From contig JAUYMU010000079.1 of assembly GCA_030698405.1 (NCBI GenBank), positions 1 through 64,000 of the forward strand: DNA of 64,000 nt, given 5' to 3'. This stretch comes from Bacteroidota bacterium (lineage in GTDB: Bacteria > Bacteroidota > Bacteroidia > Bacteroidales > Prolixibacteraceae). The position numbers were made by a program, and so were the translations under genes. Shown piece after piece: positions 1 through 64,000 of the stretch; positions within the stretch are counted from its first letter, which is position 1, and each line of letters starts with the position of its first letter. The notes under the pieces are model-generated. The model saw only the letters and a list, made by a program, of their open reading frames with translations, made no database searches and was not told the DNA's origin.

Positions 1-68
1 ACCGTCCGTGTTAAGCCTGATTCCCTCCACTGTGCCACCAACGCAAACATCTTACTTTTCTTATCCAT
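1..68 (-). CDS. N-terminus of an IS66-type TnpA-like accessory protein, cut by window start
   Basis: Reading the minus strand from the ATG at 68-66 gives 22 residues, MDKKSKMFALVAQWRESGLT followed by RT, before the window ends. This opening (a short charged start, then a helix with W-x-x-S-G-L-T/S) is what I associate with the small TnpA-like protein of IS66-family elements, which precedes TnpB and the DDE transposase. Only the first helix is visible, so the family call rests on pattern memory. If correct, an insertion sequence abuts the mannan operon and lies immediately upstream of it. Alternatives are another small helix-turn-helix transposase subunit or an unrelated gene. Confidence 0.35.
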   Translation of the reverse strand, partial: MDKKSKMFALVAQWRESGLTRT

Positions 69-705
69 AACTCACATCTTTTGATTGCAAAGATGAACCA
101 ATCATTGGGCTGTAAATAGTCGCATTTGCTGGGGTGGATACTATTGGTCGCACAATTGGCAAACACGCGAGCAAAACCAAACAAAAAGCTCACCCAGCCA
201 AACGCACGGCAGTCAGAAACAGAGGAGCAATTGAAAGAAAACTAATTGAGGAAATAAACACCAACCTGAACAACAGCAAAACACCCGGTAAGACTTCGGT
301 ACGAGCCTTCCCCAAAAATGAGTGGTTCAACTTCAACTGTTATCTGTATTAAAAGGCATAACAAACCAATTGAGTTAAAATAACCCAATTCAAAAGCAAG
401 AATAGTATTCTTCACACTTTTCCTGCTTTTTCATTCTTCCCTTCCAGGTGAAAATGTTCTGTTTGAGTTGAAAAACAATCGATTTGGAGTTATATCGTTT
501 TCGGAAGTGATGGTTCGGCTAATCAGAATGGATCAGAAATTTCCAACTGAAAACCTGTTACACTCCAAAACATTGACCGGATAGTATCATATTTTATTCG
601 AAAAGTATTAAGCAATCGGATAGTTTTGGTTTTAATTTGTAGGTTAGTTGCCTGAATTGAAAGGCAGCCCATTCATTGAAATCAAAATCCTAAAATACTT
701 ATTTC
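69..705. other. Gene-poor stretch between IS edge and mannan operon
   Basis: No convincing gene is seen. An open frame at 134-352 (72 codons, very rich in Lys, Thr and Asn) has no family resemblance and is probably chance. An imperfect inverted repeat (AATTGAGTT / AACCCAATT) lies at about 369-392. The last hundred bases carry a candidate promoter for the operon that starts at 706. In Bacteroides fragilis the homologous operon begins with a GH26 mannanase; nothing like it is visible here. Confidence 0.4.
597..628 (+). promoter_or_regulatory. Candidate Bacteroidota promoter for the mannan operon
   Basis: TAGTTTTG at 621-628 matches the Bacteroidota -7 box TAnnTTTG exactly. Twenty bases upstream, TTCG at 597-600 is a one-mismatch -33 box (consensus TTTG). 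Transcription would start near 635 and leave an untranslated leader of about 70 nt before the ATG at 706. The assignment is based on consensus and spacing only. Confidence 0.4.
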
Positions 706-1887
706 ATGAAATCAAATTTCAAAAAGAAAGTTCGTAAGCTGCTCGACAAGCACGAAGAATTGTTGTCGGCTAAAAACAAAAAGGTAAAAAACGGCAACGG
801 GGTTTTCGACCGGTATAAAAATCCTGTTCTAACTGCCGCCTACACTCCCGTTATCTGGCGGTACGATCTGGACGAAAAAACCAATCCGTACCTGATGGAG
901 CGCATCGGCATGAATGCCACCATGAATTCAGGAGCAATGAAATGGAAGGGGAAATACATTCTGGTTGTGCGCGTGGAAGGTGTTGACCGCAAATCGTTTT
1001 TCGCCATTGCCGAAAGTCCCAACGGAGTCGATAATTTCCGCTTCCGGGATTTTCCGGTAGCCCTTCCTGAAACCGATATTCCGGATACGAATGTTTATGA
1101 CATGCGTCTGACCGCTCACGAAGATGGGTGGATTTACGGCGTTTTCTGCTCCGAGCGAAAAGATCCGAATGCAGCTCCGGGCGATTTATCATCGGCAGTG
1201 GCTGCGGCAGGAATTGTGCGTACCAAAGATTTGGAAACATGGGAGCGCCTTCCGGATTTGAAAACCAAAAGTCAGCAACGAAATGTGGTGCTTCACAATG
1301 AATTTGTGGATGGCCAATATGCACTTTACACCCGTCCCCAGGATGGATTTATTGATGCAGGAAGTGGTGGCGGCATCGGCTGGGCGCTGATTGACGACAT
1401 GACCAATGCCGAAGTAAAAGAAGAAAAAATCATCAACTTCCGCTACTACCATACGATTAAAGAGGTAAAGAACGGAGAAGGCCCGCATCCGATAAAAACC
1501 GACAAAGGCTGGTTGCATTTGGCGCACGGCGTGCGTGGCTGCGCTGCCGGACTCCGCTATGTGATTTATTTGTACATGACCGACTTGCAGGATCCTTCGA
1601 AACTGATTGCTGAACCTGCAGGTCATTTGATGGGCCCGGTTGGTGAGGAACGAATTGGCGATGTGTCGAATGTACTTTTCACCAATGGCTGGATTGCCGA
1701 TGAAAACGGAAAAATATTTATTTACTATGCTTCGTCGGATACCCGAATGCATGTGGCTACTTCAACCATCGACAAACTGGTTGACTATAGCCTGAATTCT
1801 CCGGCTGATGGATACCGTTCTGCGGCTTCAGTAGAAACCCTGAAAAAGCAAATCGCAAAAAACATGAAGATACTCGGGAAAAAATAG
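706..1887 (+). CDS. GH130 4-O-beta-D-mannosyl-D-glucose phosphorylase
   Basis: Cytoplasmic phosphorylase expected to split beta-1,4-mannosyl-glucose with phosphate into mannose-1-phosphate and glucose. The 393-residue length and the five-bladed-propeller GH130 layout fit the family. Visible motifs include the conserved NVYDMRLT segment, whose Asp (residue 132) corresponds to the general acid of characterised Bacteroides enzymes, RNVVLHNEF, and the phosphate-site region GEGPHPIKT followed by [10 protein letters not shown]. No signal peptide is present, in line with intracellular action. It is the first gene of an operon with a sugar symporter and an AGE epimerase, the same order as the characterised B. 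fragilis mannan gene set after its mannanase. That context favours mannosylglucose rather than mannooligosaccharide phosphorylase activity (GH130 subfamily 1). Confidence 0.88.
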
Positions 1888-1900
1888 TTCCAAGCAAACT

Positions 1901-1945
1901 AACTTTCCCAAAGTTTTATAAATAATATAAAACTTTGGGAAAGTT
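1901..1945 (+). repeat. Perfect 19-bp-stem hairpin between GH130 and symporter genes
   Basis: Positions 1901-1919 and 1927-1945 are exact reverse complements with a 7-nt loop. Each arm carries a copy of the 15-bp semi-palindrome AACTTTNNNAAAGTT. There is no U-tract after the stem, so it is more likely an mRNA-stabilising or processing hairpin, or a repeat element, than a strong terminator. Confidence 0.7.
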
Positions 1946-1975
1946 GAAAAAACCAACTAAAAAAACACACATAAA

Positions 1976-3814
1976 ATGCTAACTACCATCGACTTTGCCA
2001 TTATCGCAGTTTACCTGAGCTTATTGATTTTTATCGGCTTCTACCTGAAACGCCAGGCATCGAAAAATCTTGAATCGTATTTACTCGGAGGTAAAACCAT
2101 TCCGTGGTATATGCTTGGGTTATCAAATGCTTCCGGCATGTTCGATATTTCAGGAACAGTTTGGCTGGTGGCAATAACGGTAATCTATGGCCTGAAAAGT
2201 ATTTACATTCCATGGCTCTGGCCGGTTTTCAACCAGATTTTCCTGATGGTTTACCTGTCGGCATGGCTGCGTCGTTCAGGGGTAACAACGGGCGCCGAAT
2301 GGATCGGTTTCCGCTTCGGGAAAGACAAAGGAGCGGTAACTTCGCACTGGATCATTGTTATTTTTGCCATTCTGGTCTGCCTCAGTATGCTGGCTTACGG
2401 CTTTATCGGCATGGGTAAATTCATTGAAATATTCCTTCCGCTCAAATCCATTTTCCCGTCGCTGAGTTTTATTCCCAACATTTATGTACCTCATGTTTGG
2501 GGAATTACATTTACGCTGTTTGCTGTTTTTTATGCACTGATGGGCGGAATGATGAGCATCGTTTGGGCAGATGTGGCCCAATATGTAATCATGACTTTGG
2601 CAGCCATTGCCATCGCCGTTATCGCAATGATGCATCTTGACATTCTGGAATTCTCAAAGTTAGTACCCGAAGGCTGGTTTTCGCCCGCATTTGGAACTCA
2701 TCTCAACATGAACTGGACCGGAAAATTTTCAGAATTCAACACAAAAATCCAGGGCGATGGTTACGAGTTGTTCACCCTTTTCTTTGGCGTAGTGCTGATG
2801 AAAGGAATTTTGAGCAGTATCGCCGGCCCTGCGCCAACTTACGATATGCAGAAAATTCTTTCCACAAAATCGCCGCGCGAAGCTTCCCTGATGAGCGGAT
2901 TTGTTTCGGTAGTTTTAATGCCTGTCCGTTATTTGATGATTGCAGGTATTGCAGTCATCGGACTAATCCTTTTTGATCAGATCAAAGATCAGATAACCAT
3001 CAACGGAGCGGTCGATTTTGAACTTGTTCTGCCGGCTGTTATCGCACATCCCTGGATTCCTGCGGGATTGGTCGGGTTGATTCTTGCCGGTCTGCTGGCT
3101 GCTTTCATGTCCACTTTTGCCGGAACGCTGAATGCGGCTCAGGCTTATATTGTGAACGACATTTATATCAAATACATCAAGCCTGAAGCTTCGGCCAAAC
3201 AATCGAACAATGCAAACATCATTGTTGGTTTGGTGGTGGTAATTATCAGCGTAGGTTTTGGCGTACTTGCCGAAAACGTAAACAGCATCCTTCAATGGGT
3301 AACAGGCGCATTGTACGGCAGTTATATAGCAGCCAATATCCTGAAATGGCATTGGTGGCGGTTCAACAGCAAAGGTTTTGCATGGGGAATGACAGGCGGT
3401 CTGATTCCGGCACTGATTTTACCTTACGTTCCGGTGATCAATACCGTTTTACCAATCTACTATTTTCCGATTATTCTTGTGTTCTCCGTAATCGGGTGTA
3501 TTTGGGGAACTTATACTGCGCCGGCAACCGATACCGAAGTGCTGAAGATATTCTATGCAAAAACACGTCCGTGGGGATTTTGGAAACCGATTCACGAAAT
3601 GGTGGTTGCTGAAAATCCCGGGTTCAAAGAGAACACGGCTTTTGGTCGCGATATGGTGAATGTTTTTACAGGAATCGTATGGCAAACAGCCTTGGTGGCA
3701 GCGCCTATCTATTTGGTGGTAAAACAATTCAACTCATTCGCCATCGCTTTGATGATCGTTGGTGTTGGATCGGTAATACTGAAAAAGAACTGGTACGATA
3801 AACTTGAAGATTAA
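1976..3814 (+). CDS. SSS-family sodium/sugar symporter
   Basis: Polytopic inner-membrane transporter of the sodium:solute symporter family, 612 residues with about 14-15 hydrophobic helices. The start (TIDFAIIAVYLSLLIFIGFY) and the segments YLLGGKTIPWYMLGLSNASG and GLLAAFMSTFAGTLN are typical SSS helices; the last contains the region involved in sodium binding. It lies 88 bp after the GH130 gene and 396 bp before the AGE epimerase. By position and family it is the equivalent of the cation symporter in the B. fragilis mannobiose operon, so the inferred cargo is beta-1,4-mannobiose or another mannan disaccharide. The family call is firm and the substrate is inferred from neighbours. Confidence 0.85.
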   Translation: MLTTIDFAIIAVYLSLLIFIGFYLKRQASKNLESYLLGGKTIPWYMLGLSNASGMFDISGTVWLVAITVIYGLKSIYIPWLWPVFNQIFLMVYLSAWLRRSGVTTGAEWIGFRFGKDKGAVTSHWIIVIFAILVCLSMLAYGFIGMGKFIEIFLPLKSIFPSLSFIPNIYVPHVWGITFTLFAVFYALMGGMMSIVWADVAQYVIMTLAAIAIAVIAMMHLDILEFSKLVPEGWFSPAFGTHLNMNWTGKFSEFNTKIQGDGYELFTLFFGVVLMKGILSSIAGPAPTYDMQKILSTKSPREASLMSGFVSVVLMPVRYLMIAGIAVIGLILFDQIKDQITINGAVDFELVLPAVIAHPWIPAGLVGLILAGLLAAFMSTFAGTLNAAQAYIVNDIYIKYIKPEASAKQSNNANIIVGLVVVIISVGFGVLAENVNSILQWVTGALYGSYIAANILKWHWWRFNSKGFAWGMTGGLIPALILPYVPVINTVLPIYYFPIILVFSVIGCIWGTYTAPATDTEVLKIFYAKTRPWGFWKPIHEMVVAENPGFKENTAFGRDMVNVFTGIVWQTALVAAPIYLVVKQFNSFAIALMIVGVGSVILKKNWYDKLED

Positions 3815-4210
3815 AAAAAGGAGAGAACTTTGCCAAAGTTGACTTAATGATTTAAATAAGGTAATGGTCGTGGAGATTCCTGTCCGTCACATGAATGTGA
3901 CGGCAAAGGATAATGCTCTAATCAGCGAAACAGATTATTCGTGGCGATATCCTTTGCCGTTTGCCTTTAGGCAACGGACATAAAGGCGATAAAGAAAACC
4001 GTCCGCGCGAAAGCCTTTTTCAGGGCAAAACCCTATTTTCGGACGAAACAGAATCCGGCTTCAAAAAAGTAGTTACATGGTAGAACATTTATCACCCCAC
4101 CAATTTAACCTTATTAGTCATCAGTTAATTTGAAAAATAATTACCCACACCAAGCGTTACAGAACCATTTTAGAACTTTGGAAAAGTTAGAACAATAATA
4201 AATCAAAACA
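3815..4210. other. Non-coding gap inside the mannan operon, with a multi-hairpin element
   Basis: No gene. AACTTTGCCAAAGTT (3826-3840) is a perfect palindrome around a central base, and a near copy lies at 4174-4188, just before the epimerase start. Between them, 3881-3980 folds on itself: outer arms 3881-3887/3974-3980, a 9-bp stem at 3884-3903, an 11-bp stem 3901-3911/3949-3959 and a small hairpin 3961-3974. Further short hairpins follow around 4001-4045. Confidence 0.55.
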
Positions 4211-5398
4211 ATGAATTTCAATCTATTGGAACTAAAGCAACAAGTTAAAAAAGAGCTAACGCAAAATATTCTTCCATTCTGGTCGCAACAAATGTTGGAT
4301 GTAGAGAACGGCGGTTTTTACGGTTGCATTAACGGGGACGGTAAATTAATTTATGAAGCTGACAAGGGTGGAATCCTGAATGCGCGTATTCTGTGGTCGT
4401 TTTCCGCTGCCTATCTTCAGGAAAAAAATCCGCTTTACCTTGAAATGGCCAACCGTGCAAAAGATTTTATCCTGAAGCATTTTTTTGATCCTGAATTTGG
4501 CGGAACGTATTGGACCATCTCCTTCGATGGAAAACCTGTTGATACCAAGAAGCAAATTTATTCTCAGGCATTTTTCATTTACGCTTTTACTGAGCATTAC
4601 CGTGCTTCAGGAGATGAATCGAGCCTTAGGACTGCCGTTGGATTATTCAGGTTAATAGAAAATCATAGTTTCGACTGTGAAAAGAATGGCTATTTTGAAG
4701 CTTACAGCCGGGATTGGCAACTTCTGGAAGATCTGCGACTGAGCGAAAAAGATGAGAATGAGAAAAAAACCATGAATACGCATTTGCACATTCTGGAAGC
4801 ATACACCAATTTGTACCGCGTTTGGAAAGATCAAACGCTTGGCCAGCAATTGGGAAACCTGATCCTTATTTTTACTGAAAAGATCGTCAATCAAAAGACT
4901 TTCCATTTGGATTTATTTTTTGACGAAAACTGGAATACAAAATCAACCATCGTTTCCTATGGCCACGACATTGAAGCTTCGTGGCTGATTGATGAAGCTG
5001 CACGTGTTCTGGGCGATCAGGAATTGTTGACTGAAGTTCAGAAAGTCTGTATCAAAATAGCAGAAGCTGCCTGCGAAGGATTGCAGCCCGACGGAAGTCT
5101 GGTTTATGAATTGGACAAAGGTCATTTGGAAACCGACCGGCACTGGTGGGTTAATGCTGAGGGCGTGGTAGGTTTCCTGAATGCTTTCGAATTAACCGGC
5201 GATCATGAATGGTTGGAGAAATCGCTCAATTGTTGGAAATACATTCAGGAAAACCTTATTGATACTGAAAATGGCGAGTGGTTTTGGAGTATTTCTGATG
5301 ATGGAACCGTAAATCGCGATGGAGACAAAGCCGGTTTCTGGAAATGCCCGTACCACAACAGCAGAATGTGCCTGGAAATAATGATGAAAGGAGAATAA
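4211..5398 (+). CDS. AGE-family mannobiose/cellobiose 2-epimerase
   Basis: Cytoplasmic (alpha/alpha)6-barrel epimerase that flips C2 of the reducing sugar of a beta-1,4 disaccharide. Next to a mannosylglucose phosphorylase the expected reaction is mannobiose to mannosylglucose. Length (395 residues) is normal for the family. The conserved catalytic-His regions are all visible: MNTHLHILEAY, YGHDIEASWL, DRHWWVNAEG and KCPYHNSRMC, and the N-terminal WNGGFYG-type segment appears as ENGGFYGCI. No signal peptide. It closes the three-gene operon, although a 396-bp gap with strong hairpins separates it from the symporter, so its expression may be uncoupled from the upstream genes. Cellobiose epimerase activity is the main alternative. 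Confidence 0.87.
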   Translation: MNFNLLELKQQVKKELTQNILPFWSQQMLDVENGGFYGCINGDGKLIYEADKGGILNARILWSFSAAYLQEKNPLYLEMANRAKDFILKHFFDPEFGGTYWTISFDGKPVDTKKQIYSQAFFIYAFTEHYRASGDESSLRTAVGLFRLIENHSFDCEKNGYFEAYSRDWQLLEDLRLSEKDENEKKTMNTHLHILEAYTNLYRVWKDQTLGQQLGNLILIFTEKIVNQKTFHLDLFFDENWNTKSTIVSYGHDIEASWLIDEAARVLGDQELLTEVQKVCIKIAEAACEGLQPDGSLVYELDKGHLETDRHWWVNAEGVVGFLNAFELTGDHEWLEKSLNCWKYIQENLIDTENGEWFWSISDDGTVNRDGDKAGFWKCPYHNSRMCLEIMMKGE

Positions 5399-5727
5399 GT
5401 TCTACGTTACAGGTTGCGCACAACTTGGAACCTGAAACCTGAAACTTGCGTCCGCTCCGAAAAGTCAGAAAGTCAAAAAATAGTCCTGAAAGGACTGAAT
5501 TTTAATAACCGTCCCGATCTATCTGGACGGAAGAAATGAAAGATGCAAACGCAACCATTAAAGGGTTGAATATTAATATAATAAATGTTCAACCCTTTCA
5601 GGGTTGTAATTTTCACTTTATTTCTTTTCCACCGGTTTCACCGGTGGTTATTCAAATTTTATCCCTTCGGGATAATTAATCGACTTTTCAGAGTATACTC
5701 AAACTTGGAACCTGAAACTTGAAACTT
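5399..5727. repeat. Intergenic block of heptamer arrays and palindromic repeats
   Basis: Two 7-nt tandem arrays bound this gap: 5422-5448 (TTGGAAC, CTGAAAC, CTGAAAC, TTG) after the epimerase stop, and 5705-5727 (TTGGAAC, CTGAAAC, TTGAAAC) running into the stop codon of the convergent HD gene. Between them are palindromes: AGTCCTGAAAGGACT, AAAGGGTTGAA (5560-5570) pairing with TTCAACCCTTT (5588-5598), AACCCTTTCAGGGTT (5591-5605), ACCGGTTTCACCGGT, and ATCCCTTCGGGAT. No open frame is credible. Confidence 0.7.
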
Positions 5728-6282
5728 TTACAATCCCAGTTCGTCGCTGATTTCCTGCATCGCAACCAGTGAAAGTTCAGAAAAATCCTGAATTGGTATG
5801 CCAATCAGTTCGCACTCCAGAATGGTTTCGCGGTTGACAGAGGCTGCAAAAGCTTTTTCCTTCATTCGTTTGGTAATTGATTTTGTTTTTACCGAAGCAA
5901 GTTTTTTATCAGGATAAACCAAAGCAGTGGCCATTATTAAGCCGGTTATGGTTTCACCGGCAGCAAGCGCATGTTGAAAAATGGTGGTACGTTCTTTTCC
6001 TGAAGCCATTTCGTTGTGCATTACAATGGCATCAATTGCTTCTGAAGAAAGCATTCCATCAAGCATTCTCGCTGCAAACGGACCATGCCGCATGGGATCG
6101 CCATTGGTAATTTCCACGTCAATATCGTGCAGCAAACCTGCCATTCCCCACTCTTCCGTATCCTTGTTTAATTTTAGTGCAATTGCCCGTAAAACGGCCT
6201 CGCTGGCCAGACAATGTTTGAGCATATTTGCATTCTGAATGTGCTGATTTAAAAATTCAATGGCATTTTCACGTGAAATCAT
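5728..6282 (-). CDS. HD (HDIG-type) domain hydrolase
   Basis: Predicted metal-dependent phosphohydrolase of the HD superfamily, 184 residues. The metal-binding pattern is visible: an early His (KHCLASEAVLRAIA), then GLLHDIDVE as the HD doublet, RHGPFAARML, and a later H-N-E in VMHNEMA. I start it at the ATG at 6282 (MISRENAIEFLNQ), because the longer frame to 6330 adds 16 residues unlike the family and would run almost into the divergent CYTH gene. Similar proteins are annotated as HDIG domain proteins, and the substrate is unknown. The gene diverges from CYTH across about 50 bp, so they probably share a promoter region. Confidence 0.75.
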   Translation of the reverse strand: MISRENAIEFLNQHIQNANMLKHCLASEAVLRAIALKLNKDTEEWGMAGLLHDIDVEITNGDPMRHGPFAARMLDGMLSSEAIDAIVMHNEMASGKERTTIFQHALAAGETITGLIMATALVYPDKKLASVKTKSITKRMKEKAFAASVNRETILECELIGIPIQDFSELSLVAMQEISDELGL

Positions 6283-6335
6283 GTCAGTAGTTCTATTTTT
6301 GTTGCTGCAAATTAGCAAAAAACAACACAAAAACG

Positions 6336-6812
6336 ATGGCTTTCGAAATTGAACGTAAATTTCTGGTTGACACCAGTAAATGGGTTCCGGCTGATAACGG
6401 AACCAAACTCATTCAGGCATATCTGGGGCTCGATCCGTTGCCCGTCGTGCGCATACGGATATCCGGAGAAAAGGCTTTTTTAACCATTAAAGGTCCTTCA
6501 AGAACCATCTCGCGGCCCGAATTTGAATATGAAGTTCCGATTGAGGATGCCTACGAATTACTGAAACTAGCCATTTCAAAACCTGTGGAAAAGACAAGGC
6601 ACAAAGTTCTGTTCGAAGGTTTTCTTTGGGAAGTGGATGTTTTTTCAGGAAAAAATAAAGGATTGGTGATGGCGGAAATTGAGTTAAAATCAGAAAATCA
6701 GAATTTTAAACGACCGGATTGGCTTTTAGAAGAAGTTTCGGGCGACGAACGGTTTTATAATTCGTACCTTTCCGAACACCCGTTTCAGGAATGGAACGAA
6801 GGCATGGCCTGA
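6336..6812 (+). CDS. CYTH domain triphosphatase-like protein
   Basis: The CYTH fold is an eight-stranded tunnel that hydrolyses triphosphorylated substrates such as inorganic tripolyphosphate. The diagnostic N-terminal ExExK appears as EIERK at residues 4-8. Conserved basic and acidic strands follow (VVRIRISGEKAFLTIKG, FEYEVP, EKTRHKV, WEVDVFSG, AEIELKS). At 158 residues this is a single-domain bacterial form without a CHAD domain. It is a small cytoplasmic enzyme, with triphosphatase activity more likely than adenylate cyclase activity. It lies 69 bp before a DUF3078 gene. Confidence 0.85.
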   Translation: MAFEIERKFLVDTSKWVPADNGTKLIQAYLGLDPLPVVRIRISGEKAFLTIKGPSRTISRPEFEYEVPIEDAYELLKLAISKPVEKTRHKVLFEGFLWEVDVFSGKNKGLVMAEIELKSENQNFKRPDWLLEEVSGDERFYNSYLSEHPFQEWNEGMA

Positions 6813-6881
6813 TTTTTGAAAGGCCGGCACAACAAGAATTCAGAAAAAACGTTCATAGAGTAGCCAATAAACCGATTATTT

Positions 6882-8870
6882 ATGCACTTGAAAAATTTTA
6901 TCCCAGGATTATTTATCCTGCTCAGCCTTTCCACTTTTGCTGGAACCAATTTTCTCCCACAAAAAAAAGAAAAAACCAATCTTTCGGTCGATTCCGTTCA
7001 ACTGGGAATCGATTACCTGAAAAAGTACATTCAGCCATCAGGAATGTGGTTTTCCGAAGACCCTGAAATTATGCGCCTGGTAAAAGGCTTGGTTCAATTT
7101 GCCGAAAACGAACGCATCGACAGTATTTTGGTCAGGCTTGAACGTTTTCAGGAAAAAAAAGATGCCAGATACATTAGCCGCCTGCCCAAGTATGTGAACG
7201 ACTCTTTGATAGTACCCGGATACCTGCCGTACCCAAACATTCTGGAAAAGATGAAACGACTCGACCGCGAAATCTGGAACGGCGTGGACATGAATTCCAT
7301 TCCTTTACCAGTAAATCTGACCCGAAACGCGGTAAAAGGCGAGGCAATTGCCCCCGGTGATGAAAAAGCCATTCTGGAACGTACCGGAATAGTTTTGCCC
7401 GACAGTTTAATGAATGTACATGCAATCCCCGATTCGCTAATCCACTCGGCAAATGATTTTAACCGGATTAGAAACCGCGACCAGTTAAGAAGCAGCTTGC
7501 TTGAACAGGCAAGGGTGAATTACAACAATAACATACAAAAAGCCAATCTTGATTCAGCCATTACCAGGTACAGAAAATATGCGGTTCGTGTATTTTCCGA
7601 TTCACTGCAGAACAACCTGCGCGATTCGCTAAAATTTCGGAACCACCAAATCCTTGCAAAATATAACGATTCAATCGTGCGGTCGGTAAACGATTCAATC
7701 AATCGGTTTGTGCAGACTTTACAGCAATACGCACACAACGATTCTGTCAGTATCTGGGTACAAAGCTTATCGGGGAAACCGTCACAAGTATGGCTCCGAA
7801 ACAACAAGCGATCTGCCAACCGTATTTACATTAAAAATCAACAAAACGACTCGCTCGCAGTAAGGATTATGAATCTTGACAAACATTCGCTTGGGATTGC
7901 TATTGATGATGATGTAACATTCACCCGACTCGGACAAAGACAACACCGCGATTTTGTGTTCGAAAAATTTGCACCTGAACAGAAGTTAACCAAGATCAAC
8001 AAAAAATATCAGATTGTGACTCCCTGGGATATGGGAGGACACGGCACCTTTGGGTTTACGCAAACCTATCTGAACAACTGGAAAGCCGGGGGTAGAAGTG
8101 CCTTTTCTTTTTTAAGTGTGCTGAAGGGATATGCCAATTATTCAAACCCTAAACTGAAATGGGAAAATACCGCAGAGTTGAGGAACGGCTGGGTCAGGCA
8201 GGGCGGAGACCTTAACCAGACACAAAAAAATGATGATAAGCTGGAGCTGATTACTAGGCTGGGAGTCAGCGCATTTAAGAAATGGTATTACAGCAGTGAG
8301 ATCGACTTTATCACACAATTCTTTAACGGTTACAATTACCCAAATAAAGACAAGCCCATTTCAAGTTACATGTCGCCTGCCAAGACTTTATTCAAATTAG
8401 GTCTTGACTATAAACCGAACAAAAATTTCTCACTGTTCCTTTCGCCGATAACTGCTAAATATGTTTTTGTACGCGATACAGCCCTCATCGACCAAACGAA
8501 ATTCGGTGTTCCTGAGGACAAACGAAGCTTTTGGGAACCTGGTTTTAACGCCGATCTACGGTACAAATTGGATATTACACCACGTATCAGTTATGAAACC
8601 AAATACAAAATGTTCTTCAATTATCAGCAACCATTTAAAAGGGTGGACATCAACTGGGAAAACACGGTCGTTGCACCACTCACAGACCGTATTAATATGT
8701 CATTTATGCTCTATATGCTTTACGATGACAATGTAACTTTCCCAACCGGGAAACTCGATAGCGAAGGAGTGGAAATATTTAAACCCAAATGGCAAACAAG
8801 GGAATTGATGACAATTGGATTCTCCTATAAAATCAATAAGCGTATTTATAAACAAAGGAGGTTGAATTAA
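6882..8870 (+). CDS. DUF3078 outer-membrane beta-barrel protein
   Basis: Secreted or outer-membrane protein of 662 residues with an N-terminal signal peptide (FIPGLFILLSLSTFAGTNF). Residues ~30-300 are helical, polar and rich in Asp-Ser and Arg, perhaps a periplasmic coiled region. From about residue 375 the alternating aromatic/polar strands typical of DUF3078 begin (WDMGGHGTFGFTQTYLNNW, WENTAELRNGWV), ending in a barrel-like C-terminus. In this family the C-terminal region is predicted as a beta-barrel and the function is unknown. The long N-terminal extension is larger than in typical ~300-residue DUF3078 proteins. Confidence 0.75.
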   Translation: MHLKNFIPGLFILLSLSTFAGTNFLPQKKEKTNLSVDSVQLGIDYLKKYIQPSGMWFSEDPEIMRLVKGLVQFAENERIDSILVRLERFQEKKDARYISRLPKYVNDSLIVPGYLPYPNILEKMKRLDREIWNGVDMNSIPLPVNLTRNAVKGEAIAPGDEKAILERTGIVLPDSLMNVHAIPDSLIHSANDFNRIRNRDQLRSSLLEQARVNYNNNIQKANLDSAITRYRKYAVRVFSDSLQNNLRDSLKFRNHQILAKYNDSIVRSVNDSINRFVQTLQQYAHNDSVSIWVQSLSGKPSQVWLRNNKRSANRIYIKNQQNDSLAVRIMNLDKHSLGIAIDDDVTFTRLGQRQHRDFVFEKFAPEQKLTKINKKYQIVTPWDMGGHGTFGFTQTYLNNWKAGGRSAFSFLSVLKGYANYSNPKLKWENTAELRNGWVRQGGDLNQTQKNDDKLELITRLGVSAFKKWYYSSEIDFITQFFNGYNYPNKDKPISSYMSPAKTLFKLGLDYKPNKNFSLFLSPITAKYVFVRDTALIDQTKFGVPEDKRSFWEPGFNADLRYKLDITPRISYETKYKMFFNYQQPFKRVDINWENTVVAPLTDRINMSFMLYMLYDDNVTFPTGKLDSEGVEIFKPKWQTRELMTIGFSYKINKRIYKQRRLN

Positions 8871-8993
8871 AGCAGTCATTGTTCAGTCACAGTTTTCAAT
8901 GGTCAATGGCAGTAATTCGTGACGGAAATAACCTATATTTGGCCAACTTTCAGATTGAAAAGGAGAATAAAAAAAACGTAAAAACGGGATACG

Positions 8994-9380
8994 ATGAAGA
9001 CATACAAAAAATATTTCAAGATAACAGCCTTGCCTGCTGATGTTTACAATGCACTGACAAATAAAAATATGCTCGAAATATGGACTGGCGAAGATGCAGT
9101 AATGGAAGACGTTGCCGGTTCCGAATTTTCATTGTGGGAGGAAAGTATTTGTGGCATTAACCTCGAATTCGAAAAAGACCACAAAATTGTTCAGGAATGG
9201 TTTTTTGGCGAGGAAGATGAGGACAAAAAATCAATCGTAACCATTAAACTTCATCCTGATAAAAAAGGAACCATCATGGAAGTCAACCAAACCAACATTC
9301 CGGATGAAGCATACAGAAACATTGCTGAAGGTTGGGAAGAAGATTATTTCAATGGACTAAACCAGCTTTTTGAGCCATAA
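8994..9380 (+). CDS. SRPBCC (AHSA1-like) domain protein
   Basis: Small cytoplasmic protein of 128 residues in the START/SRPBCC helix-grip fold. The opening KYFKITALPADVYNALTNK followed by LEIWTGEDAVM resembles the Aha1 C-terminal-like (AHSA1) family, which binds hydrophobic ligands; the C-terminal long helix (YRNIAEGWEEDYFNGLNQLF) is also typical. No ligand can be named. It stands alone and is followed by a long hairpin that may end its transcript. Confidence 0.8.
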   Translation: MKTYKKYFKITALPADVYNALTNKNMLEIWTGEDAVMEDVAGSEFSLWEESICGINLEFEKDHKIVQEWFFGEEDEDKKSIVTIKLHPDKKGTIMEVNQTNIPDEAYRNIAEGWEEDYFNGLNQLFEP

Positions 9381-9399
9381 TAAACAACAGATGCAAAAT

Positions 9400-9463
9400 A
9401 ACCACATAGGCACATAGTTCACATAGAAAATAATAGCTATGTTTTCTATGTGCCTATGTGGTT
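9400..9463. terminator. Long hairpin, likely bidirectional terminator or repeat
   Basis: Positions 9400-9417 and 9446-9463 form a perfect 18-bp stem. Inside it, 9420-9430 and 9442-9452 can form a competing 11-bp stem that overlaps the outer right arm. The element lies between the convergent SRPBCC and DMT genes, 20 bp after the SRPBCC stop, and is AT-rich with no classic U-tract directly adjoining the stem. Confidence 0.6.
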
Positions 9464-9520
9464 TAAAATAAACAGAAAACATCCAATTAAAATGGGAGTT
9501 CCTGCCCAACGCCAGCAAAC

Positions 9521-9548
9521 CTGGAATTTGAAATTTGAAATCTGGAAC
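9521..9548 (-). repeat. Heptamer array abutting the DMT transporter stop codon
   Basis: Four 7-nt units on the plus strand (CTGGAAT, TTGAAAT, TTGAAAT, CTGGAAC) end exactly where the TGA stop of the minus-strand transporter begins (9549-9551). The units are close variants of those at 5422-5448 and 25736-25763. Confidence 0.75.
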
Positions 9549-10451
9549 TCAGTGACTTCCCAGCGAAATTAGCAAAATACCGATTAATATTCCGGCCAGG
9601 TACAATCCTTTTTTCCGGAGGTGCTTTTCATGAAATACGACCGCACCGACCACAAATGAGATGACTACCCCACCCCGCCGCAGCGACGAAATGATTGATA
9701 TCAGCGAATCTTCGTAAGTGAGCGCGTTGAAATACAGAAAATCGGCCAGAACCAAAAATACACCAATCATCGGAATCGACCACCGCCAGTGAAAAGGAGT
9801 GCGTTCTGCTTTTGGCAACCGCCAACGGTTTACCGCCAAAATTGGTAGCAAAATCGCCACCTGATAAAACGAAAACCATGCCTGAACTGCCAGCCGATCA
9901 ACCCGCCGCATGATAAATTTATCGTACAATCCGCTGGCAGCTCCTATAAAAGTGGCAGCCACAATAAATAATACCCATTTATTGGTCTTGAAATGAATAC
10001 CTTCCAGCTTTCCTGTAGTCGATAACAGGTAAAAGAAAAACAAGGTAACCGATACGCCCAGCCATTGATATAAATTCAGGTGTTCGCCAAAAATAAGAAT
10101 TGCACCCAGCAAAGTCCAAAGCGGACCGGTAGCGCGAATGGGACCAACAATGGTGATCGGCAGGTTTTTAACTGCGTAAAAGGCAAGTATCCAGCTCGAA
10201 ACAACAATCACCGATTTGATCAGGATTAATCCATGTTGTTCCAGATTGATTTCAGGAATAAAAAGATGAATGCGGGTGAAAAATTCAGGAGCAAAATACG
10301 ACCCGATTACAAAGGGCAAAAAAATGAGCGAACTGGTTAAAGTTGATAAAAACAAAACCGGAATAACCGCATTTCGTTGTACTGAAAGCTTTTTGAAAAC
10401 CTCATAAATTCCGAGAAGTACAGCCGACATCAACGCTAAAATCACCCACAT
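9549..10451 (-). CDS. EamA/DMT-family transporter
   Basis: Inner-membrane drug/metabolite-superfamily transporter of 300 residues with ten predicted helices arranged as two EamA halves. The signature segments are MWVILALMSAVLLGIYEVF at the N-terminus and GPIRATGPLWTLLGAILIFGE closing the first half. Substrate is unknown; the family exports small metabolites. A second EamA gene lies 850 bp upstream on the same strand but is too diverged to look like a recent duplicate. A short repeat separates it from the MNT gene upstream, so it may form its own transcript. Confidence 0.82.
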   Translation of the reverse strand: MWVILALMSAVLLGIYEVFKKLSVQRNAVIPVLFLSTLTSSLIFLPFVIGSYFAPEFFTRIHLFIPEINLEQHGLILIKSVIVVSSWILAFYAVKNLPITIVGPIRATGPLWTLLGAILIFGEHLNLYQWLGVSVTLFFFYLLSTTGKLEGIHFKTNKWVLFIVAATFIGAASGLYDKFIMRRVDRLAVQAWFSFYQVAILLPILAVNRWRLPKAERTPFHWRWSIPMIGVFLVLADFLYFNALTYEDSLISIISSLRRGGVVISFVVGAVVFHEKHLRKKGLYLAGILIGILLISLGSH

Positions 10452-10458
10452 AGATCGG

Positions 10459-10478
10459 TTTCAAGTTTCAAGTCTGCT
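10459..10478 (-). repeat. Short heptamer array at the MNT stop codon
   Basis: Two exact TTTCAAG units (10459-10465, 10466-10472) followed by TCTGC, ending at the TAA stop (10479-10481) of the minus-strand MNT gene. It uses the same 7-nt unit as the array after the rRNA methyltransferase gene. Confidence 0.6.
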
Positions 10479-10796
10479 TTATGCAACAATTTTACTATCG
10501 TAATATCTATTAGCTATTGAGTCATCGTATTCCTCCGGAGATAAATTTAAAACATCCATTGAAACTTTGAATTTCCTTAAAGTTTCAATTTCAGGTTTCA
10601 TTGTCATTTGCGATCGCTCGAATATATCCTTATTTATAAAATCTGATGAGATAATTATTAAATCAATATCACTATCCTCATGCATCTCTCCACTCAATGC
10701 GGAACCAAATAAAGCGATCGAATCAACTCTTAATCCATTCTTAATCAAAAGTTCCTTAAGAAACTGAACAATCTCGTTTATTGTTGTTTTATCCAT
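10479..10796 (-). CDS. MNT-type minimal nucleotidyltransferase (antitoxin)
   Basis: A 105-residue minimal nucleotidyltransferase. The GS-x(n)-DxD motif is plain: IALFGSALSGEMHEDSDIDL at about residues 27-46. In HEPN/MNT pairs this protein is the antitoxin; in studied examples it silences the HEPN ribonuclease by adding AMP to it. It overlaps the upstream HEPN gene by 19 bp, so they are translationally coupled. The toxin-first order is normal for this family. The local sequence looks more AT-rich than the flanking transporters, as expected for an acquired module. Confidence 0.82.
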   Translation of the reverse strand: MDKTTINEIVQFLKELLIKNGLRVDSIALFGSALSGEMHEDSDIDLIIISSDFINKDIFERSQMTMKPEIETLRKFKVSMDVLNLSPEEYDDSIANRYYDSKIVA

Positions 10797-11161
10797 GACT
10801 GAATTTCTTTGGTTCGATTTAAAATATTTTCAGTACGTTCTTTTGAATATTCAGCAACAAGTTTTCGTAGGTTTTCCGGGTATCTGGTCGGTACGGAAAT
10901 CTTATTGAGTGTATACAAAAACTCATAATATGAATCATCCATCTTTAATTCAATTTTTTCGACAAAATAAATTAAGCTGTGTGATTTTGACGGAAACTCT
11001 CCTTTTGACTTGACTAATAATCCCTTTAATACCTTTTCCAAACTCAAATGGCACATAAAAATACAATAGACATATCTTCCGGATTTAAACATATCAAATG
11101 CCGTTTCCAAATCATAATCTGATTGAAAATACCATTCTTCATGTCTGTTTTCCTTTTCCAT
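10778..11161 (-). CDS. HEPN domain protein (toxin)
   Basis: A 127-residue, all-alpha HEPN protein. Helix pattern and conserved stretches fit: YDLETAFDMFKSGRYVYCIFM, LSLEKVLKGLL and the C-terminal RYPENLRKLVAEYSKER. HEPN partners of MNT proteins are RNA-cleaving toxins using an Rx4-6H motif; I cannot place a perfect Rx4-6H here, so the nuclease may be divergent or the pair may act otherwise. It is the first gene of a two-gene operon with the overlapping MNT gene. A phage-defence or stabilisation role is inferred from the family. Confidence 0.8.
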   Translation of the reverse strand: MEKENRHEEWYFQSDYDLETAFDMFKSGRYVYCIFMCHLSLEKVLKGLLVKSKGEFPSKSHSLIYFVEKIELKMDDSYYEFLYTLNKISVPTRYPENLRKLVAEYSKERTENILNRTKEIQSWIKQQ

Positions 11162-11300
11162 GAAACAAAACTACAAATAATTATGGCTTACCTGCAATTA
11201 GAAGATTTTTTGTTTTAAGTCCCGCAGTTAATTGACTTCAATCGATTTCAGTGTTTGTCGATTTCAAAAATTTTGAATCTATCAAAAATATTTAGATCGA

Positions 11301-12206
11301 TTATGAATTCTTCTTTTTCCTGACGACCAAAATAGCTCCGGCAAGTGCAACCAAAGCGCCCACGAGAGAAAGCACCGAAAAATGTTCGCCGTCGATCCAC
11401 GTGACCTGCATCCAGGTTAAAACTCCCATCAGGATAAAGGTGATAATTGGGTTTAAAACGATGATGACGCTGACTTTTCCAGCCTCGAGGTATTTGAGGG
11501 CAAGCGATAAACAGCCATAGGAAATCAGCGTGTTGGCGCCAAGAAATACCAGCAAAGCCCAATAGCCAAAACTGAGATGGGCAAGACTGGCAAAGTTTAC
11601 AAACGGAAGATAAATCAAAACCGGCAATCCGAAAATAAACACATTGAGCGTACCCACCGAATAACTGAGAACCAGTTTCTTCTGCAATACTGCATAAATA
11701 GCCCACGCAACTGCGCCGGTAAGTGTAATCAGCATTCCTTTGGTGTATTGTCCTTCCTGCCCTGCCGGAACCGCGCCAACATGTTGCTGATAAAAGATCC
11801 AAAACCCAACAATCGTTAATAAAAATCCTGCAATCTGAATACGCGAAATCTTTTCCTTAAAGAAAAATATTCCTAAAACTGCCAGCAAGACCGGACCTGC
11901 CTGAATAGCAACCTGCGCATTACTCGGACTGGTGTATTGAATTCCAAGCATAAAACCGATGTAATTCCAGGCAAGCGCGAGTGATGAAATTACAATCAGC
12001 CAACTGGGTTTATAGAGTATTTTCAACTCTTTCGGGTTACTGACAGCCATCCATACAAACATTCCGGAAAACGCCAGCGAGAAGCGAAACCACACAATTG
12101 TTGGAGAATCGATTTCATTGGAGGCAATTTTCAGCGCAATGGCCAAAACGCCCCACATCAGCACGGTAATTAATGTATAAAGTATTCCTTTTGCCTGATT
12201 GCTCAT
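11301..12206 (-). CDS. EamA/DMT-family transporter
   Basis: Inner-membrane protein of 301 residues, ten helices in two EamA repeats: ILYTLITVLMWGVLAIALK at the start, SPSNAQVAIQAGPVLLAVLG ending the first half, and SVIIVLNPIITFILMGVLTW in the second. A basic tail (VRKKKNS) ends it on the cytoplasmic side. It starts 4 bp after the pheT stop codon, so it is almost certainly co-transcribed with pheT. Substrate unknown. Confidence 0.85.
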   Translation of the reverse strand: MSNQAKGILYTLITVLMWGVLAIALKIASNEIDSPTIVWFRFSLAFSGMFVWMAVSNPKELKILYKPSWLIVISSLALAWNYIGFMLGIQYTSPSNAQVAIQAGPVLLAVLGIFFFKEKISRIQIAGFLLTIVGFWIFYQQHVGAVPAGQEGQYTKGMLITLTGAVAWAIYAVLQKKLVLSYSVGTLNVFIFGLPVLIYLPFVNFASLAHLSFGYWALLVFLGANTLISYGCLSLALKYLEAGKVSVIIVLNPIITFILMGVLTWMQVTWIDGEHFSVLSLVGALVALAGAILVVRKKKNS

Positions 12207-12210
12207 TTGA

Positions 12211-14661
12211 TTACCTCAACTGCGCACCCAATTCGCGTTCGTATGTTGCAACCAGCTTTTGCATGATCTTTTCAATCTGTTTGTCGTTCAGCGTTTTTTC
12301 ATCGTCGCGCAGAATAAAGCTGATAGCATACGATTTTTTGCCTTCAGGAACGCCTTTTCCTTCGTAAACATCAAACAAATCAACAGATTGCAGCAGTTTT
12401 CGTTCCGAACGTAAAGCCAAATCGCGCAACTGATTGAACTGAACATCTTTATCGAGCAGCAAAGCCAAATCGCGGCGAACTTCAGGATATTTAGGCAATT
12501 CAGCAAAAACCACCTTGTTGTTTTTCAGTTCAACAAACAAGGTATCCATACTGAAATCGGCAAAATAAACCGGGTTTTCAATGCCAAATGGCTTCAGTAC
12601 TTTTCCTGAAATTGTACCAAACTCAACCAGCTTTTTACCGTTTACCGAATAGCTGATTCCTTCGCTGATCATCTCATTCGAAACCCCATCAATTTTCAGA
12701 TTCGCAACCTGGAAACCCATACGTTTCAATACGTTTTCGGCATAACTTTTAAGCTGAAAGAAACTTGAATTTGCAGCCGGAATCGCCCAATTTGCAGCTT
12801 CCTTCTCGCCCGAAACGAACAAAGCCAAATGTTCCTCTTCGCGGTAATTCCTGATCGGATTTTCCTTCAGGCTACTTCCCTTGAAAAAGTAACAGTTCCC
12901 GAATTCGTACAAGCGTAAATCAGGATTTTTGCGGTTTGCATTGTGGGCAATCGACTCCAAACCACCGTAAAGCAGGGTTTGGCGCATACTTCCCAAATCG
13001 TTGCTCAGCGGATTGAATATTTTTACGGTATTTTCAATCGGGAACACCGCGTTATTTTCGTAATAGGAAGTTTTGTTGAGCGAATTCGACCAGATTTCGT
13101 TGAATCCTTGCGCAGTCAACATTTCGGCAATCAGGTTGCGGACTTTGGTCGGATTTGGTTTTACCGAATATTGCAGCGAAGAATTTACCTGACTGGGCAG
13201 TTCGATGTTGTTGTAACCATAAATGCGCAGAATTTCTTCAATCACATCGCATTCACGTTTAACATCAACACGGTATGGCGGAACCAGCAACGAAAGTCCG
13301 GTTTCGGTTTCAGTTTCTATCCTGATTTCGAGTGCGCCCAGAATGCTTTTGATACGCTCTTTTCCAAGGTCAACGCCAATCAAGCGTTTAATTCCTGAAT
13401 AAGTAACGTCCACTTTAAAATCAGCCACCGGATTTGGATAAATGTCCACAATTTCCGAAGAAATTTCGCCACCGGCTACTTCTTTAATCAGCAAAGCTGC
13501 ACGTTTCAGCGCGTAAATGGTTCCGTTCGGATCGGTTCCACGCTCAAAACGGAATGAAGCATCGGTACTCAACGTATGGCGGCGCGCGGTTTTGCGAATG
13601 TAAACCGAATCGAAATAAGCGCTTTCAATAAAAACGTTCGTAGTTGTTTCTTTTACTCCTGAATTCAAGCCGCCAAAAACGCCAGCGATGCACATGGCAG
13701 AATTTGCATTGCAAATCATCAGGTCATCGGTATGCATTTCGCGTTCGATGCCATCGAGGGTCACAAATTTGGCGCCTGCATCAAGCGTGCGAACCACCAC
13801 TTTGTTACTTTCAATTTCGGCAGCATCAAACGCATGCAATGGCTGCCCCGTTTCGAAAAGCACAAAATTGGTAACGTCAACAATATTGTTGATGGGTTTT
13901 AGCCCGATTAATTTCAGCTTATTTTTCAGCCATTCAGGAGATTCTTTTACCACCACATTTGAAATGGTAAGTCCAGAATAACGGTGACAGGCATCGGCAT
14001 TTTGAACCTCGACCGGAATTTCAAGCGAATGATTGTCAACTTTAAAAGCCTCAACCGAAGGGCGGTGATAGGATATTTCGTGTTTTTGTGAGATGTAAGC
14101 TGCCAAATCGCGGGCAATGCCGATGTGCGAAGCGCTGTCGATGCGATTGGGTGTCAAATCAACTTCAAGCACAAAATCAGATTCAATGTTGAAATATTTG
14201 CTGGCCGGAGTTCCGGGAACTGCTGCCGGATCGAGAACCATAATGCCATCGTGACTGCTTCCCAAACCAATTTCGTCTTCGGCACAAATCATTCCTTCCG
14301 AAGCTTCACCACGTATTTTCGACTTCTTTATTTTAAACTCGTTATCGCCGTCGTACAAAGTAGTTCCGACAGTTGCCACTACCACTTTTTGCCCGGCAGC
14401 CACATTCGAAGCACCGCAAACTATTGGTAAAATATCACCGGAACCAACATTCACAGTCGTTTTGCTCAAATGATCAGAATCCGGATGTTGCTCACAAGTA
14501 AGAACTTCACCAATTACCAGTCCTTTCAGGCCACCTTTAACGGTTTCAACTTCTTCCATGCTTCCAACTTCCAGTCCAATCTGGGTTAGGAATGCTGCAA
14601 CTTCATTTGGCGTATAGTCAAGATTAATGTATTCTTTTAACCAGCGATAAGATATGTTCAT
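12211..14661 (-). CDS. pheT: Phenylalanyl-tRNA synthetase beta subunit
   Basis: Beta chain of the (alpha-beta)2 phenylalanyl-tRNA synthetase, which charges tRNA-Phe. All domains of the 816-residue protein are visible in order: N-terminal MNISYRWLKEYI, the OB-fold tRNA-binding/EMAP-like domain at about 40-150 (GEVLTCEQHPDSDHLSKTTV), the B3/B4 editing domain (SHIGIARDLAAYI to GQPLHAFDAA), the B5 domain, the catalytic-like core and the C-terminal FDX-ACB anticodon-binding domain (FAELPKYPEVRRDLALLLDK). Length is normal. The pheS partner is not in the window. A DMT transporter follows with a 4-bp gap. Confidence 0.97.
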   Translation of the reverse strand: MNISYRWLKEYINLDYTPNEVAAFLTQIGLEVGSMEEVETVKGGLKGLVIGEVLTCEQHPDSDHLSKTTVNVGSGDILPIVCGASNVAAGQKVVVATVGTTLYDGDNEFKIKKSKIRGEASEGMICAEDEIGLGSSHDGIMVLDPAAVPGTPASKYFNIESDFVLEVDLTPNRIDSASHIGIARDLAAYISQKHEISYHRPSVEAFKVDNHSLEIPVEVQNADACHRYSGLTISNVVVKESPEWLKNKLKLIGLKPINNIVDVTNFVLFETGQPLHAFDAAEIESNKVVVRTLDAGAKFVTLDGIEREMHTDDLMICNANSAMCIAGVFGGLNSGVKETTTNVFIESAYFDSVYIRKTARRHTLSTDASFRFERGTDPNGTIYALKRAALLIKEVAGGEISSEIVDIYPNPVADFKVDVTYSGIKRLIGVDLGKERIKSILGALEIRIETETETGLSLLVPPYRVDVKRECDVIEEILRIYGYNNIELPSQVNSSLQYSVKPNPTKVRNLIAEMLTAQGFNEIWSNSLNKTSYYENNAVFPIENTVKIFNPLSNDLGSMRQTLLYGGLESIAHNANRKNPDLRLYEFGNCYFFKGSSLKENPIRNYREEEHLALFVSGEKEAANWAIPAANSSFFQLKSYAENVLKRMGFQVANLKIDGVSNEMISEGISYSVNGKKLVEFGTISGKVLKPFGIENPVYFADFSMDTLFVELKNNKVVFAELPKYPEVRRDLALLLDKDVQFNQLRDLALRSERKLLQSVDLFDVYEGKGVPEGKKSYAISFILRDDEKTLNDKQIEKIMQKLVATYERELGAQLR

Positions 14662-14860
14662 AATTTTTGTCTTTTACTTCTGAAATTCAACGATCGGCAA
14701 AAGTAAACAAAAATTCAGGCGGGGGAAGAAAATGAAGTGTAAAATAACGAAAAGTTGATCCATTGAAAAGCATTATATTATGGCGCGCTGCACCTTACCG
14801 GCCTCTGTCAATATCATTGGTTAATCGGGTAGGAAGCGGCTCGCACCGCTGTCCCCCCAC

Positions 14861-14892
14861 ACCACCGGGCATACTTACGTACCACGGCGGTT
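14861..14892 (-). ncRNA. Group II intron domain V
   Basis: On the minus strand 14892-14861 folds as a two-part hairpin: ACCGCCG pairs with CGGTGGT at the base, GGTAC with GTATGCC above, capped by a GTAA (GNRA-type) tetraloop. Size, bulge position and tetraloop are those of the catalytic domain V. Domain VI follows at about 14858-14826, with an AGCGG/CCGCT stem. Confidence 0.8.
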
Positions 14893-14901
14893 TCTATTAA
14901 C

Positions 14902-16395
14902 TTATCCGGTCATTCTTACATGTAAGGATTGTAGCCCCAACCGGGCGAACCATTGCAAATTCATCGCTTCGCCTACTGCTTTCTTTTGGGACATATTCCA
15001 CCAGCCGCCGGAATACATCACAACGTTCCAGCTTGTGTTTATAGGAATGTCGAAACTGCGCAGAAACTTGAAAATGGTATGTTTTCTCCCGCATTGTTTC
15101 AGACGGTAGCATCTGAGCTTGCGCCTGAGCCAACCATCGAGTTCCCTGAACGTACTAAGCCAACTGTTTGCCAAATGAAAATAATTTGTCCAACCCATTA
15201 TTACCGCATTTAATTCTTTAACGATTTGTGCCAAAGTAACGCCTCTACTCCTGATTGTAAGCTCTTTGATCTTATCATTGAGCCGTACAATGGATTTGTC
15301 AGCTACTCGTATCTTCCCTTCCGGCATGACTGTATAGCCCAAAAACTTGACCTCTGAACAGTGCCTTACACCACTTTTGGCGCGGTTCACTTTCAGTTTC
15401 AATTTCTTTTCTATAAAGTCGGTCAGCGATGCCAGTACTCGCTCCCCTGCTTTCTTGCTTCTGACGAAAATATTACAGTCGTCGGCATATCGGCAGAAGT
15501 GCAATCCCCTTTTTTCCAGCTCTCTATCCAGTTCGTCAAGTACGATGTTGGATAACAGTGGAGATAGTGGGCTACCCTGTGGCGTTCCTGCTGTGCGTTG
15601 TTCGATTAATCCATCGGTCATCATGCCTGTTTTCAAGTAAGCATTGATTAAACGGAGTAACCTTTTGTCACCGATCCCTTTGCTTAGCCGTTGCATTAAC
15701 CGATCGTGGTTGATTTTATCGAAGAACTTTTCTAAATCAATATCCACTACCCATTCCCTGCCTTCGGCTATGTAAGCTGATGCTTGCAGGATCGCCTGAC
15801 CTGCGTTTCGTCCGGGACGGAATCCGTAACTGTGATCGCTAAAGTACGGTTCGTAATAGCGGTTCAACTCCTGATGGATCGCTTGTTGTATCAACCGGTC
15901 TTTTACCGTGGGGATGCCTAACATCCTTGTCCCTCCGGTTTGCTTGGGAATCTCTACCTTTCGAACTGCACTTACTTGATATTGTTCTTGCAATATGGAT
16001 TCTTGCAGTTCTTTAATGTGTCCTCCCAGCCATTGACGCAACTCTTCGATTTCCATCCCGTCAACTCCGCTACTCCCATCGTTGGATTTTACTTGTCGGT
16101 ACGCTTTGTCTAGGTTCCCATAATCTACAATCCTCTCTAAGATGTGTTCGGTTAAAGTCCGCTGTTGGTTCAATCGCGAGGACAATTCAGCTCCTGTTTC
16201 GGTGGCGTCGCTGGTTCCGCCAGCTTCGCCATCGGCAGGTTCGCCCTTTCGTGTAAACAATTTCAGTTGTTCACAGGACACCTTTTTCTGTTGCTCTTTG
16301 TCTTTACGCATATTTGCCGCGTCTTTAATTGTTAATAAATTCAGGCCTTCGGTATTTGGTGAGACCTCCAACTCTCTATGTTGGCTCGTACCCAT
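14902..16395 (-). CDS. ltrA: Group II intron reverse transcriptase/maturase
   Basis: Multifunctional intron-encoded protein: reverse transcriptase plus maturase that folds and mobilises the host intron. The 497 residues contain RT blocks in order (VDGMEIEELRQWL, QTGGTRMLGIPTVKDRLIQQ, SYGFRPGRNAGQAI, WVVDIDLEKFFDKINHDRL, GTPQGSPLSPLLSNI), the active site FCRYADDCNIF, and the thumb/GIIM maturase domain (RVADKSIVRLNDKIKELT, MGWTNYFHLANSW). No C-terminal HNH endonuclease is visible, so spread would use single-stranded targets or retrohoming without second-strand cleavage. The first ~75 residues are polar and poorly conserved, including an SDATETGAELSS stretch. The frame looks intact, so the element may be active. 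Confidence 0.95.
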   Translation of the reverse strand: MGTSQHRELEVSPNTEGLNLLTIKDAANMRKDKEQQKKVSCEQLKLFTRKGEPADGEAGGTSDATETGAELSSRLNQQRTLTEHILERIVDYGNLDKAYRQVKSNDGSSGVDGMEIEELRQWLGGHIKELQESILQEQYQVSAVRKVEIPKQTGGTRMLGIPTVKDRLIQQAIHQELNRYYEPYFSDHSYGFRPGRNAGQAILQASAYIAEGREWVVDIDLEKFFDKINHDRLMQRLSKGIGDKRLLRLINAYLKTGMMTDGLIEQRTAGTPQGSPLSPLLSNIVLDELDRELEKRGLHFCRYADDCNIFVRSKKAGERVLASLTDFIEKKLKLKVNRAKSGVRHCSEVKFLGYTVMPEGKIRVADKSIVRLNDKIKELTIRSRGVTLAQIVKELNAVIMGWTNYFHLANSWLSTFRELDGWLRRKLRCYRLKQCGRKHTIFKFLRSFDIPINTSWNVVMYSGGWWNMSQKKAVGEAMNLQWFARLGLQSLHVRMTG

Positions 16396-16785
16396 ACCTA
16401 CTACGCCCTCTGCTGACTTCTTTACGCTTTCTTCTCACGGTTGCCCGTTCGTTTATCCCTTCGCAGGGAACCCGTAAAGATCTCCCGGGGTAAGCTGTTT
16501 CTCTTTCAGTTTGACCAGCCGGATTTACTCCCCTTCCTTCTGCATGACTATTGGGCTTCTTGATTCATGGCTCAATTACCCAGGAAGGCAAGCCTTATAT
16601 CCGGTTTCTGTTCGTCTTGTCAAACTTTTGCCTACGGCTGCCTTCAGATTCCCAGTCACCCGGGACACCCTTGCTTTCGGCTATAAGATTCCGGTCATTC
16701 GGCTCCTTCGGGACTTGCACCCTTTAGATTAACAGCATGCCCGGCACACCAAATATGCAGCTCCGCTGGAGCTAAAACCCACTGC

Positions 16786-16813
16786 CTTCCGACTCCGGTC
16801 TTCCGACTTCCGA
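16786..16813 (-). repeat. Heptamer array abutting the stop codon of the small membrane gene
   Basis: Units CTTCCGA, CTCCGGT, CTTCCGA, CTTCCGA (plus strand), then CTTC running into the TAA stop of the minus-strand gene (16818-16820). Exact 7-nt period with single-base variants. Confidence 0.75.
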
Positions 16814-16817
16814 CTTC

Positions 16818-17120
16818 TTAAATCACTTTGCCAATCAGCACCATAAATGCGTACATGAATGTCGCCATTATAACGCCGCGGGCAGCCATATCGTATTTTT
16901 GCCGGTAAAACAGCAGAAAGAAGGCAAGATTTGGGAACACGCACAGGCTCAGCAATTTCAGGAATATTTTCATGTTCCACATATTCTTTAGAAAAACCAT
17001 GAACTCAAATTCGCTGTATTTCACCTGATAAGTAACAAAAAAGATGATCAGTGGCACAATAGTTCCGAGTAACCAACCTGTAAGTATTCGGTCGAAGCGG
17101 TTTCGTTTGCGAATGGCCAT
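16818..17120 (-). CDS. Small three-helix membrane protein, unknown function
   Basis: A 100-residue protein with three predicted membrane helices: ILTGWLLGTIVPLIIFFVTY, IFLKLLSLCVFPNLAFFLLF, and GVIMATFMYAFMVLIGKVI, separated by basic loops (MAIRKRNRFDR at the N-terminus). I recognise no named domain. It starts 1 bp after the surE stop codon, so it belongs to the same transcript; such surE-linked small membrane genes are common in Bacteroidota. Confidence 0.75.
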   Translation of the reverse strand: MAIRKRNRFDRILTGWLLGTIVPLIIFFVTYQVKYSEFEFMVFLKNMWNMKIFLKLLSLCVFPNLAFFLLFYRQKYDMAARGVIMATFMYAFMVLIGKVI

Positions 17121-17121
17121 G

Positions 17122-17883
17122 TTAAAATCTCCAGCTTTTCATGCTTTCAAAAGTCTGATAGCAAGTCATATCAGCGCTTACCGGTACAATTGAAACAAAT
17201 CCGTTTTCGAGTGCGGTAATGTCAGTTTCGGCCACATCCACCTCGAAATTTTTAAAATATCCGGTCATCCAGAAATACTCCCGTTTATGCGGATCAGTAC
17301 GCCGGTCGTACTCTTCCACCCATTTTCCTGAAGTTTGCCGACATACCTGAATACCTTTGATTTCACCTTTCGGAATGTTCACATTCAAGCAAACAAATGG
17401 TGGAAGGCCATTTTCTGCAACCTGCTGAAATACACGGGCTACATATATTTTTGCGCGCGAAAAATCTGCTTCGTGATCGTAGTCATTCAATGAAAAACCA
17501 ATCGACGGAATTCCATGGATACAGCCTTCCAAAGCTCCGCCCATCGTTCCTGAATAAACTACACTGATGGAGGAATTTGAGCCGTGATTAATTCCGGAAA
17601 CTACAAAATCAGGATTCCTGTCGAGCAACTGATTAAAAGCAAGTTTGACACAATCGACCGGCGTGCCCGTGCATTTATAAACCTGAAATCCTTCTTCATC
17701 AACCGTTTTGGTCACACGAATCGGATGATCAACCGTGATGGCATTCGACATTCCCGACCGGTGACTATCCGGTGCAACCACCACCACATCGCCAAAAAGG
17801 CGCATTACTTCTGTAAGTTCTGTAATACCTTTTGCAGTTACCCCATCGTCGTTGGTAATTAAAATTAAAGGACGTTCGCTCAT
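17122..17883 (-). CDS. surE: 5'/3'-nucleotidase SurE
   Basis: Stationary-phase survival nucleotidase that removes phosphate from nucleoside 5'- and 3'-monophosphates in the cytoplasm. The 253 residues carry the family signature at the N-terminus: ILITNDDGVTAKGI (the DD metal pair), VVAPDSHRSGMSNAIT, CTGTPVDCVKLA, and the metal Asn in VSGINHGSN. The end, SADMTCYQTFESMKSW, fits the C-terminal swapped arm. Length is normal. It is the first gene of a two-gene operon with the small membrane protein. Confidence 0.96.
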   Translation of the reverse strand: MSERPLILITNDDGVTAKGITELTEVMRLFGDVVVVAPDSHRSGMSNAITVDHPIRVTKTVDEEGFQVYKCTGTPVDCVKLAFNQLLDRNPDFVVSGINHGSNSSISVVYSGTMGGALEGCIHGIPSIGFSLNDYDHEADFSRAKIYVARVFQQVAENGLPPFVCLNVNIPKGEIKGIQVCRQTSGKWVEEYDRRTDPHKREYFWMTGYFKNFEVDVAETDITALENGFVSIVPVSADMTCYQTFESMKSWRF

Positions 17884-18033
17884 AGCTTACTTTTTTTTTG
17901 AATGCCCACAAAGATAAATGAATGTACCTGAAAAAATCGTCCAAATGATTAATTTATATAAAATACCATGAGTTTAACCTGAACCAAACCCAGTCAACTT
18001 CGTAATTGTTATCAGGTTCACACTTAAAAAATA

Positions 18034-18423
18034 ATGACCATGGAAAAGATGACAAATTCAATCAATTGGTTTGAAATTCCGGTGCAGAATTTCGAACGCG
18101 CAAAGGAATTTTATTCCCGTATTTATGATTATGAAATGCACGAAATGATGATGGGTCCGCTAAGAATGGGACTTTTACCAATGGATCCTGATTCTCAGGG
18201 TGTCGGCGGGGCTATTGTTCAAGGCGATGGATTTGTACCAACTGCACTCGGTACAAAAGTTTATCTGAATGGTGGTAAAGATTTGCTGACCGTTTTAAAC
18301 AGGGTTATTGTAGCGGGTGGCGAAATAATTACCCCGAAAACCCTGATCACCGAAGAAATTGGCTATTACTCCGTTTTTGAGGACACCGAAGGAAACCACA
18401 TTTCGCTGCATTCGATGGAATAA
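18034..18423 (+). CDS. VOC-family (glyoxalase/dioxygenase superfamily) protein
   Basis: A 129-residue vicinal-oxygen-chelate protein with two beta-alpha-beta-beta-beta halves. The start INWFEIPVQNFERAKEFYSR and the final FEDTEGNHISLHS are typical; the E in DTEGNHI occupies the usual metal-ligand position. Similar stand-alone VOC proteins are annotated only to superfamily. ATG codons are present at residues 1 and 3; either could be used. A 15-bp leader element shared with the MATE gene precedes it. Confidence 0.85.
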   Translation: MTMEKMTNSINWFEIPVQNFERAKEFYSRIYDYEMHEMMMGPLRMGLLPMDPDSQGVGGAIVQGDGFVPTALGTKVYLNGGKDLLTVLNRVIVAGGEIITPKTLITEEIGYYSVFEDTEGNHISLHSME

Positions 18424-18428
18424 AAAAA

Positions 18429-18488
18429 GCTGCTGGCTGCTAGCTGCTGGCTGAAATAATTTTTGCCAGCCGCCAGTAGCCAGCCGCC
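18429..18488. repeat. Paired heptamer arrays forming a hairpin between convergent genes
   Basis: Left array GCTGCTG, GCTGCTA, GCTGCTG, GCTG (18429-18453); right array GCCAGCC, GCCAGTA, GCCAGCC, GCC (18465-18488). Both have a period of 7 and the two arrays are near-complementary, so the whole folds into a G+C-rich hairpin with an AT-rich loop. It starts 6 bp after the VOC stop and ends 18 bp before the stop of the convergent lipoprotein gene, where a bidirectional terminator would be expected. Confidence 0.75.
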
Positions 18489-18505
18489 AATTGCTATTCT
18501 ATCAC

Positions 18506-19324
18506 TTAATTCTTCAAAGAAACCCTGAACTCATCCTCGTCCTTCCATTTTCTCGAAATCTGAGTATATTCTCCTGGTCGTGCAACATATTTTACATTGC
18601 CATGGGTAACCGTTGGATTTACCGCCCACGAAGGAATCCTGATATAAACATCCATGAAACGTTTGTCACTGCATTTGGTTTTTAAAGTCATTACATCGCT
18701 TTCAGGATAATTTGTTTCCTGAATTAGCCTGACATTTCCACCAGTGGTGTGCTGATATTCCATCGACGAGGAGCCAATGATGTTGATGAATATTTTATCA
18801 TCAACATGGGTATAAATTACTGATTTTAAAAGCCTATCAGAAATAAAAATACCTTCCGGCCCATGCAACATTTTTTCTATTGCATCGCCAAACCTTACTT
18901 CTCCTGAAAGTTTTATAAGGGCGACATTCAATTCAGCCCATTTGGCAATCGTTTCAGGAAAAAATTTGTTAGTTGCAGAATTAGCCTGCCCATTTCCGGT
19001 AATTTCAGCATTGAATTCATTCCACCTATTTGAAAGTACTGCCCAAATACTGTCGGAACCCGATTTGCGGATATTTTCAGTCATCGAACGCATTTCTTCA
19101 ATTTGATTGAGTGTATTATATTGTTCCTTCGTATAAATTTGCCGGATAGAATCTTCTGCCAAAAAATCCGAAACAATGGTTGTTTGATCTGGTTGAAAAT
19201 GAAGTAGAATCTGGCTTTCATGAAAAGATTCAGAATTAATTACAGAAAGCTTGTTCGTGTCATTTTTGCAGAAAGAAAAAATTACGGTCATTGCGACGGC
19301 AAAAAAAAGTAGTTTGAGCTTCAT
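18506..19324 (-). CDS. Lipoprotein with GH127 (DUF1680)-like C-terminal segment only
   Basis: Predicted lipoprotein of 272 residues: start at ATG 19324 (MKLKLLFFAVAMTVIFSFC, lipidated Cys 19); the longer frame adds 15 residues before this signal. Residues ~20-130 are helical and unrecognised. From about residue 140 it resembles the C-terminal beta-sandwich half of beta-L-arabinofuranosidase-like GH127 proteins: GIFISDRLLKSVIYTHVDDK, ETNYPESDV, then YIRIPSWAV, PGEYTQISRKWKDEDE. The catalytic (alpha/alpha)6 barrel with the zinc-site cysteines is missing. It may be a binding lipoprotein or a gene remnant that kept an open frame. The resemblance is from pattern, not a search. Confidence 0.55.
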   Translation of the reverse strand: MKLKLLFFAVAMTVIFSFCKNDTNKLSVINSESFHESQILLHFQPDQTTIVSDFLAEDSIRQIYTKEQYNTLNQIEEMRSMTENIRKSGSDSIWAVLSNRWNEFNAEITGNGQANSATNKFFPETIAKWAELNVALIKLSGEVRFGDAIEKMLHGPEGIFISDRLLKSVIYTHVDDKIFINIIGSSSMEYQHTTGGNVRLIQETNYPESDVMTLKTKCSDKRFMDVYIRIPSWAVNPTVTHGNVKYVARPGEYTQISRKWKDEDEFRVSLKN

Positions 19325-19390
19325 TATATATTTTTTAATCTGAAACATTTTAGTTGTTATCAGGTTCAATGTTTAAAATAATATTATTTC

Positions 19391-20806
19391 ATGCCCAGTA
19401 AAAAAGCGTTGTCCATTCGGTTTAAGTCATTGTGGACAGACATCAAAGAATCTATCGCCGGAAGCGACCGCGATTTTACCAGCGACAGTATCGGAAAAGC
19501 GCTGCTCATTCTTTCCATTCCGATGGTTTTGGAAATGATTATGGAATCGATATTTGCAGTGGTCGATATCTTTTTTGTTTCTAAACTAGGTGCAGATGCC
19601 GTTGCAACTGTCGGAATTACTGAATCGTCGATGACCATTGTTTATGCCATCGGCATGGGTTTGAGTACGGCAACGACCGCACTGGTTGCCCGTCGAATTG
19701 GCGAGAAAAAATCAGAGAAAGCCGGAATGGCTGCTTTTCAGGCGATTGTTGCCGGTTTTTCAGTTTCCCTGCTCATCACGATTCCGGGTATCATTTACGC
19801 AAAAGAATTTTTGTTGCTGATGGGCGCTTCCGAAGAAATGGCCGAAGCCGGATATTTGTATCCTGCCATCATGTTCGGCGGAAATTCAGTCATCATGCTG
19901 CTGTTCATCATCAATGCAGTTTTCCGCAGTTCGGGCGACACAGCTGTGTCGATGCGTGTTTTGCTGATGGCCAACCTATTCAACATCGTTCTCGATCCGC
20001 TGCTTATTTTTGGCATCGGGCCTTTTCCTGAACTTGGCCTGATGGGAGCTGCAATTGCCACCACCATTGGCCGTGGACTGGCGGTCTGCTATCAATTCTA
20101 TTTACTTTTTAAAGGGCACAAACGAATCAGGCTTGAACTGCACCATGTCAGAATAAAACTAAAAGTGATGTTTAAGTTGTTCAGGTTGTCAGCCGGAGGA
20201 ATTTTGCAATACATCATCGCAACCTCAAGCTGGATTGCCCTTTTCCGCATTATTTCTGAATTGGGCGCTGATGTACTGGCAGGTTATACCATCGCCATCC
20301 GCGTGGTGGTTTTTGCCTTGCTGCCTTCGTGGGGATTGAGCAACGCTGCATCGACGCTGGTTGGACAAAACCTTGGCGCCAAACAACCCGACAGGGCTGA
20401 ACGAACCGTATGGATTACTGCCTTTACAAATATGGTATTGCTCGGATCAATCGGGTTGATCTTTGCCATTTTTCCTGAACCGTTTATCCGGATTTTCATT
20501 GACGATCCGGCAGTGGTTGAAAGCGGGGCAAAGAGCCTGCGGATTATGAGTTATGGCTTTGTATTCTATGCTTTTGGCATGGTGCTGGTTCAGGGATTTA
20601 ATGGCAGTGGCGATACCGTCACCCCAACCAAAATCAATCTTTTCTGCTTTTGGTTGTTCGAAATACCATTGGCCTACCTGCTTGCAATTGTACTGGATAT
20701 GAATATCGAAGGAATCTGCATCGCCATTGTGGCCGCCGAATCGGCACTCACCCTGACGGCCTGGTATTTTTTCAGGAAAGGAAAATGGAAACTGACGAAG
20801 GTTTAG
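19391..20806 (+). CDS. MATE-family multidrug/metabolite efflux transporter
   Basis: Twelve-helix inner-membrane antiporter of 471 residues. MATE hallmarks: GKALLILSIPMVLEMIMES in helix 1, FVSKLGADAVATVGITES in helix 2, then NAVFRSSGDTAVSMRV between halves and LVGQNLGAKQPDRAERT in the second half, with NGSGDTVTPTKI near the end. Family members export cationic drugs in exchange for sodium or protons. A polar, acidic extension of about 35 residues precedes helix 1. It shares a 15-bp leader sequence with the VOC gene. Confidence 0.93.
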   Translation: MPSKKALSIRFKSLWTDIKESIAGSDRDFTSDSIGKALLILSIPMVLEMIMESIFAVVDIFFVSKLGADAVATVGITESSMTIVYAIGMGLSTATTALVARRIGEKKSEKAGMAAFQAIVAGFSVSLLITIPGIIYAKEFLLLMGASEEMAEAGYLYPAIMFGGNSVIMLLFIINAVFRSSGDTAVSMRVLLMANLFNIVLDPLLIFGIGPFPELGLMGAAIATTIGRGLAVCYQFYLLFKGHKRIRLELHHVRIKLKVMFKLFRLSAGGILQYIIATSSWIALFRIISELGADVLAGYTIAIRVVVFALLPSWGLSNAASTLVGQNLGAKQPDRAERTVWITAFTNMVLLGSIGLIFAIFPEPFIRIFIDDPAVVESGAKSLRIMSYGFVFYAFGMVLVQGFNGSGDTVTPTKINLFCFWLFEIPLAYLLAIVLDMNIEGICIAIVAAESALTLTAWYFFRKGKWKLTKV

Positions 20807-20815
20807 TGAAATAAT

Positions 20816-21271
20816 CTAATAAAGAATTAACTTCGGAATTGGCATTAATCCCACTTTTGCGGCCATTCTATATTGAGGTGAATTTTTGGGAATCTGAAAG
20901 TTTTTTGATTGCACCCAATAATATGGAGTTCTATTCTTGACTTTCATCTTTTTGATCTCGGGCGCTTTCTCATTTAGCCATTGCATTAGCCATTTCAACT
21001 TCAATATTACAGTACGAACCTCGCCGGAATTTGCAGAATGAACTTCAATAAAGTACACTTCTGAATTATATGCAAAAACATAATCCCACCTATTATCATT
21101 GGGGTACAGATGTTTTGTACACTCATCAATTTCTACACTTCCCTGAATAAGAGTTGTGTCACGAACTTCAATTTTATTGCTATATTTTCCGAATGCAGTT
21201 AGCCCAGATCGAAAGCCTGTTGCTATTTCCTCCGTTGCTTCCACTGCTTGTTTAAATGTCAACCCTGGCAT
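20816..21271 (-). CDS. Small partner of the AAA ATPase, possible PD-(D/E)xK-like nuclease
   Basis: A 151-residue protein with no family I can name. The core is NRWDYVFAYNSEVYFIEVHS, then EVRTVILKLKWLMQWL. The spacing Asp, strand, E-V-H, and a following Lys-rich helix resembles the PD-(D/E)xK restriction-endonuclease fold with His in place of the catalytic Lys; this is inference. The N-terminus (FKQAVEATEEIATGF) is helical and the tail basic. It begins 12 bp after the ATPase stop codon, so the two are one operon. The pair looks AT-richer than its neighbours. Possibilities are a defence-system effector, an antitoxin-like regulator of the ATPase, or an adaptor. Confidence 0.6.
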   Translation of the reverse strand: MPGLTFKQAVEATEEIATGFRSGLTAFGKYSNKIEVRDTTLIQGSVEIDECTKHLYPNDNRWDYVFAYNSEVYFIEVHSANSGEVRTVILKLKWLMQWLNEKAPEIKKMKVKNRTPYYWVQSKNFQIPKNSPQYRMAAKVGLMPIPKLILY

Positions 21272-21283
21272 CTGATCTTTTTT

Positions 21284-22441
21284 TTAATCTTCTGAATAAT
21301 ATTTAGAAACAATATCAGCTGCCCTACCTGAGAATTCTGACAATCCTCCCCAATTTGATATTGATTCATTTTCACTGCCAGCATCAAGTGAAGATATATC
21401 CTTCACATTTACTTTATCATTTTCCCGATCGAAAAAATAAGTATTGATAGTTTTATTTTCAATAACATTTTCGAACAAACGTTTTGTTGGTGTTGTTCTT
21501 TTTATATCAAACAACTCGAACAAGGAATCACTGCTAACTTTAGATTGTTTTAATAAGTTAAATGCCCAAGTAAATTCAAGAAATACGGGAGAATGAGTTG
21601 AGACAATTACTTTATAATCTCTTGAAAGCAAATCTATAATTTGAAGAATAACTGATTTAATTGCTTGTGGATGCAAACCCATTTCAGGCTCTTCAATAAC
21701 AACATATTTGATTTCATCTCTTCGGCTTATTTTGGCGGAAGTACAAAGCCAGTAAAAACTAAGTAACAAAGGCATAAATTCTTTTTGACCTGCGCTCCAG
21801 GTCATAAATGGAATGTCTAAGCCATTTATTTGCATTCTAAGTTTTCTTTGACCGGAAATATTTTTAAGAACAATCTTCCCGTTGTGAAAAATGCTTTCAT
21901 TAAAAGAATTCTGAAGAGAAGCCTTTATTCGTAATCGACTTAATGGGAAAATTGAACCTTCTGTTCCAATTTCGGTCTGCATAAGTTGACGAAGGGTTTC
22001 ACTAAAATACCTTAATACGTAAGGAACGGATTCATCAAATTCAGTAAAATATTTTGGTCGTCCATCAGCAATACTCAATATACGTTGGGCGGGGATGTAA
22101 AACATTAACTCCTCAAAGCTTCTGTATTTTTCACCTTGTTTAGGTATCCAATAATCTTTATCTATTATTTCTGTATCATAAAGAATTTCAGTCTGTTCTT
22201 TCCAAATCCCATGCATTCCATCCCCAAAAAACAGGTCAAGTAATTTATCGGAATCTTTACTCCAAACAAAATTATACTGCTCTAATGTTTTCCTTATGTG
22301 TTTCTTGTCAACAATAAGTTTAAGCATTTGAATAAATATACTTTTACCACTTGCTTGCGGACCAACTAATAAAGTTAAATCTCCAAAATTTACATCTGCA
22401 TTTTCTATTGGCCCGAGTGATTTTATTTTAATATTTTTCAT
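21284..22441 (-). CDS. AAA family (AAA_21/ABC-like) ATPase
   Basis: Soluble ABC/SMC-class ATPase of 385 residues. Walker A is LLVGPQASGKS at residues 24-34; the signature-like WSAGQKEFMPLLLSFYWL precedes Walker B YVVIEEPEMGLHPQAI; the switch His is in VIVSTHSPVFLEF. This is the layout of AAA_21 proteins, many of which are ATPase subunits of phage-defence systems (for example the ATPases of PARIS- or Septu-type pairs and OLD-like proteins). No Toprim domain is fused. The C-terminal ~60 residues are unique. It leads a two-gene operon with a small unknown partner, surrounded by ordinary single genes, and its AT-rich coding sequence suggests acquisition. Confidence 0.8.
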   Translation of the reverse strand: MKNIKIKSLGPIENADVNFGDLTLLVGPQASGKSIFIQMLKLIVDKKHIRKTLEQYNFVWSKDSDKLLDLFFGDGMHGIWKEQTEILYDTEIIDKDYWIPKQGEKYRSFEELMFYIPAQRILSIADGRPKYFTEFDESVPYVLRYFSETLRQLMQTEIGTEGSIFPLSRLRIKASLQNSFNESIFHNGKIVLKNISGQRKLRMQINGLDIPFMTWSAGQKEFMPLLLSFYWLCTSAKISRRDEIKYVVIEEPEMGLHPQAIKSVILQIIDLLSRDYKVIVSTHSPVFLEFTWAFNLLKQSKVSSDSLFELFDIKRTTPTKRLFENVIENKTINTYFFDRENDKVNVKDISSLDAGSENESISNWGGLSEFSGRAADIVSKYYSED

Positions 22442-22496
22442 TGTATGAAGTTTATTTTACAAATGTATTGTAAATTACGCTACTAATTTCAACAAT

Positions 22497-22871
22497 ATGG
22501 GCACACTTGGAAATTTAATCTGGTTCGTTTTCGGAGGTTTTCTGGTTTTTCTGGAATACATGGTTGCCGGCTTTTTGCTTTGCATTACCATAATTGGGAT
22601 TCCTTTTGGAATTCAGTCGTTTAAACTTGCTCTTCTGGCTTTGTGGCCCTTCGGAAAAACCATCGGATTAAGTCCGGGTTCGCCGGGATGTCTTTCCACC
22701 ATCATGAATATTATCTGGCTTCTAATTGGCGGAATCTGGATCGCCCTGACGCATTTGATCTTCGGATTATTGCTCGGTATTACAATTATCGGAATTCCAT
22801 GGGCCAAACAACATTTCAAATTGGTATCGCTGGCGCTGACTCCGTTTGGACGGGAGATTCGGGATAAATGA
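22497..22871 (+). CDS. yccF: YccF (DUF307) family inner-membrane protein
   Basis: A 124-residue membrane protein built from two similar halves, each with the YccF pattern: LIWFVFGGFLVFLEYMVAGF then LLCITIIGIPFGIQSFKLA, repeated as IIWLLIGGIWIALTHLIFGL and LLGITIIGIPWAKQHFKLV. The repeated TIIGIPxxxQxFKL motif is diagnostic. Function is unknown. It is transcribed divergently from the ATPase across 55 bp. Confidence 0.9.
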   Translation: MGTLGNLIWFVFGGFLVFLEYMVAGFLLCITIIGIPFGIQSFKLALLALWPFGKTIGLSPGSPGCLSTIMNIIWLLIGGIWIALTHLIFGLLLGITIIGIPWAKQHFKLVSLALTPFGREIRDK

Positions 22872-22884
22872 ATCCAGCAGAAGT

Positions 22885-23106
22885 TTATCTTTTACTTGCA
22901 TTAAGTATTGTAAGACCAATAATTTCATCATTTTCATACCTGATAATAATATCATCATCGGTCATTTCAGTATGATCAGCATTATTGGGTCTTTTAAAAT
23001 GAAAGTATAAACAATCGGCCTCTTCATCATAATTTGACCATACATTTCTATGCTTCATGAAATATGGTAATATTTCCATTGTATTATTCACAATTGATGA
23101 TTTCAT
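22885..23106 (-). CDS. DUF2283 domain small protein
   Basis: A 73-residue protein with the DUF2283 pattern: VWSNYDEEADCLYFHFKRP, then EMTDDDIIIRYENDEIIGLT and ILNAS. DUF2283 proteins commonly pair with DUF4258-type toxins, and are therefore often suspected antitoxins; no partner is present on either side here. It may be an orphan left after toxin loss. The sequence looks AT-rich compared with yccF. Confidence 0.75.
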   Translation of the reverse strand: MKSSIVNNTMEILPYFMKHRNVWSNYDEEADCLYFHFKRPNNADHTEMTDDDIIIRYENDEIIGLTILNASKR

Positions 23107-23318
23107 AAGCTATTTCTTAATACAATTTCCTTTTTTGAAGGCCAATTTTGTTCCGTCCGAAGGTTGAAGAATGCTTTGTTCATCCTTTTTCCCCGGACGG
23201 TTTTAACTCATCCCCATTCCTTTCTACAAATATTTCGCTCCTAAAGGAGCTTTTTGATACCTGAAAACAGTATGTACGACAATAATTTCCGGAACTATCC
23301 GAAAACCATTTCCACAAC

Positions 23319-23393
23319 TGGAAACTGCGACACTTCGACAAGCTCACTGCGACCACTGCGACCACTGCGACTGAGACTGCGACTGACCACTTT
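23319..23393 (-). repeat. ACTG-unit array running into the cysH stop codon
   Basis: Repeats of 6-9 nt units ending in ACTG or ACTT (CGACCACTG twice, CGACTG, AGACTG, CGACTG, ACCACTT) end directly before the TAG stop of minus-strand cysH (23394-23396). The terminal CGACTGACCACTTT recurs at the mazG stop codon. Confidence 0.7.
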
Positions 23394-24107
23394 CTACTCC
23401 TCATGTGTATGCAGTCCGCATTCTTTCTTCGAGTTGTCTTCCCACCACCAGCGGCCGGCCCGGAAATCTTCGCCCGGCTGAATGGCGCGTGTGCAGGGAG
23501 CGCAGCCGATACTTACAAAACCGCGGTCGTGCAAAACATTGTAGGGCACATTGTTTTCCTTCACATATTTTTGACAATCTTCGAGCGACCAATTAAGCAG
23601 CGGATTGCATTTTATCAGTTTAAAACCTGCATCCCAAACAAAAAAGTCGAGATCGTGACGGTTTTCCGATTGTGCTGCACGCAGACCGGTAATCCAGCAT
23701 TCCATTCCGGCCAAAGCGCGACCAAGTGGTTCAACTTTGCGGATGTTGCAGCATTCTTTCCGGTTTTCAACCGATAAATAAAAGCTCAGGGGACCCTTTT
23801 CTGTCACCATTTTTTCAATCGAGTCATTTTTTGGGAAATACACATGAATGGTTTTTCCATATTTTTCAATTGTGCGGTTAAACACTTTGTATGTTTCTTC
23901 GAACAGGCGACCGGTATCAAGGGTAACCACTTTAATATCCAGATTATTACTGAAAATCATGTCAGTGATTACCTGATCTTCAATTCCCAGGCTGGTGGTA
24001 AATACTGATTTCCCCGGAAATTGCTTTGCCACATTTTCCAACATTTCTACCAAGTTTGCTGCATCGGCCTGTTTGTTCAGGTCCGAAACTAAATTCTGAT
24101 CAACCAT
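23394..24107 (-). CDS. cysH: Adenylyl-sulfate (APS) / PAPS reductase
   Basis: Assimilatory sulfate reduction: reduces activated sulfate to sulfite with thioredoxin in the cytoplasm. The 237 residues contain the nucleotide-binding start SVFTTSLGIEDQVITD, VTLDTGRLFEETY, and four Fe-S cysteines as ECCNIRKVEPL and IGCAPCTRAI. The two Cys pairs mark the [4Fe-4S] type that normally uses APS rather than PAPS. The thiol-active C-terminus is present as ECGLHTHEE. No other sulfate genes (cysD, cysN, sulfite reductase) adjoin it. Its upstream region carries a striking inverted array of GTCATT repeats. Confidence 0.93.
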   Translation of the reverse strand: MVDQNLVSDLNKQADAANLVEMLENVAKQFPGKSVFTTSLGIEDQVITDMIFSNNLDIKVVTLDTGRLFEETYKVFNRTIEKYGKTIHVYFPKNDSIEKMVTEKGPLSFYLSVENRKECCNIRKVEPLGRALAGMECWITGLRAAQSENRHDLDFFVWDAGFKLIKCNPLLNWSLEDCQKYVKENNVPYNVLHDRGFVSIGCAPCTRAIQPGEDFRAGRWWWEDNSKKECGLHTHEE

Positions 24108-24172
24108 AGCGTTCTATTTATATTGAATATCCGTTTACTTTCCTGAATTGGGATTTTTATCCGCCAGCCATT

Positions 24173-24245
24173 GTCATTAATAGTCATTTGATAGTCATTC
24201 TTTGCTTTTTCACTACTTAATGACCATTAATGACAAATTAATGAC
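24173..24245. promoter_or_regulatory. Inverted, helically spaced GTCATT repeat array upstream of cysH
   Basis: Three GTCATT units at 10-11 bp spacing (24173-24199) are mirrored by three AATGAC units at similar spacing (24219-24245). The two 27-nt arms are near-exact reverse complements separated by 19 nt. Spacing of one helical turn suggests cooperative protein binding; an RNA hairpin is the alternative. It lies 66-138 bp upstream of the cysH start and also before the methyltransferase frame on the other strand. Confidence 0.5.
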
Positions 24246-24363
24246 AAATTCTATTTTGGTGTGTAAAATATCGGATACTCGTTTTGTTTATTTATAGCAT
24301 TCACTTTATCTTGCCGGCAAATATCAAAAGAAAACTCAAAATACCATCGAAAAGACATCCGAA

Positions 24364-25734
24364 ATATTACCAGCCGCATTTTTAGACCGAATAAAAATTC
24401 AGTTTCCAACTGATTTTGAACGTTTTGTACAATCGCTCGATCAGGTTCCGTCCATTAGTTTGCGAACCAATCCACGAAAATTCAGGTCGCCAATCGCTGC
24501 GGAAAAAATTCCATGGTGCGAAACCGGTATTTTCCTGAAGGAAAGGCCTTCCTATACACTCGATCCCATTTTTCATTCCGGAGCCTATTACGTTCAGGAA
24601 GCAAGTTCGATGTTTATTGAGCAGGCTTTCTGTCAAATTGAACACGCCGAAAACCGAATTGTTTTGGACTTGTGTGCGGCACCGGGCGGAAAATCCACTC
24701 ATTTACTCAGTCTTTTAGATAGCAGTGATTTGTTGGTTGCCAATGAAGTAATCCGGTCGCGCGTGTCGGTTCTGAACGAAAATATCCGCAAATGGGGCCA
24801 TCAGAATGTCGTGGTTTGCAGTAACGATCCGGCTGATTTTAGCAATCTTGAAGGATTGTTCGATGTCATTCTGGTTGATGCACCCTGCTCCGGCGAAGGA
24901 CTTTTCAGGCGCGACGCTTCGGCCATTCAGCAATGGTCAGTTGATACTACCAATTTATGTGCTACCCGTCAACGCCGAATTTTGGCAGATATTTGGCCAT
25001 CCCTGAAAGCTGGTGGCTACCTGATTTACAGCACCTGTACCTTCAATCCGGCGGAAAATGAGGAAAACCTGAAATGGCTGGCCGAAAACAACGATTTTGA
25101 AAGTATCCGGATTCCGCTTCAGGAAAATTGGGGCGTTCAGGAAATGGAAATCAACGGTTTATTTGGCTATCGTTTCCTTCCACACAAAGTAAAAGGCGAA
25201 GGGTTTTTCCTGACTTTAATCCGGAAAAAAGACGGAAATAATTCGTTTTCAATTCCGAAGAAAACCAAGACCAGGCTCGAAAAAATGCCCAAACAATTTG
25301 CCGAAATCCGGAATTGGCTCAATACGCCAGATTCGGAGTTCTTTGCCAAAAGCGAATTCCTGATTGCTTTTCCTGAAGATAAAATTCCGGTTCTGAATGC
25401 ACTTTCTGAACAACTGCGGGTGATTAGTTTTGGCTTGCCGGTGGCTCAGTTCAAGAAAAACGATTTGTTGCCTGAACATACTTTTGCACTGTCGGTCGAT
25501 CGCAATCATGCCATCTTCGAAACCATAGAACTGAACTTGCGTGATGCGCTGCTTTTTCAGAAAAAGGAAGAAATTAGGATTGATTCAATGGTGAAAGGCT
25601 GGATGCTGGTTCAATATCAGGGAGTACCACTTGGATTCATCAAAAATCTCGGAAACCGCGCCAACAACTATTTCCCGAAGGAATGGCGGATCAGGATGGC
25701 TTTGCCGGAAATACCGGAACCGTGGTACAAATGA
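24364..25734 (+). CDS. rsmF: RsmF/NOL1-NOP2-Sun family rRNA cytosine-C5 methyltransferase, unusual start
   Basis: SAM-dependent methyltransferase expected to make m5C in 16S rRNA. Motif I is LDLCAAPGGKSTHLLSLL, motif IV LVDAPCSGEGLFRRD with one catalytic Cys, and motif VI YSTCTFNPAENEENL with the other. The C-terminal PUA-like region (MVKGWMLVQYQGVPLGFIK) is present. The conserved N-terminal segment LPAAFLDRIKIQFPTDFERF followed by VPSISLRTNPRK lies upstream of the first usable TTG (24460), in an open frame that runs from 24298 with no ATG or GTG. I therefore place the start near 24364, where the codon is ATA; a non-standard start, a start-codon mutation or a sequence error are all possible. 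Confidence 0.8.
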   Translation: MLPAAFLDRIKIQFPTDFERFVQSLDQVPSISLRTNPRKFRSPIAAEKIPWCETGIFLKERPSYTLDPIFHSGAYYVQEASSMFIEQAFCQIEHAENRIVLDLCAAPGGKSTHLLSLLDSSDLLVANEVIRSRVSVLNENIRKWGHQNVVVCSNDPADFSNLEGLFDVILVDAPCSGEGLFRRDASAIQQWSVDTTNLCATRQRRILADIWPSLKAGGYLIYSTCTFNPAENEENLKWLAENNDFESIRIPLQENWGVQEMEINGLFGYRFLPHKVKGEGFFLTLIRKKDGNNSFSIPKKTKTRLEKMPKQFAEIRNWLNTPDSEFFAKSEFLIAFPEDKIPVLNALSEQLRVISFGLPVAQFKKNDLLPEHTFALSVDRNHAIFETIELNLRDALLFQKKEEIRIDSMVKGWMLVQYQGVPLGFIKNLGNRANNYFPKEWRIRMALPEIPEPWYK

Positions 25735-25735
25735 G

Positions 25736-25763
25736 TTCCAAGTTTCAGGTTTCAAGTTCCAAG
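25736..25763 (+). repeat. Heptamer array directly after the methyltransferase stop codon
   Basis: Units TTCCAAG, TTTCAGG, TTTCAAG, TTCCAAG with exact 7-nt period begin one base after the TGA stop (25732-25734). In reverse complement the units are the same as those at 5422-5448. Confidence 0.8.
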
Positions 25764-25903
25764 TCTGCCTTGAATTTGGTTTTTGAAGAGGGATTTCAAT
25801 TTTGTCAATCAATAACCAAAGAAACCATCAAAAAATAATCAGGAATTTGACATTGTAGATTCCCAAGAACTTTTAAAACGCAAATTAACACATCAAAAAC
25901 ATC

Positions 25904-26284
25904 ATGACTGAAATCCATTTTGCAATTACAAATGCAATTTTAACTGGAGTAGTAATACTTTTTCAGTTTTGTCTTTCCATCGGATTACCCTGGGGAGCAG
26001 CCTCAATGGGTGGTAAATATCCCGGTGTATATCCAAAAAAGATGCGTATAGTTGCATTGGTAAATATGATTATTTTAACTATTCTGATGATGATTGTATT
26101 GGTTAATGCTGGTCTGATACTTCCTCAGTTCATGTCCTTTTCAGAAATTGCAATTTGGTTTGTTGTTGTTTTTTACGCCATTGGAACCGTACTAAACACA
26201 ATTACGCCAAGTAAGATTGAACGAATCTGGGCTCCTGTCGCTGCAATTCAACTGATTACAACTATCATGGTCGCCATTAAATAA
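25904..26284 (+). CDS. Four-helix membrane protein, unknown function
   Basis: A 126-residue protein with four predicted membrane helices: AILTGVVILFQFCLSIGLPW, MRIVALVNMIILTILMMIVL, IAIWFVVVFYAIGTVLNTIT and IWAPVAAIQLITTIMVAI. The short loop GAASMGGKYPGVYPKKM between helices 1 and 2 and TPSKIERIWAP before helix 4 are features of a widespread small membrane-protein family without a known function. It stands alone between repeats. Confidence 0.7.
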   Translation: MTEIHFAITNAILTGVVILFQFCLSIGLPWGAASMGGKYPGVYPKKMRIVALVNMIILTILMMIVLVNAGLILPQFMSFSEIAIWFVVVFYAIGTVLNTITPSKIERIWAPVAAIQLITTIMVAIK

Positions 26285-26405
26285 ATTTACGAACAGCGTG
26301 ATTCTGTCAGTTCAAAGTTTCACCCCTCGACAAGCGTTCTACCGCGCTCACGCCGAAGTCTCAGGGCAAGAGTTTCAAGTTCAAAATTGATATTCTTATC
26401 AAAGG

Positions 26406-26533
26406 TTTTACGATGGACGATTAACGCCTGAGAAAATCACAACAACATTTTTGGCAGAGATTATTTTGAAGAACGACTGTCCCGAATTCGTAATATCCGT
26501 TCGAGTGAAAGTCGGTTCTATCAGAAAATATCA
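26406..26533 (+). pseudogene. Remnant of a RhuM/virulence-protein-like gene
   Basis: Two frames join to a RhuM-like segment. From 26406 one frame reads FYDGRLTPEKIT; after a one-base shift near 26440 another reads NNIFGRDYFEERLSRIRNIR then SSESRFYQKI. In RhuM-family proteins (phage or mobile-element associated, DNA-binding-like) the same motifs follow each other in one frame, continuing with the FYxKITDIY region. Nothing of the rest of the gene is visible, so this is a decayed fragment of a few tens of codons. The call is from motif memory. Confidence 0.4.
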
Positions 26534-26557
26534 TTCTCCACAATAACCTCCGGTTTT

Positions 26558-28489
26558 TTATTGTTTAATAATTTTGATTGACTGATTATAATTAGCAGCG
26601 ATTAAGCGACAGATATAGGCTCCACTTTTTAAGTTGGAGGCATTATAGCTAATCGTATTGTCACCAGCTTCGTATTGGTCATTTGTAACTACAGTAATTA
26701 GTCGACCTTGCAGATCGTAAATACTTAAGTTAATTTGACCACGTTTTTTCATTGAGACTTTAATACTAGTATTATCGCTAACCGGATTAGGATAAATACT
26801 CATGGTATAGTCTGACTCAATGATGTCTTCAACACCAACATTGAAGTCAACTTGGACTGTTACGTCTAAATTAGTTGAAGCTTTACCATCGCTAACTACT
26901 ATGGTGAAATAGTAAGTTTTGGCATGAGCCGAATTGAAAGTTAATTTACCATCACTAGTCAAGCTTGCCTCTGGTAAAGAGTTCAGGATTGAGAAAGTAA
27001 GAGGATCACCTTCGTTATCGCTTGCTTCAAACTGGTAGTTAAGCGTTGTGTTAATATAGGCCTGGATAATTCCAGGTGTAGCAACAAACGTTGGAGCGGT
27101 GTTGATTTCTGGTGGCTTAACAATAATTGTCACCATAGTCGAAATAGAGCTAACACCATCACTGACAGTTACTTTAAATCCAAATGTTCCCACATGAGGC
27201 CCTAGATATGGAGCAAAAAATGTAAAAATACCAGAAGTTTTATCTAAAGAAACTGTACAGAAAGACGGATCATAGGTATTAGTTAAAGAAAAAGTTAATG
27301 GTTTGTTAGGACCATCAGCCTTAAACTGAAAACTAAATAAGGTGGCCTGCTCAGCTATAGTTTGCCCAGGAAGAGTTGCGGTAAATTCTAATGGTTTAAT
27401 AATAACTATTTCAGATACTTTAACCTTAAAGTCTTGAGTAATTGTATAAAATCCATCAGTGGCCTTGATTGTGAAATCAAAACTACCAACTTGGCTAGAT
27501 AGGAAAGTAAATCGACCAGTAGTAGAATTAATAGTTCCGTTTGAATCACCAGTTATTGAATAAACAATAGGGGTGTTTTCTGGATCAGTTACTTTAAAAT
27601 CAAAACTCACACTAGAACCTTGAACAACCTGTAAATCATCACTTGGTACTTGGACAAAAGCTGGAGTGGTATTTACTACTTCTGAATAAGAAGAAAAATC
27701 TTCTTCTAAAAAGAAATAGTCGTAAGTATAACTAGTATAAAAATAAAACCAGTTATAGTCGAAATAGAAATGACCGCCAGCTGGCTCTGCATAAGAGTTA
27801 ATAGCCTGAAAGGCTCCTCTACCTTGTGCTGTTTTAATGGTGTCATTGTAACCAACGATGGTAATAGAATGTGCATAATAAGCACTATCAAAACTAATTC
27901 CTTGATAGCAACTATAAACATTATTTTCTGTTGTCATCTTGTCAAAGTAGTGGAATATTTCTACATTAAGCGTGAAACATTTACCCTTTGATAAAGAATC
28001 TTTTAACGCTTCTATGCGCTGACCAATTAAATCCACATCAGTGCCATGATTACGAAAATTATCCATAAACATCCGTTTAGTTTTATAGGGTAAAGCTTTT
28101 TCTTTAACCTCTGAACTAGGTTGGATGTTTTGATTCTGCTCATTAATCGGAAACTCTGAAACTGTAGCACAACCATATTTTTTCATTATACTAGCAGCAC
28201 CATATTCCCACCCAGGATAAATGCTGGAATTTACAGTCTGATTCCACGTAAAGTTGTGGTTAAACTGATTAGCTTCCAGTTTTGGATCTCTTCCAAATTG
28301 TTTATTCCAAATAGCCGACTTCAAATAGTACACTAAAGAAAAATGGGTGCAATTACGAATAGCTTCCTGACTTCTTACTGGAGGAAACCACTGGCTATTA
28401 TCAACTACTTGGGGCAAGGTTTGCCCAAAAGATAGAGTTGATAATAAAAGCAAAAACATTAACAGATTTATCCTTTTTTGAATATTCAT
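26558..28489 (-). CDS. Secreted papain-like (C1) cysteine protease with Ig/cadherin-like repeats and T9SS sorting domain
   Basis: Exported protein of 643 residues, start at 28489 (MNIQKRINLLMFLLLLSTLS); the longer frame to 28609 adds 40 residues before this signal peptide. The protease domain spans about 30-260: the papain Gln and active Cys lie in PPVRSQEAIRNCTHFSLVYY (Cys 47), His 207 in YYAHSITIVGYND and Asn 231 in FQAINSYAEPAG. Three Ig/cadherin-like domains follow (each about 85-95 residues, e.g. TPAFVQVPSDDLQVVQGSS). The C-terminus, MSIYPNPVSDNTSIKVSM to GAYICRLI, is a type IX secretion sorting domain, so it is released or anchored outside the cell. The coding sequence looks clearly AT-richer than the flanking genes, which hints at transfer. 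Confidence 0.85.
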   Translation of the reverse strand: MNIQKRINLLMFLLLLSTLSFGQTLPQVVDNSQWFPPVRSQEAIRNCTHFSLVYYLKSAIWNKQFGRDPKLEANQFNHNFTWNQTVNSSIYPGWEYGAASIMKKYGCATVSEFPINEQNQNIQPSSEVKEKALPYKTKRMFMDNFRNHGTDVDLIGQRIEALKDSLSKGKCFTLNVEIFHYFDKMTTENNVYSCYQGISFDSAYYAHSITIVGYNDTIKTAQGRGAFQAINSYAEPAGGHFYFDYNWFYFYTSYTYDYFFLEEDFSSYSEVVNTTPAFVQVPSDDLQVVQGSSVSFDFKVTDPENTPIVYSITGDSNGTINSTTGRFTFLSSQVGSFDFTIKATDGFYTITQDFKVKVSEIVIIKPLEFTATLPGQTIAEQATLFSFQFKADGPNKPLTFSLTNTYDPSFCTVSLDKTSGIFTFFAPYLGPHVGTFGFKVTVSDGVSSISTMVTIIVKPPEINTAPTFVATPGIIQAYINTTLNYQFEASDNEGDPLTFSILNSLPEASLTSDGKLTFNSAHAKTYYFTIVVSDGKASTNLDVTVQVDFNVGVEDIIESDYTMSIYPNPVSDNTSIKVSMKKRGQINLSIYDLQGRLITVVTNDQYEAGDNTISYNASNLKSGAYICRLIAANYNQSIKIIKQ

Positions 28490-28700
28490 TTTATCGGATT
28501 TGAAGAACACCCTCCCTACCTGATCGATATGCTTCATACAGTTGGAATAATAAACGGAACAATTTACAGACATTTTCTCAACAAACAATATTATAGAAAA
28601 ATAAAACAATGAAAATATTTGACATTCAGCAACTTTGTGCCTAATCGCTGATCTGTTTGGCGTTGAAAAAATTGTAGTCTCGAATCAATTCGCATTCTGA

Positions 28701-28722
28701 ATACTGAGACTGCCAACTGTGA
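28701..28722 (-). repeat. Short ACTG-unit array at the stop codon of the PQQ-propeller gene
   Basis: ATACTG, AGACTG, CCAACTG, TGACTA: 6-7 nt units ending in ACT(G/A); the last one contains the TAG stop (28723-28725) of the minus-strand gene. Same unit class as at cysH and mazG. Confidence 0.55.
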
Positions 28723-29997
28723 CTATTTCCCTATCCGGAATAAAAACTTGTCCGACCTCAGAATAATGTTATCCCGAACAATGGCCGGAGTCGCCTTTAC
28801 CTGTCCTTCCAGTTGATTTTCAGCAACTAATTGAAAAGTCAATCCGGGTTTTATCACATAGGTTTTCCCTTTCAGCCCGAACAAATAAATATTTCCGGAG
28901 GCATACAGAACGGAAGCATTGAATTGATCTTTCAGCTTGGTTTTCCAGATTACCGCCCCGGTTTTTGCGCTCAGGCAAGTCAGGTCGCCGCGTTCGTGAA
29001 CCATGTATATCAGGCTATCCACAATAACAGGCGTTGAAATTTGCGGAACATCTTCGGCAACTTCCCACGGAACATGTGTTTTCGTAATGTCCCCGGTTCC
29101 GGTCGGGTCAACAGCCAGCATGCGGACATAAAAAGTTCCTCCTTCGGGAAACATCCATCCCGAATTGACATATACCATTCCGTTGTAACTCAAATTCATC
29201 GCAACTGTCGAATCATCGCCATAAAAAACCTGCCAGATCTCTTTCCCGGTTTCAGGCTCGTAAGCAATACAAAGTTGTGCGCCATTGCTGACCAGCTGAT
29301 CTTTGCCATTCACTTCAATTAAAATCGGTGTGCAATAGGCTTTCCGGTAAACGGGTTCCACATTTTTGTAAAATTCCTGCGGGCGTTCGGTTTTCCAAAC
29401 GGTTTTCCCAGTAAGTTTGTCCAAAGCTATCAGGTACTGAACATCAGTTCCTTCGATGTGAAGAATCAACAGGTTTTTATACAGAATGGGTGATGATGCG
29501 GCTCCCTGCATGTGTTCACAATTCAGATCGGTTCGTGTCCAAACTATTTCAAAATTTCGGGTATCCACACACGCGGTTCCATAAGTTCCAAAATGCAAGT
29601 ACACAAAATTTTCTTCGATGCACGGAGTAGAAGTTGCATAACTGTTGGTCGGATGAATGTGCTGAACCAAATCGGGTTTGAAAAGCATCAATTCTTTCAG
29701 GATTTTTCCTGAATTAAAATCGGTGCAAACGGCAAACAGTTCTTCACCGTTCTGTGTGGCCGAACTGGTCCAAATCTGATCGCCAAAAACTACCGGCGAC
29801 GACCAGGCAACACCACGAATGGCCGTTTTCCAGAGTACATTACTGGTTTCGTTCCAGGCGACCGGAGCGTTTGCGCTCAACGAATGCCCGTCGAGTTTAC
29901 TTCCGCGAAGATGCGTCCAGTTTTCCTGAGCCTCAGCGGAAATGTTGATTGTGATTAAAACGATACCGATCAGTTTGGTTAGTAAGGTTGGGTTCAT
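28723..29997 (-). CDS. PQQ-binding-like beta-propeller (quinoprotein-like) secreted protein
   Basis: Secreted 424-residue beta-propeller with a signal peptide (LLTKLIGIVLITINISAEAQ). WD-like/PQQ blades are seen as repeated A-x-D-x-x-T-G-K-x-x-W motifs: IALDKLTGKTVWKTE, AYEPETGKEIWQVF, CLSAKTGAVIWKTK. Such propellers appear in PQQ dehydrogenases and as scaffold proteins; no quinoprotein catalytic residues or disulfide-ring motif are evident here, so enzymatic function is uncertain. It opens with NWTHLRGSKLDGHSL, a motif common in secreted Bacteroidota and Planctomycetes propellers. Confidence 0.82.
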   Translation of the reverse strand: MNPTLLTKLIGIVLITINISAEAQENWTHLRGSKLDGHSLSANAPVAWNETSNVLWKTAIRGVAWSSPVVFGDQIWTSSATQNGEELFAVCTDFNSGKILKELMLFKPDLVQHIHPTNSYATSTPCIEENFVYLHFGTYGTACVDTRNFEIVWTRTDLNCEHMQGAASSPILYKNLLILHIEGTDVQYLIALDKLTGKTVWKTERPQEFYKNVEPVYRKAYCTPILIEVNGKDQLVSNGAQLCIAYEPETGKEIWQVFYGDDSTVAMNLSYNGMVYVNSGWMFPEGGTFYVRMLAVDPTGTGDITKTHVPWEVAEDVPQISTPVIVDSLIYMVHERGDLTCLSAKTGAVIWKTKLKDQFNASVLYASGNIYLFGLKGKTYVIKPGLTFQLVAENQLEGQVKATPAIVRDNIILRSDKFLFRIGK

Positions 29998-30021
29998 GGT
30001 TAAGTTGATTTTATTGAATCC

Positions 30022-30098
30022 GTCATCGGATCAAGGTGTAAAAAAAGATTTGCCAGATTGGATTGGAAACGCTTTGACCAGATATTTGATCCGATGAC
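30022..30098. repeat. 13-bp inverted repeat between pepD and the propeller gene
   Basis: GTCATCGGATCAA at 30022-30034 is exactly complementary to 30086-30098, with 51 nt between. It lies directly 3' of pepD and 5' of the propeller gene, both on the minus strand. It could be a long-loop terminator or two halves of a repeat. Confidence 0.5.
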
Positions 30099-30106
30099 TT
30101 TCTTCG

Positions 30107-31561
30107 CTACCTAATATTTTCAAGTACATCCACCAGCAATTTCCAGAATTTATCGACCGTTTCAATGTTAATGCGTTCATCGGGCGAATGTGCTCCACGA
30201 ATGGTTGGACCAAATGAAACCATGTCGAGCTCCGGATATTTTTCCAGAAACAGGCCACATTCCAATCCTGCATGAATTGATTTTACAAGCGGATCGTTTC
30301 CAAACAGTTTTTTGTATGAATCAGCGGCTATTTTGGCAACAGCCGAATCCGGATTGGGTGTCCAACCGGGATATCCGTCAGAATGAACCACCGAAGCGCC
30401 TGCCAATTGCATAACCGATTCAGCCATTTCGGCTGCCATGTATTTTCGGCTGTCAATTTCGCTGCGTTGGCTGGTTGTCAGCACAATTTCATTTTTGTTG
30501 TTAAATTTCACCGATGCAAGATTGGTCGAAGTTTCCACCATGCCAATCATCCGGCTGCTCATTTCCAGAACGCCATGCGGACAGGCCGTAATCAATTTCA
30601 GCAAACGGGCTTTTGTATCCGAATCTATTACAAATTCAGGCAAATCAACCGATTTGTGGTGTAAGGAGAGTTTGGGTTCCGAACGTTCAAATTCAAATTC
30701 CATTTCCGAAGCAAATACATTCCATTCTACAATCAGGTTTTCTTTTTGCGAATGAGGAACTACCACCACAGCAAAAGCCTCGCGGGCAATGGCATTCCGA
30801 AGGTTTCCACCATTAAAATCAGCAATGCGTAAATCGAATAATTTATCTGCCGCAATCAAAAAACGGTTCAGTATTTTATTGGCGTTTCCACGATTATTGT
30901 TGATGTCGTCGCCCGAATGTCCACCCTGTAAACCTTTAATTTCAAGTTTTGCAGCAAACGAACCGGCAGGCAACGCTTCAGGAGTGAAATTTAAAGTCCC
31001 GATTGTATCAATTCCTCCGGCACAACCAATGAACAACTCGCCTTCGTCTTCCGAATCGAGGTTGAGCAAAATTTGTCCGCTTAAAAATCCCTCCTGCAGG
31101 GCAAATGCTCCGGAAAGACCTGTCTCTTCGTCAACAGTGAACAAACATTCAATAGAGCCGTGCGACAGATCAGTAGCTGTAAGAATGGCCATTTGAGCTG
31201 CTATTCCGATTCCGTCGTCTGACCCGAGTGTGGTTCCCTCTGCCCTCACCCATCCATCGTCGATAAAAGGTTTGATGGCATCGGTTTCGAAATTGTGTTG
31301 CGTTTCGCTGTTCTTTTCGCACACCATGTCAACATGCGACTGTAAAATTACGACCGGATCATTTTCCCGCCCTGAAGTTGCAGCTTTTTTGATCAGGATA
31401 TTCCCAATTTCATCCTGACTGGCTTTTAAACCATTCTTTTCGGCAAAGCCGAGCAAAAACCGGATGATCTTTTCCTCTTTTTTCGATGGCCGCGGAACCT
31501 GACAAATGTCTTCGAAGTAATTCCACAAAGGTTGTGGTGATAAGCAGTGTAATCGTTTCAT
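30107..31561 (-). CDS. pepD: Cytosolic non-specific dipeptidase (aminoacyl-histidine dipeptidase)
   Basis: Zinc M20/M28-type metallopeptidase that splits dipeptides such as carnosine-like Xaa-His in the cytoplasm. The 484 residues carry the family metal motifs: ILQSHVDMVCEK, the bridging Asp in GTTLGSDDGIGIAA, the general base in FTVDEETGLSGA, and LNLDSEDEGELFIGCAGG. C-terminal HAGLECGLFLEKYP and GPTIRGAHSPDERI fit PepD. Length is normal. Single gene, transcribed towards the propeller gene. Confidence 0.95.
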   Translation of the reverse strand: MKRLHCLSPQPLWNYFEDICQVPRPSKKEEKIIRFLLGFAEKNGLKASQDEIGNILIKKAATSGRENDPVVILQSHVDMVCEKNSETQHNFETDAIKPFIDDGWVRAEGTTLGSDDGIGIAAQMAILTATDLSHGSIECLFTVDEETGLSGAFALQEGFLSGQILLNLDSEDEGELFIGCAGGIDTIGTLNFTPEALPAGSFAAKLEIKGLQGGHSGDDINNNRGNANKILNRFLIAADKLFDLRIADFNGGNLRNAIAREAFAVVVVPHSQKENLIVEWNVFASEMEFEFERSEPKLSLHHKSVDLPEFVIDSDTKARLLKLITACPHGVLEMSSRMIGMVETSTNLASVKFNNKNEIVLTTSQRSEIDSRKYMAAEMAESVMQLAGASVVHSDGYPGWTPNPDSAVAKIAADSYKKLFGNDPLVKSIHAGLECGLFLEKYPELDMVSFGPTIRGAHSPDERINIETVDKFWKLLVDVLENIR

Positions 31562-31764
31562 GTTATCTGTTTTTTTTGAATGCTTAAAACTATTGATTAT
31601 TTGAAATATTAAACGAAAAAATCAGGGATAGTTTATCTTTTAACCGATTTTATTCCTGAATTATTCAGAAACAGCGAAATTGACAAGCAGGAAGAAATGA
31701 AAACCTGACAAATGCTACCTTTAGCCTGAAATATCAGGACTTAATTTGCATCAAAATTTTATTC

Positions 31765-32970
31765 ATGGAATCTATTCGCGAAATATATAAAATTGGTCAC
31801 GGGCCATCGAGCAGTCATACAATGGGACCGGCCAAAGCAGCCAAAATATTTTTGGATAAGCATCCGGATGTTGAATCTTTCCGGGTTTATCTCTACGGAA
31901 GTCTGGCTGCAACCGGAAAAGGGCACTTAACTGATGTGGCTATTCTGGAAGTTTTCAGCGGAAAAACAATCGAGATTGTTTGGGAACCCGAAACGTTCTT
32001 GCCCAAGCATCCGAATGCACTGAAATTTGAAGCGTTCGACGGTCAGCAGCAAATCATTGAAGCATGGACGGTTTACAGCATTGGAGGCGGAGCTATTATT
32101 GACGACCGTTCCGAACTGGAAACCAAAAATATGTATCCGATCAGCAAACTGGACGATATTTTAAACTGGTGTCACGAAAATGGCAAACAATTCTGGGAAT
32201 TTGTTGAAGATCACGAAGGTCCTGAAATCTGGGATTATCTGGCCGAAGTCTGGAAAGTGATGGACGCTGCCATTGCCCGCGGACTGAAAAAAGAAGGCAC
32301 TCTGCCCGGCGGATTGATGCTTCCGCGAAAATCGAGTTCGTTTAACCTGAAAGCACAGAATTTCAGCGGACCATTCAAAAAGCGCTCGAAGCTGTTTGCC
32401 TATGCCTTGGCAGTTTCCGAAGAAAATGCTTCAGGAGGACTGATGGTTACCGCGCCAACTTGTGGCGCCTGTGGCGTGCTTCCGGCTGTGCTGAAACACT
32501 ACCAGAAAGTATATGATGCAGATTTACAGCAGATATACAAGGCGCTTGCAACGGCGGGATTAATTGGTTCACTCGTCAAACACAACGCATCCATTTCAGG
32601 AGCAGAGGTGGGTTGCCAGGGAGAAATTGGAACTGCCTGTGCGATGGCTTCGGGGGCTGCCAATCAGTTAATGGGCGGTACAATTAATCAAATTGAATAC
32701 GCGGCAGAAATGGGCATCGAACATCATCTTGGATTGACCTGCGATCCGGTGGCCGGACTGGTTCAAATTCCGTGCATCGAACGAAATGCCTTTGCAGCCG
32801 AACGTGCGCTTGCTCACAACACGTATGCCCTGATGTCGGATGGCCGCCACCGAATTAGTTTCGACGAGGTGGTTGAAACCATGTACAAAACCGGAAAAAA
32901 TCTTTCGAACGATTACAAGGAAACCAGCAAAGCAGGATTGGCGTTGTTTACCGCTTTGCCGAAATGCTAG
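31765..32970 (+). CDS. sdaA: L-serine ammonia-lyase (iron-sulfur serine dehydratase)
   Basis: Converts L-serine to pyruvate and ammonia. Single-chain form of 401 residues, with the beta domain first (KIGHGPSSSHTMGPAKAAKI) and the alpha domain after about residue 165. The [4Fe-4S] ligands are visible: TAPTCGACGVLPAVL and, later, TCDPVAGLVQIPC with IERNAFA. Its last 23 bp overlap the 3' end of a convergent lipoprotein gene, which would let the two transcripts anneal. Cytoplasmic; no cofactor PLP motif, which separates it from threonine-type dehydratases. Confidence 0.95.
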   Translation: MESIREIYKIGHGPSSSHTMGPAKAAKIFLDKHPDVESFRVYLYGSLAATGKGHLTDVAILEVFSGKTIEIVWEPETFLPKHPNALKFEAFDGQQQIIEAWTVYSIGGGAIIDDRSELETKNMYPISKLDDILNWCHENGKQFWEFVEDHEGPEIWDYLAEVWKVMDAAIARGLKKEGTLPGGLMLPRKSSSFNLKAQNFSGPFKKRSKLFAYALAVSEENASGGLMVTAPTCGACGVLPAVLKHYQKVYDADLQQIYKALATAGLIGSLVKHNASISGAEVGCQGEIGTACAMASGAANQLMGGTINQIEYAAEMGIEHHLGLTCDPVAGLVQIPCIERNAFAAERALAHNTYALMSDGRHRISFDEVVETMYKTGKNLSNDYKETSKAGLALFTALPKC

Positions 32971-34076
32971 CGAAGTAAAAATCCAATTCTTCAGCAACCT
33001 TTTCAAAATTGTTCAGGAATAACTGATCAAAGAAATTTTGGATATCCGGATCGCGGTTTGATCTGTTTAAGCTATTTACTTTTAGTCTAAAATTAGCATC
33101 TTTATGATATTCGCAGGAAATACCACGCTTAAAAACGATCCTATTATCTGCAACAGATATTATTTTGAGGAATAAGTTTCCGGATGCAATCAGTTCATGT
33201 GAAACGAAACTATTTTCTGTAAGTTGCGATGAATGAGTCCCCTCAATCGGAATCCAGGTATATTTACCGTCAATTAGAACCAATTGTTTGGTCGGTTTTG
33301 GCATCTGAACGTTCCGATATCTGATCGTAGGTCTTTCGTTAATCCTGAAATTCTGAACGATAAGCTTAATGATTAAATCGGGACTGGCATTCTGAGTCGT
33401 CAACTCTTCCCGGGAATAAAAGTGTACAAAATTCCGTTTCGAGACATTTTGTTGAGTCCAATAAAAAAGCTCTTTGTCCAGCTTTTCAGTAACTACATCC
33501 ACCGTCTTAAAGTCCAACTCCAGGGGTTCAATCAGCACCTTTAACATGCCATAACTTAGTGCTTCTTTTATTTTATCTGCAACATCTTTGTATTCCGGAT
33601 TTAATTGCGCTGCCTTTTTAAAATAGGAGTATGCTTCTTTTGCTTTCTCTTTAGAATGCTGCTGCAGGCAATCTTCCCCCGCCTGATAAAGTTCGGCCAC
33701 TGACTTCGATTTTGCATGATCAATCTCAGAAGTATATATTTTTGGGTTCACAAATCAGTTGCGAAGCAACAGAATTAAACCTGATTTCATCTCCCAGTCC
33801 ATTTACGGTTTCAAGAATATCCAGTGTTTTAGTCCATTTTAACGGTTCATTGTCCATTAAAATCCGGTCAATTTCCTGCTGATAAAATTTAATGGCCTGA
33901 TAATAAGTTTCGGTAACCTTTCTTTTCGCTTTTTGGCTTTTCGGATGGCTGTTCAGCCGGTAAATAGACTGGTTCAAAACCCTGGCATAATCAGTTTTTT
34001 TCGTAGAACCGATTCCGTTGGAGTAGCTCACGAAAACTATTGAAATACAAATGGTAAGAAAGTAGAATTTACGCAT
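32948..34076 (-). pseudogene. Frameshifted lipoprotein paralogue of the gene at 35149-36300
   Basis: Two minus-strand frames together match the intact gene at 35149-36300. The first (34076-33726) starts MRKFYFLTICISIVFVS and contains FYQQEIDRILMDNEPLKWTK and ETVNGLGDEIRF, parallel to FYQEEIDQILTGNDQFRWKR and QTVNRMSDEIRR of the paralogue. The second (from about 33750 down to 32948) resumes with PKIYTSEI, parallel to IKTYTSEM, and continues to RNFVHFYSREEL (paralogue NDFVHFYSPEEA). A one-base gain in the short C3-A5 run near 33737-33745 explains the shift. It may be a pseudogene, a slippage site or a sequence error. The ancestral N-terminal Cys of a lipobox is also absent here. Confidence 0.75.
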
Positions 34077-34109
34077 TGGATTTTGCCTGAAATGAAATTT
34101 TATTAAACG

Positions 34110-34268
34110 TAAAGACGCGATTTATCGCGTCTCTGTCGCGTCTTTATCGCGTCTAAACAGTTTGTAATATTCTTTAAATCGTGATTCTGAATTTGTTTCT
34201 TCGATGCGATAAATCGCGTTTTAAAAATTTTCAATTTGTCTTTCAGACGCGATAAATCGCGTCTCTAC
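34110..34268. repeat. REP palindromes (AGACGCGAT-TT-ATCGCGTCT type) downstream of RAYT
   Basis: Palindrome copies at 34112-34131 (perfect 9-bp arms, two-base centre) and 34245-34268, with degenerate half copies around 34134-34155 and 34204-34219. They lie in the gap between the RAYT gene and the frameshifted lipoprotein gene. The copy at 34245-34268 contains the RAYT stop codon. Palindromes of this size beside a RAYT gene are its expected substrates. Confidence 0.8.
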
Positions 34269-35137
34269 GGGGTTTCTGGTTGATTGTATTTATCCTCATC
34301 CCAACGTTTAGGATTATTCAGGATATATTCCCTGATTTTCCAATATTCGTTTTCATCACGGATAATATGATCGTGAAAACGCGTTTGCCATGTAAAATCG
34401 GCATGGACTGAATGACATTGAAACGTCGTTTTTCCTTTGTACCATCGAATGGCACGCGATAAATTATCGGATAACATCGGATTATTTTCTCCGGTAATTC
34501 CACCAATGCGATTCTCCGTAGAGACGCGATTCATCGCGTCTGATTGATTCACATCATCTATCTGATTCACATCATCTGATTGTTTTATCACGTTTATCTG
34601 ATTCAAATCATCTGAATGTTTTATCACATCTGATTGATTCACATCATCTATCTGATTCCCATCATCTAAATGTTTTATCATATTTATCTGATTTAAATCA
34701 TCTGATTGTTTTATCACGTCTGATTGATTTGATTGATCTATCGTCTCAGTTTGAACTGTTTCACAATTGGGATTTGGATCAGAGACGCGATTTATCGCAG
34801 AGACGCGATTTATCGTAGAGACGCGATTTATCGTAGAGACGCGATAAATCGCGTCTCTACCGGGTTTATCAATCACCAAAATTCCATGCACATGGTTCGG
34901 CATTGCTACAAAAACATCCAATTTTACAAATGAAAATTGGTCGGGAATTTCCAACCAATTTTGATGGGCAATTTTGCCCATTTCCGATAAATAAATGATT
35001 CCATCCCGAATTTCGCCAAAATAATGTTCGCGACCACCGGTGCAAATGGTAACAAAATAGGCTGCATTATTTCCGTAATCCCACCATTCAGCACGTGCTG
35101 AAGGAATGCGGTAAATATCCTGAAATTTGTCGGACAT
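34265..35137 (-). CDS. REP-associated tyrosine transposase (RAYT) with repeat-expanded insert
   Basis: Single-strand HUH/Y1 transposase domestic to many bacteria, which recognises REP palindromes. N-terminal part: EWWDYGNNAAYFVTICTGGR, then KLDVFVAMPNHVHGILVID with the HUH motif. C-terminal part: SRAIRWYKGKTTFQC, FTWQTRFHDHIIRD and ENEYWKIREYILNNP with the catalytic Tyr. Between them (about residues 93-220) a normally short linker is swollen by in-frame DNA repeats: four INRVS-type hexapeptides encoded by 18-bp REP half-units, then two 30-residue units starting NQSDVIK, then another REP. All insertions keep the frame. The stop TAG is itself part of a REP copy. Usual length is about 180-220 residues; this one has 290. 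Confidence 0.88.
   Translation of the reverse strand: MSDKFQDIYRIPSARAEWWDYGNNAAYFVTICTGGREHYFGEIRDGIIYLSEMGKIAHQNWLEIPDQFSFVKLDVFVAMPNHVHGILVIDKPGRDAIYRVSTINRVSTINRVSAINRVSDPNPNCETVQTETIDQSNQSDVIKQSDDLNQINMIKHLDDGNQIDDVNQSDVIKHSDDLNQINVIKQSDDVNQIDDVNQSDAMNRVSTENRIGGITGENNPMLSDNLSRAIRWYKGKTTFQCHSVHADFTWQTRFHDHIIRDENEYWKIREYILNNPKRWDEDKYNQPETP
34519..34542. repeat. REP palindrome inside the RAYT coding sequence
   Basis: GTAGAGACGCGATTCATCGC followed by GTCT, a one-mismatch copy of the REP, is translated on the minus strand as part of SDAMNRVSTENR. The orientation and phase keep the reading frame open. Confidence 0.85.
34550..34729 (-). repeat. Two tandem 90-bp units inside RAYT
   Basis: Two consecutive 30-codon units both begin NQSDVIK and end NQIDDV, with a third partial start (NQSDA) before the REP at 34519-34542. 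Within each unit the pattern QSDD/HLDD-x-NQI repeats, so the 90-bp unit itself grew from a shorter repeat. Substitutions are mostly single-base and never break the frame. Confidence 0.85.
34781..34860. repeat. Four tandem REP half-units inside RAYT
   Basis: AGAGACGCGATTTATCG[C/T] occurs at 34781, 34799 and 34817 in an 18-bp period, followed by a full palindrome at 34835-34860. Eighteen bases equal six codons, so each copy adds one x-I-N-R-V-S hexapeptide to the transposase. Confidence 0.9.
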
Positions 35138-35148
35138 GGGTTTTTCTG

Positions 35149-36300
35149 TTAATTGTACTGTTTAAAATAATTGGTCAGTTTTTCTGCCATTTGATTGAAA
35201 ATGGGTTTGGTAAACAGCACAAACATATCCTGCGAGGCGGGTGGCATGACCATTTTGTTGTTCAAAATGGCAATTTGTTCTTTATCGAGCACCTCATTAT
35301 CGCCAACAAAAATTCCGTATCTGTTCTGCCAGGTAAATTGTCCGGGAATTTTATCGGTGAAAAGTATTTTTCGGGATTGATATTCAACCGCTTTCAATTC
35401 CAATAATCCGCCCGAGGCAACCTGATCAGTCAGTATTTTAATTTTTCCCTTTTTGGTTACTGTTCTGGTTCGGGTAGCTGTTGAATCTTTCGAAATTTTA
35501 ACCTGGTATTTTTCTTCCACCTGACGCGAAAGTTCTTTCTCTTCCTCATGATGTTGTGGTCGGTCGATAAAAAAATCGTAGAAACCCATTTGTAAAACCA
35601 TGTCCGGATATTTCAGCCTTGCCTTGTCAGCCTCTTCAGGAGAATAGAAGTGAACAAAATCATTTTCCTGAAACCGTTGGTTAAGCATCTGGAAAACATT
35701 GTCGTAAAAAAACTGGGCTGAATATTCGTATTTGCCATTTACCGGAATTTGTTCGACCACTACCTTCAGTGTGGCCAAATCCTTTGCCTGAGATATTTTT
35801 TGCTTGGTATCCTTGAAACCGCGAACCAGTCCATCGGCATCCAGAAAATGATAATAGGCCTGCTTTGCGGCTTCGCGTGTTTGTCGGCTGAGAGCGTCCA
35901 TTCCGGCATCATAAAATTCCTGAGCAGCACGATTTTGCACATCAGCCATTTCCGAAGTATATGTTTTAATGGAAGTAACAAGACTTCGGGCTGCCGGAAT
36001 CCGCCTGATTTCATCTGACATACGATTGACAGTCTGCATTATTTCAAGGGTTCGTTTCCACCTGAATTGATCGTTTCCCGTCAAAATCTGGTCGATTTCT
36101 TCCTGATAAAAAGCCACTGCCATCGGGTAGCCTTCACGGACTACCTGCATGGCTTTTCGGTTATCCGGGTCGCTGCTTAAACGGTTGGCTGCTTTCATTA
36201 CCGCATCGTAATAGTCTCCGCGCTGTAATGACTTTTTTCCTGTTGAACAAGCATTCAGGAGTATAACAGCAGTTAAAATGAAAAGAAAATATTTTCGCAT
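35149..36300 (-). CDS. Predicted lipoprotein with tetratricopeptide-like N-terminal half
   Basis: A 383-residue exported protein; signal with lipobox at FILTAVILLNACSTGKKS (Cys 18). Residues ~20-180 are helical with TPR-like spacing (GDYYDAVMKAANRLSSDPDN, AAQEFYDAGMDALSRQTREA). The second half has mixed strands with FVHFYSPEEADKARLKYPDM and KKGKIKILTDQVASGGLLEL. I recognise no named domain. A broken paralogue lies downstream on the other side of the RAYT gene, which suggests that a tandem duplication was split by, or gave a landing site for, the transposase. Likely periplasm-facing and membrane-anchored. Confidence 0.7.
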   Translation of the reverse strand: MRKYFLFILTAVILLNACSTGKKSLQRGDYYDAVMKAANRLSSDPDNRKAMQVVREGYPMAVAFYQEEIDQILTGNDQFRWKRTLEIMQTVNRMSDEIRRIPAARSLVTSIKTYTSEMADVQNRAAQEFYDAGMDALSRQTREAAKQAYYHFLDADGLVRGFKDTKQKISQAKDLATLKVVVEQIPVNGKYEYSAQFFYDNVFQMLNQRFQENDFVHFYSPEEADKARLKYPDMVLQMGFYDFFIDRPQHHEEEKELSRQVEEKYQVKISKDSTATRTRTVTKKGKIKILTDQVASGGLLELKAVEYQSRKILFTDKIPGQFTWQNRYGIFVGDNEVLDKEQIAILNNKMVMPPASQDMFVLFTKPIFNQMAEKLTNYFKQYN

Positions 36301-36331
36301 AAAATTGTTTTAACAGTTTGAAATAATTTGA

Positions 36332-37168
36332 TCACCAAATATAAGACAATTTCACGCCCTGATAATTACTATTTCCAAAAGGAATCACGGATAGTTTAGA
36401 ATCGGAAGAGCGGTGACTGACAAAATTACCAACTACAGTTCCAATAACTGCGCCTGCAACCACATCGCTTAACCAGTGTTTATTGTCGTAAATTCTTGAT
36501 ATTCCAGCCAATGAAGCCACCGAATAGGCCGCAACTGGAATCCATTTGATGTCTCGGTATTGGGTTGCAATTACCGAAGCGACCGCAAACGAAGCGGTGG
36601 TGTGGCCTGAGGGAAAACTCGTTCCATTAAACGGTCCTTTAAATGTATAAGGTCCATCACCCTGCCAATTATCCGGGCGTTGTCGTCCAGCCAGTGTTTT
36701 AGGAATTCGGGTAACCAGACTGGCCAAAGCAAAACTCTCCAAAGCCAATAATGCGGTACTAACACTTCGTTTGTTTTTTGCCAGAATGCCGTAAGTAAAT
36801 ATTCCTGACATTAAGAGAATACTGTGCTCAGCACCAAAGTGTTCAAGAAAATTTGCAGAAATATAAGTCTCAGTTTTATTTTGGTGCGATTGAAAAAAAT
36901 CTGCAACAGACTGATCGGCAAGTGTTAAACTGGCAGTTCCTGTAATAAGAATGCCCAGCTTTACCCAGTCGCGTTGCTGCCATCTGGCTGGTGATGTTAC
37001 AATTCCCTTTGTGTCGATCCAATATTTTTTGAAATAGGCTTTATTAAAACGAATAGTGTCTATTTGGCCAAATACAACATTAGAAAGCATAATCAGGAGC
37101 AGAAACAAAATTCCTTTGTTCCGAAGTTTATTTATCATCAACATTACTGATTTACTGAAATTTTCCAT
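36332..37168 (-). CDS. PAP2-family phosphatase
   Basis: Membrane-associated phosphatidic-acid-phosphatase-like enzyme of 278 residues. All three phosphatase signatures are present: KTLAGRQRP, SFPSGHTTASF and SRIYDNKHWLSDV. An N-terminal signal/anchor (GILFLLLIMLSNVVFGQ) and several helices precede them. Family members remove phosphate from lipid phosphates such as undecaprenyl or phosphatidylglycerol phosphate. It lies 31 bp upstream of the lipoprotein gene and may be co-transcribed with it. Either the ATG at 37168 or internal Met residues before the signal could be used. Confidence 0.88.
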   Translation of the reverse strand: MENFSKSVMLMINKLRNKGILFLLLIMLSNVVFGQIDTIRFNKAYFKKYWIDTKGIVTSPARWQQRDWVKLGILITGTASLTLADQSVADFFQSHQNKTETYISANFLEHFGAEHSILLMSGIFTYGILAKNKRSVSTALLALESFALASLVTRIPKTLAGRQRPDNWQGDGPYTFKGPFNGTSFPSGHTTASFAVASVIATQYRDIKWIPVAAYSVASLAGISRIYDNKHWLSDVVAGAVIGTVVGNFVSHRSSDSKLSVIPFGNSNYQGVKLSYIW

Positions 37169-37169
37169 T

Positions 37170-37238
37170 CATGAACACTGTGACTGAACACTGAAAACTG
37201 TGACTGTGAACTGCGACTGACCACTGCGACTGACCACT
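37170..37238 (-). repeat. ACTG-unit array 3' of mazG
   Basis: Nine or ten units of 6-7 nt ending in ACTG (ACACTG, TGACTG, AACACTG, AAAACTG, TGACTG, TGAACTG, CGACTG, ACCACTG, CGACTG, ACCACTT) fill almost the whole gap between mazG (stop 37242-37244) and the PAP2 gene. The last 14 bases match those at the cysH stop. Confidence 0.75.
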
Positions 37239-37241
37239 TTT

Positions 37242-38021
37242 TCACAGTCTTTCCAACCTTTTCGCCTCGTCCCAAATCTCGTTCATTTCGTCCAGACTCA
37301 TTTTTTTCAGGTCTTTCCCTTTCTGAAGTGTCTGGCTTTCGAGGTAATGGAAACGGCTGATGAATTTCAGGTTGGTACGTTCCAATGCAGTTTCCGGGTC
37401 AATTCCATACAAACGGGCTGCATTTACCATGGCAAAAAACAGGTCGCCAAATTCACCTTCAATCTTATCCTGGTCAACCTGATCAATCTCCACGCTCAGC
37501 TCATTAATTTCTTCCTTCACTTTGTCCCAAACCTGTTCTTTATATTCCCAGTCGAACCCTACCCCACTGGCTTTCTCTTGAATACGGTTTGCTTTTATCA
37601 AAGCAGGCATCGCGGCCGGAACGCCTTCCAGAACGCGTGTGTTTCCACCTTTTTCTTTCAGTTTGAGCGTTTCCCAGTTCTGTTCCACTTCGCGGGCATT
37701 GGCCACATCCACTTCGCCAAACACATGCGGATGGCGGTAAACCAGCTTTTCGTTGATGGAGTTCAGCACATCGGTGATGTCGAAAGCTCCTTTTTCTGAT
37801 CCGATTTTGGCATAAAAAACAATGTGGAGCATCAGGTCGCCCAACTCTTTTTTGATCCCGTTCAGATCGTTGTTCAGGATGGCATCGGCCAGTTCGTATG
37901 TTTCTTCGATGGTAAGTTTCCGGAGCGATTCGAGGGTTTGCTCTTTGTCCCACGGACATTTTTCGCGCAACTCGTCCATGATCTCCAACAGGCGGGCAAA
38001 GGCATCTAATTTATCGTTCAT
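37242..38021 (-). CDS. mazG: Nucleoside triphosphate pyrophosphohydrolase MazG
   Basis: All-alpha NTP pyrophosphatase that hydrolyses NTPs to NMP and pyrophosphate. The 259-residue protein contains two MazG domains: the first has the opening REKCPWDKEQTLESLR and the EExxE...ExxD metal motif (IEETYELADAI, KKELGDLML), and the second EVEQNWETLKLKEKG, then DKIEGEFGDLFFAMVNAARL. Length and order are as in E. coli MazG. Function in clearing aberrant nucleotides is known for the family. Confidence 0.96.
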   Translation of the reverse strand: MNDKLDAFARLLEIMDELREKCPWDKEQTLESLRKLTIEETYELADAILNNDLNGIKKELGDLMLHIVFYAKIGSEKGAFDITDVLNSINEKLVYRHPHVFGEVDVANAREVEQNWETLKLKEKGGNTRVLEGVPAAMPALIKANRIQEKASGVGFDWEYKEQVWDKVKEEINELSVEIDQVDQDKIEGEFGDLFFAMVNAARLYGIDPETALERTNLKFISRFHYLESQTLQKGKDLKKMSLDEMNEIWDEAKRLERL

Positions 38022-38058
38022 TTTAAAATTTTAGCAATGAAGCCCAAAATTAAAACCT

Positions 38059-38505
38059 TTATTCAGAAATGAAAGTTTTATCTGATAACTGTTTGTTAAA
38101 TCTGCTTTTATTGAAATGCGGTTTAAATCTCTTGTTAAATTTCAGTTTCTTGCCAACAATAAATTGGGCGACAATTTTCAACCCTAAAAAAATACAATAA
38201 ACAGCACTTAAAAGTAGCAGGCTTCCCGCAATGAGAGCCAGCACTTCTTTGGCCGATTCGGGATGAAACCCTGAAAATCGTTGATAATTAGAATTCCCAA
38301 TTGATTCGGAAGCACCTTCGGGAGTTTTTACTTCAAAAAAAATCAGAATACCGGCTACAGCAAATGCAATTGCAAAACCCCAGGCGTATAAAAAACCTTC
38401 GGCATCAAACTTTTTAAAAATGGTTTTTTTCTTGAATTTTTGCTTGTTCTTTTTTGTCTTGCTTTTATGAATTGAGTTCGGATCACTTAATGTTTCTACA
38501 TTCAT
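38059..38505 (-). CDS. Small basic two-helix membrane protein, unknown function
   Basis: 148 residues from the ATG at 38505, which is preceded by a perfect AAGGAGGT ribosome-binding site (plus strand 38511-38518), unusually strong for this phylum; the longer frame to 38562 lacks this. Very basic N-terminus (KSKTKKNKQKFKKKTIFKKF), two membrane helices (LYAWGFAIAFAVAGILIFFE and VLALIAGSLLLLSAVYCIFL) and a basic tail. No domain recognised. Confidence 0.65.
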   Translation of the reverse strand: MNVETLSDPNSIHKSKTKKNKQKFKKKTIFKKFDAEGFLYAWGFAIAFAVAGILIFFEVKTPEGASESIGNSNYQRFSGFHPESAKEVLALIAGSLLLLSAVYCIFLGLKIVAQFIVGKKLKFNKRFKPHFNKSRFNKQLSDKTFISE

Positions 38506-38905
38506 TGAAGACCTCCTTTCGGTTTTGTTACAAGTCTGAAATAGACATTTCAGGAAAAACATTCAAAGTTGCTAAAAATAATATTATCAATGAAGTCCAA
38601 TACAGAACTTTTACCCAAAAATTTCCCTTAACTCTTTGTTGCTTTTTTCAATAAAAGAACAAAATTGTTACAAATTGCTTCCTGTTTTGTATTAATCTTC
38701 TTACTTTTGAAGCATCAAACCTGATTTCAACCGACTATGAAGATTAAAAATGGACTTCACGAACTTGGTCGGCAATTAAGTTCAGCCCAACTCTAGTCAA
38801 TTTGCTCAATTCTTTCTTTTACAGCACATTTACCTATACTTCAGAACATATAAAAAGCTGCTCCTTCGGGGAACAGCTTTCTCTTATATTTTCGGTTAAA
38901 ATCTA
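38506..38905. other. Intergenic region between the small membrane gene and htpG
   Basis: Contains the Shine-Dalgarno site of the upstream gene, a TACTTTTG box at 38702-38709 with no properly spaced -33 partner, a 19-codon frame at 38737-38796 of no known family, and the htpG terminator at 38855-38879. No credible gene seen. Confidence 0.4.
38855..38879 (-). terminator. htpG: Rho-independent terminator of htpG
   Basis: On the minus strand, AAGCTG pairs with CAGCTT (two-base bulge) and GGGG/CCCC-type pairs close a CGAA loop, followed by a run of T. It begins 27 bp after the htpG stop codon. Confidence 0.7.
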
Positions 38906-40957
38906 CTATTTGATCATTTCAAAACTGCGTTTTACGAATTTGTCGAGATCTTCACCTTTCAGCATTCCGTTTGCAAGTAATGCCAAATCAACCAATTGTT
39001 TGGCCAGTTTGTTTTCTTTTCCGAACGCGGTTAGTTTCTCTTTCCGTTCGTTCTGAAGGGCAGTAATTGATTTCTCAATTTCTTCCGCTTTTTCTTTTAC
39101 TTCAGAAGGAATTTCTTCGTCTTTTTTATCTTTTTTCGCCTTCTCAACTTCAGCTTTCTCCGATTCTTTCACCTGTAATTCATTCTTTACACGCTCCAGT
39201 TCAGAACCCAAAGTGGCATCGCGATCTACAAAAATTTGTTTTACCAGCGGATGAGACGTATTTACAACAAGGTTCATGTTTTCAGGCAGATCGCCGTAAA
39301 AACTCATTCCACCCTGCATCTGGCTCATGTCTTTCATGCGGCGCATAAATTCGTTGCGGGTAATCACCATCGGATTGCCGGTTTCGCCCAAATCTTTGAA
39401 ATCGACGATAAAACCGAAATCTTTTGTTTCAGGACAAACTGCTTTGAAAATCGGACTCAGCTCGTTTTTTTCTTCCCAACTCAGTTCATGTTTTGGCTCT
39501 TCTTTGGCAATCAAATGCTCAACAACGTCGGAATCAACACGGACAAATCTTTTGTTGGTGTATTTTTGTTCCAGTTTGTTGATCAGCGGAGTTGCCAACA
39601 CATTGTTCATCAAAAGTACATCGTAGCCTTTGTTTTTTGCAGCCTGAACAAAGGAGAACTGATGTTCCATGTCATTGGTGTACAGATAAATCAGGCTATT
39701 GTCTTTGTCGGTTTGTTCCGGTTTGATGAGCGTTTCATATTCTTCCATGGTGAAATACTTGCCATCGGTATTTTTGAAAAGGAAGAATTTCTCTGCTTTG
39801 TCGTAAAATTTATCTTCGGTCAGCATTCCGTATTCGATGAACAAACGCAGGTCGTCCCATTTGGCTTCAAAATCTTCGCGTTTATCTACAAACAGTTGCG
39901 ACAAACGATCGGCTACTTTTTTTGTAATATGACTGCTGATTTTTTTGACATTCGAATCGCTCTGCAAATACGAACGCGAAACGTTCAGCGGAATATCCGG
40001 TGAATCAATCACACCATGCAGAAGTGTCAAAAATTCAGGAACAATACCTTCTACTGAATCAGTTACAAAAACCTGATTGCTATACAATTGAATCTTGTTT
40101 TTCTGAACTTCGATGGTGTTTTTCAGTTTCGGGAAATACAAAATTCCTGTGAGGTTGAACGGGTAATCCACATTCAGGTGAATGTTGAAAAGTGGATCTT
40201 CGGCCATTGGATACAACTGGTGGTAGAATTTGTTGTAAGCTTCCTCATCCAGATCCACCGGTTTTTTGGTCCATGCAGGAGCAACATCATTGATTTGGTT
40301 ATCCTCGTCGGTATCCGCTTCTTTGCCGTCTTTCCAGCTTGTTTTTTTACCGAAAACCACCGGCACCGGCAAAAATTTACAGTATTTGTTCAGGATGTCT
40401 TCAACCCGTGCTTTTTCCAAAAATTCTTCTGAATCAGCATTGATGTGCATCACGATATCGGTTCCAACAGTCGTTTTATCCGATTCTTCCAGCATGTATT
40501 CAGGGCTTCCGTCGCATTCCCAGCGAATGGCAGTTGCACCTTCGCGGTATGATTTGGAGAAGATTTCAACCTGGCTCGAAACCATGAACGAAGAATAAAA
40601 TCCCAGTCCGAAGTGGCCAATGATCGCATTCGCATCATTCTTGTATTTTTCAAGAAATTCTTCGGCACCTGAAAAAGCAATCTGGTTGATGTATTTTTCA
40701 ACTTCTTCGGCAGTCATCCCGATACCATTGTCAGAAACGGTAATGGTTTTGGCTTCCTTGTCAATTTTTATGCTCACTTTGGCGTTTGTAATATCGCCTG
40801 AATAATCGCCTTTTGAAGCCAAAGTGCGCAGTTTTTGTGTGGCGTCAACTGCGTTCGAAATTATTTCACGAAGGAAGATGTCGTGATCAGAATAAAGAAA
40901 CTTTTTAATTATCGGGAATAAATTGTCACTGGTTACGCCTATTTTTCCTTTTTGCAT
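38906..40957 (-). CDS. htpG: Molecular chaperone HtpG (Hsp90)
   Basis: Cytoplasmic ATP-dependent chaperone, 683 residues with the three Hsp90 domains. N-terminal ATP site: REIISNAVDATQKL, TVSDNGIGMTAEEV, and GHFGLGFYSSFMV (lid). Middle domain: LPLNVSRSYLQSDS and the client-binding region, with the C-terminal dimerisation part ending in KGEDLDKFVKRSFEMIK. An acidic/charged linker is replaced here by a Lys/Glu-rich stretch (KSEKAEVEKAKKDKKDEE) at about 600-620, longer than in E. coli. Its terminator lies at 38855-38879. Confidence 0.97.
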   Translation of the reverse strand: MQKGKIGVTSDNLFPIIKKFLYSDHDIFLREIISNAVDATQKLRTLASKGDYSGDITNAKVSIKIDKEAKTITVSDNGIGMTAEEVEKYINQIAFSGAEEFLEKYKNDANAIIGHFGLGFYSSFMVSSQVEIFSKSYREGATAIRWECDGSPEYMLEESDKTTVGTDIVMHINADSEEFLEKARVEDILNKYCKFLPVPVVFGKKTSWKDGKEADTDEDNQINDVAPAWTKKPVDLDEEAYNKFYHQLYPMAEDPLFNIHLNVDYPFNLTGILYFPKLKNTIEVQKNKIQLYSNQVFVTDSVEGIVPEFLTLLHGVIDSPDIPLNVSRSYLQSDSNVKKISSHITKKVADRLSQLFVDKREDFEAKWDDLRLFIEYGMLTEDKFYDKAEKFFLFKNTDGKYFTMEEYETLIKPEQTDKDNSLIYLYTNDMEHQFSFVQAAKNKGYDVLLMNNVLATPLINKLEQKYTNKRFVRVDSDVVEHLIAKEEPKHELSWEEKNELSPIFKAVCPETKDFGFIVDFKDLGETGNPMVITRNEFMRRMKDMSQMQGGMSFYGDLPENMNLVVNTSHPLVKQIFVDRDATLGSELERVKNELQVKESEKAEVEKAKKDKKDEEIPSEVKEKAEEIEKSITALQNERKEKLTAFGKENKLAKQLVDLALLANGMLKGEDLDKFVKRSFEMIK

Positions 40958-41033
40958 TGTTTATAATTTTAGATTAACATTCTATTTAACGTGCAGCATT
41001 TTTTCAAAGACTATACCATGATTCAAAAATGAC

Positions 41034-41070
41034 TTTTTGTCACCGAACTTGACAAACAAGGTGACAAAAA
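41034..41070. terminator. 11-bp-stem hairpin between htpG and the decayed membrane-protein gene
   Basis: TTTTTGTCACC at 41034-41044 is exactly complementary to 41060-41070, with a 15-nt loop. Located directly 3' of the decayed gene and upstream of htpG, so it probably ended the old transcript. Confidence 0.55.
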
Positions 41071-41074
41071 CTGA

Positions 41075-42237
41075 TTATTTCTGCCCTGATTCCTGGTAAT
41101 ACAGTTTTTTCTCTTTTGTTATTCCCCAGAATTGCATCATTTCAGCATTCAGTTCCGAGCGTTTTGGACTTTCGTAAATATCCTGCCACGCCATTACATT
41201 GCAGTCAGTGGGCAATATGATAATTGTATCGGGCGAATTTACAAGGTACTCAATTGCCTTTCGCTCACAGTGGTATTCTTCTGTTTCGAGCCGATCAGAA
41301 TTTATTTGGACGGTAGGGCCGGTAACCACCCAAGGGCAGGAGCAGCAAATAAACAACTGAAAAAATTCCAATCCACTTTAGAGTACCGATGATCTTCCTG
41401 CCTTCCTCCGAATTGAAATGTTTTTTAATCAGAAATACATTAACGCCAATGATGATGAGTAATAAAGGCACACCCAATGACTGACTGATCTGATAATAAA
41501 TTCCAAGTGGCAATTTCAAATATCGGTCGATAATTGGGATTGCTTCAGTGCTATAATTGAGATCGTACCTCCCCAAAAACAAGGAATACAGGCTAACCAG
41601 ACAAGCCGGTACAAGCAAAAGGAATAAAGGAAAAGGGATTTTTCGAAGTGTTGAAACCAGATTGTCAAGCGTAAAGAAGTTTTCTTCATGATCTGGATTC
41701 TGTAAAAAGTAAATACCTGTTAACGCCGAAACAATCAATATCAATCCGGGAATTAATGGTCCGCTTAACGGCAGTATTATCGAAAAAACCACTGTTACCA
41801 GTAACCGTTTGCCTGAATCAACGGAGTGATAAGAGCTGCGCTAATCAGAAACTTTCTGTCAAAAATGTATTTGGTTCCTGAAATCAATGACGAAATGATA
41901 AAAATGACCAATAAATGGGTGATGATTTTCAACAGCGCACACGAAAAATACACTGAGCTAACCGGATCAGTTAGTTTTTGAAGAAAGATTGGAACTTTCT
42001 GCATGTATTCCTTAAAGAAAAAATGAGCAAAAAACCGGTTTGGATTTACGTGCTTTTCACCTGTACAGAGCATTTGAAATCCAAGGATCATCGAGTAGTT
42101 GCTGAACAAACGACGAAGGAACCACACCTGCCGAAATATCACCATCCAGCGGAATGTAATAGTATTAAAAACGAATAAGTTGAATCGCCCAGAAGGAACA
42201 GAATCAGGAATAATTTCAGCAGATTGGTTTTGTTCAT
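41075..42237 (-). pseudogene. Decayed multi-pass membrane protein gene (several frameshifts)
   Basis: One protein seems spread over several frames of the minus strand. From 42237: MNKTNLLKLFLILFLLGDST; then in a second frame YYIPLDGDISAGVVPSSFVQ; then in a third CTGEKHVNPNRFFAHFFFKE through PLIQANGYW; then a fourth piece from 41792, GPLIPGLILIVSALTGIYFL to LGGYRPYRPN; and finally (from about 41370) QINSDRLETEEYHCERKAIE. The order and hydrophobic profile fit a single conserved Bacteroidota membrane protein of about 380-400 residues. At least three or four frameshifts separate the pieces, too many for sequencing error, so this is a pseudogene. Confidence 0.65.
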
Positions 42238-42247
42238 CTGAAAATAA

Positions 42248-42310
42248 AGGTATTAATTGATTCTTAAGCGTCCTCATAGCTTGTCCCGATTAATCGGGAG
42301 AACTCCCAAA
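42248..42310 (+). repeat. Dispersed repeat, copy 1 (CTCATAGCTTGTCCCGAT core)
   Basis: Shares GGTATTAATT-like start, the core CTCATAGCTTGTCCCGAT and TCGGGAGAACTC with the copy at 45553-45615. The core holds a CCCGAT/ATCGGG hairpin. Same orientation in both copies; together they bracket the PAP2/LTA-synthase-like operon. Confidence 0.75.
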
Positions 42311-42450
42311 TAATCATCCTCCTGTGCTAAAAAAATTTTCTCATGGTCGTTTCATATTATTTAAACAACCTGATTGTTTATTTCAGTTGATAACAATTAT
42401 TTAAGACTATCGTTCTGTTCCAATTTTTCAGGAGGCGTAACAAAGTTTAA

Positions 42451-43524
42451 CTAAAATGTTACCCGATAACTCAATCCCATTCTTCCCTGACCGAAATAGA
42501 CCGGCATCAGCGAGGATGATTTCCCGTGGTCGTTTCCTGTCTTTGTGATGACTTTTCTTCCGCGCGACAGGGCAATTTCCCCACAGGTATAGCCAATGGC
42601 GATGGCCAATGGATAGTCACTGATCCAGTGTACGCCGTTGTTGATCATCGAATAACCCAGCAAACCCATAAGACTGTAGCCCACTGGTTTAATATACTTG
42701 TTGTCGGGGTAATTTCCCGCAAGTATCGTGATGGTTGCCATTGCAGTCGCCAAATGCCCGGAGGGAAATGCATCGTGTAAGGAAACATTCTGCTGGTAAT
42801 GCAACGGAGCCGGAAACAAATGCCAGCTTCCCCCAGGTTTTCCTGATCCATCCGACATCGCCCGAAATGGACTTTCGCGGCCTGTAATACGTTTCAGAAA
42901 CTGCGTGGTAATAGCCAATGTGAAAAACATTTCAGCCATTTGAGAAGTAGTTTGCAAAGCTCTGTAATCTTTGGCCGCAAGTCCGTAACCATAAAATCCT
43001 GTGGCAATCAGGATGCTTGTCCAACCTTCACCCAGAAAATAAATAACCGAATTTAAATTCTGCGGAAGATCAAGTACATCAATCTTAAAGCTTCCGAAAT
43101 TGGCTTCGATAACAGTTTTTGATTTGCGTGTTGGATCCAGATTTATATACCGGCCAAACTGCTGCCCTGCATCCAGAATTGGTTGATCAAATGCCACCAA
43201 AATAGCTGTTCCACCCAAAATGGCGGCTAATTTTGGCAAATTCTTTTTCGAGAAGGATGTTTTTCCGAGCTGGTACAAATCAAGAGGAACATTTTTGGCA
43301 AATTCAAATGGCTTTGGCCTGAAGAATAACATCGATTTAATCGAGTCAATTTCAATTTTCTGAGCTTTCACAACACGAAAAGTATCGCGCCAGGCCTTAT
43401 CGACCAGTGTATCCTTTTTAGTTTCCGCCAGCAAACTGTTTACCGAAAAAAAAAGAGCCAGAAGAAGTGTAGCGTATTTTACAGACCAACCAATAAATTG
43501 CATTATTCTCATTTTCCATCCCAT
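42451..43524 (-). CDS. PAP2-family phosphatase-like membrane protein
   Basis: A 357-residue PAP2 protein with signal/anchor (YATLLLALFFSVNSLLAETK), several helices and the signatures KRITGRESPF and DAFPSGHLATAMA. In the third signature, SRx5HxxxD, the Arg is Met (YSMINNGVHWISDYP), a substitution expected to weaken phosphate binding. An extra loop (GSGKPGGSWHLFPAPLHYQQ) separates signatures 1 and 2. It overlaps the LTA-synthase-like gene by 16 bp and is its downstream operon partner, so both may act on lipid-linked phosphoglycerol or phosphoethanolamine head groups. Much longer than the PAP2 gene at 36332-37168. Confidence 0.85.
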   Translation of the reverse strand: MGWKMRIMQFIGWSVKYATLLLALFFSVNSLLAETKKDTLVDKAWRDTFRVVKAQKIEIDSIKSMLFFRPKPFEFAKNVPLDLYQLGKTSFSKKNLPKLAAILGGTAILVAFDQPILDAGQQFGRYINLDPTRKSKTVIEANFGSFKIDVLDLPQNLNSVIYFLGEGWTSILIATGFYGYGLAAKDYRALQTTSQMAEMFFTLAITTQFLKRITGRESPFRAMSDGSGKPGGSWHLFPAPLHYQQNVSLHDAFPSGHLATAMATITILAGNYPDNKYIKPVGYSLMGLLGYSMINNGVHWISDYPLAIAIGYTCGEIALSRGRKVITKTGNDHGKSSSLMPVYFGQGRMGLSYRVTF

Positions 43525-45452
43525 TTATCAAGTTTCTCTTTGTAAACGTAGTTGGCCGATTGGTAATAAATGATGGCTTCATTTTGAATTTTTTCATCAA
43601 TTGGCGAAACATTCATTTCTCCTGAAAGTGGATCGATTTTGTAATGTGTTATCTTTTGCTGAGGACTCAAAATGGTCAACCGGTCGTTTTTAATAAAGCC
43701 AAGTTTCTGATAATTAGAAATAAATGCCCGTTCTTCTTCCGGAGTCATTTTCAGGATATCCTTTCCAAAGAATTTTGTTTTGTAACTCCAGTTCATAACG
43801 CCGAGCAGGGTAGGAGCCACATCAATCTGACTGGATAATTTGTCAATTTGCTGTGGATTAATCAGCCAGGGATTGTATATGATAAAAGGAATCTGGTATT
43901 CCATAAACGCTAGTTCGGCCTGACCGGCACTTCCGGCGCAATGATCGGCCATAATAACGAACAGTGTATTTTTAAACCAGGGTTTCATTCTGGCCTTTTC
44001 GATAAACTCGCCAATAGCAAAGTCACCATACTTTACCCCGCCTGCCCGGCTGGTTTTAGTTGGAATGTCAATCACACCTTCAGGATAAGTAAACGGCCGG
44101 TGATTTGAAGTCGTCATTACATGGTTCAGAAAAGGTTTTCCGGTAGCGAATGATTTGTCACATTCTGTCAGTGCACGGTTGAATAAATCCTGATCGCAAA
44201 CACCCCAGGTATTGGCAAAAGTAATTTCATCCTTTTTAAGGTCGTTCCGGTCAACAATTTCGTACCCATTATTCGAGAAGTAATTGTTCATATTGTCAAA
44301 ATAGCCATATCCACCATAAATGTATTTTAAATGGTAGCCACGTTCCTTAAAGATTTGTCCAACTGAAAACATGTTCTCGTTGTTGGGCCTTTTAATAACA
44401 CTTTGCCCTGGTTTTGGCGGGGCGCCAAGTGTTGCAGCTTCGAGCCCGTAGATGGTGCGGGTTCCGATGGCATAAAGGTTTGTAAAAAGGAGTGAGCTGT
44501 CTGCAATGGCATCTAAAAAGGGAGTTGAACCACTCTTTTTACTTTCTTTAAATCTCATGAATTCAGCGCTTAAGCTTTCAACGGTAATAAAAACCACGTT
44601 GTGCCGTTTTTCTTCTCCTGAATTTGTGATTTGCCTTGAAATGTCAAAAGTTTCGCTGCTTAGAAACTCGCTGTTTTCACTTTTAAGAATGGTACGCAAT
44701 TCCTTGAAATTTTCCTCGTTGCTTTGCGTGGCATAAAAGGTTTCGTAATCGAGTTCGTTGTTCAGGAAAGCGGAAAAAAGTGAGTGAATGCCATTTTTAG
44801 ACAGTTCGTTGTTGTAACGGTTTTGAGTTATTTCAACGGTTGTATTTTTGATCAGAATAAATGACAGAATTGGGAGAACCAGCAAAGCCAAACCGGTTTT
44901 AATCCGCTGCCTTTTTACACTTTTGCTTTGTAGCGAAACTGCCAGCAGGTTTTTTCTGATAACCAAATAGCTCAGGGCTATATCTGCGGCTAAAATGGCA
45001 GAAATCAATAAAGGCAGCGGATACGATTCTTTGATATTGCCCAATACTTCGGTAGTATAAATAAGATAATCAACTGCTATAAAGTTGTAGCGAACCCCGA
45101 ATTCTTCCCAGAAAAAATATTCGGATACGCCATTGAAAAGTAAGACATAAAAAGTGATGAAATAAACGGAATAAGCAACCCATTTATGAATGGCTGAGTT
45201 GAAAATCCGATCGGAAATAAAAGTTAAAAACAGCACGAAAGGGATCATGAAATAGGAAAAAGCCACAGTATCCATAAACAATCCTGCACCATACGACCAT
45301 AAAATGTTGAACAGATTTATGCTGACATCAGTGAAAGACATTGAAAGCAAAACTGTTCTGCTTATAAATGAAACACTTATAAATACCATGTAAAGTAGCA
45401 GAATGCCTCCAAATCGGCCATTCAGGATTTTTTTGCAATTATTACGATTCAT
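43509..45452 (-). CDS. LTA-synthase-family sulfatase-like membrane enzyme
   Basis: Membrane enzyme of the alkaline-phosphatase superfamily, 647 residues. Five N-terminal helices (e.g. FMDTVAFSYFMIPFVLFLTF, WVAYSVYFITFYVLLFNGVS) anchor a periplasmic sulfatase fold that starts at about 280: NVVFITVESLSAEFMR (metal Glu), IGTRTIYGLEAA with the nucleophile Thr, and NTLFVIMADHCAGSAG with Asp-His metal ligands. Family members transfer phosphoglycerol or phosphoethanolamine from lipids to envelope glycans. Gram-negative members usually modify lipid A or membrane glycans. It is coupled to a PAP2 phosphatase by a 16-bp overlap. Confidence 0.9.
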   Translation of the reverse strand: MNRNNCKKILNGRFGGILLLYMVFISVSFISRTVLLSMSFTDVSINLFNILWSYGAGLFMDTVAFSYFMIPFVLFLTFISDRIFNSAIHKWVAYSVYFITFYVLLFNGVSEYFFWEEFGVRYNFIAVDYLIYTTEVLGNIKESYPLPLLISAILAADIALSYLVIRKNLLAVSLQSKSVKRQRIKTGLALLVLPILSFILIKNTTVEITQNRYNNELSKNGIHSLFSAFLNNELDYETFYATQSNEENFKELRTILKSENSEFLSSETFDISRQITNSGEEKRHNVVFITVESLSAEFMRFKESKKSGSTPFLDAIADSSLLFTNLYAIGTRTIYGLEAATLGAPPKPGQSVIKRPNNENMFSVGQIFKERGYHLKYIYGGYGYFDNMNNYFSNNGYEIVDRNDLKKDEITFANTWGVCDQDLFNRALTECDKSFATGKPFLNHVMTTSNHRPFTYPEGVIDIPTKTSRAGGVKYGDFAIGEFIEKARMKPWFKNTLFVIMADHCAGSAGQAELAFMEYQIPFIIYNPWLINPQQIDKLSSQIDVAPTLLGVMNWSYKTKFFGKDILKMTPEEERAFISNYQKLGFIKNDRLTILSPQQKITHYKIDPLSGEMNVSPIDEKIQNEAIIYYQSANYVYKEKLDKWDGK

Positions 45453-45552
45453 ATTATGAGATTTTCTGTGTAGGGGGTGAAGGTCGATAATTACTTTTTA
45501 TACCTGTCAGGCAAATATATAATATTTCTGATTAACTTTTCATCCGAAAATA

Positions 45553-45615
45553 TGGGTATTAATTTGTTGATTATTAAGTATTCTCATAGCTTGTCCCGAT
45601 CTTTCGGGAGAACTC
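45553..45615 (+). repeat. Dispersed repeat, copy 2 (CTCATAGCTTGTCCCGAT core)
   Basis: Matches the element at 42248-42310, with CCCGATCTTTCGGG as its central hairpin (copy 1 has CCCGATTAATCGGG). The varying loop with conserved stem argues for selection on the palindrome or for repeated template-driven insertion. Confidence 0.75.
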
Positions 45616-45795
45616 ACATGCGATAGATTTCCACTTCGAACTATGGGTTCATTTTTTTTTGTGCTGCCACCTTGCAAATTATTTCTGCGGCATGTTCGTT
45701 TTATAGGTCTAGGATAAGGCTGGCAAAATACGAAACTGTTGTGAGAAAGTTCCTGATCCACCAATTAAATCTGGACTTAAAAACTGATTTTATTC

Positions 45796-45827
45796 TTGTA
45801 TTAGCTGACGGAAAGGGATTATTTTTG
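45796..45827 (+). promoter_or_regulatory. Bacteroidota-type promoter of the aminotransferase gene
   Basis: TTG at 45796-45798, 21-bp spacer, TATTTTTG at 45820-45827: this fits TTG-N19/21-TAnnTTTG. The start codon at 45856 lies 28 bp downstream, leaving a short leader. The rest of the 400-bp gap before it holds the dispersed repeat at 45553-45615 and no gene. Confidence 0.6.
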
Positions 45828-45855
45828 CGACGCATTTTTTTCACAACTAATACAA

Positions 45856-47322
45856 ATGACAAAACTTGAATCTTATTTCGACCAATTCAGAAACAATATT
45901 GTAGGAATCGACCAGCATTTTAAATCGCCGTATGGTGAAAAAGAGATCGTTTACGCCGATTGGATTGCAAGTGGAAGACTTTACAAACCCATTGAAAAGC
46001 AAATTTCCGAAGTTTTTGGGCCCTTCGCCGGAAATACGCATTCAGAAACCAGCGAAACCGGCGCGCTGATGACCCATGCATACCATCAGGCGCAACAAAT
46101 TATTAAAGCTCACGTGAATGCAGATCCAAATGACATAATTATCACCGCAGGTTCAGGAATGACAGCCGTTATAAACAAATTTCAGCGGATGCTTGGCTTG
46201 AAATACTGCGGAAAGGTAAACCATACCGGATGCCTTGCCAAACGCGACCGGCCTGTGGTTTTTATTACGCACATGGAACACCATTCAAACCACACAAGCT
46301 GGTACGAAACCAATGCCGATGTGGTGATTATTGATCCTGACGAAAACTTACAGGTTTCGCCTGAAAATCTCCGAAAAAAACTGGAAGAATACAAAGACCG
46401 GCCTTTCAAAATCGGCTCGTTTACTGCCTGTTCAAATGTTACCGGAATCCGCACTCCTTATTACGAACTGGCGCAAATAATGCACGAATTTGGCGGCGTA
46501 GTTTTTATCGACTTTGCAGCATCTGCACCTTATGATGAAATGAATATGCACCCGGAGGACCCGATGCAAAAGCTGGATGCCATCATGTTCTCGCCGCACA
46601 AATTCTTGGGAGGTCCCGGATCTTCGGGCGTGTTGGTTTTCGACCAGTCGATGTACCACAATACAGTGCCCGATCAGCCAGGTGGCGGAACGGTCGATTG
46701 GACGAATCCGTGGGGCGAATACAAATATGTTGACAACATTGAAATAAGGGAAGACGGCGGAACTCCCGGTTTTTTGCAAACGATCCGCACGGCACTTTGC
46801 ATCCGGCTTAAAGAGAAAATGGGTATCGAAAATATCCACCAACGCGAAAATGAATTGCTGAAACTGGCTTTTAAGGGACTTGACGGTATTCCTGAAGTAA
46901 AAATCATGGATGACCGGCACCGCGAAAGACTGGGTATCATTTCATTTTTCGTCGCCAAAATTCATTACAACCTGTTGGTTAAATTGCTGAACGATTTGTA
47001 TGGAATTCAGGTTCGGGGCGGTTGTGCTTGCGCCGGAACTTACGGCCACATTTTGCTTGAAGTGACCCATGAACTATCTGATGAAATTACAAGCAGGATA
47101 AATCAGGGCGATTTGTCTTTAAAACCGGGCTGGGTGCGATGGTCGCTGCATCCGACTACAACCAAACATGAAGTTGAGTTGTTCATTAAAGCGCTTAGGG
47201 ACATTGTAGCTAATTACGAAAAATATGCCGCCGATTACACTTATTATCCTAAGGAAAACATTTTCAGGCACATAAACGAAAACAACTATGAAACAATTGT
47301 AAAAAGCTGGTTTAATCTTTAA
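45856..47322 (+). CDS. Class V aminotransferase / cysteine-desulfurase-like PLP enzyme
   Basis: PLP-dependent fold-type I enzyme, 488 residues. It opens with a substrate-arm segment (YADWIASGRLYKPIEKQI), then the conserved THMEHHSNHTSW and FIDFAASAPYDE with the Asp that holds the pyridine ring, the lysine in DAIMFSPHKFLGGPGSSGVL, and a Cys-containing loop RGGCACAGTYGH similar to SufS-type desulfurases. Many Bacteroidota have such stand-alone members annotated only as aminotransferase class V. It has an own promoter and no partner; cysteine desulfurase is plausible but not shown. Confidence 0.87.
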   Translation: MTKLESYFDQFRNNIVGIDQHFKSPYGEKEIVYADWIASGRLYKPIEKQISEVFGPFAGNTHSETSETGALMTHAYHQAQQIIKAHVNADPNDIIITAGSGMTAVINKFQRMLGLKYCGKVNHTGCLAKRDRPVVFITHMEHHSNHTSWYETNADVVIIDPDENLQVSPENLRKKLEEYKDRPFKIGSFTACSNVTGIRTPYYELAQIMHEFGGVVFIDFAASAPYDEMNMHPEDPMQKLDAIMFSPHKFLGGPGSSGVLVFDQSMYHNTVPDQPGGGTVDWTNPWGEYKYVDNIEIREDGGTPGFLQTIRTALCIRLKEKMGIENIHQRENELLKLAFKGLDGIPEVKIMDDRHRERLGIISFFVAKIHYNLLVKLLNDLYGIQVRGGCACAGTYGHILLEVTHELSDEITSRINQGDLSLKPGWVRWSLHPTTTKHEVELFIKALRDIVANYEKYAADYTYYPKENIFRHINENNYETIVKSWFNL

Positions 47323-47357
47323 AATTTGTACAGCTTTGCAAGGTACAAGAAACAGCA

Positions 47358-47912
47358 ATGAAGGTTGAAGACAAAATATTGGTGGGTGAAATCAGGAACC
47401 GGAACCGAAAGGTTTTCGAGGCCCTGTTCTATGAGTATTACCCGCACCTGACACGTTATGCCGAAGGTTTCCTCTTCGACAAACATGCCTGCGAAGACAT
47501 TGTACAAAACCTTTTTATTCACTTTTGGGAAAAAACGAATCAAATCGACATTCAGCTTTCGCTTAAATCGTATTTCTATCAATCGGTAAAAAACCGCTGC
47601 CTCAACCACCTTCGCGATATTAATGTTCAGGACAAGCATAAAATTCTTTACCTGGAAGCCTTGTTAAACGAGGACGATTCATCTGGCTGGGTTGATCTGG
47701 AAATTATAAAAAAAGTGCAGGATGCCATTGCCCAGCTTCCGCCGCAAATGGGCGAGTTGTTCAAACAGAAATACATGTTCGGAAGAAAGATACAGGATAT
47801 CGCCGTGATCAACCAGATTTCGGAAAATACCGTAAAAACCCAAATCAGGCGGGCAAAGGAAAAGATGCGCAAAATATTAATTGACAGCAGCTCTCTGAAG
47901 TTCTTCTTTTAA
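47358..47912 (+). CDS. ECF RNA polymerase sigma-70 factor (Bacteroides expansion family)
   Basis: Sigma factor of 184 residues. Region 2 appears as ALFYEYYPHLTRYAEGFLFD and ACEDIVQNLFIHFWEK, region 4 as LPPQMGELFKQKYM and IAVINQISENTVKTQIRRAK, a helix-turn-helix. FecR anti-sigma and an STN-bearing SusC receptor follow at once, which is the arrangement for cell-surface signalling: the receptor senses a glycan, FecR releases the sigma factor, and the sigma factor transcribes the susC operon. It lies 35 bp after the aminotransferase stop. Confidence 0.93.
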   Translation: MKVEDKILVGEIRNRNRKVFEALFYEYYPHLTRYAEGFLFDKHACEDIVQNLFIHFWEKTNQIDIQLSLKSYFYQSVKNRCLNHLRDINVQDKHKILYLEALLNEDDSSGWVDLEIIKKVQDAIAQLPPQMGELFKQKYMFGRKIQDIAVINQISENTVKTQIRRAKEKMRKILIDSSSLKFFF

Positions 47913-47989
47913 ATTCTAAAAAATAATCCAATTCCTGTCACCCTTTTTCCAAGGTCAGGTGTCATTAAATTAACTTGACTAAAAAGAAC

Positions 47990-49159
47990 ATGACGGAACT
48001 GAATCAAAACATCGATTTTGAGATCATCTGGAAAAAAATCCACAACCAGACCTCCGAAGAAGAAGAAACTCTTTTGAAACAATGGTTGTCTGAAAACAAC
48101 GCTCATCGTAAATACTTCGATAGCGCCCTTCATTATTATACCAATGGCTCTCAATTTGCCAATTCACCTGCCGAATTAAAAAAAGCGCTCCGTAACATTC
48201 ATCGTAAAGCCGGCATTTTTTCTCCTGCCCGGAATACCCGAATAATTGCAATCACCAGTATCGCAGCCAGCATTTTGTTCCTTATTTATTTTCAGTTTTT
48301 AAACCTTGAAATTAATCCCGAAAACCTTGGAGTTGAGCAACAGGTGCAATCGATTGTGCCAGGCAGTAACAAGGCAGTGCTGATTCTTGCTGACGGAACT
48401 GAACACGATCTGACCTCAGATGGAAATACTTTTACTGATGCCGATGGAACGGAGATTAAAAATACCGGCAACTCGCTGGAATACTCAAGCAAAAACGCAC
48501 TTTCAACAGAAATAAAATACAATACCCTGAAAATTCCGCGTGGCGGCGAATATTTCCTTATTTTATCCGACAGCACAAAAGTGTGGCTGAATTCAGAAAC
48601 CACCCTTCGTTTTCCGGTTCAGTTTGCCGCCGATGTTCGCAGCGTTGAACTCACCGGGGAGGCTTATTTTGAAGTAAAGAAAAACACAAAAGTCCCGTTT
48701 ATAGTAACTTCCGGTAATCAGAATATCAAAATACTTGGCACACAATTCAACGTATCATCTTATCCTGAAAACCAAAACATATATACAACTCTTGTAGAAG
48801 GCAATGTAGAAGTTTCGATGAGTAATAACCCGCAAATAAATCTGACCCTGAAACCAAATGAGCAGAGCATCTTAAATAGCAGCAACAATCAGATTCAAAA
48901 AAGGATTGTAGATATCAATCAGTATGTTGCGTGGAAAGATGGACGTTTTGTTTTTAGGGAGCAGCCGTTGGAAGAAATCATGGGTACACTTTCAAAATGG
49001 TACGATGTACAAGTCGTTTTCTCAAATGAGAGAGACAAGAAATTAATGTTTACCGGAAATCTGGAGCGTTATGCCAATTTTGGTGATATCCTGGCAAAAA
49101 TTGAGAAGACCAATGAAGTGAGTTTTGTTATTGAAAACAATACGATAACCATTAACTGA
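47990..49159 (+). CDS. FecR-family anti-sigma factor
   Basis: Anti-sigma regulator, 389 residues from the ATG at 47990 (MTELNQNIDFEIIWKK); the frame is open from a TTG 15 bp earlier. The cytoplasmic N-terminal domain is followed by a single membrane helix (IIAITSIAASILFLIYFQFL, about residues 87-106), the FecR domain (KIPRGGEYFLILSDSTKVWL, VELTGEAYFEV) and a DUF4974-type C-terminal domain (PLEEIMGTLSKWYDVQVVF) that contacts the STN domain of the receptor. It would hold the preceding sigma factor until the receptor signals. Confidence 0.93.
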   Translation: MTELNQNIDFEIIWKKIHNQTSEEEETLLKQWLSENNAHRKYFDSALHYYTNGSQFANSPAELKKALRNIHRKAGIFSPARNTRIIAITSIAASILFLIYFQFLNLEINPENLGVEQQVQSIVPGSNKAVLILADGTEHDLTSDGNTFTDADGTEIKNTGNSLEYSSKNALSTEIKYNTLKIPRGGEYFLILSDSTKVWLNSETTLRFPVQFAADVRSVELTGEAYFEVKKNTKVPFIVTSGNQNIKILGTQFNVSSYPENQNIYTTLVEGNVEVSMSNNPQINLTLKPNEQSILNSSNNQIQKRIVDINQYVAWKDGRFVFREQPLEEIMGTLSKWYDVQVVFSNERDKKLMFTGNLERYANFGDILAKIEKTNEVSFVIENNTITIN

Positions 49160-49243
49160 AAAGAAAAAGGCGGGAAATGTTCGCACCATTCCCCACCCTG
49201 ATTGTAGTAAATAATAATGTGTATTAACTTACAGTACAAATCT

Positions 49244-52200
49244 ATGAAAAAAAAGCGATGTAACTCTATCCGTTGGCACGGGTGGAAAAAACTGTTCCTT
49301 ATGATGAGGATAACTGTATTCTTTTTGTTGCTGAGCCTGGTGCAGGTGTCGGCAAGTGTGTACTCTCAACAGACCAATCTGGTACTAAGGCTGGAAAACA
49401 GCAGTATCGAGCAGGTTCTGAAGAAAATTGAAGAACAGAGTAAGTTCTACTTCCTTTACAGGTCTGACCTTTTGAAGGACATACCTTCGGTGTCCATTCA
49501 GGTGAAAGACGCCAAACTGGAAGATATTCTGAACAAAATTCTGATTCCAAACGGCTTTTCGTATGAAATTGATGACCGGGTGGTAGTAATTAAAAAAGCG
49601 ACGGAAAAGGTCGCACCCATTCCTGTTCAACAGCAGAAAGGCGTTTCGGGAACCGTTAAGGATAAAAACGGAATTTCCATTCCCGGTACTTCGGTTGTGG
49701 TGAAAGGAACCACCACCGGAACTATTACCGACAACGATGGTAATTTCCGGTTGAGTGTTCCTGAAAATGCACAAACCCTGGTCTTTTCCTTCGTTGGGAT
49801 GCTCTCTCAGGAAGTGGCAATTTCAGGAAAAACAACATTCGAAATTGTGCTGCAGGACGAAACTGTTGGCGTTGACGAAGTGGTTGTGATTGGTTACGGT
49901 ACCCAGAAAAAAGTAAATCTGACCGGTGCCGTTTCGGCAGTTAAAATTGACGAAAAAATCACCAGCCGTACACTGTCCAATGTTTCATCGGGTTTGAACG
50001 GTCTTATTCCAGGTTTGGCAGTAAACCAGAACTCGGGTATGGCGGGTAAAAACGATGTTTCGCTGCTCATCCGCGGTTTGGGAACTGTTAACAATGCCAA
50101 CCCTTTGGTGGTAGTTGACGGGATGCCCGATGTGGACATCAACCGGCTGAACATGAACGACATCGAAAGTATATCGGTTTTGAAGGATGCGACTTCATCG
50201 GCCGTTTACGGTTCACGAGCGGCCAACGGTGTTATCCTGATAACAACCAAATCAGGAAAAGGAATGGATAAAACAAGGATCAACTATTCAAGCACCTTTG
50301 CCCTTGAACATCCGACCAAAGCTTATGAGTTTATGGCCGATTACCCGCGTGCACTGACCATTCACCAGAGACAGGCCGCAGCAAATACATTGCGCTCAAA
50401 TTATGTATTTAAAGATGGCACCATCGACCAGTGGATGGCTCTTGGAATGATCGACCCATTGCGTTACCCGAATACCGACTGGTGGGATGTGCTGATGCGC
50501 GATGGTCAGGTTCAGAACCACAATCTTTCGGCCTCAGGAGGCAACGAAAAATCGAACTTCTTTATTTCCGTTGGGATGATGGACGAAAAAGGCCTTCAGA
50601 TAAACAACGATTATTCGCGCTACAATGCCCGGTTTAATTACGATTACAAAGTACGCGACAACATGAATGTTGGTGCCAAATTCGCCGGCGACTGGTCGAA
50701 ATATACCTACGCTCTTGCTGATGGTTTTACGGATGATGATGCTACCAATACGGCAGGATTCGACCTTCAGTATGCCATTTCAGGAATGACACCTTACGAT
50801 CCAGTATCAGGAAATTACGGTGGTGTAATGGCATACAACGAAGACCCTCAGGCTTACAATCCTTATACGGTTTATGTAAACAACCTGAATTACCAGAATC
50901 GTCAGGAAGCATCCACCAGCATGTATTGGGACTGGACGCCGATTAAAGGATTAACTGCCCGTATCGACTATGCGTTGAATTATTACAACCAGTTCCGCTA
51001 TACAGCAGCTATTCCAAACCGTTCGTTCAACTTCCAAACCAATACATTTGGCTCACGAGTTTATGTTGGAACGAATGCCGGAGTTGCCAATTATACCAAT
51101 ACCGGTTACAAAACACAATTAAACGGGAGATTAAACTACCAAACAACCATTGCCGGAAACCATGATATCGGCGCTTTGTTTGTTTATGGCGAAGAATACT
51201 GGTACGGCAGGTCTCAAACAAGTTCACGTACCGACCGTTTGCATCCTTCCCTTCATGAAATTGATGCAGCCCTTTCAGGAACGACACAGGGAGCTGGCGG
51301 TAATTCAAGTACCGAAGGACTTCAATCATACATTGGTCGTTTGAATTATGCGGCATTCGACAAATACCTGCTCGAAGTGAATTTCCGTTACGACGGATCG
51401 TCCAAATTCCTCCCCGGAAGACAGTTTGGTTTCTTCCCGTCAGCAGCAGTAGGCTGGCGTTTTACTGAAGAAAACTTTCTACGCTCTTCTCTTGAAGGAT
51501 GGCTTTCGAGCGGAAAACTTCGTGCTTCATACGGAGGATTGGGTAACAACAGCGGTGTTGGACGTTACGAACAGCAGGAAACACTTGCTGCCAACCATTA
51601 CATGATTGGTGGAAATATTGCTTTAGGGCTGGTAAACCAAAAAATGGTAAACCCTGAACTTTCATGGGAAACAACCAGTGTATTAAATATTGGTTTGGAT
51701 CTTGGATTCATGAAAAACCGGTTGACTGCTGAAATAGATTATTACGACCGCTTAACTTCTGGGATGAACCGTCCATCGGAAATGTCAATTCTATTAACCG
51801 GAGCATACACAGCGCCGCGTAAAAATATCGGAGATATGCGTAACCGTGGTATTGAAGGAAATTTCACCTGGAAAGACAAAATCCGCGATTTTAATTACAG
51901 TTTTAACCTGAATGGTTCATACAACACAACTGTACTCGAAGAATGGAATGAATTTCTTGGAAGAGGCTGGGTATTTCTGGATATGCCTTACCATTTTCTT
52001 TATACATACGAAGATATGGGTATTGCACAAACCTGGGCCGATGTTTACAATGCAACCCCTCAGGGAGCTTCACCGGGAGACATCCTGCGCAAAGACCTGA
52101 ATGGTGACGGACGTATTGACGGGAATGACAGAAAAGCATATCCACATGTTCAACGTGACCGGCCAACCACCAACTTTGCATTCAACACAAGTGTTGCATG

Positions 52201-52633
52201 GAAAGGATTTGACATGAATGTACTTTTTCAGGGAGCTGCCGGGCGTAAAGACTACTGGCTCAACATTTTCAACAACGTAAACTTCAGTGCACAGCGTTAC
52301 GCTTCAACATGGAGCCATTGGGAACAACCCTGGAGTGTTGAAAACCGTCAGGGTGAATGGCCTCGTTTGGGTGGAAACGCCAACCGCGAAGAAACAACTT
52401 TCTGGCTCGACGACCTTAGTTACCTGCGTTTAAAAAACGTTCAACTGGGATACACTCTTCCAAAGAATCTGCTGATCAGAATCGGTATCGAAACAGTTCG
52501 TATCTACGGATCGGCTGAGAACCTGACAACCTTTACCAAATACCGCGGGTTAGATCCTGAAAAGAGAGCACATGCCAGTGATGCATATCCGCTGAATAAA
52601 TCGTTCTCACTTGGTATTAACATTGGAATCTAA
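49244..52633 (+). CDS. susC: SusC/RagA-family TonB-dependent receptor with STN signalling domain
   Basis: Outer-membrane glycan importer, 1129 residues from MKKKRCNSIRW; a frame from 49217 would add nine residues. After the signal (MRITVFFLLLSLVQVSASVY) comes an STN domain (VLRLENSSIEQVLKKIEEQS), the carboxypeptidase-like regulatory domain (GVSGTVKDKNGISIPGTSVV), the TonB box (VDEVVVIGYGTQKK), the plug (NANPLVVVDGMPDVDINRLN, GSRAANGVILITTKSGKG) and the barrel to SFSLGINIGI. It forms the pore of a SusCD complex; SusD follows 11 bp later. The STN domain ties it to the FecR protein upstream. Substrate is inferred to be the polymer cut by the downstream lyases. Confidence 0.97.
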   Translation: MKKKRCNSIRWHGWKKLFLMMRITVFFLLLSLVQVSASVYSQQTNLVLRLENSSIEQVLKKIEEQSKFYFLYRSDLLKDIPSVSIQVKDAKLEDILNKILIPNGFSYEIDDRVVVIKKATEKVAPIPVQQQKGVSGTVKDKNGISIPGTSVVVKGTTTGTITDNDGNFRLSVPENAQTLVFSFVGMLSQEVAISGKTTFEIVLQDETVGVDEVVVIGYGTQKKVNLTGAVSAVKIDEKITSRTLSNVSSGLNGLIPGLAVNQNSGMAGKNDVSLLIRGLGTVNNANPLVVVDGMPDVDINRLNMNDIESISVLKDATSSAVYGSRAANGVILITTKSGKGMDKTRINYSSTFALEHPTKAYEFMADYPRALTIHQRQAAANTLRSNYVFKDGTIDQWMALGMIDPLRYPNTDWWDVLMRDGQVQNHNLSASGGNEKSNFFISVGMMDEKGLQINNDYSRYNARFNYDYKVRDNMNVGAKFAGDWSKYTYALADGFTDDDATNTAGFDLQYAISGMTPYDPVSGNYGGVMAYNEDPQAYNPYTVYVNNLNYQNRQEASTSMYWDWTPIKGLTARIDYALNYYNQFRYTAAIPNRSFNFQTNTFGSRVYVGTNAGVANYTNTGYKTQLNGRLNYQTTIAGNHDIGALFVYGEEYWYGRSQTSSRTDRLHPSLHEIDAALSGTTQGAGGNSSTEGLQSYIGRLNYAAFDKYLLEVNFRYDGSSKFLPGRQFGFFPSAAVGWRFTEENFLRSSLEGWLSSGKLRASYGGLGNNSGVGRYEQQETLAANHYMIGGNIALGLVNQKMVNPELSWETTSVLNIGLDLGFMKNRLTAEIDYYDRLTSGMNRPSEMSILLTGAYTAPRKNIGDMRNRGIEGNFTWKDKIRDFNYSFNLNGSYNTTVLEEWNEFLGRGWVFLDMPYHFLYTYEDMGIAQTWADVYNATPQGASPGDILRKDLNGDGRIDGNDRKAYPHVQRDRPTTNFAFNTSVAWKGFDMNVLFQGAAGRKDYWLNIFNNVNFSAQRYASTWSHWEQPWSVENRQGEWPRLGGNANREETTFWLDDLSYLRLKNVQLGYTLPKNLLIRIGIETVRIYGSAENLTTFTKYRGLDPEKRAHASDAYPLNKSFSLGINIGI

Positions 52634-52644
52634 AATAGAATGAC

Positions 52645-54486
52645 ATGGAAAAAATAACTTCAAAAATACTGGTCTTCTCGCTAATTGCCGGGCTGACCCT
52701 TTTTAACAGCTCGTGTACCAAAGATTTGCTCGATCAGGTACCTACCACTGATCTGGGTACAGCTCAATTTTGGCAAACCGAAGCAGACGCGACCATAGCC
52801 CTGATGGGTGCCTATGCAGCCGTTAGACCGCTTTTCGACCGTGATTATTACTTCGACGGACATGGCGATTATACCCGGGTACGTGGAATAAGCTCTACCA
52901 ATGAAAACCTTCGGCTGGGCGATGCCTACCACGGTGGCAACTATAATCCAACCGGTTATGGAGCAAGTTTCGATAAAATGTACCGCTACCTTTATGGTGG
53001 AGTTAACCGTACCAATTATGTAATCGAAAACGTCCGAAAAATGCTCCCGACAGCCAGTGCAGCTTCAAAACCTGGCCTCGAAGCAGTAATCGGAGAAGCC
53101 CGTTTGCTTCGCGGAATGGTCTATTTTCGTTTGATCTCCATGTGGGGAGATGTTCCGTACATTGGCAATATTATCTACTCAAATTCCGAAGTTGAAAATC
53201 TGAAGCGTACACCAATTGCCCAGGTTAAAGACTCCATTATGGCAGACTTTACTTATGCATTCGATAAATTACCAACAAAAGGAGCAGCTTTGGGACGTGC
53301 AGGCAAGCCTGCCGCATTGGCTTTCCGCGGTAAAATGCATCTGTATTGGGCATCATGGAACAAATTCGGATGGCCTGAACTCGAAACTTTTACTCCCAGC
53401 ACTGCAGCTGCAACAGCTTCATATACTGCTGCTGCTGCTGATTTTAAATCAGTCATACAGGATTTCGGCTTAACACTGTTCCGTAACGGCGAACCGGGAG
53501 ACTGGGGAACCATGGGCAATGCCGATGTGCTTCCGAATTATTTCTACCTGTTTTTACCAATTGCCAACGGCGATCCTGAAATGATCATGTCCTTCACCCA
53601 TGGTGGAACAGGGACTGGTCAGGGAGAAGAACTGATGCGCGATGTGGCAGGACGTACCCATGAAGGTTCACAATGCTGGGTATTCCCGACTTATGAAATT
53701 GCCGACCGTTATCAATTGACAACAACAGGAGATTTTGCCCCAAAATTGGTTCCGATGAATCCTACAACGGCAGGTGCAAGAACAGCGCTTAATTCGGCTG
53801 TTAATCCTGCAAGTTATGCTGGTCGCGATTATCGTATGAAATCGTCCATCATGTGGGATTATGAAATGAGTATTGGATTGACTTCTCTGAAATCGACCGG
53901 TTATACTCCGTTTATTTATAAAACATGGAATGCAGCGGTTACCATTGGTGGAGTGAAATATACTTCCTACAATACTGATGCAGCCGTTTACGGGTACGTA
54001 TTCCGCAAATTTCTGCGCAACTATGGTGGCTTAGGCCGCAGCGAAGGTGACTATGCTTATCCGGTAATGCGTTTGGCCGATGTTTTCCTGATGTATGCTG
54101 AAGCAACCAACGAAGTGAACGGACCTCAGGCAGATGCGATTGATCTGGTAAATAAAATCCGTCGCAGAGGTAATCTTCCTGCATTGGCACCTGAAAAAAC
54201 TGCATCGAAAGAAGCCTTTTTCTCAGCCATTGAGCAGGAAAGGATCATTGAACTATTGGGTGAAGGACAGCGCGGTTTCGACTTACGCAGATGGAGAGCA
54301 ATCGAACGTGTTTGGAATCCACCTTATGGACTGGGCGTTTGGAGAATCGACACACATGGTGCAAACCGCGACCGTTATTACCAGAACCTGTCGGAGCTTA
54401 ACTATCAGCAAAATTACATTTTCCGGATTCCTCCAGGCGAACGTGACCGTAATCCAAATTTAACCCAGAACAAACCCTGGTTATAA
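52645..54486 (+). CDS. susD: SusD/RagB-family glycan-binding lipoprotein
   Basis: Surface lipoprotein lid of the SusC pore, 613 residues. Signal and lipobox in LIAGLTLFNSSCTKDLLDQV (Cys 24). SusD features: YLYGGVNRTNYVIENVRKML, GEARLLRGMVYFRLISMWGD with TPR helices, YAYPVMRLADVFLMYAEATN, and the C-terminal EQERIIELLGEGQRGFDLRR then IPPGERDRNPNLTQN. It binds oligosaccharide at the cell surface and delivers it to SusC. Confidence 0.96.
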   Translation: MEKITSKILVFSLIAGLTLFNSSCTKDLLDQVPTTDLGTAQFWQTEADATIALMGAYAAVRPLFDRDYYFDGHGDYTRVRGISSTNENLRLGDAYHGGNYNPTGYGASFDKMYRYLYGGVNRTNYVIENVRKMLPTASAASKPGLEAVIGEARLLRGMVYFRLISMWGDVPYIGNIIYSNSEVENLKRTPIAQVKDSIMADFTYAFDKLPTKGAALGRAGKPAALAFRGKMHLYWASWNKFGWPELETFTPSTAAATASYTAAAADFKSVIQDFGLTLFRNGEPGDWGTMGNADVLPNYFYLFLPIANGDPEMIMSFTHGGTGTGQGEELMRDVAGRTHEGSQCWVFPTYEIADRYQLTTTGDFAPKLVPMNPTTAGARTALNSAVNPASYAGRDYRMKSSIMWDYEMSIGLTSLKSTGYTPFIYKTWNAAVTIGGVKYTSYNTDAAVYGYVFRKFLRNYGGLGRSEGDYAYPVMRLADVFLMYAEATNEVNGPQADAIDLVNKIRRRGNLPALAPEKTASKEAFFSAIEQERIIELLGEGQRGFDLRRWRAIERVWNPPYGLGVWRIDTHGANRDRYYQNLSELNYQQNYIFRIPPGERDRNPNLTQNKPWL

Positions 54487-54525
54487 TCGTCTGAAAACAA
54501 ATTGTGAAACTTAAATACATACACA

Positions 54526-54933
54526 ATGAAAAAATATTTTTTAACATTCATAGCTATCACTTTAGTAACCTTTGCCTGGGTTAGCTGTACCGATTTTCCT
54601 GTCGACGAAGATGGGTTGCTGATTACTACCAGGGGTCAATGCTATGTCGGCAACTTTGAGTTGCTTGGCGTTGATTTTCAGACCGTAAGAACAAAAGCTG
54701 CGGTTATTGATACAACTGCTCAAACCATTAACGTAGAGGTATTTTTTGGTACCGATCTCAAGAACGTCTATCCTCAGTTTAGTCTGGTAACCGATGCCAA
54801 ACTTGATCCGAAGATTGTAGGGAAAGTTGATTTTTCTGACCTTGCCAATCCGAAAGTTTACACGGTCATCTCGGGCAACCGGCTGGTTAAAAAACCATAT
54901 ACCGTTTACGTAACAGTACAAGCCAAACCTTAA
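54526..54933 (+). CDS. DUF5018-like small surface lipoprotein
   Basis: A 135-residue lipoprotein (signal ITLVTFAWVSCTDFPVDE, Cys 21). The beta-rich body (VFFGTDLKNVYPQFSLVTDA, KVYTVISGNRLVKKPYTVYV) is an Ig-like fold of the kind annotated DUF5018, found behind SusC/SusD genes. Likely a surface glycan-binding or complex-stabilising component. It is placed 39 bp after susD and 11 bp before the DUF4466 gene, in the same operon. Confidence 0.65.
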   Translation: MKKYFLTFIAITLVTFAWVSCTDFPVDEDGLLITTRGQCYVGNFELLGVDFQTVRTKAAVIDTTAQTINVEVFFGTDLKNVYPQFSLVTDAKLDPKIVGKVDFSDLANPKVYTVISGNRLVKKPYTVYVTVQAKP

Positions 54934-54944
54934 AAGAATAGATT

Positions 54945-55931
54945 ATGCAACTTAAACATTATAGTTTAACACTCCTGACCATACTGGTTGTCTTTTTCAC
55001 GGCCTGTCAGGATGAAGAATACGCTCTGCCAACTTTAGAAGGAGGGCTTCACAACGATTGTATCAAACGCACCCTGGGACCAAACGTTGTTGGCTTGAAC
55101 CTGGAATTTGCTTATGCAATGGCGCTTCCTCAGGCTGAAGGGAAAATCATTTCAGCACAGGTTGAAGCTTCGATTGCAGGAGCGCCTGCCACTTATATGG
55201 AAAACCGCTCTTTCAGTACAAGCGCAAGTGGAGCAGATGTGCCCGTAACGGTTGGTTCGGCTTCGGTGAATACCGGAACCAAAACTGAAGTAGTTTTCAG
55301 CAAAGACACCTGTGCCGCTACCTTGCGTTACTATTACATTATTCCTGAAGAAGCCCGCGGAAAAACTGTAAAGTTTACTTTTTCAGCCAAAGCAAGCAAC
55401 GGACAAACCGTATCTTATGAAATGGGGCCATACTCCATTGCAAAAATGGACATGAAACTTGATCTGGTATTGAGCGATAACAACAACAGCTACATTTCTA
55501 TTGCCGATATGGCTGTTTACAATGCTGCATCTGCTGCAACCAATGCTGCCAATATTGATCTGGTTTACCTTTACAGGGTAATCCCCGGAATCACTTTCAC
55601 ACATGCGTTGGTTTCTCCGGCTTCCAGTCCTGATTATTTACCCGGCATAACATTGCCATCAGGAGTAAATAAGAGCACCAAAATATGGAAAGTATGGGCT
55701 TTGCGCGATCAACATCTTGCCCGTTTACAGTTTGGGGTTTTTATTGACGATATCGATTTCGAAAAGCTTAATTTCACCGGAGCGCCCGATTATGCCATCA
55801 ATTTAAGGGCAGAAGCTGGAACCTGGGTAGAAACCGCTGACGGAAAATACAGGGCTTATATTTACTGTAATTCGATTAATAACACAGCAAAAACTATGAC
55901 TGTCAGTATCAAACGTTATCCGATGCAATAG
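54945..55931 (+). CDS. DUF4466-family lipoprotein of the PUL
   Basis: A 328-residue surface lipoprotein (LTILVVFFTACQDEEYALPT, Cys 21). The body matches DUF4466 by memory of its conserved stretches: GPNVVGLNLEFAYAMALPQA, KIISAQVEASIAGAPATYME, YYYIIPEEARGKTVKFTFSA and WALRDQHLARLQFGVFIDD. Beta-rich, with two Ig-like halves. Function is unknown, and PUL members are thought to bind glycan on the surface. It is the last gene before a strong internal terminator. Confidence 0.8.
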   Translation: MQLKHYSLTLLTILVVFFTACQDEEYALPTLEGGLHNDCIKRTLGPNVVGLNLEFAYAMALPQAEGKIISAQVEASIAGAPATYMENRSFSTSASGADVPVTVGSASVNTGTKTEVVFSKDTCAATLRYYYIIPEEARGKTVKFTFSAKASNGQTVSYEMGPYSIAKMDMKLDLVLSDNNNSYISIADMAVYNAASAATNAANIDLVYLYRVIPGITFTHALVSPASSPDYLPGITLPSGVNKSTKIWKVWALRDQHLARLQFGVFIDDIDFEKLNFTGAPDYAINLRAEAGTWVETADGKYRAYIYCNSINNTAKTMTVSIKRYPMQ

Positions 55932-55945
55932 TCGCTATTTATTAC

Positions 55946-55987
55946 AAAGAGTTATTGTGCTTCTGAAAGAGCGCAATAACTCTTTTT
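55946..55987 (+). terminator. Strong rho-independent terminator inside the PUL
   Basis: Stem 55946-55960/55971-55985 (15 bp with one G-T pair), ten-base loop, then seven T. It lies 15 bp after the DUF4466 stop and 42 bp before the nucleoside-hydrolase start, so the capture genes and the lyases are on partly separated transcripts. Confidence 0.85.
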
Positions 55988-56029
55988 TTATTCAACCTAA
56001 ACCAACTAAATTTAACCAACCCTTACGAG

Positions 56030-57049
56030 ATGCAATCCAAAGGAACATTTGGTTTTCTTTTAATCCTGCTGTTTTTCTTATGCACGCAACAAAACATTGC
56101 CGCAGAGAATTCCCTTCCGAAACAAAAAGTTATCCTCGATGCCGACCTTGATTCGGATGTTGACGATGTTGGGGCAATGGCCATGCTGCTTAACCTGCAC
56201 AAAGCCGGAACAATTGAGTTGATTGGCGTCGTAATTACCAGCGATGATCCTTTCGCACCCGTCTGTGCCAGCGCAATAAATACCTTTTATAGATGCCCCG
56301 ATATTCCGGTTGGATTATTGAAAGGCCAGCCAAAACTGACCAACCATTCACGCTACACCAAAACCATCGCCAGCGAATTCCCTTCAACGCTGAAATCCTG
56401 GGAAGATGCCGATGATGCTGTCAGACTATACCGGAAATTACTGACACAAAATCCCGACGAATCGGTAACAATTGTTTCAATAGGCCACCTTAGCAGTCTT
56501 CAGGGGCTGCTGCAATCCGGAGCCGACGAACTATCACTCCTGAACGGGAAAGACCTTGTGAAGAAAAAAGTAGATAAATGGATTTGTATGGGAGGCCAGT
56601 TCCCTCAGGGCAAAGAGGCCAACTTTTATCGCCCCGATCCGCAATCGACGGTTTATTGTCTGGCCAATTGGGAAAAAGAGGTCGTTTTATGTGGCTGGGA
56701 AGTTGGCAACAAAATAATCACAGGAGGCAACAGGTTGAACAGCGAAGTTCCGACCGACCATATTTTGTATCGCTCGTACGAACTGTACAACAATTTTGCC
56801 GGAAGGCAAAGCTGGGATCAAGTTGCCGTTTTACTGCTCACCGATCAGGCCGAGCGTTTCTTTTCTTTTGTTAACGGGCGTTGCATCGTTGCACCCGATG
56901 GCAGCAACACCTGGGAAAGTAACCCCGCAGGCAAACATCAGTACGTGATCTTAAATCCTGAAATCAGCACAGATCGTATCGCCATTTTCACTGACGATTT
57001 GATGATTGGAAAAATTTCTTCCGCTCAAAAACCAGAAATTAAACCTTAA
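56030..57049 (+). CDS. Exported nucleoside-hydrolase-like protein
   Basis: Inosine/uridine-preferring nucleoside hydrolase fold, 339 residues, exported (FLLILLFFLCTQQNIAAENS). The calcium motif DxDxxxDD appears as ILDADLDSDVDDVGAMAMLL at the N-terminus of the mature part. IVSIGHLSSL and KWICMGGQFPQGKEANFYRP follow the family pattern, with a conserved active-site block VPTDHILYRSYEL. In such proteins the sugar bond of ribosides is cut. Its place in a glycan PUL is unusual; it may act on another N- or O-linked pentoside. It is the first gene after the terminator. Confidence 0.8.
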   Translation: MQSKGTFGFLLILLFFLCTQQNIAAENSLPKQKVILDADLDSDVDDVGAMAMLLNLHKAGTIELIGVVITSDDPFAPVCASAINTFYRCPDIPVGLLKGQPKLTNHSRYTKTIASEFPSTLKSWEDADDAVRLYRKLLTQNPDESVTIVSIGHLSSLQGLLQSGADELSLLNGKDLVKKKVDKWICMGGQFPQGKEANFYRPDPQSTVYCLANWEKEVVLCGWEVGNKIITGGNRLNSEVPTDHILYRSYELYNNFAGRQSWDQVAVLLLTDQAERFFSFVNGRCIVAPDGSNTWESNPAGKHQYVILNPEISTDRIAIFTDDLMIGKISSAQKPEIKP

Positions 57050-57060
57050 AATCCATCGTT

Positions 57061-58977
57061 ATGAAAGGACATTATTCACTTTTTTTGCTGGTTTTGTTTT
57101 TCATTTCGTTTTCTCCTGAAAATAGTTCTGCCCAAAAATTTATCCATCCCGGGATTGGCCAAACTTCTGCCGATCTGGAGTACATGAAAAAACAGGTACT
57201 TGCCGGGGAACAGCCCTGGAAAGATGCCTTCGACCGCCTGAAAGCCGCAACCAACCTTCAGTTTGAAGTAAAACCTCATACCCATGTTCTCCGTGGCTCC
57301 TACGGAAAACCAAATATTGGCGGTGACGACCTTTCCAAAGGTTCAGACCTGGCGTACAATTGTGCCATTATGTGGTACATCACCAATGAAAAAGCCTATG
57401 CCGAAAAGGCAATCGAAATAATCAATGCGTGGTCGCCGGTAATCTGGGATTTCGACTACAACGACGCCAAACTTTTGGCTGGCTGGACCGGCCATCAATT
57501 GTGCAATGCAGCCGAAATACTCCGCTATGCCGATTCGGGCTGGCAGCAAAAAGACATCGACCGTTTCACCGAAATGATGATGACGGTTTATTACCCGCTC
57601 ATGCGTTTCTATTATCCGCAAGCCAATGGCAACTGGGACGGCGCCATTATTAATTCCATCCTGGCTATCGCCATTTTTACCGATAACCGCGAGATGTTCG
57701 ATAATGCGATCAATCATTTTTTACATGCGCCGGTCAACGGAAGTATTTTCAAATACATTTATCCCAGTGGTCAATGCCAGGAGTCGATGCGCGACCAGGC
57801 ACACGTACAACTCGGACTGGGTGAATTTGCCGGAGCTGCCAAAACTGCTTACACGCAGGGTGTCGATTTATTTTCGATTGCCAACAACCGGATTGCGCTT
57901 GGTTACGAATATACAGCCGGTTTTTTACTCGGGCACAAACCACATTGCTACGGAACGATTTCCGACAGGGCTACCAAAATCCGCGATGATTACGAATACG
58001 TCTATCGCCATTATGCCTCCCAGGGAATAGAACTGCCTTTCACCAAACAGGCAGCTGACTCCATACGCACAAAAGCCCACCGAAGCCTACTCACAGCTTA
58101 CCGCGCTCCTTCAGGAAAAACGATAAACAAACAGGCAAAACCGGTAGCCTCGCCGATAGCATATCCCGCCGGGGCAATGGAAAAAGCTGTTACCAAAGCA
58201 GCCAGCAATGCGGTTCTGGTAAATCCCGGCCAATCCATTCAGGAGGCATTGGACAAAGTTGCAGCCAAAAATGGTTGGGTTATCGCAACCGCCGGACTGC
58301 ACACATTACCAACGACCTTAAAAATACCTTCCGGAGTTACACTTTCAGGCGAAGGATTGGCAACCGTGCTTTTCCTTGATCCGAAATCCGGAGTACGGGA
58401 TGCTATTGTTAATGCAGCCAACGACTTGCACGATTTTACAATTTGTGATTTGGTGGTGGAAGGCGCTGCTGATTCGGATCCGGGAAGCGATCCGAACAGC
58501 CGCCGTTCCTACCGAAGCACGGCCAATCGAGGTGAAATCATGTTTTTGGGACAATATGATGGGCCGATGAAAAATATTACGCTACGAAATATAACCGTTA
58601 GAAATTGCACCTACAATGGTGTTTTCATTAGTGGCGCAACAAATCTGAATGTAATTTGCTGCGATTTTAACGAGAACGGCGCAAGTGTGGTTCCGGGGCC
58701 AAAACTTCAGCACAATTTGCTGCTTTCGCATTGCACCAATGTAAGCATAAAAGACAGCCGGATGGACACTTCGCCCCATGGCAGCGGAATTGCCTTGACG
58801 AGTTGTACCGATGTCACTGTTACCAACTGCGAACTGGCGCGCAATGCCTGGTTCGGATTGCTGGTGACCGAAAGTAAAAAAATTTCCATCTCCGGAAGTT
58901 TGATCGAAGCCAACGACCACAGCGGAATCATGGTTCAGTATTTATACCGAGTAAACTTCAGACCTGACAGGTTTTAA
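57061..58977 (+). CDS. Alginate-lyase-like (alpha/alpha) domain fused to parallel beta-helix; 3' end altered by palindrome
   Basis: Secreted 638-residue protein with signal peptide (LFLLVLFFISFSPENSSAQK). Residues ~35-345 form an (alpha/alpha) toroid of the alginate lyase type (PF05426-like): LAYNCAIMWYITNEKAYAEK, YPQANGNWDGAIINSILAIA and SGQCQESMRDQAHVQLGLGE with the His-rich active region. Residues ~395-620 are a right-handed parallel beta-helix (VNPGQSIQEALDKVAAKNGW, ITLRNITVRNCTYNGVFISG, SIKDSRMDTSPHGSGIALTS). The last codons (RPDRF and stop) come from a 33-bp palindrome at 58960-58992, so the final rungs seem to be missing. Substrate: a uronic-acid-containing polymer, by family. Confidence 0.8.
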   Translation: MKGHYSLFLLVLFFISFSPENSSAQKFIHPGIGQTSADLEYMKKQVLAGEQPWKDAFDRLKAATNLQFEVKPHTHVLRGSYGKPNIGGDDLSKGSDLAYNCAIMWYITNEKAYAEKAIEIINAWSPVIWDFDYNDAKLLAGWTGHQLCNAAEILRYADSGWQQKDIDRFTEMMMTVYYPLMRFYYPQANGNWDGAIINSILAIAIFTDNREMFDNAINHFLHAPVNGSIFKYIYPSGQCQESMRDQAHVQLGLGEFAGAAKTAYTQGVDLFSIANNRIALGYEYTAGFLLGHKPHCYGTISDRATKIRDDYEYVYRHYASQGIELPFTKQAADSIRTKAHRSLLTAYRAPSGKTINKQAKPVASPIAYPAGAMEKAVTKAASNAVLVNPGQSIQEALDKVAAKNGWVIATAGLHTLPTTLKIPSGVTLSGEGLATVLFLDPKSGVRDAIVNAANDLHDFTICDLVVEGAADSDPGSDPNSRRSYRSTANRGEIMFLGQYDGPMKNITLRNITVRNCTYNGVFISGATNLNVICCDFNENGASVVPGPKLQHNLLLSHCTNVSIKDSRMDTSPHGSGIALTSCTDVTVTNCELARNAWFGLLVTESKKISISGSLIEANDHSGIMVQYLYRVNFRPDRF

Positions 58978-58992
58978 AAACCTGTCAGGTCT
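58960..58992. repeat. Perfect 33-bp palindrome overlapping the 3' end of the lyase gene
   Basis: AGACCTGACAGGTTTT (58960-58975) and its exact complement (58977-58992) flank one A. The reading frame enters it, and TAA inside the centre (58975-58977) terminates translation. I associate this sequence with a widespread Bacteroidota intergenic repeat; a terminator role is the alternative. Confidence 0.8.
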
Positions 58993-59014
58993 AAAATCAA
59001 ATAACTAACTAAAT

Positions 59015-59980
59015 ATGAAAACCTTATATCTTACAATTGCATTTCAGATCATACTTTTCACAGCCTGCGCACAGGAAAAGACTCCGGTACTAAACTCTGG
59101 TACTTTAATCTTTCAATCGGGTTTTGAACCAGGTTCGAAAGTACTTGCCAAAGGTTCTGATTCCGACATCGTTGGAACTGACAAAACTTTTCCCAGTCAC
59201 TGCGATTGGGTAAATGATCTGGACAATCATCCCGACATCGGTAATTTCAGCCTTCAATACCAGGGAGGCGACTCCACCATGCGATTTGCTAAAATCATTC
59301 CTGAACCGGGCAATCCAGCGAATCATTTACTGCATTTTTGGCTCGACAAACCCAACGTGGAAGGCTCAAAAGGACGTATTCAGGGCAACCTTTATGGCAA
59401 CAAAGGCATGAAAGAGTTTTACCAGTCGGTGCGAATATTTCTGCCTGCCGATTTCAACGCTGTCCGCACTTTTCCTGATAAAATAAGCTGGCTCACCATC
59501 GCCGAATTTTGGAACAACATTACCTGGAGCCAGTCGGTTCCCTACGGTTTCCGCATCGCACTTGGAATCGGAAAGCCCATCGCCACAGAAAGCGACCTGT
59601 ATTTCATTCTCGATGGTCAGGATTGCGAGTTATTTGCTGATGGAAGCCAGAAATATACCACGCTCTGGAAAGAAACCAACCAGAAGGTGAAAGTTCCGAT
59701 AGGGCAATGGTTTACGCTGGAATATTACTACAAGGAAGGCGATGCCAGCAACGGGAAATTCTACATGACCATACAGCCTGATGGAGGAAAAAAGGAAATC
59801 ACTTACGATCTGACCAAAATTACCCACAACACAAAAGATCCCAATCCGGATGGCGTAACCGATTTCAACCCGATTAAACTCTATACTTCCAAGAAGCTAA
59901 TCGACTATATGGGTAGCCAAAACAAAACCCTTCAAATTTACTGGGACGACTTTAAACTTTGGAAAGACAAACGGCCTTAA
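59015..59980 (+). CDS. Secreted jelly-roll polysaccharide lyase-like lipoprotein
   Basis: A 321-residue lipoprotein (IAFQIILFTACAQEKTP, Cys 18) with a concanavalin-like beta-sandwich: TLIFQSGFEPGSKVL at the start, FYQSVRIFLPADFN, WLTIAEFWNNITWSQSVPYG, GQWFTLEYYYKEGD, IQPDGGKKEITYDL and IYWDDFKLW at the end. This is the general layout of secreted polysaccharide lyase-like (PL13/PL20-type) or LamG proteins. I cannot assign a family or catalytic residues. Within the lyase operon a role in binding or cutting the same polymer is likely. Confidence 0.6.
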   Translation: MKTLYLTIAFQIILFTACAQEKTPVLNSGTLIFQSGFEPGSKVLAKGSDSDIVGTDKTFPSHCDWVNDLDNHPDIGNFSLQYQGGDSTMRFAKIIPEPGNPANHLLHFWLDKPNVEGSKGRIQGNLYGNKGMKEFYQSVRIFLPADFNAVRTFPDKISWLTIAEFWNNITWSQSVPYGFRIALGIGKPIATESDLYFILDGQDCELFADGSQKYTTLWKETNQKVKVPIGQWFTLEYYYKEGDASNGKFYMTIQPDGGKKEITYDLTKITHNTKDPNPDGVTDFNPIKLYTSKKLIDYMGSQNKTLQIYWDDFKLWKDKRP

Positions 59981-60009
59981 ACCTTAATTATCAAATAACT
60001 TAACCAACT

Positions 60010-62166
60010 ATGAATATGAACAACAAAATCAAAACTGTACTGACTGCATTCATTTTAATACTTTCCTTTTTGAAGGTAGATGCAGCGCCTTCTGAAATTG
60101 AAATCCTCAGGCAAAAAGTGATTGCCGAACTCATGGCGCCATCGGTCGATGAAACAAGTGTCAGACAACTGATGGCAACCATCCGCCCAGATGGAACCTG
60201 GCCGGGCATCGACTATGTGGATGTTTCGAATACAGGATTTCAACATGCCCAACACCTAAGCAATATGGTTGAAATGAGCCGCGCATTTAAAAAGAAAGGC
60301 ACAAAACTCCAAGGCGATAAAAAATTAAAAGCTGTTATTTTTTTGGCGCTCGATTACTGGCTGGCCAACGATTTTATTTGCGATAACTGGTGGAACAACC
60401 AAATTGGTACGCCCATCGCCCTAAATTCGGTATTACTAATTTTGGATACAGACCTGACCAAAGACCGGATAGAAAAAACCCTGCCGATGATTGGCCGCGC
60501 GCATCTTAATGCATCCGGCGCACGCCCCAGCGGCGACCGCATTAAAATTGCTGGTATTCTGGCAAAAAACCTGCTTTACAGGCGCGATGAGGTTCAGTTT
60601 GCCGAAGTGATCAAGGTTATTGAAGGGGAAATCAAATTTAACACCGGACAGCGCGGAATGCAGCATGATTACAGCTTTCATCACCGTGAAGACCGCGTAA
60701 ACAACACGCTTTCATACGGAACCGGTTATGCTGATGCGTTTGCCGAATGGGCTGCTTTCGTTGCCGGAACAAAGTACCAGTTCTCCGAAAAACCGCTTCA
60801 GCAGCTAACTGACTACTATCTCGATGGCATCAGCAAACAAATGATATATGGGAAATACCAGGATCCGGGAATAAAGAACCGCGATATTACTCGATTCGAC
60901 GGCTACCATGCGATGGGAACCACGACTCCCGAACGTTTGCTAAAAACCACCAGCTACCGGAAAAGCGAACTGGAAGAACTCATCAAAATCCGCAAAGGTG
61001 AAGCCGCCCCTACCCTGTCGTTCGCGAAATTTTTCTGGCAAACCGAGCATTTCGCATTTCAGCGCCCCACGTTTTACACTTCCGTCAGGATGCACTCCAC
61101 GCGCAACGACAACATGGAAGTACCCTACAACGGCGAAGGTTTGATGAACCACCACCGTGGCGATGGCACCAACTACATTTCTCTGACAGGCGCCGAATAC
61201 ACCAACATCTCTCCGGTTTACGACTGGCAGAAAATTCCGGGGACAACCATTTTGCAGAAACCTGAACTCCCTTCTGAAAAAGAAATTCAAAAAACCGGGC
61301 TGACCGATTTTGTTGGCGCGGTTACCGATGGCAAATACGGAGCTGTTGCCTACGATTTCAAAAGTGCGCACGATCCACTTGCCGCGAAAAAAGCATGGTT
61401 TTTCTTCGACAAGGAATATGTTTGCCTGGGAACTGCCATCAATTCAAGGGCACGGCTTCAGGTAGCCACAACGCTTAACCAATGCCTGCTGCAAAGCGAT
61501 GTGTTGGTAATGAACGGCAACCAAAAATCGGCGATGCCAAAAGGCGAACGCCAGCTCGATCAGGTAAAATGGATTTTACACGATGGTATCGGGTATGTTT
61601 TTCCTGAAGCACAAAAAGTAAACCTCTCGAATCAGGCGCAAACCGGAAGCTGGTTCAAAATTAACCGCCAGTCCGATTCGCCAAAAGATGAAGTCAGCAA
61701 AGACGTGTTCAAACTTTGGATCGATCACGGCCAGCAACCGCGAAACGCCAGCTACCAGTACATCATTGTCCCCGGAACTACCGAAGCTGAAATGGACAAA
61801 GCTGGACAGCAAATCACGATCCTTTCCAATACTCCTGAAATTCAGGCGGTAAAACATACCGGATTAAATATTTGTCAGGCAGTTTTCTATACTTCAGGCG
61901 AAATAAAAGTTACAGAAAATCTGACGATCGGGATGGACAGTCCGGGAACAGTGATGGTGAAAACTGATGGTGCGGCGGTAAAACAAATCTCTGTGGCCGA
62001 CCCATCACGCAAACTGGGAAAAATACATGTCAGCGTTACCGGGAAAATTGAAAAAAGCGGAGAAAATTTTCGATCATTCTGGAACGAAAAGAAAGGAATT
62101 TCGGAAATATCCATTGATTTGCCACAAACCGTTTATGCCGGGAAAAGCATAACGATTGAATTGTAA
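60010..62166 (+). CDS. PL8-family polysaccharide lyase
   Basis: Secreted lyase of the hyaluronate/chondroitin/xanthan lyase family, 718 residues with signal peptide (VLTAFILILSFLKVDAAPS). The N-terminal (alpha/alpha) toroid holds the catalytic elements: Asn in DNWWNNQIGTPIALN, His in QHDYSFHHREDRVN and Tyr in LSYGTGYADAFAEW. The middle beta-sandwich includes FYTSVRMHSTRNDNMEVPYN and GEGLMNHHRGDGTNYISLTG, with the C-terminal sandwich to SITIEL. PL8 enzymes cleave uronic acid-containing chains by beta-elimination. Substrate may be a glycosaminoglycan, xanthan-like or alginate-like polymer; sulfatases are absent nearby, which argues against highly sulfated GAGs. Confidence 0.9.
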   Translation: MNMNNKIKTVLTAFILILSFLKVDAAPSEIEILRQKVIAELMAPSVDETSVRQLMATIRPDGTWPGIDYVDVSNTGFQHAQHLSNMVEMSRAFKKKGTKLQGDKKLKAVIFLALDYWLANDFICDNWWNNQIGTPIALNSVLLILDTDLTKDRIEKTLPMIGRAHLNASGARPSGDRIKIAGILAKNLLYRRDEVQFAEVIKVIEGEIKFNTGQRGMQHDYSFHHREDRVNNTLSYGTGYADAFAEWAAFVAGTKYQFSEKPLQQLTDYYLDGISKQMIYGKYQDPGIKNRDITRFDGYHAMGTTTPERLLKTTSYRKSELEELIKIRKGEAAPTLSFAKFFWQTEHFAFQRPTFYTSVRMHSTRNDNMEVPYNGEGLMNHHRGDGTNYISLTGAEYTNISPVYDWQKIPGTTILQKPELPSEKEIQKTGLTDFVGAVTDGKYGAVAYDFKSAHDPLAAKKAWFFFDKEYVCLGTAINSRARLQVATTLNQCLLQSDVLVMNGNQKSAMPKGERQLDQVKWILHDGIGYVFPEAQKVNLSNQAQTGSWFKINRQSDSPKDEVSKDVFKLWIDHGQQPRNASYQYIIVPGTTEAEMDKAGQQITILSNTPEIQAVKHTGLNICQAVFYTSGEIKVTENLTIGMDSPGTVMVKTDGAAVKQISVADPSRKLGKIHVSVTGKIEKSGENFRSFWNEKKGISEISIDLPQTVYAGKSITIEL

Positions 62167-62185
62167 AAACCTAAACCATAAACAC

Positions 62186-64000
62186 ATGAACTACTTTAAA
62201 AATGCACTGATCATTTTATTACTGACCTGTTTCACCGGAGTCAGCTACGCACAACAATCCATTTCGACTCAAACCATCCTTGATAAACAACATCCCCGCA
62301 TTCTTCTGTTAAGCGGCGAAGAACGCCTGATAGAGCAATCAATTGCCGGCAACCCAATCTGGAAGAAAATGCACGAAGCGATCCTGAAAGAAAGCGACAA
62401 CATTATCGCCTTACCTCCGGTTGAGCGCATCCAGATTGGTCGCCGTCTTTTGGACAAATCGCGCGAGGCATTGCGCCGCATTTTCCATTTGTCGTATGCC
62501 TGGCGAATGACGGGCGAACAGAAATATTTCGACCGCTGCGAAAAAGAAATGCTGGCCATCTCGAAATTTAGTGACTGGAATCCTTCACATTTTCTGGATG
62601 TGGGCGAGATGACCATGGCAATGGCCATTGGTTACGACTGGCTTTTCCCGAAATTATCTGACGAGTCGAAAAAAGCGATTCGCGAAGCCATTGTTTACAA
62701 GGGAATCTACCCGTCATTTGATCCAAAATACAATAGCTGGCTGCGGGTAAGCAATAACTGGAATCAGGTTTGCAACGCCGGAATGACTTTTGGAGCATTG
62801 GCGGTTGCCGAAGACCATCCCGGACTGGCGCAAAATATTATTGAGCGGGCAATCGTGTCAATCCCGCTTTCGATGAACGACTACAAACCCGAAGGCGCTT
62901 ATCCTGAAGGTTATGGCTACTGGGGCTACGGAACTTCGTTCAACGTGATGTTTTTAAGCGCTGTTGAAACTGCATTTAAATCCGATTTTGGACTGAATAA
63001 AACACCGGGGTTTCTGCAAACGGCAGGATTTCTGCAAAACATGACCGGAGTTACCGGTCCGAGTTTCAATTGGGGCGATTCCGGTTCGGGTGGAGATTTG
63101 AGCCCCGCCATGTTTTGGTTCGCCAAAAAAAACAACGATCCTTCGCAATTATGGGTCGAAAAAACATACTTGCAACGTGATCCCGAGTACTCGGGACGTT
63201 TTACCCGCGATCGTCTGTTGCCAGCCATTATGATTTGGGGGAAAGACCTCCCATTGGAAAAAGTCTCTGAACCCAAAGTGAAAGCATGGAAAGGACAGGG
63301 CGCAAATCCACTTGCCATGATGCGCACTTCATGGACCGATCCGAATGCCATCTACCTTGGCTTCAAAGCCGGTTCTCCTTCTGTGAATCACGGGCACATG
63401 GATATTGGCTCATTTATCATGGAAGCCGACAGCATTCGTTGGGCTTCAGACTTTGGGATGCAGAGTTACGAGTCGCTCGAATCGAAAGGAATGAACATTT
63501 TTGGAAGGACACAGGATGCACAGCGCTGGACTATTTTCCGCCTGAACAATTATCCGCACAACACTTTAACCATCGACAATCAGTTACAAGTGGTAAAAGG
63601 TTATGCCAAAATCGACCAATTCTCCGACAATCCTGATTTTATGTATGCCGTTTCGGATATTTCTTCGGTGTACGAGGCCCAGCTTGCGTCGGCCAAACGT
63701 GGTGTGGCCATTGTTGATCAGAAATTTGTGGTGGTGAGCGACGAACTGACTGCTGAAAACAAAGTAACTACTGTTCGTTGGACAATGATGACAACTGCCA
63801 CCCCAAAACTCGGAAAAAACAGCATCACTTTAACCAAAGATGGCAAGACCATTCACCTGAAAGTGAATACAAGCGCGAAAGTGACGATGAAAACATGGTC
63901 AACCGCACCGACCACCACTTACGATGCAGAAAATCCGGGCACCACATTGGTGGGATTTGAAATGCAACTGAAACCAAATCAAAAACAGGCAATTCAGGTT
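62186..64000 (+). CDS. Heparinase II/III-family lyase, cut by window end
   Basis: Reading from the ATG at 62186 stays open for 605 codons to the end. Signal peptide ALIILLLTCFTGVSYAQQ. N-terminal toroid: MTMAMAIGYDWLFPKLSDES, SNNWNQVCNAGMTFG, YPEGYGYWGYGTSFN with the likely Tyr of catalysis; then FNWGDSGSGGDLSPAM and the C-terminal heparinase II/III sandwich with SVNHGHMDIGSFIMEADSIR, whose His residues bind a structural metal or serve in catalysis. Relatives are PL12, PL15, PL17 and PL21 enzymes acting on heparan sulfate, alginate or related uronides. It is preceded by PL8 with a 19-bp gap and belongs to the same transcript. Confidence 0.9.
   Translation, partial: MNYFKNALIILLLTCFTGVSYAQQSISTQTILDKQHPRILLLSGEERLIEQSIAGNPIWKKMHEAILKESDNIIALPPVERIQIGRRLLDKSREALRRIFHLSYAWRMTGEQKYFDRCEKEMLAISKFSDWNPSHFLDVGEMTMAMAIGYDWLFPKLSDESKKAIREAIVYKGIYPSFDPKYNSWLRVSNNWNQVCNAGMTFGALAVAEDHPGLAQNIIERAIVSIPLSMNDYKPEGAYPEGYGYWGYGTSFNVMFLSAVETAFKSDFGLNKTPGFLQTAGFLQNMTGVTGPSFNWGDSGSGGDLSPAMFWFAKKNNDPSQLWVEKTYLQRDPEYSGRFTRDRLLPAIMIWGKDLPLEKVSEPKVKAWKGQGANPLAMMRTSWTDPNAIYLGFKAGSPSVNHGHMDIGSFIMEADSIRWASDFGMQSYESLESKGMNIFGRTQDAQRWTIFRLNNYPHNTLTIDNQLQVVKGYAKIDQFSDNPDFMYAVSDISSVYEAQLASAKRGVAIVDQKFVVVSDELTAENKVTTVRWTMMTTATPKLGKNSITLTKDGKTIHLKVNTSAKVTMKTWSTAPTTTYDAENPGTTLVGFEMQLKPNQKQAIQV

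Follow-up and report, generated by a model that had tools for sequence, protein, structure and literature searches.

In-frame REP palindromes in the linker of a subclass-2.4-type RAYT gene from a Bacteroidota bacterium: a candidate cognate site in cis

Introduction

RAYT proteins (TnpA_REP) act on single-stranded DNA. In the sections that deal with RAYT subclass 2.4, Quentin et al. (2018; PMC6006769) described in-frame REPs inside the RAYT genes themselves, which predominate in this subclass and are generally located between HuH and Y. The insert was judged there to be peripheral and possibly of little impact. According to the same sections, the subclass, whose hosts include Bacteroidetes, is characterized by a variable insert between β3 (HUH) and αC, by double-foot REPs, and by the motifs NH[IFV]H, WQ, and YIxNNP. 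All these traits are shared by the gene described here, although it encodes a protein of 290 aa, versus a published median of 194 aa.

More distant likenesses are found in other systems. Di Nocera et al. (2013; PMC3733652), in the part of their work on intragenic repeats, reported many genes with REPs inside them, and stop codons provided by REP termini; palindromes that lie in or end an ORF, in frame, with a TAG stop taken from the REP terminus, are also found at our locus. Their GTAG REPs occurred in many kinds of genes, whereas those studied here recur at one place of the cognate transposase gene. The Rickettsia palindromic elements cited in the same paper are also short palindromes lying in frame within coding sequence, but the passages concerned describe no tie between them and a cognate enzyme gene. 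Finally, the classical REPtron, represented by E. coli TnpA_REP (4ER8, "RAYT bound to a REP hairpin"), has the same RAYT fold as our protein; however, its REPs are located beside the gene, and the stretch from HUH to the tyrosine in 4ER8 lacks a long insert.

In our literature search, we found no further paper dealing with REPs inside RAYT genes. In-frame REPs inside RAYT genes are already published for subclass 2.4, and the present gene is a further case; what is new here is controlled evidence on their prevalence, on their conservation at the DNA level, and on genomes in which the embedded copy is the sole one.

Results

The RAYT gene

The window, that is, the whole stretch of DNA analysed, comprises 64,000 nucleotides of a Prolixibacteraceae contig (JAUYMU010000079.1). 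The features of the locus are the following.

34265-35137, minus strand: RAYT/TnpA_REP gene of subclass-2.4 type, 290 aa (ORF, profile and structure matches)
34886-34894, minus strand: HUH motif H82-V83-H84; H82 and H84 invariant across 55 aligned sequences
34463-34867, minus strand: linker, residues 91-225, from the HUH strand to the next helix, largely made of REP-derived repeats, low pLDDT
34833-34860, no strand: full embedded double-foot REP, GTAGAGAC...GTCTCTAC, 28 bp (sequence, palindrome search)
34781-34845, minus strand: tandem array of half-REP units (VSTINR) with an 18-bp period; 97% match, 3.6 copies
34528-34729, minus strand: second, older and degenerate array of 18-bp units, with a 90-bp higher-order period at 34533-34729 (tandem-repeat search)
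34518-34542, no strand: other embedded REP, towards the distal end of the linker (DAMNRVST; sequence, palindrome search)
34325-34327, minus strand: presumed catalytic tyrosine Y271 (EYILNNP), invariant across 55 aligned sequences and aligned with the tyrosine of DYIYINP in 4ER8
34244-34268, no strand: 3' flanking REP, whose GTAG foot provides the TAG stop codon of the gene (34265-34267; sequence, palindrome search)
34109-34134, no strand: further downstream flanking REP (palindrome at 34112)

The ORF at 34265-35137 on the minus strand contained MPNHVHG (HUH) and no internal stop. The NCBIfam profile NF047646 (REP_Tyr_transpos) matched the protein in two stretches, one on each side of the insert, with a score of 53.7 bits that was below the cut-off of 80. 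The only solved structure matched by sequence with E < 0.9 was 4ER8 (E = 5e-6), which was also the top fold match of the AlphaFold model; both sequence and model were in agreement with the HUH and single-tyrosine fold of RAYTs. Residues W94, Q95, H101, and R104 of 4ER8, in the region whose GTAG contacts are discussed in the relevant part of PMC6006769, correspond by alignment to W250, Q251, H257, and R260 of our protein; E100 is replaced by D256. The subclass motifs were present as NHVH, WQ, and YILNNP, the insert between the HUH strand and αC covered residues 91-225 and included in-frame REPs, and GTAG-foot REPs were found both flanking the gene and dispersed in the genome. Judged from its motifs, insert, and in-frame REPs, the gene is of the subclass-2.4 RAYT type. 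A match to Pfam LED_rpt (21.1 bits, for a cut-off of 59) was considered to be a repeat artefact.

The gene was flanked by two paralogous genes, one at 35149-36300 and one at 33726-34076 plus 32948-33751, all on the minus strand. The latter, downstream neighbour was split into two overlapping frames, which matched successive parts of the intact 383-aa paralogue with 38% and 32% identity. An Rfam search over the window yielded two matches, none of them at the RAYT locus; both were group II intron domains at 16344-16665 on the minus strand (RF02001, 138.9 bits; RF01998, 50.5 bits).

A linker built from REPs

The insert consisted of 135 residues between the HUH strand (residues 82-89) and the helix at 226-241, and its embedded-repeat peptide read RDAIYRVSTINRVSTINRVSAINRVS. 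It contained a full REP with three half-units of 18 bp, another array of 18-bp units, and a further REP; the array at 34781-34845 continued into the full 28-bp REP ending at 34860. Palindromes within the ORF lay at 34836 (no mismatch) and at 34521-34542 (one mismatch). The linker of the window gene is therefore long and built from the double-foot REP of its genome, as whole palindromes and in-frame duplications of an 18-bp half-unit, whereas subclass 2.4, as presented in the relevant sections of PMC6006769, is not described as having linkers made up mostly of two such arrays. In the AlphaFold model, pLDDT was mostly above 90 in the core and mostly 40-60 in the linker, which is probably disordered. 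As single-stranded DNA, the array folded 6.5 sd under shuffles.

A search of the 5.49-Mb genome for the REP 22-mer, with two free bases and at most one mismatch, gave 22 places (0 for the reversed control), of which four lie in the window; the arm pattern GTAGAGAC-N12-GTCTCTAC was found at 20. Among 20 further REP places in this genome, 14 were outside any mechanically called ORF of at least 100 codons and six were within such putative ORFs.

The only close orthologue found (L010; 81% identical, from another species of the genus) carried a single REP at the first site, where the window gene has a REP plus three half-units. In its counterpart of the second array, AGACGCGATAAATC was still readable as a half-REP. 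These two observations suggest that halves of the REP were the material from which the linker grew, by frame-keeping steps of 18 bp.

These results bear out most of what the first-pass annotation had read from the window alone: a RAYT gene with its own REP palindromes, all in frame; three half-units plus a full REP at 34781-34860; stepwise, frame-keeping addition of 18-bp units, in agreement with the array period; repeats that correspond to the REP of the same genome; and a flexible linker after the HUH strand, found here as a low-confidence segment running from strand 82-89 to helix 226-241. Its expectation that repeat number varies was borne out in L010. It had overlooked the second, older array, the two flanking REPs with the stop codon that one of them provides, and the frequency of this architecture in the clade. 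The annotation had named, as evidence against it, an insert common to all orthologues, of fixed length and without REP similarity; our data differ from this.

Palindromes in the linkers of related RAYTs

Among 393 genomes searched, all of them drafts, 184 matched a profile (A1) that contains some linker columns. The set retained had 81 genes: the window gene and, for each of 80 genomes of the order, a single open RAYT, taken as the first full or near-full open-frame place among the matches listed; five listed genomes with an eligible place were left out (G039, G053, G058, G194, and G393). A strong palindrome (score ≥ 9) was present in 75 of the 81 linkers, the remaining six scoring below 9, versus 2, 1, and 2 of 81 for the core segments N, M, and C, respectively. 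Dinucleotide shuffles gave strong palindromes in 0-3.5% of cases depending on the segment (1.2% for the linker). Chance palindromes were ruled out by these shuffles and by the core-segment controls. The 11-bp arms paired perfectly in 55 of 81 linkers and at 10 or more positions in 72, compared with 0 of 243 core segments. With a linker palindrome this widespread, in an architecture already published for subclass 2.4, the embedded REPs of the window gene are not supported as a singular event.

A second set of relatives gave a similar picture: 61 of the 71 parsed genes had a palindrome in the linker (cores: 0, 0, and 2), whose length ranged from 18 to 209 residues. Eighty genes had been fetched for this set, by a ranking that favours linker similarity, and nine were dropped because they were cut or out of frame. 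In contrast, RAYTs without a long insert (NF047646 matches with a HUH-Tyr distance of 60-86; 40 of the listed genomes fetched, 10 unparsed by the pattern) had a palindrome between HUH and the tyrosine in only 1 of 30 parsed genes; their N-terminal part had one in 5 of 30.

A second, rarer site was loop 1, between FGEI and LSEIG, where five of the 81 RAYTs had palindromes (L121, L128, L135, L167, and L171). A third tolerated REP site is suggested by L179, which has the peptide VETHSLAS in the loop that precedes the conserved WQ. Tandem arrays (score ≥ 40) were detected in 51 of the 81 linkers and, in each of these, the period of the best array was divisible by three; the linker loops thus behave like coding minisatellites.

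Conservation of the DNA rather than the peptide

The left GTAG foot, used as the sole criterion, selected 58 of the 81 linkers (the other 23 had no foot of the form sought); 39 of these 58 showed 14/14 pairing, and 15 core types occurred. The inner 6 bp paired at 5.55 positions with their own right arm, compared with 1.99 with the arms of other types.

An identical 22-nt palindrome was shared by 62 gene pairs, selected for this identity, which would be unexpected at saturation. The median identity at 4-fold third positions was 0.36 in these pairs and 0.31 in 600 random pairs. Two pairs were close relatives (L156/L164 and L140/L147), but over the full set of 62 recent horizontal transfer was rejected as the cause of the identity, given host genes close to synonymous saturation. 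In 20 of the 62 pairs, the palindrome was read in different frames, which places the constraint on the DNA of the palindrome and not on its peptide. Such changes of frame among relatives imply turnover by re-insertion or relocation, which could be obtained from insertion bias alone. A bias of insertion towards the RAYT's own gene, together with a tolerant protein, may also account for the embedded hairpins. Over the 75 palindromes, 45 and 17 lay in the two open frames, none in the frame with a TAG stop, and 13 were unassigned, a distribution expected of any open gene.

Match between the hairpin and its RAYT

Linker DNA matched the flank of its own locus (score ≥ 24) in 27 of 81 cases, versus 2.3% for the flanks of other loci; the corresponding controls gave 1 (N), 2 (M), 3 (C), and 4 (loop 1) of 81. 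Median palindrome identity rose with RAYT core identity, from 0.50 at 40-50% to 0.87 at 70-80%, and both the GTAG feet and the core types followed RAYT lineages. A RAYT paralogue in the window's own genome had another type of palindrome. Off-type palindromes also occurred: the GCAAAATTTTGC type was present in 4 of 27 non-matching genomes (at most six copies), GCAATGCATTGC in 4 of 28, and AACGCATGCGTT in 1 of 32, and at least two off-type copies were inside other RAYT genes (G075 contig C191 and G218 contig C5). Two adjacent RAYT paralogues were observed on G000 contig C1 (25189-25938 and 24023-24274, L213), one with a perfect GTAGAGACGCCCAATTTGGGCGTCTCTAC and the other, truncated, with one pair broken.

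Genomes with a sole copy

In 13 of 18 type-matched genomes, the 22-nt palindrome (≤ 1 mismatch) was present as a single copy, which lay within the RAYT gene. The remaining five had it both in the RAYT gene and beside it, with one to four extra copies in three of them. When GAGACGC arms with any 8-base core were considered, the RAYT gene was the single place in 5 of 15 genomes. For GTAGAGAC-N12-GTCTCTAC with any core, the RAYT linker was the lone match in 6 of 29 matching genomes (41 searched), the rest having 2-66 places; the reversed control gave one place in G000, and REPs with different arms are invisible to this search. "Sole copy" is valid only for the pattern named: G375, for example, had one copy with its own core but six places when the arm pattern was allowed any core. 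An outside copy was present within 1 kb of the RAYT gene in 26 of 75 cases, some flanks being shortened by contig ends, versus 4.1% in the flanks of other loci.

Broken RAYT genes

Twenty broken loci were fetched and four excluded (L268, L274, and L276, without a stop; L275, across two genes). Among the 16 retained, in two of which (L266 and L270) the linker is possibly not included, the hairpin was perfect in nine and paired at 10/11 or better in 10, versus 55 and 72 of the 81 intact genes, respectively. Hairpins did not clearly decay in broken genes, and this comparison lends no support to selection through gene function or to a role in cis.

Discussion

The first-pass annotation had proposed self-targeting, or targeting in cis, by the embedded REPs. 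Such a role is made more likely by conservation at the DNA level and by the sole-copy genomes. We favour the reading, with a probability of roughly 0.57, that the embedded hairpin is the cognate recognition site of the enzyme, kept in cis, rather than the result of accidental absorption. The RAYT-REP pair would keep, and after loss regain, a linked cognate hairpin in a tolerant part of the gene. The gene would then travel with its own substrate, and might be bound by its own product, which would perhaps restrain it or make copies from it; the linker peptide is probably passive.

The strongest alternative, close to the view put forward in the relevant sections of PMC6006769, is neutral absorption: REPs would land widely and survive only in the permissive RAYT linker, in frame by survivorship and without function. 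Several observations are as expected from it, namely the low pLDDT of the linker, the restriction of assigned palindromes to the two open frames, the array periods divisible by three, the occasional palindromes of loop 1, the existence of REP-rich genomes (up to 66 places), and the persistence of hairpins in broken genes. For the window gene taken by itself, absorption suffices, since its own genome is REP-rich (22 and 20 places). It accounts less well for a linker palindrome in 75 of 81 relatives when an outside copy lies within 1 kb in only 26 of 75, for the genomes in which the RAYT gene has the sole copy, and for palindrome identity despite saturated synonymous divergence. We therefore regard neutral absorption as a serious but less probable explanation.

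The hairpin could also work in the mRNA, by slowing translation or by making the RAYT message more or less stable, whether or not the RAYT binds to it. A strong stem is retained in most genes, and the linker RNA of the window folded 6.4 sd better than shuffles. However, a stem in RNA would by itself need no tracking of RAYT lineages by GTAG feet and core types, and the REP bound in 4ER8 is DNA, the kind of substrate on which RAYTs act; this explanation seems improbable. Selection on the linker peptide, with the palindrome as a by-product, is the least credible explanation and was rejected, as VETQNFASL and RDAMHCVST do recur in several genes but the linker is of low confidence in the model, and varies from 18 to 209 residues, and, in 20 of 62 pairs, the same DNA palindrome is translated in two unrelated frames.

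The reading of the hairpin as a cognate site held in cis can be extended to the whole subclass, although more tentatively, at somewhat less than even odds. The cognate hairpin would then be a standing part of subclass-2.4 RAYT genes, its DNA conserved through changes of frame, even where the genome has no other copy, and would serve as a cis site that guides the enzyme to its own gene, either for autoregulation or as a master copy that seeds REP families after transfer. An embedded hairpin so common and so unusually well preserved hints at something useful rather than accidental. The view of little impact, expressed in the sections of PMC6006769 on the insert, differs in this respect from the constraint suggested by DNA conservation and sole copies, and the published reading of a tolerated insertion may be too weak. 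The linker lends itself to a clean test, as its hairpin can be altered without its peptide and vice versa.

These findings bear on the way in which REP families arise, keep their match to a single RAYT, and last over time. If the cognate hairpin resides in the transposase gene, the enzyme and its substrate are physically linked, and such a linkage would explain both the tracking of specificity and the seeding of REP families after transfer.
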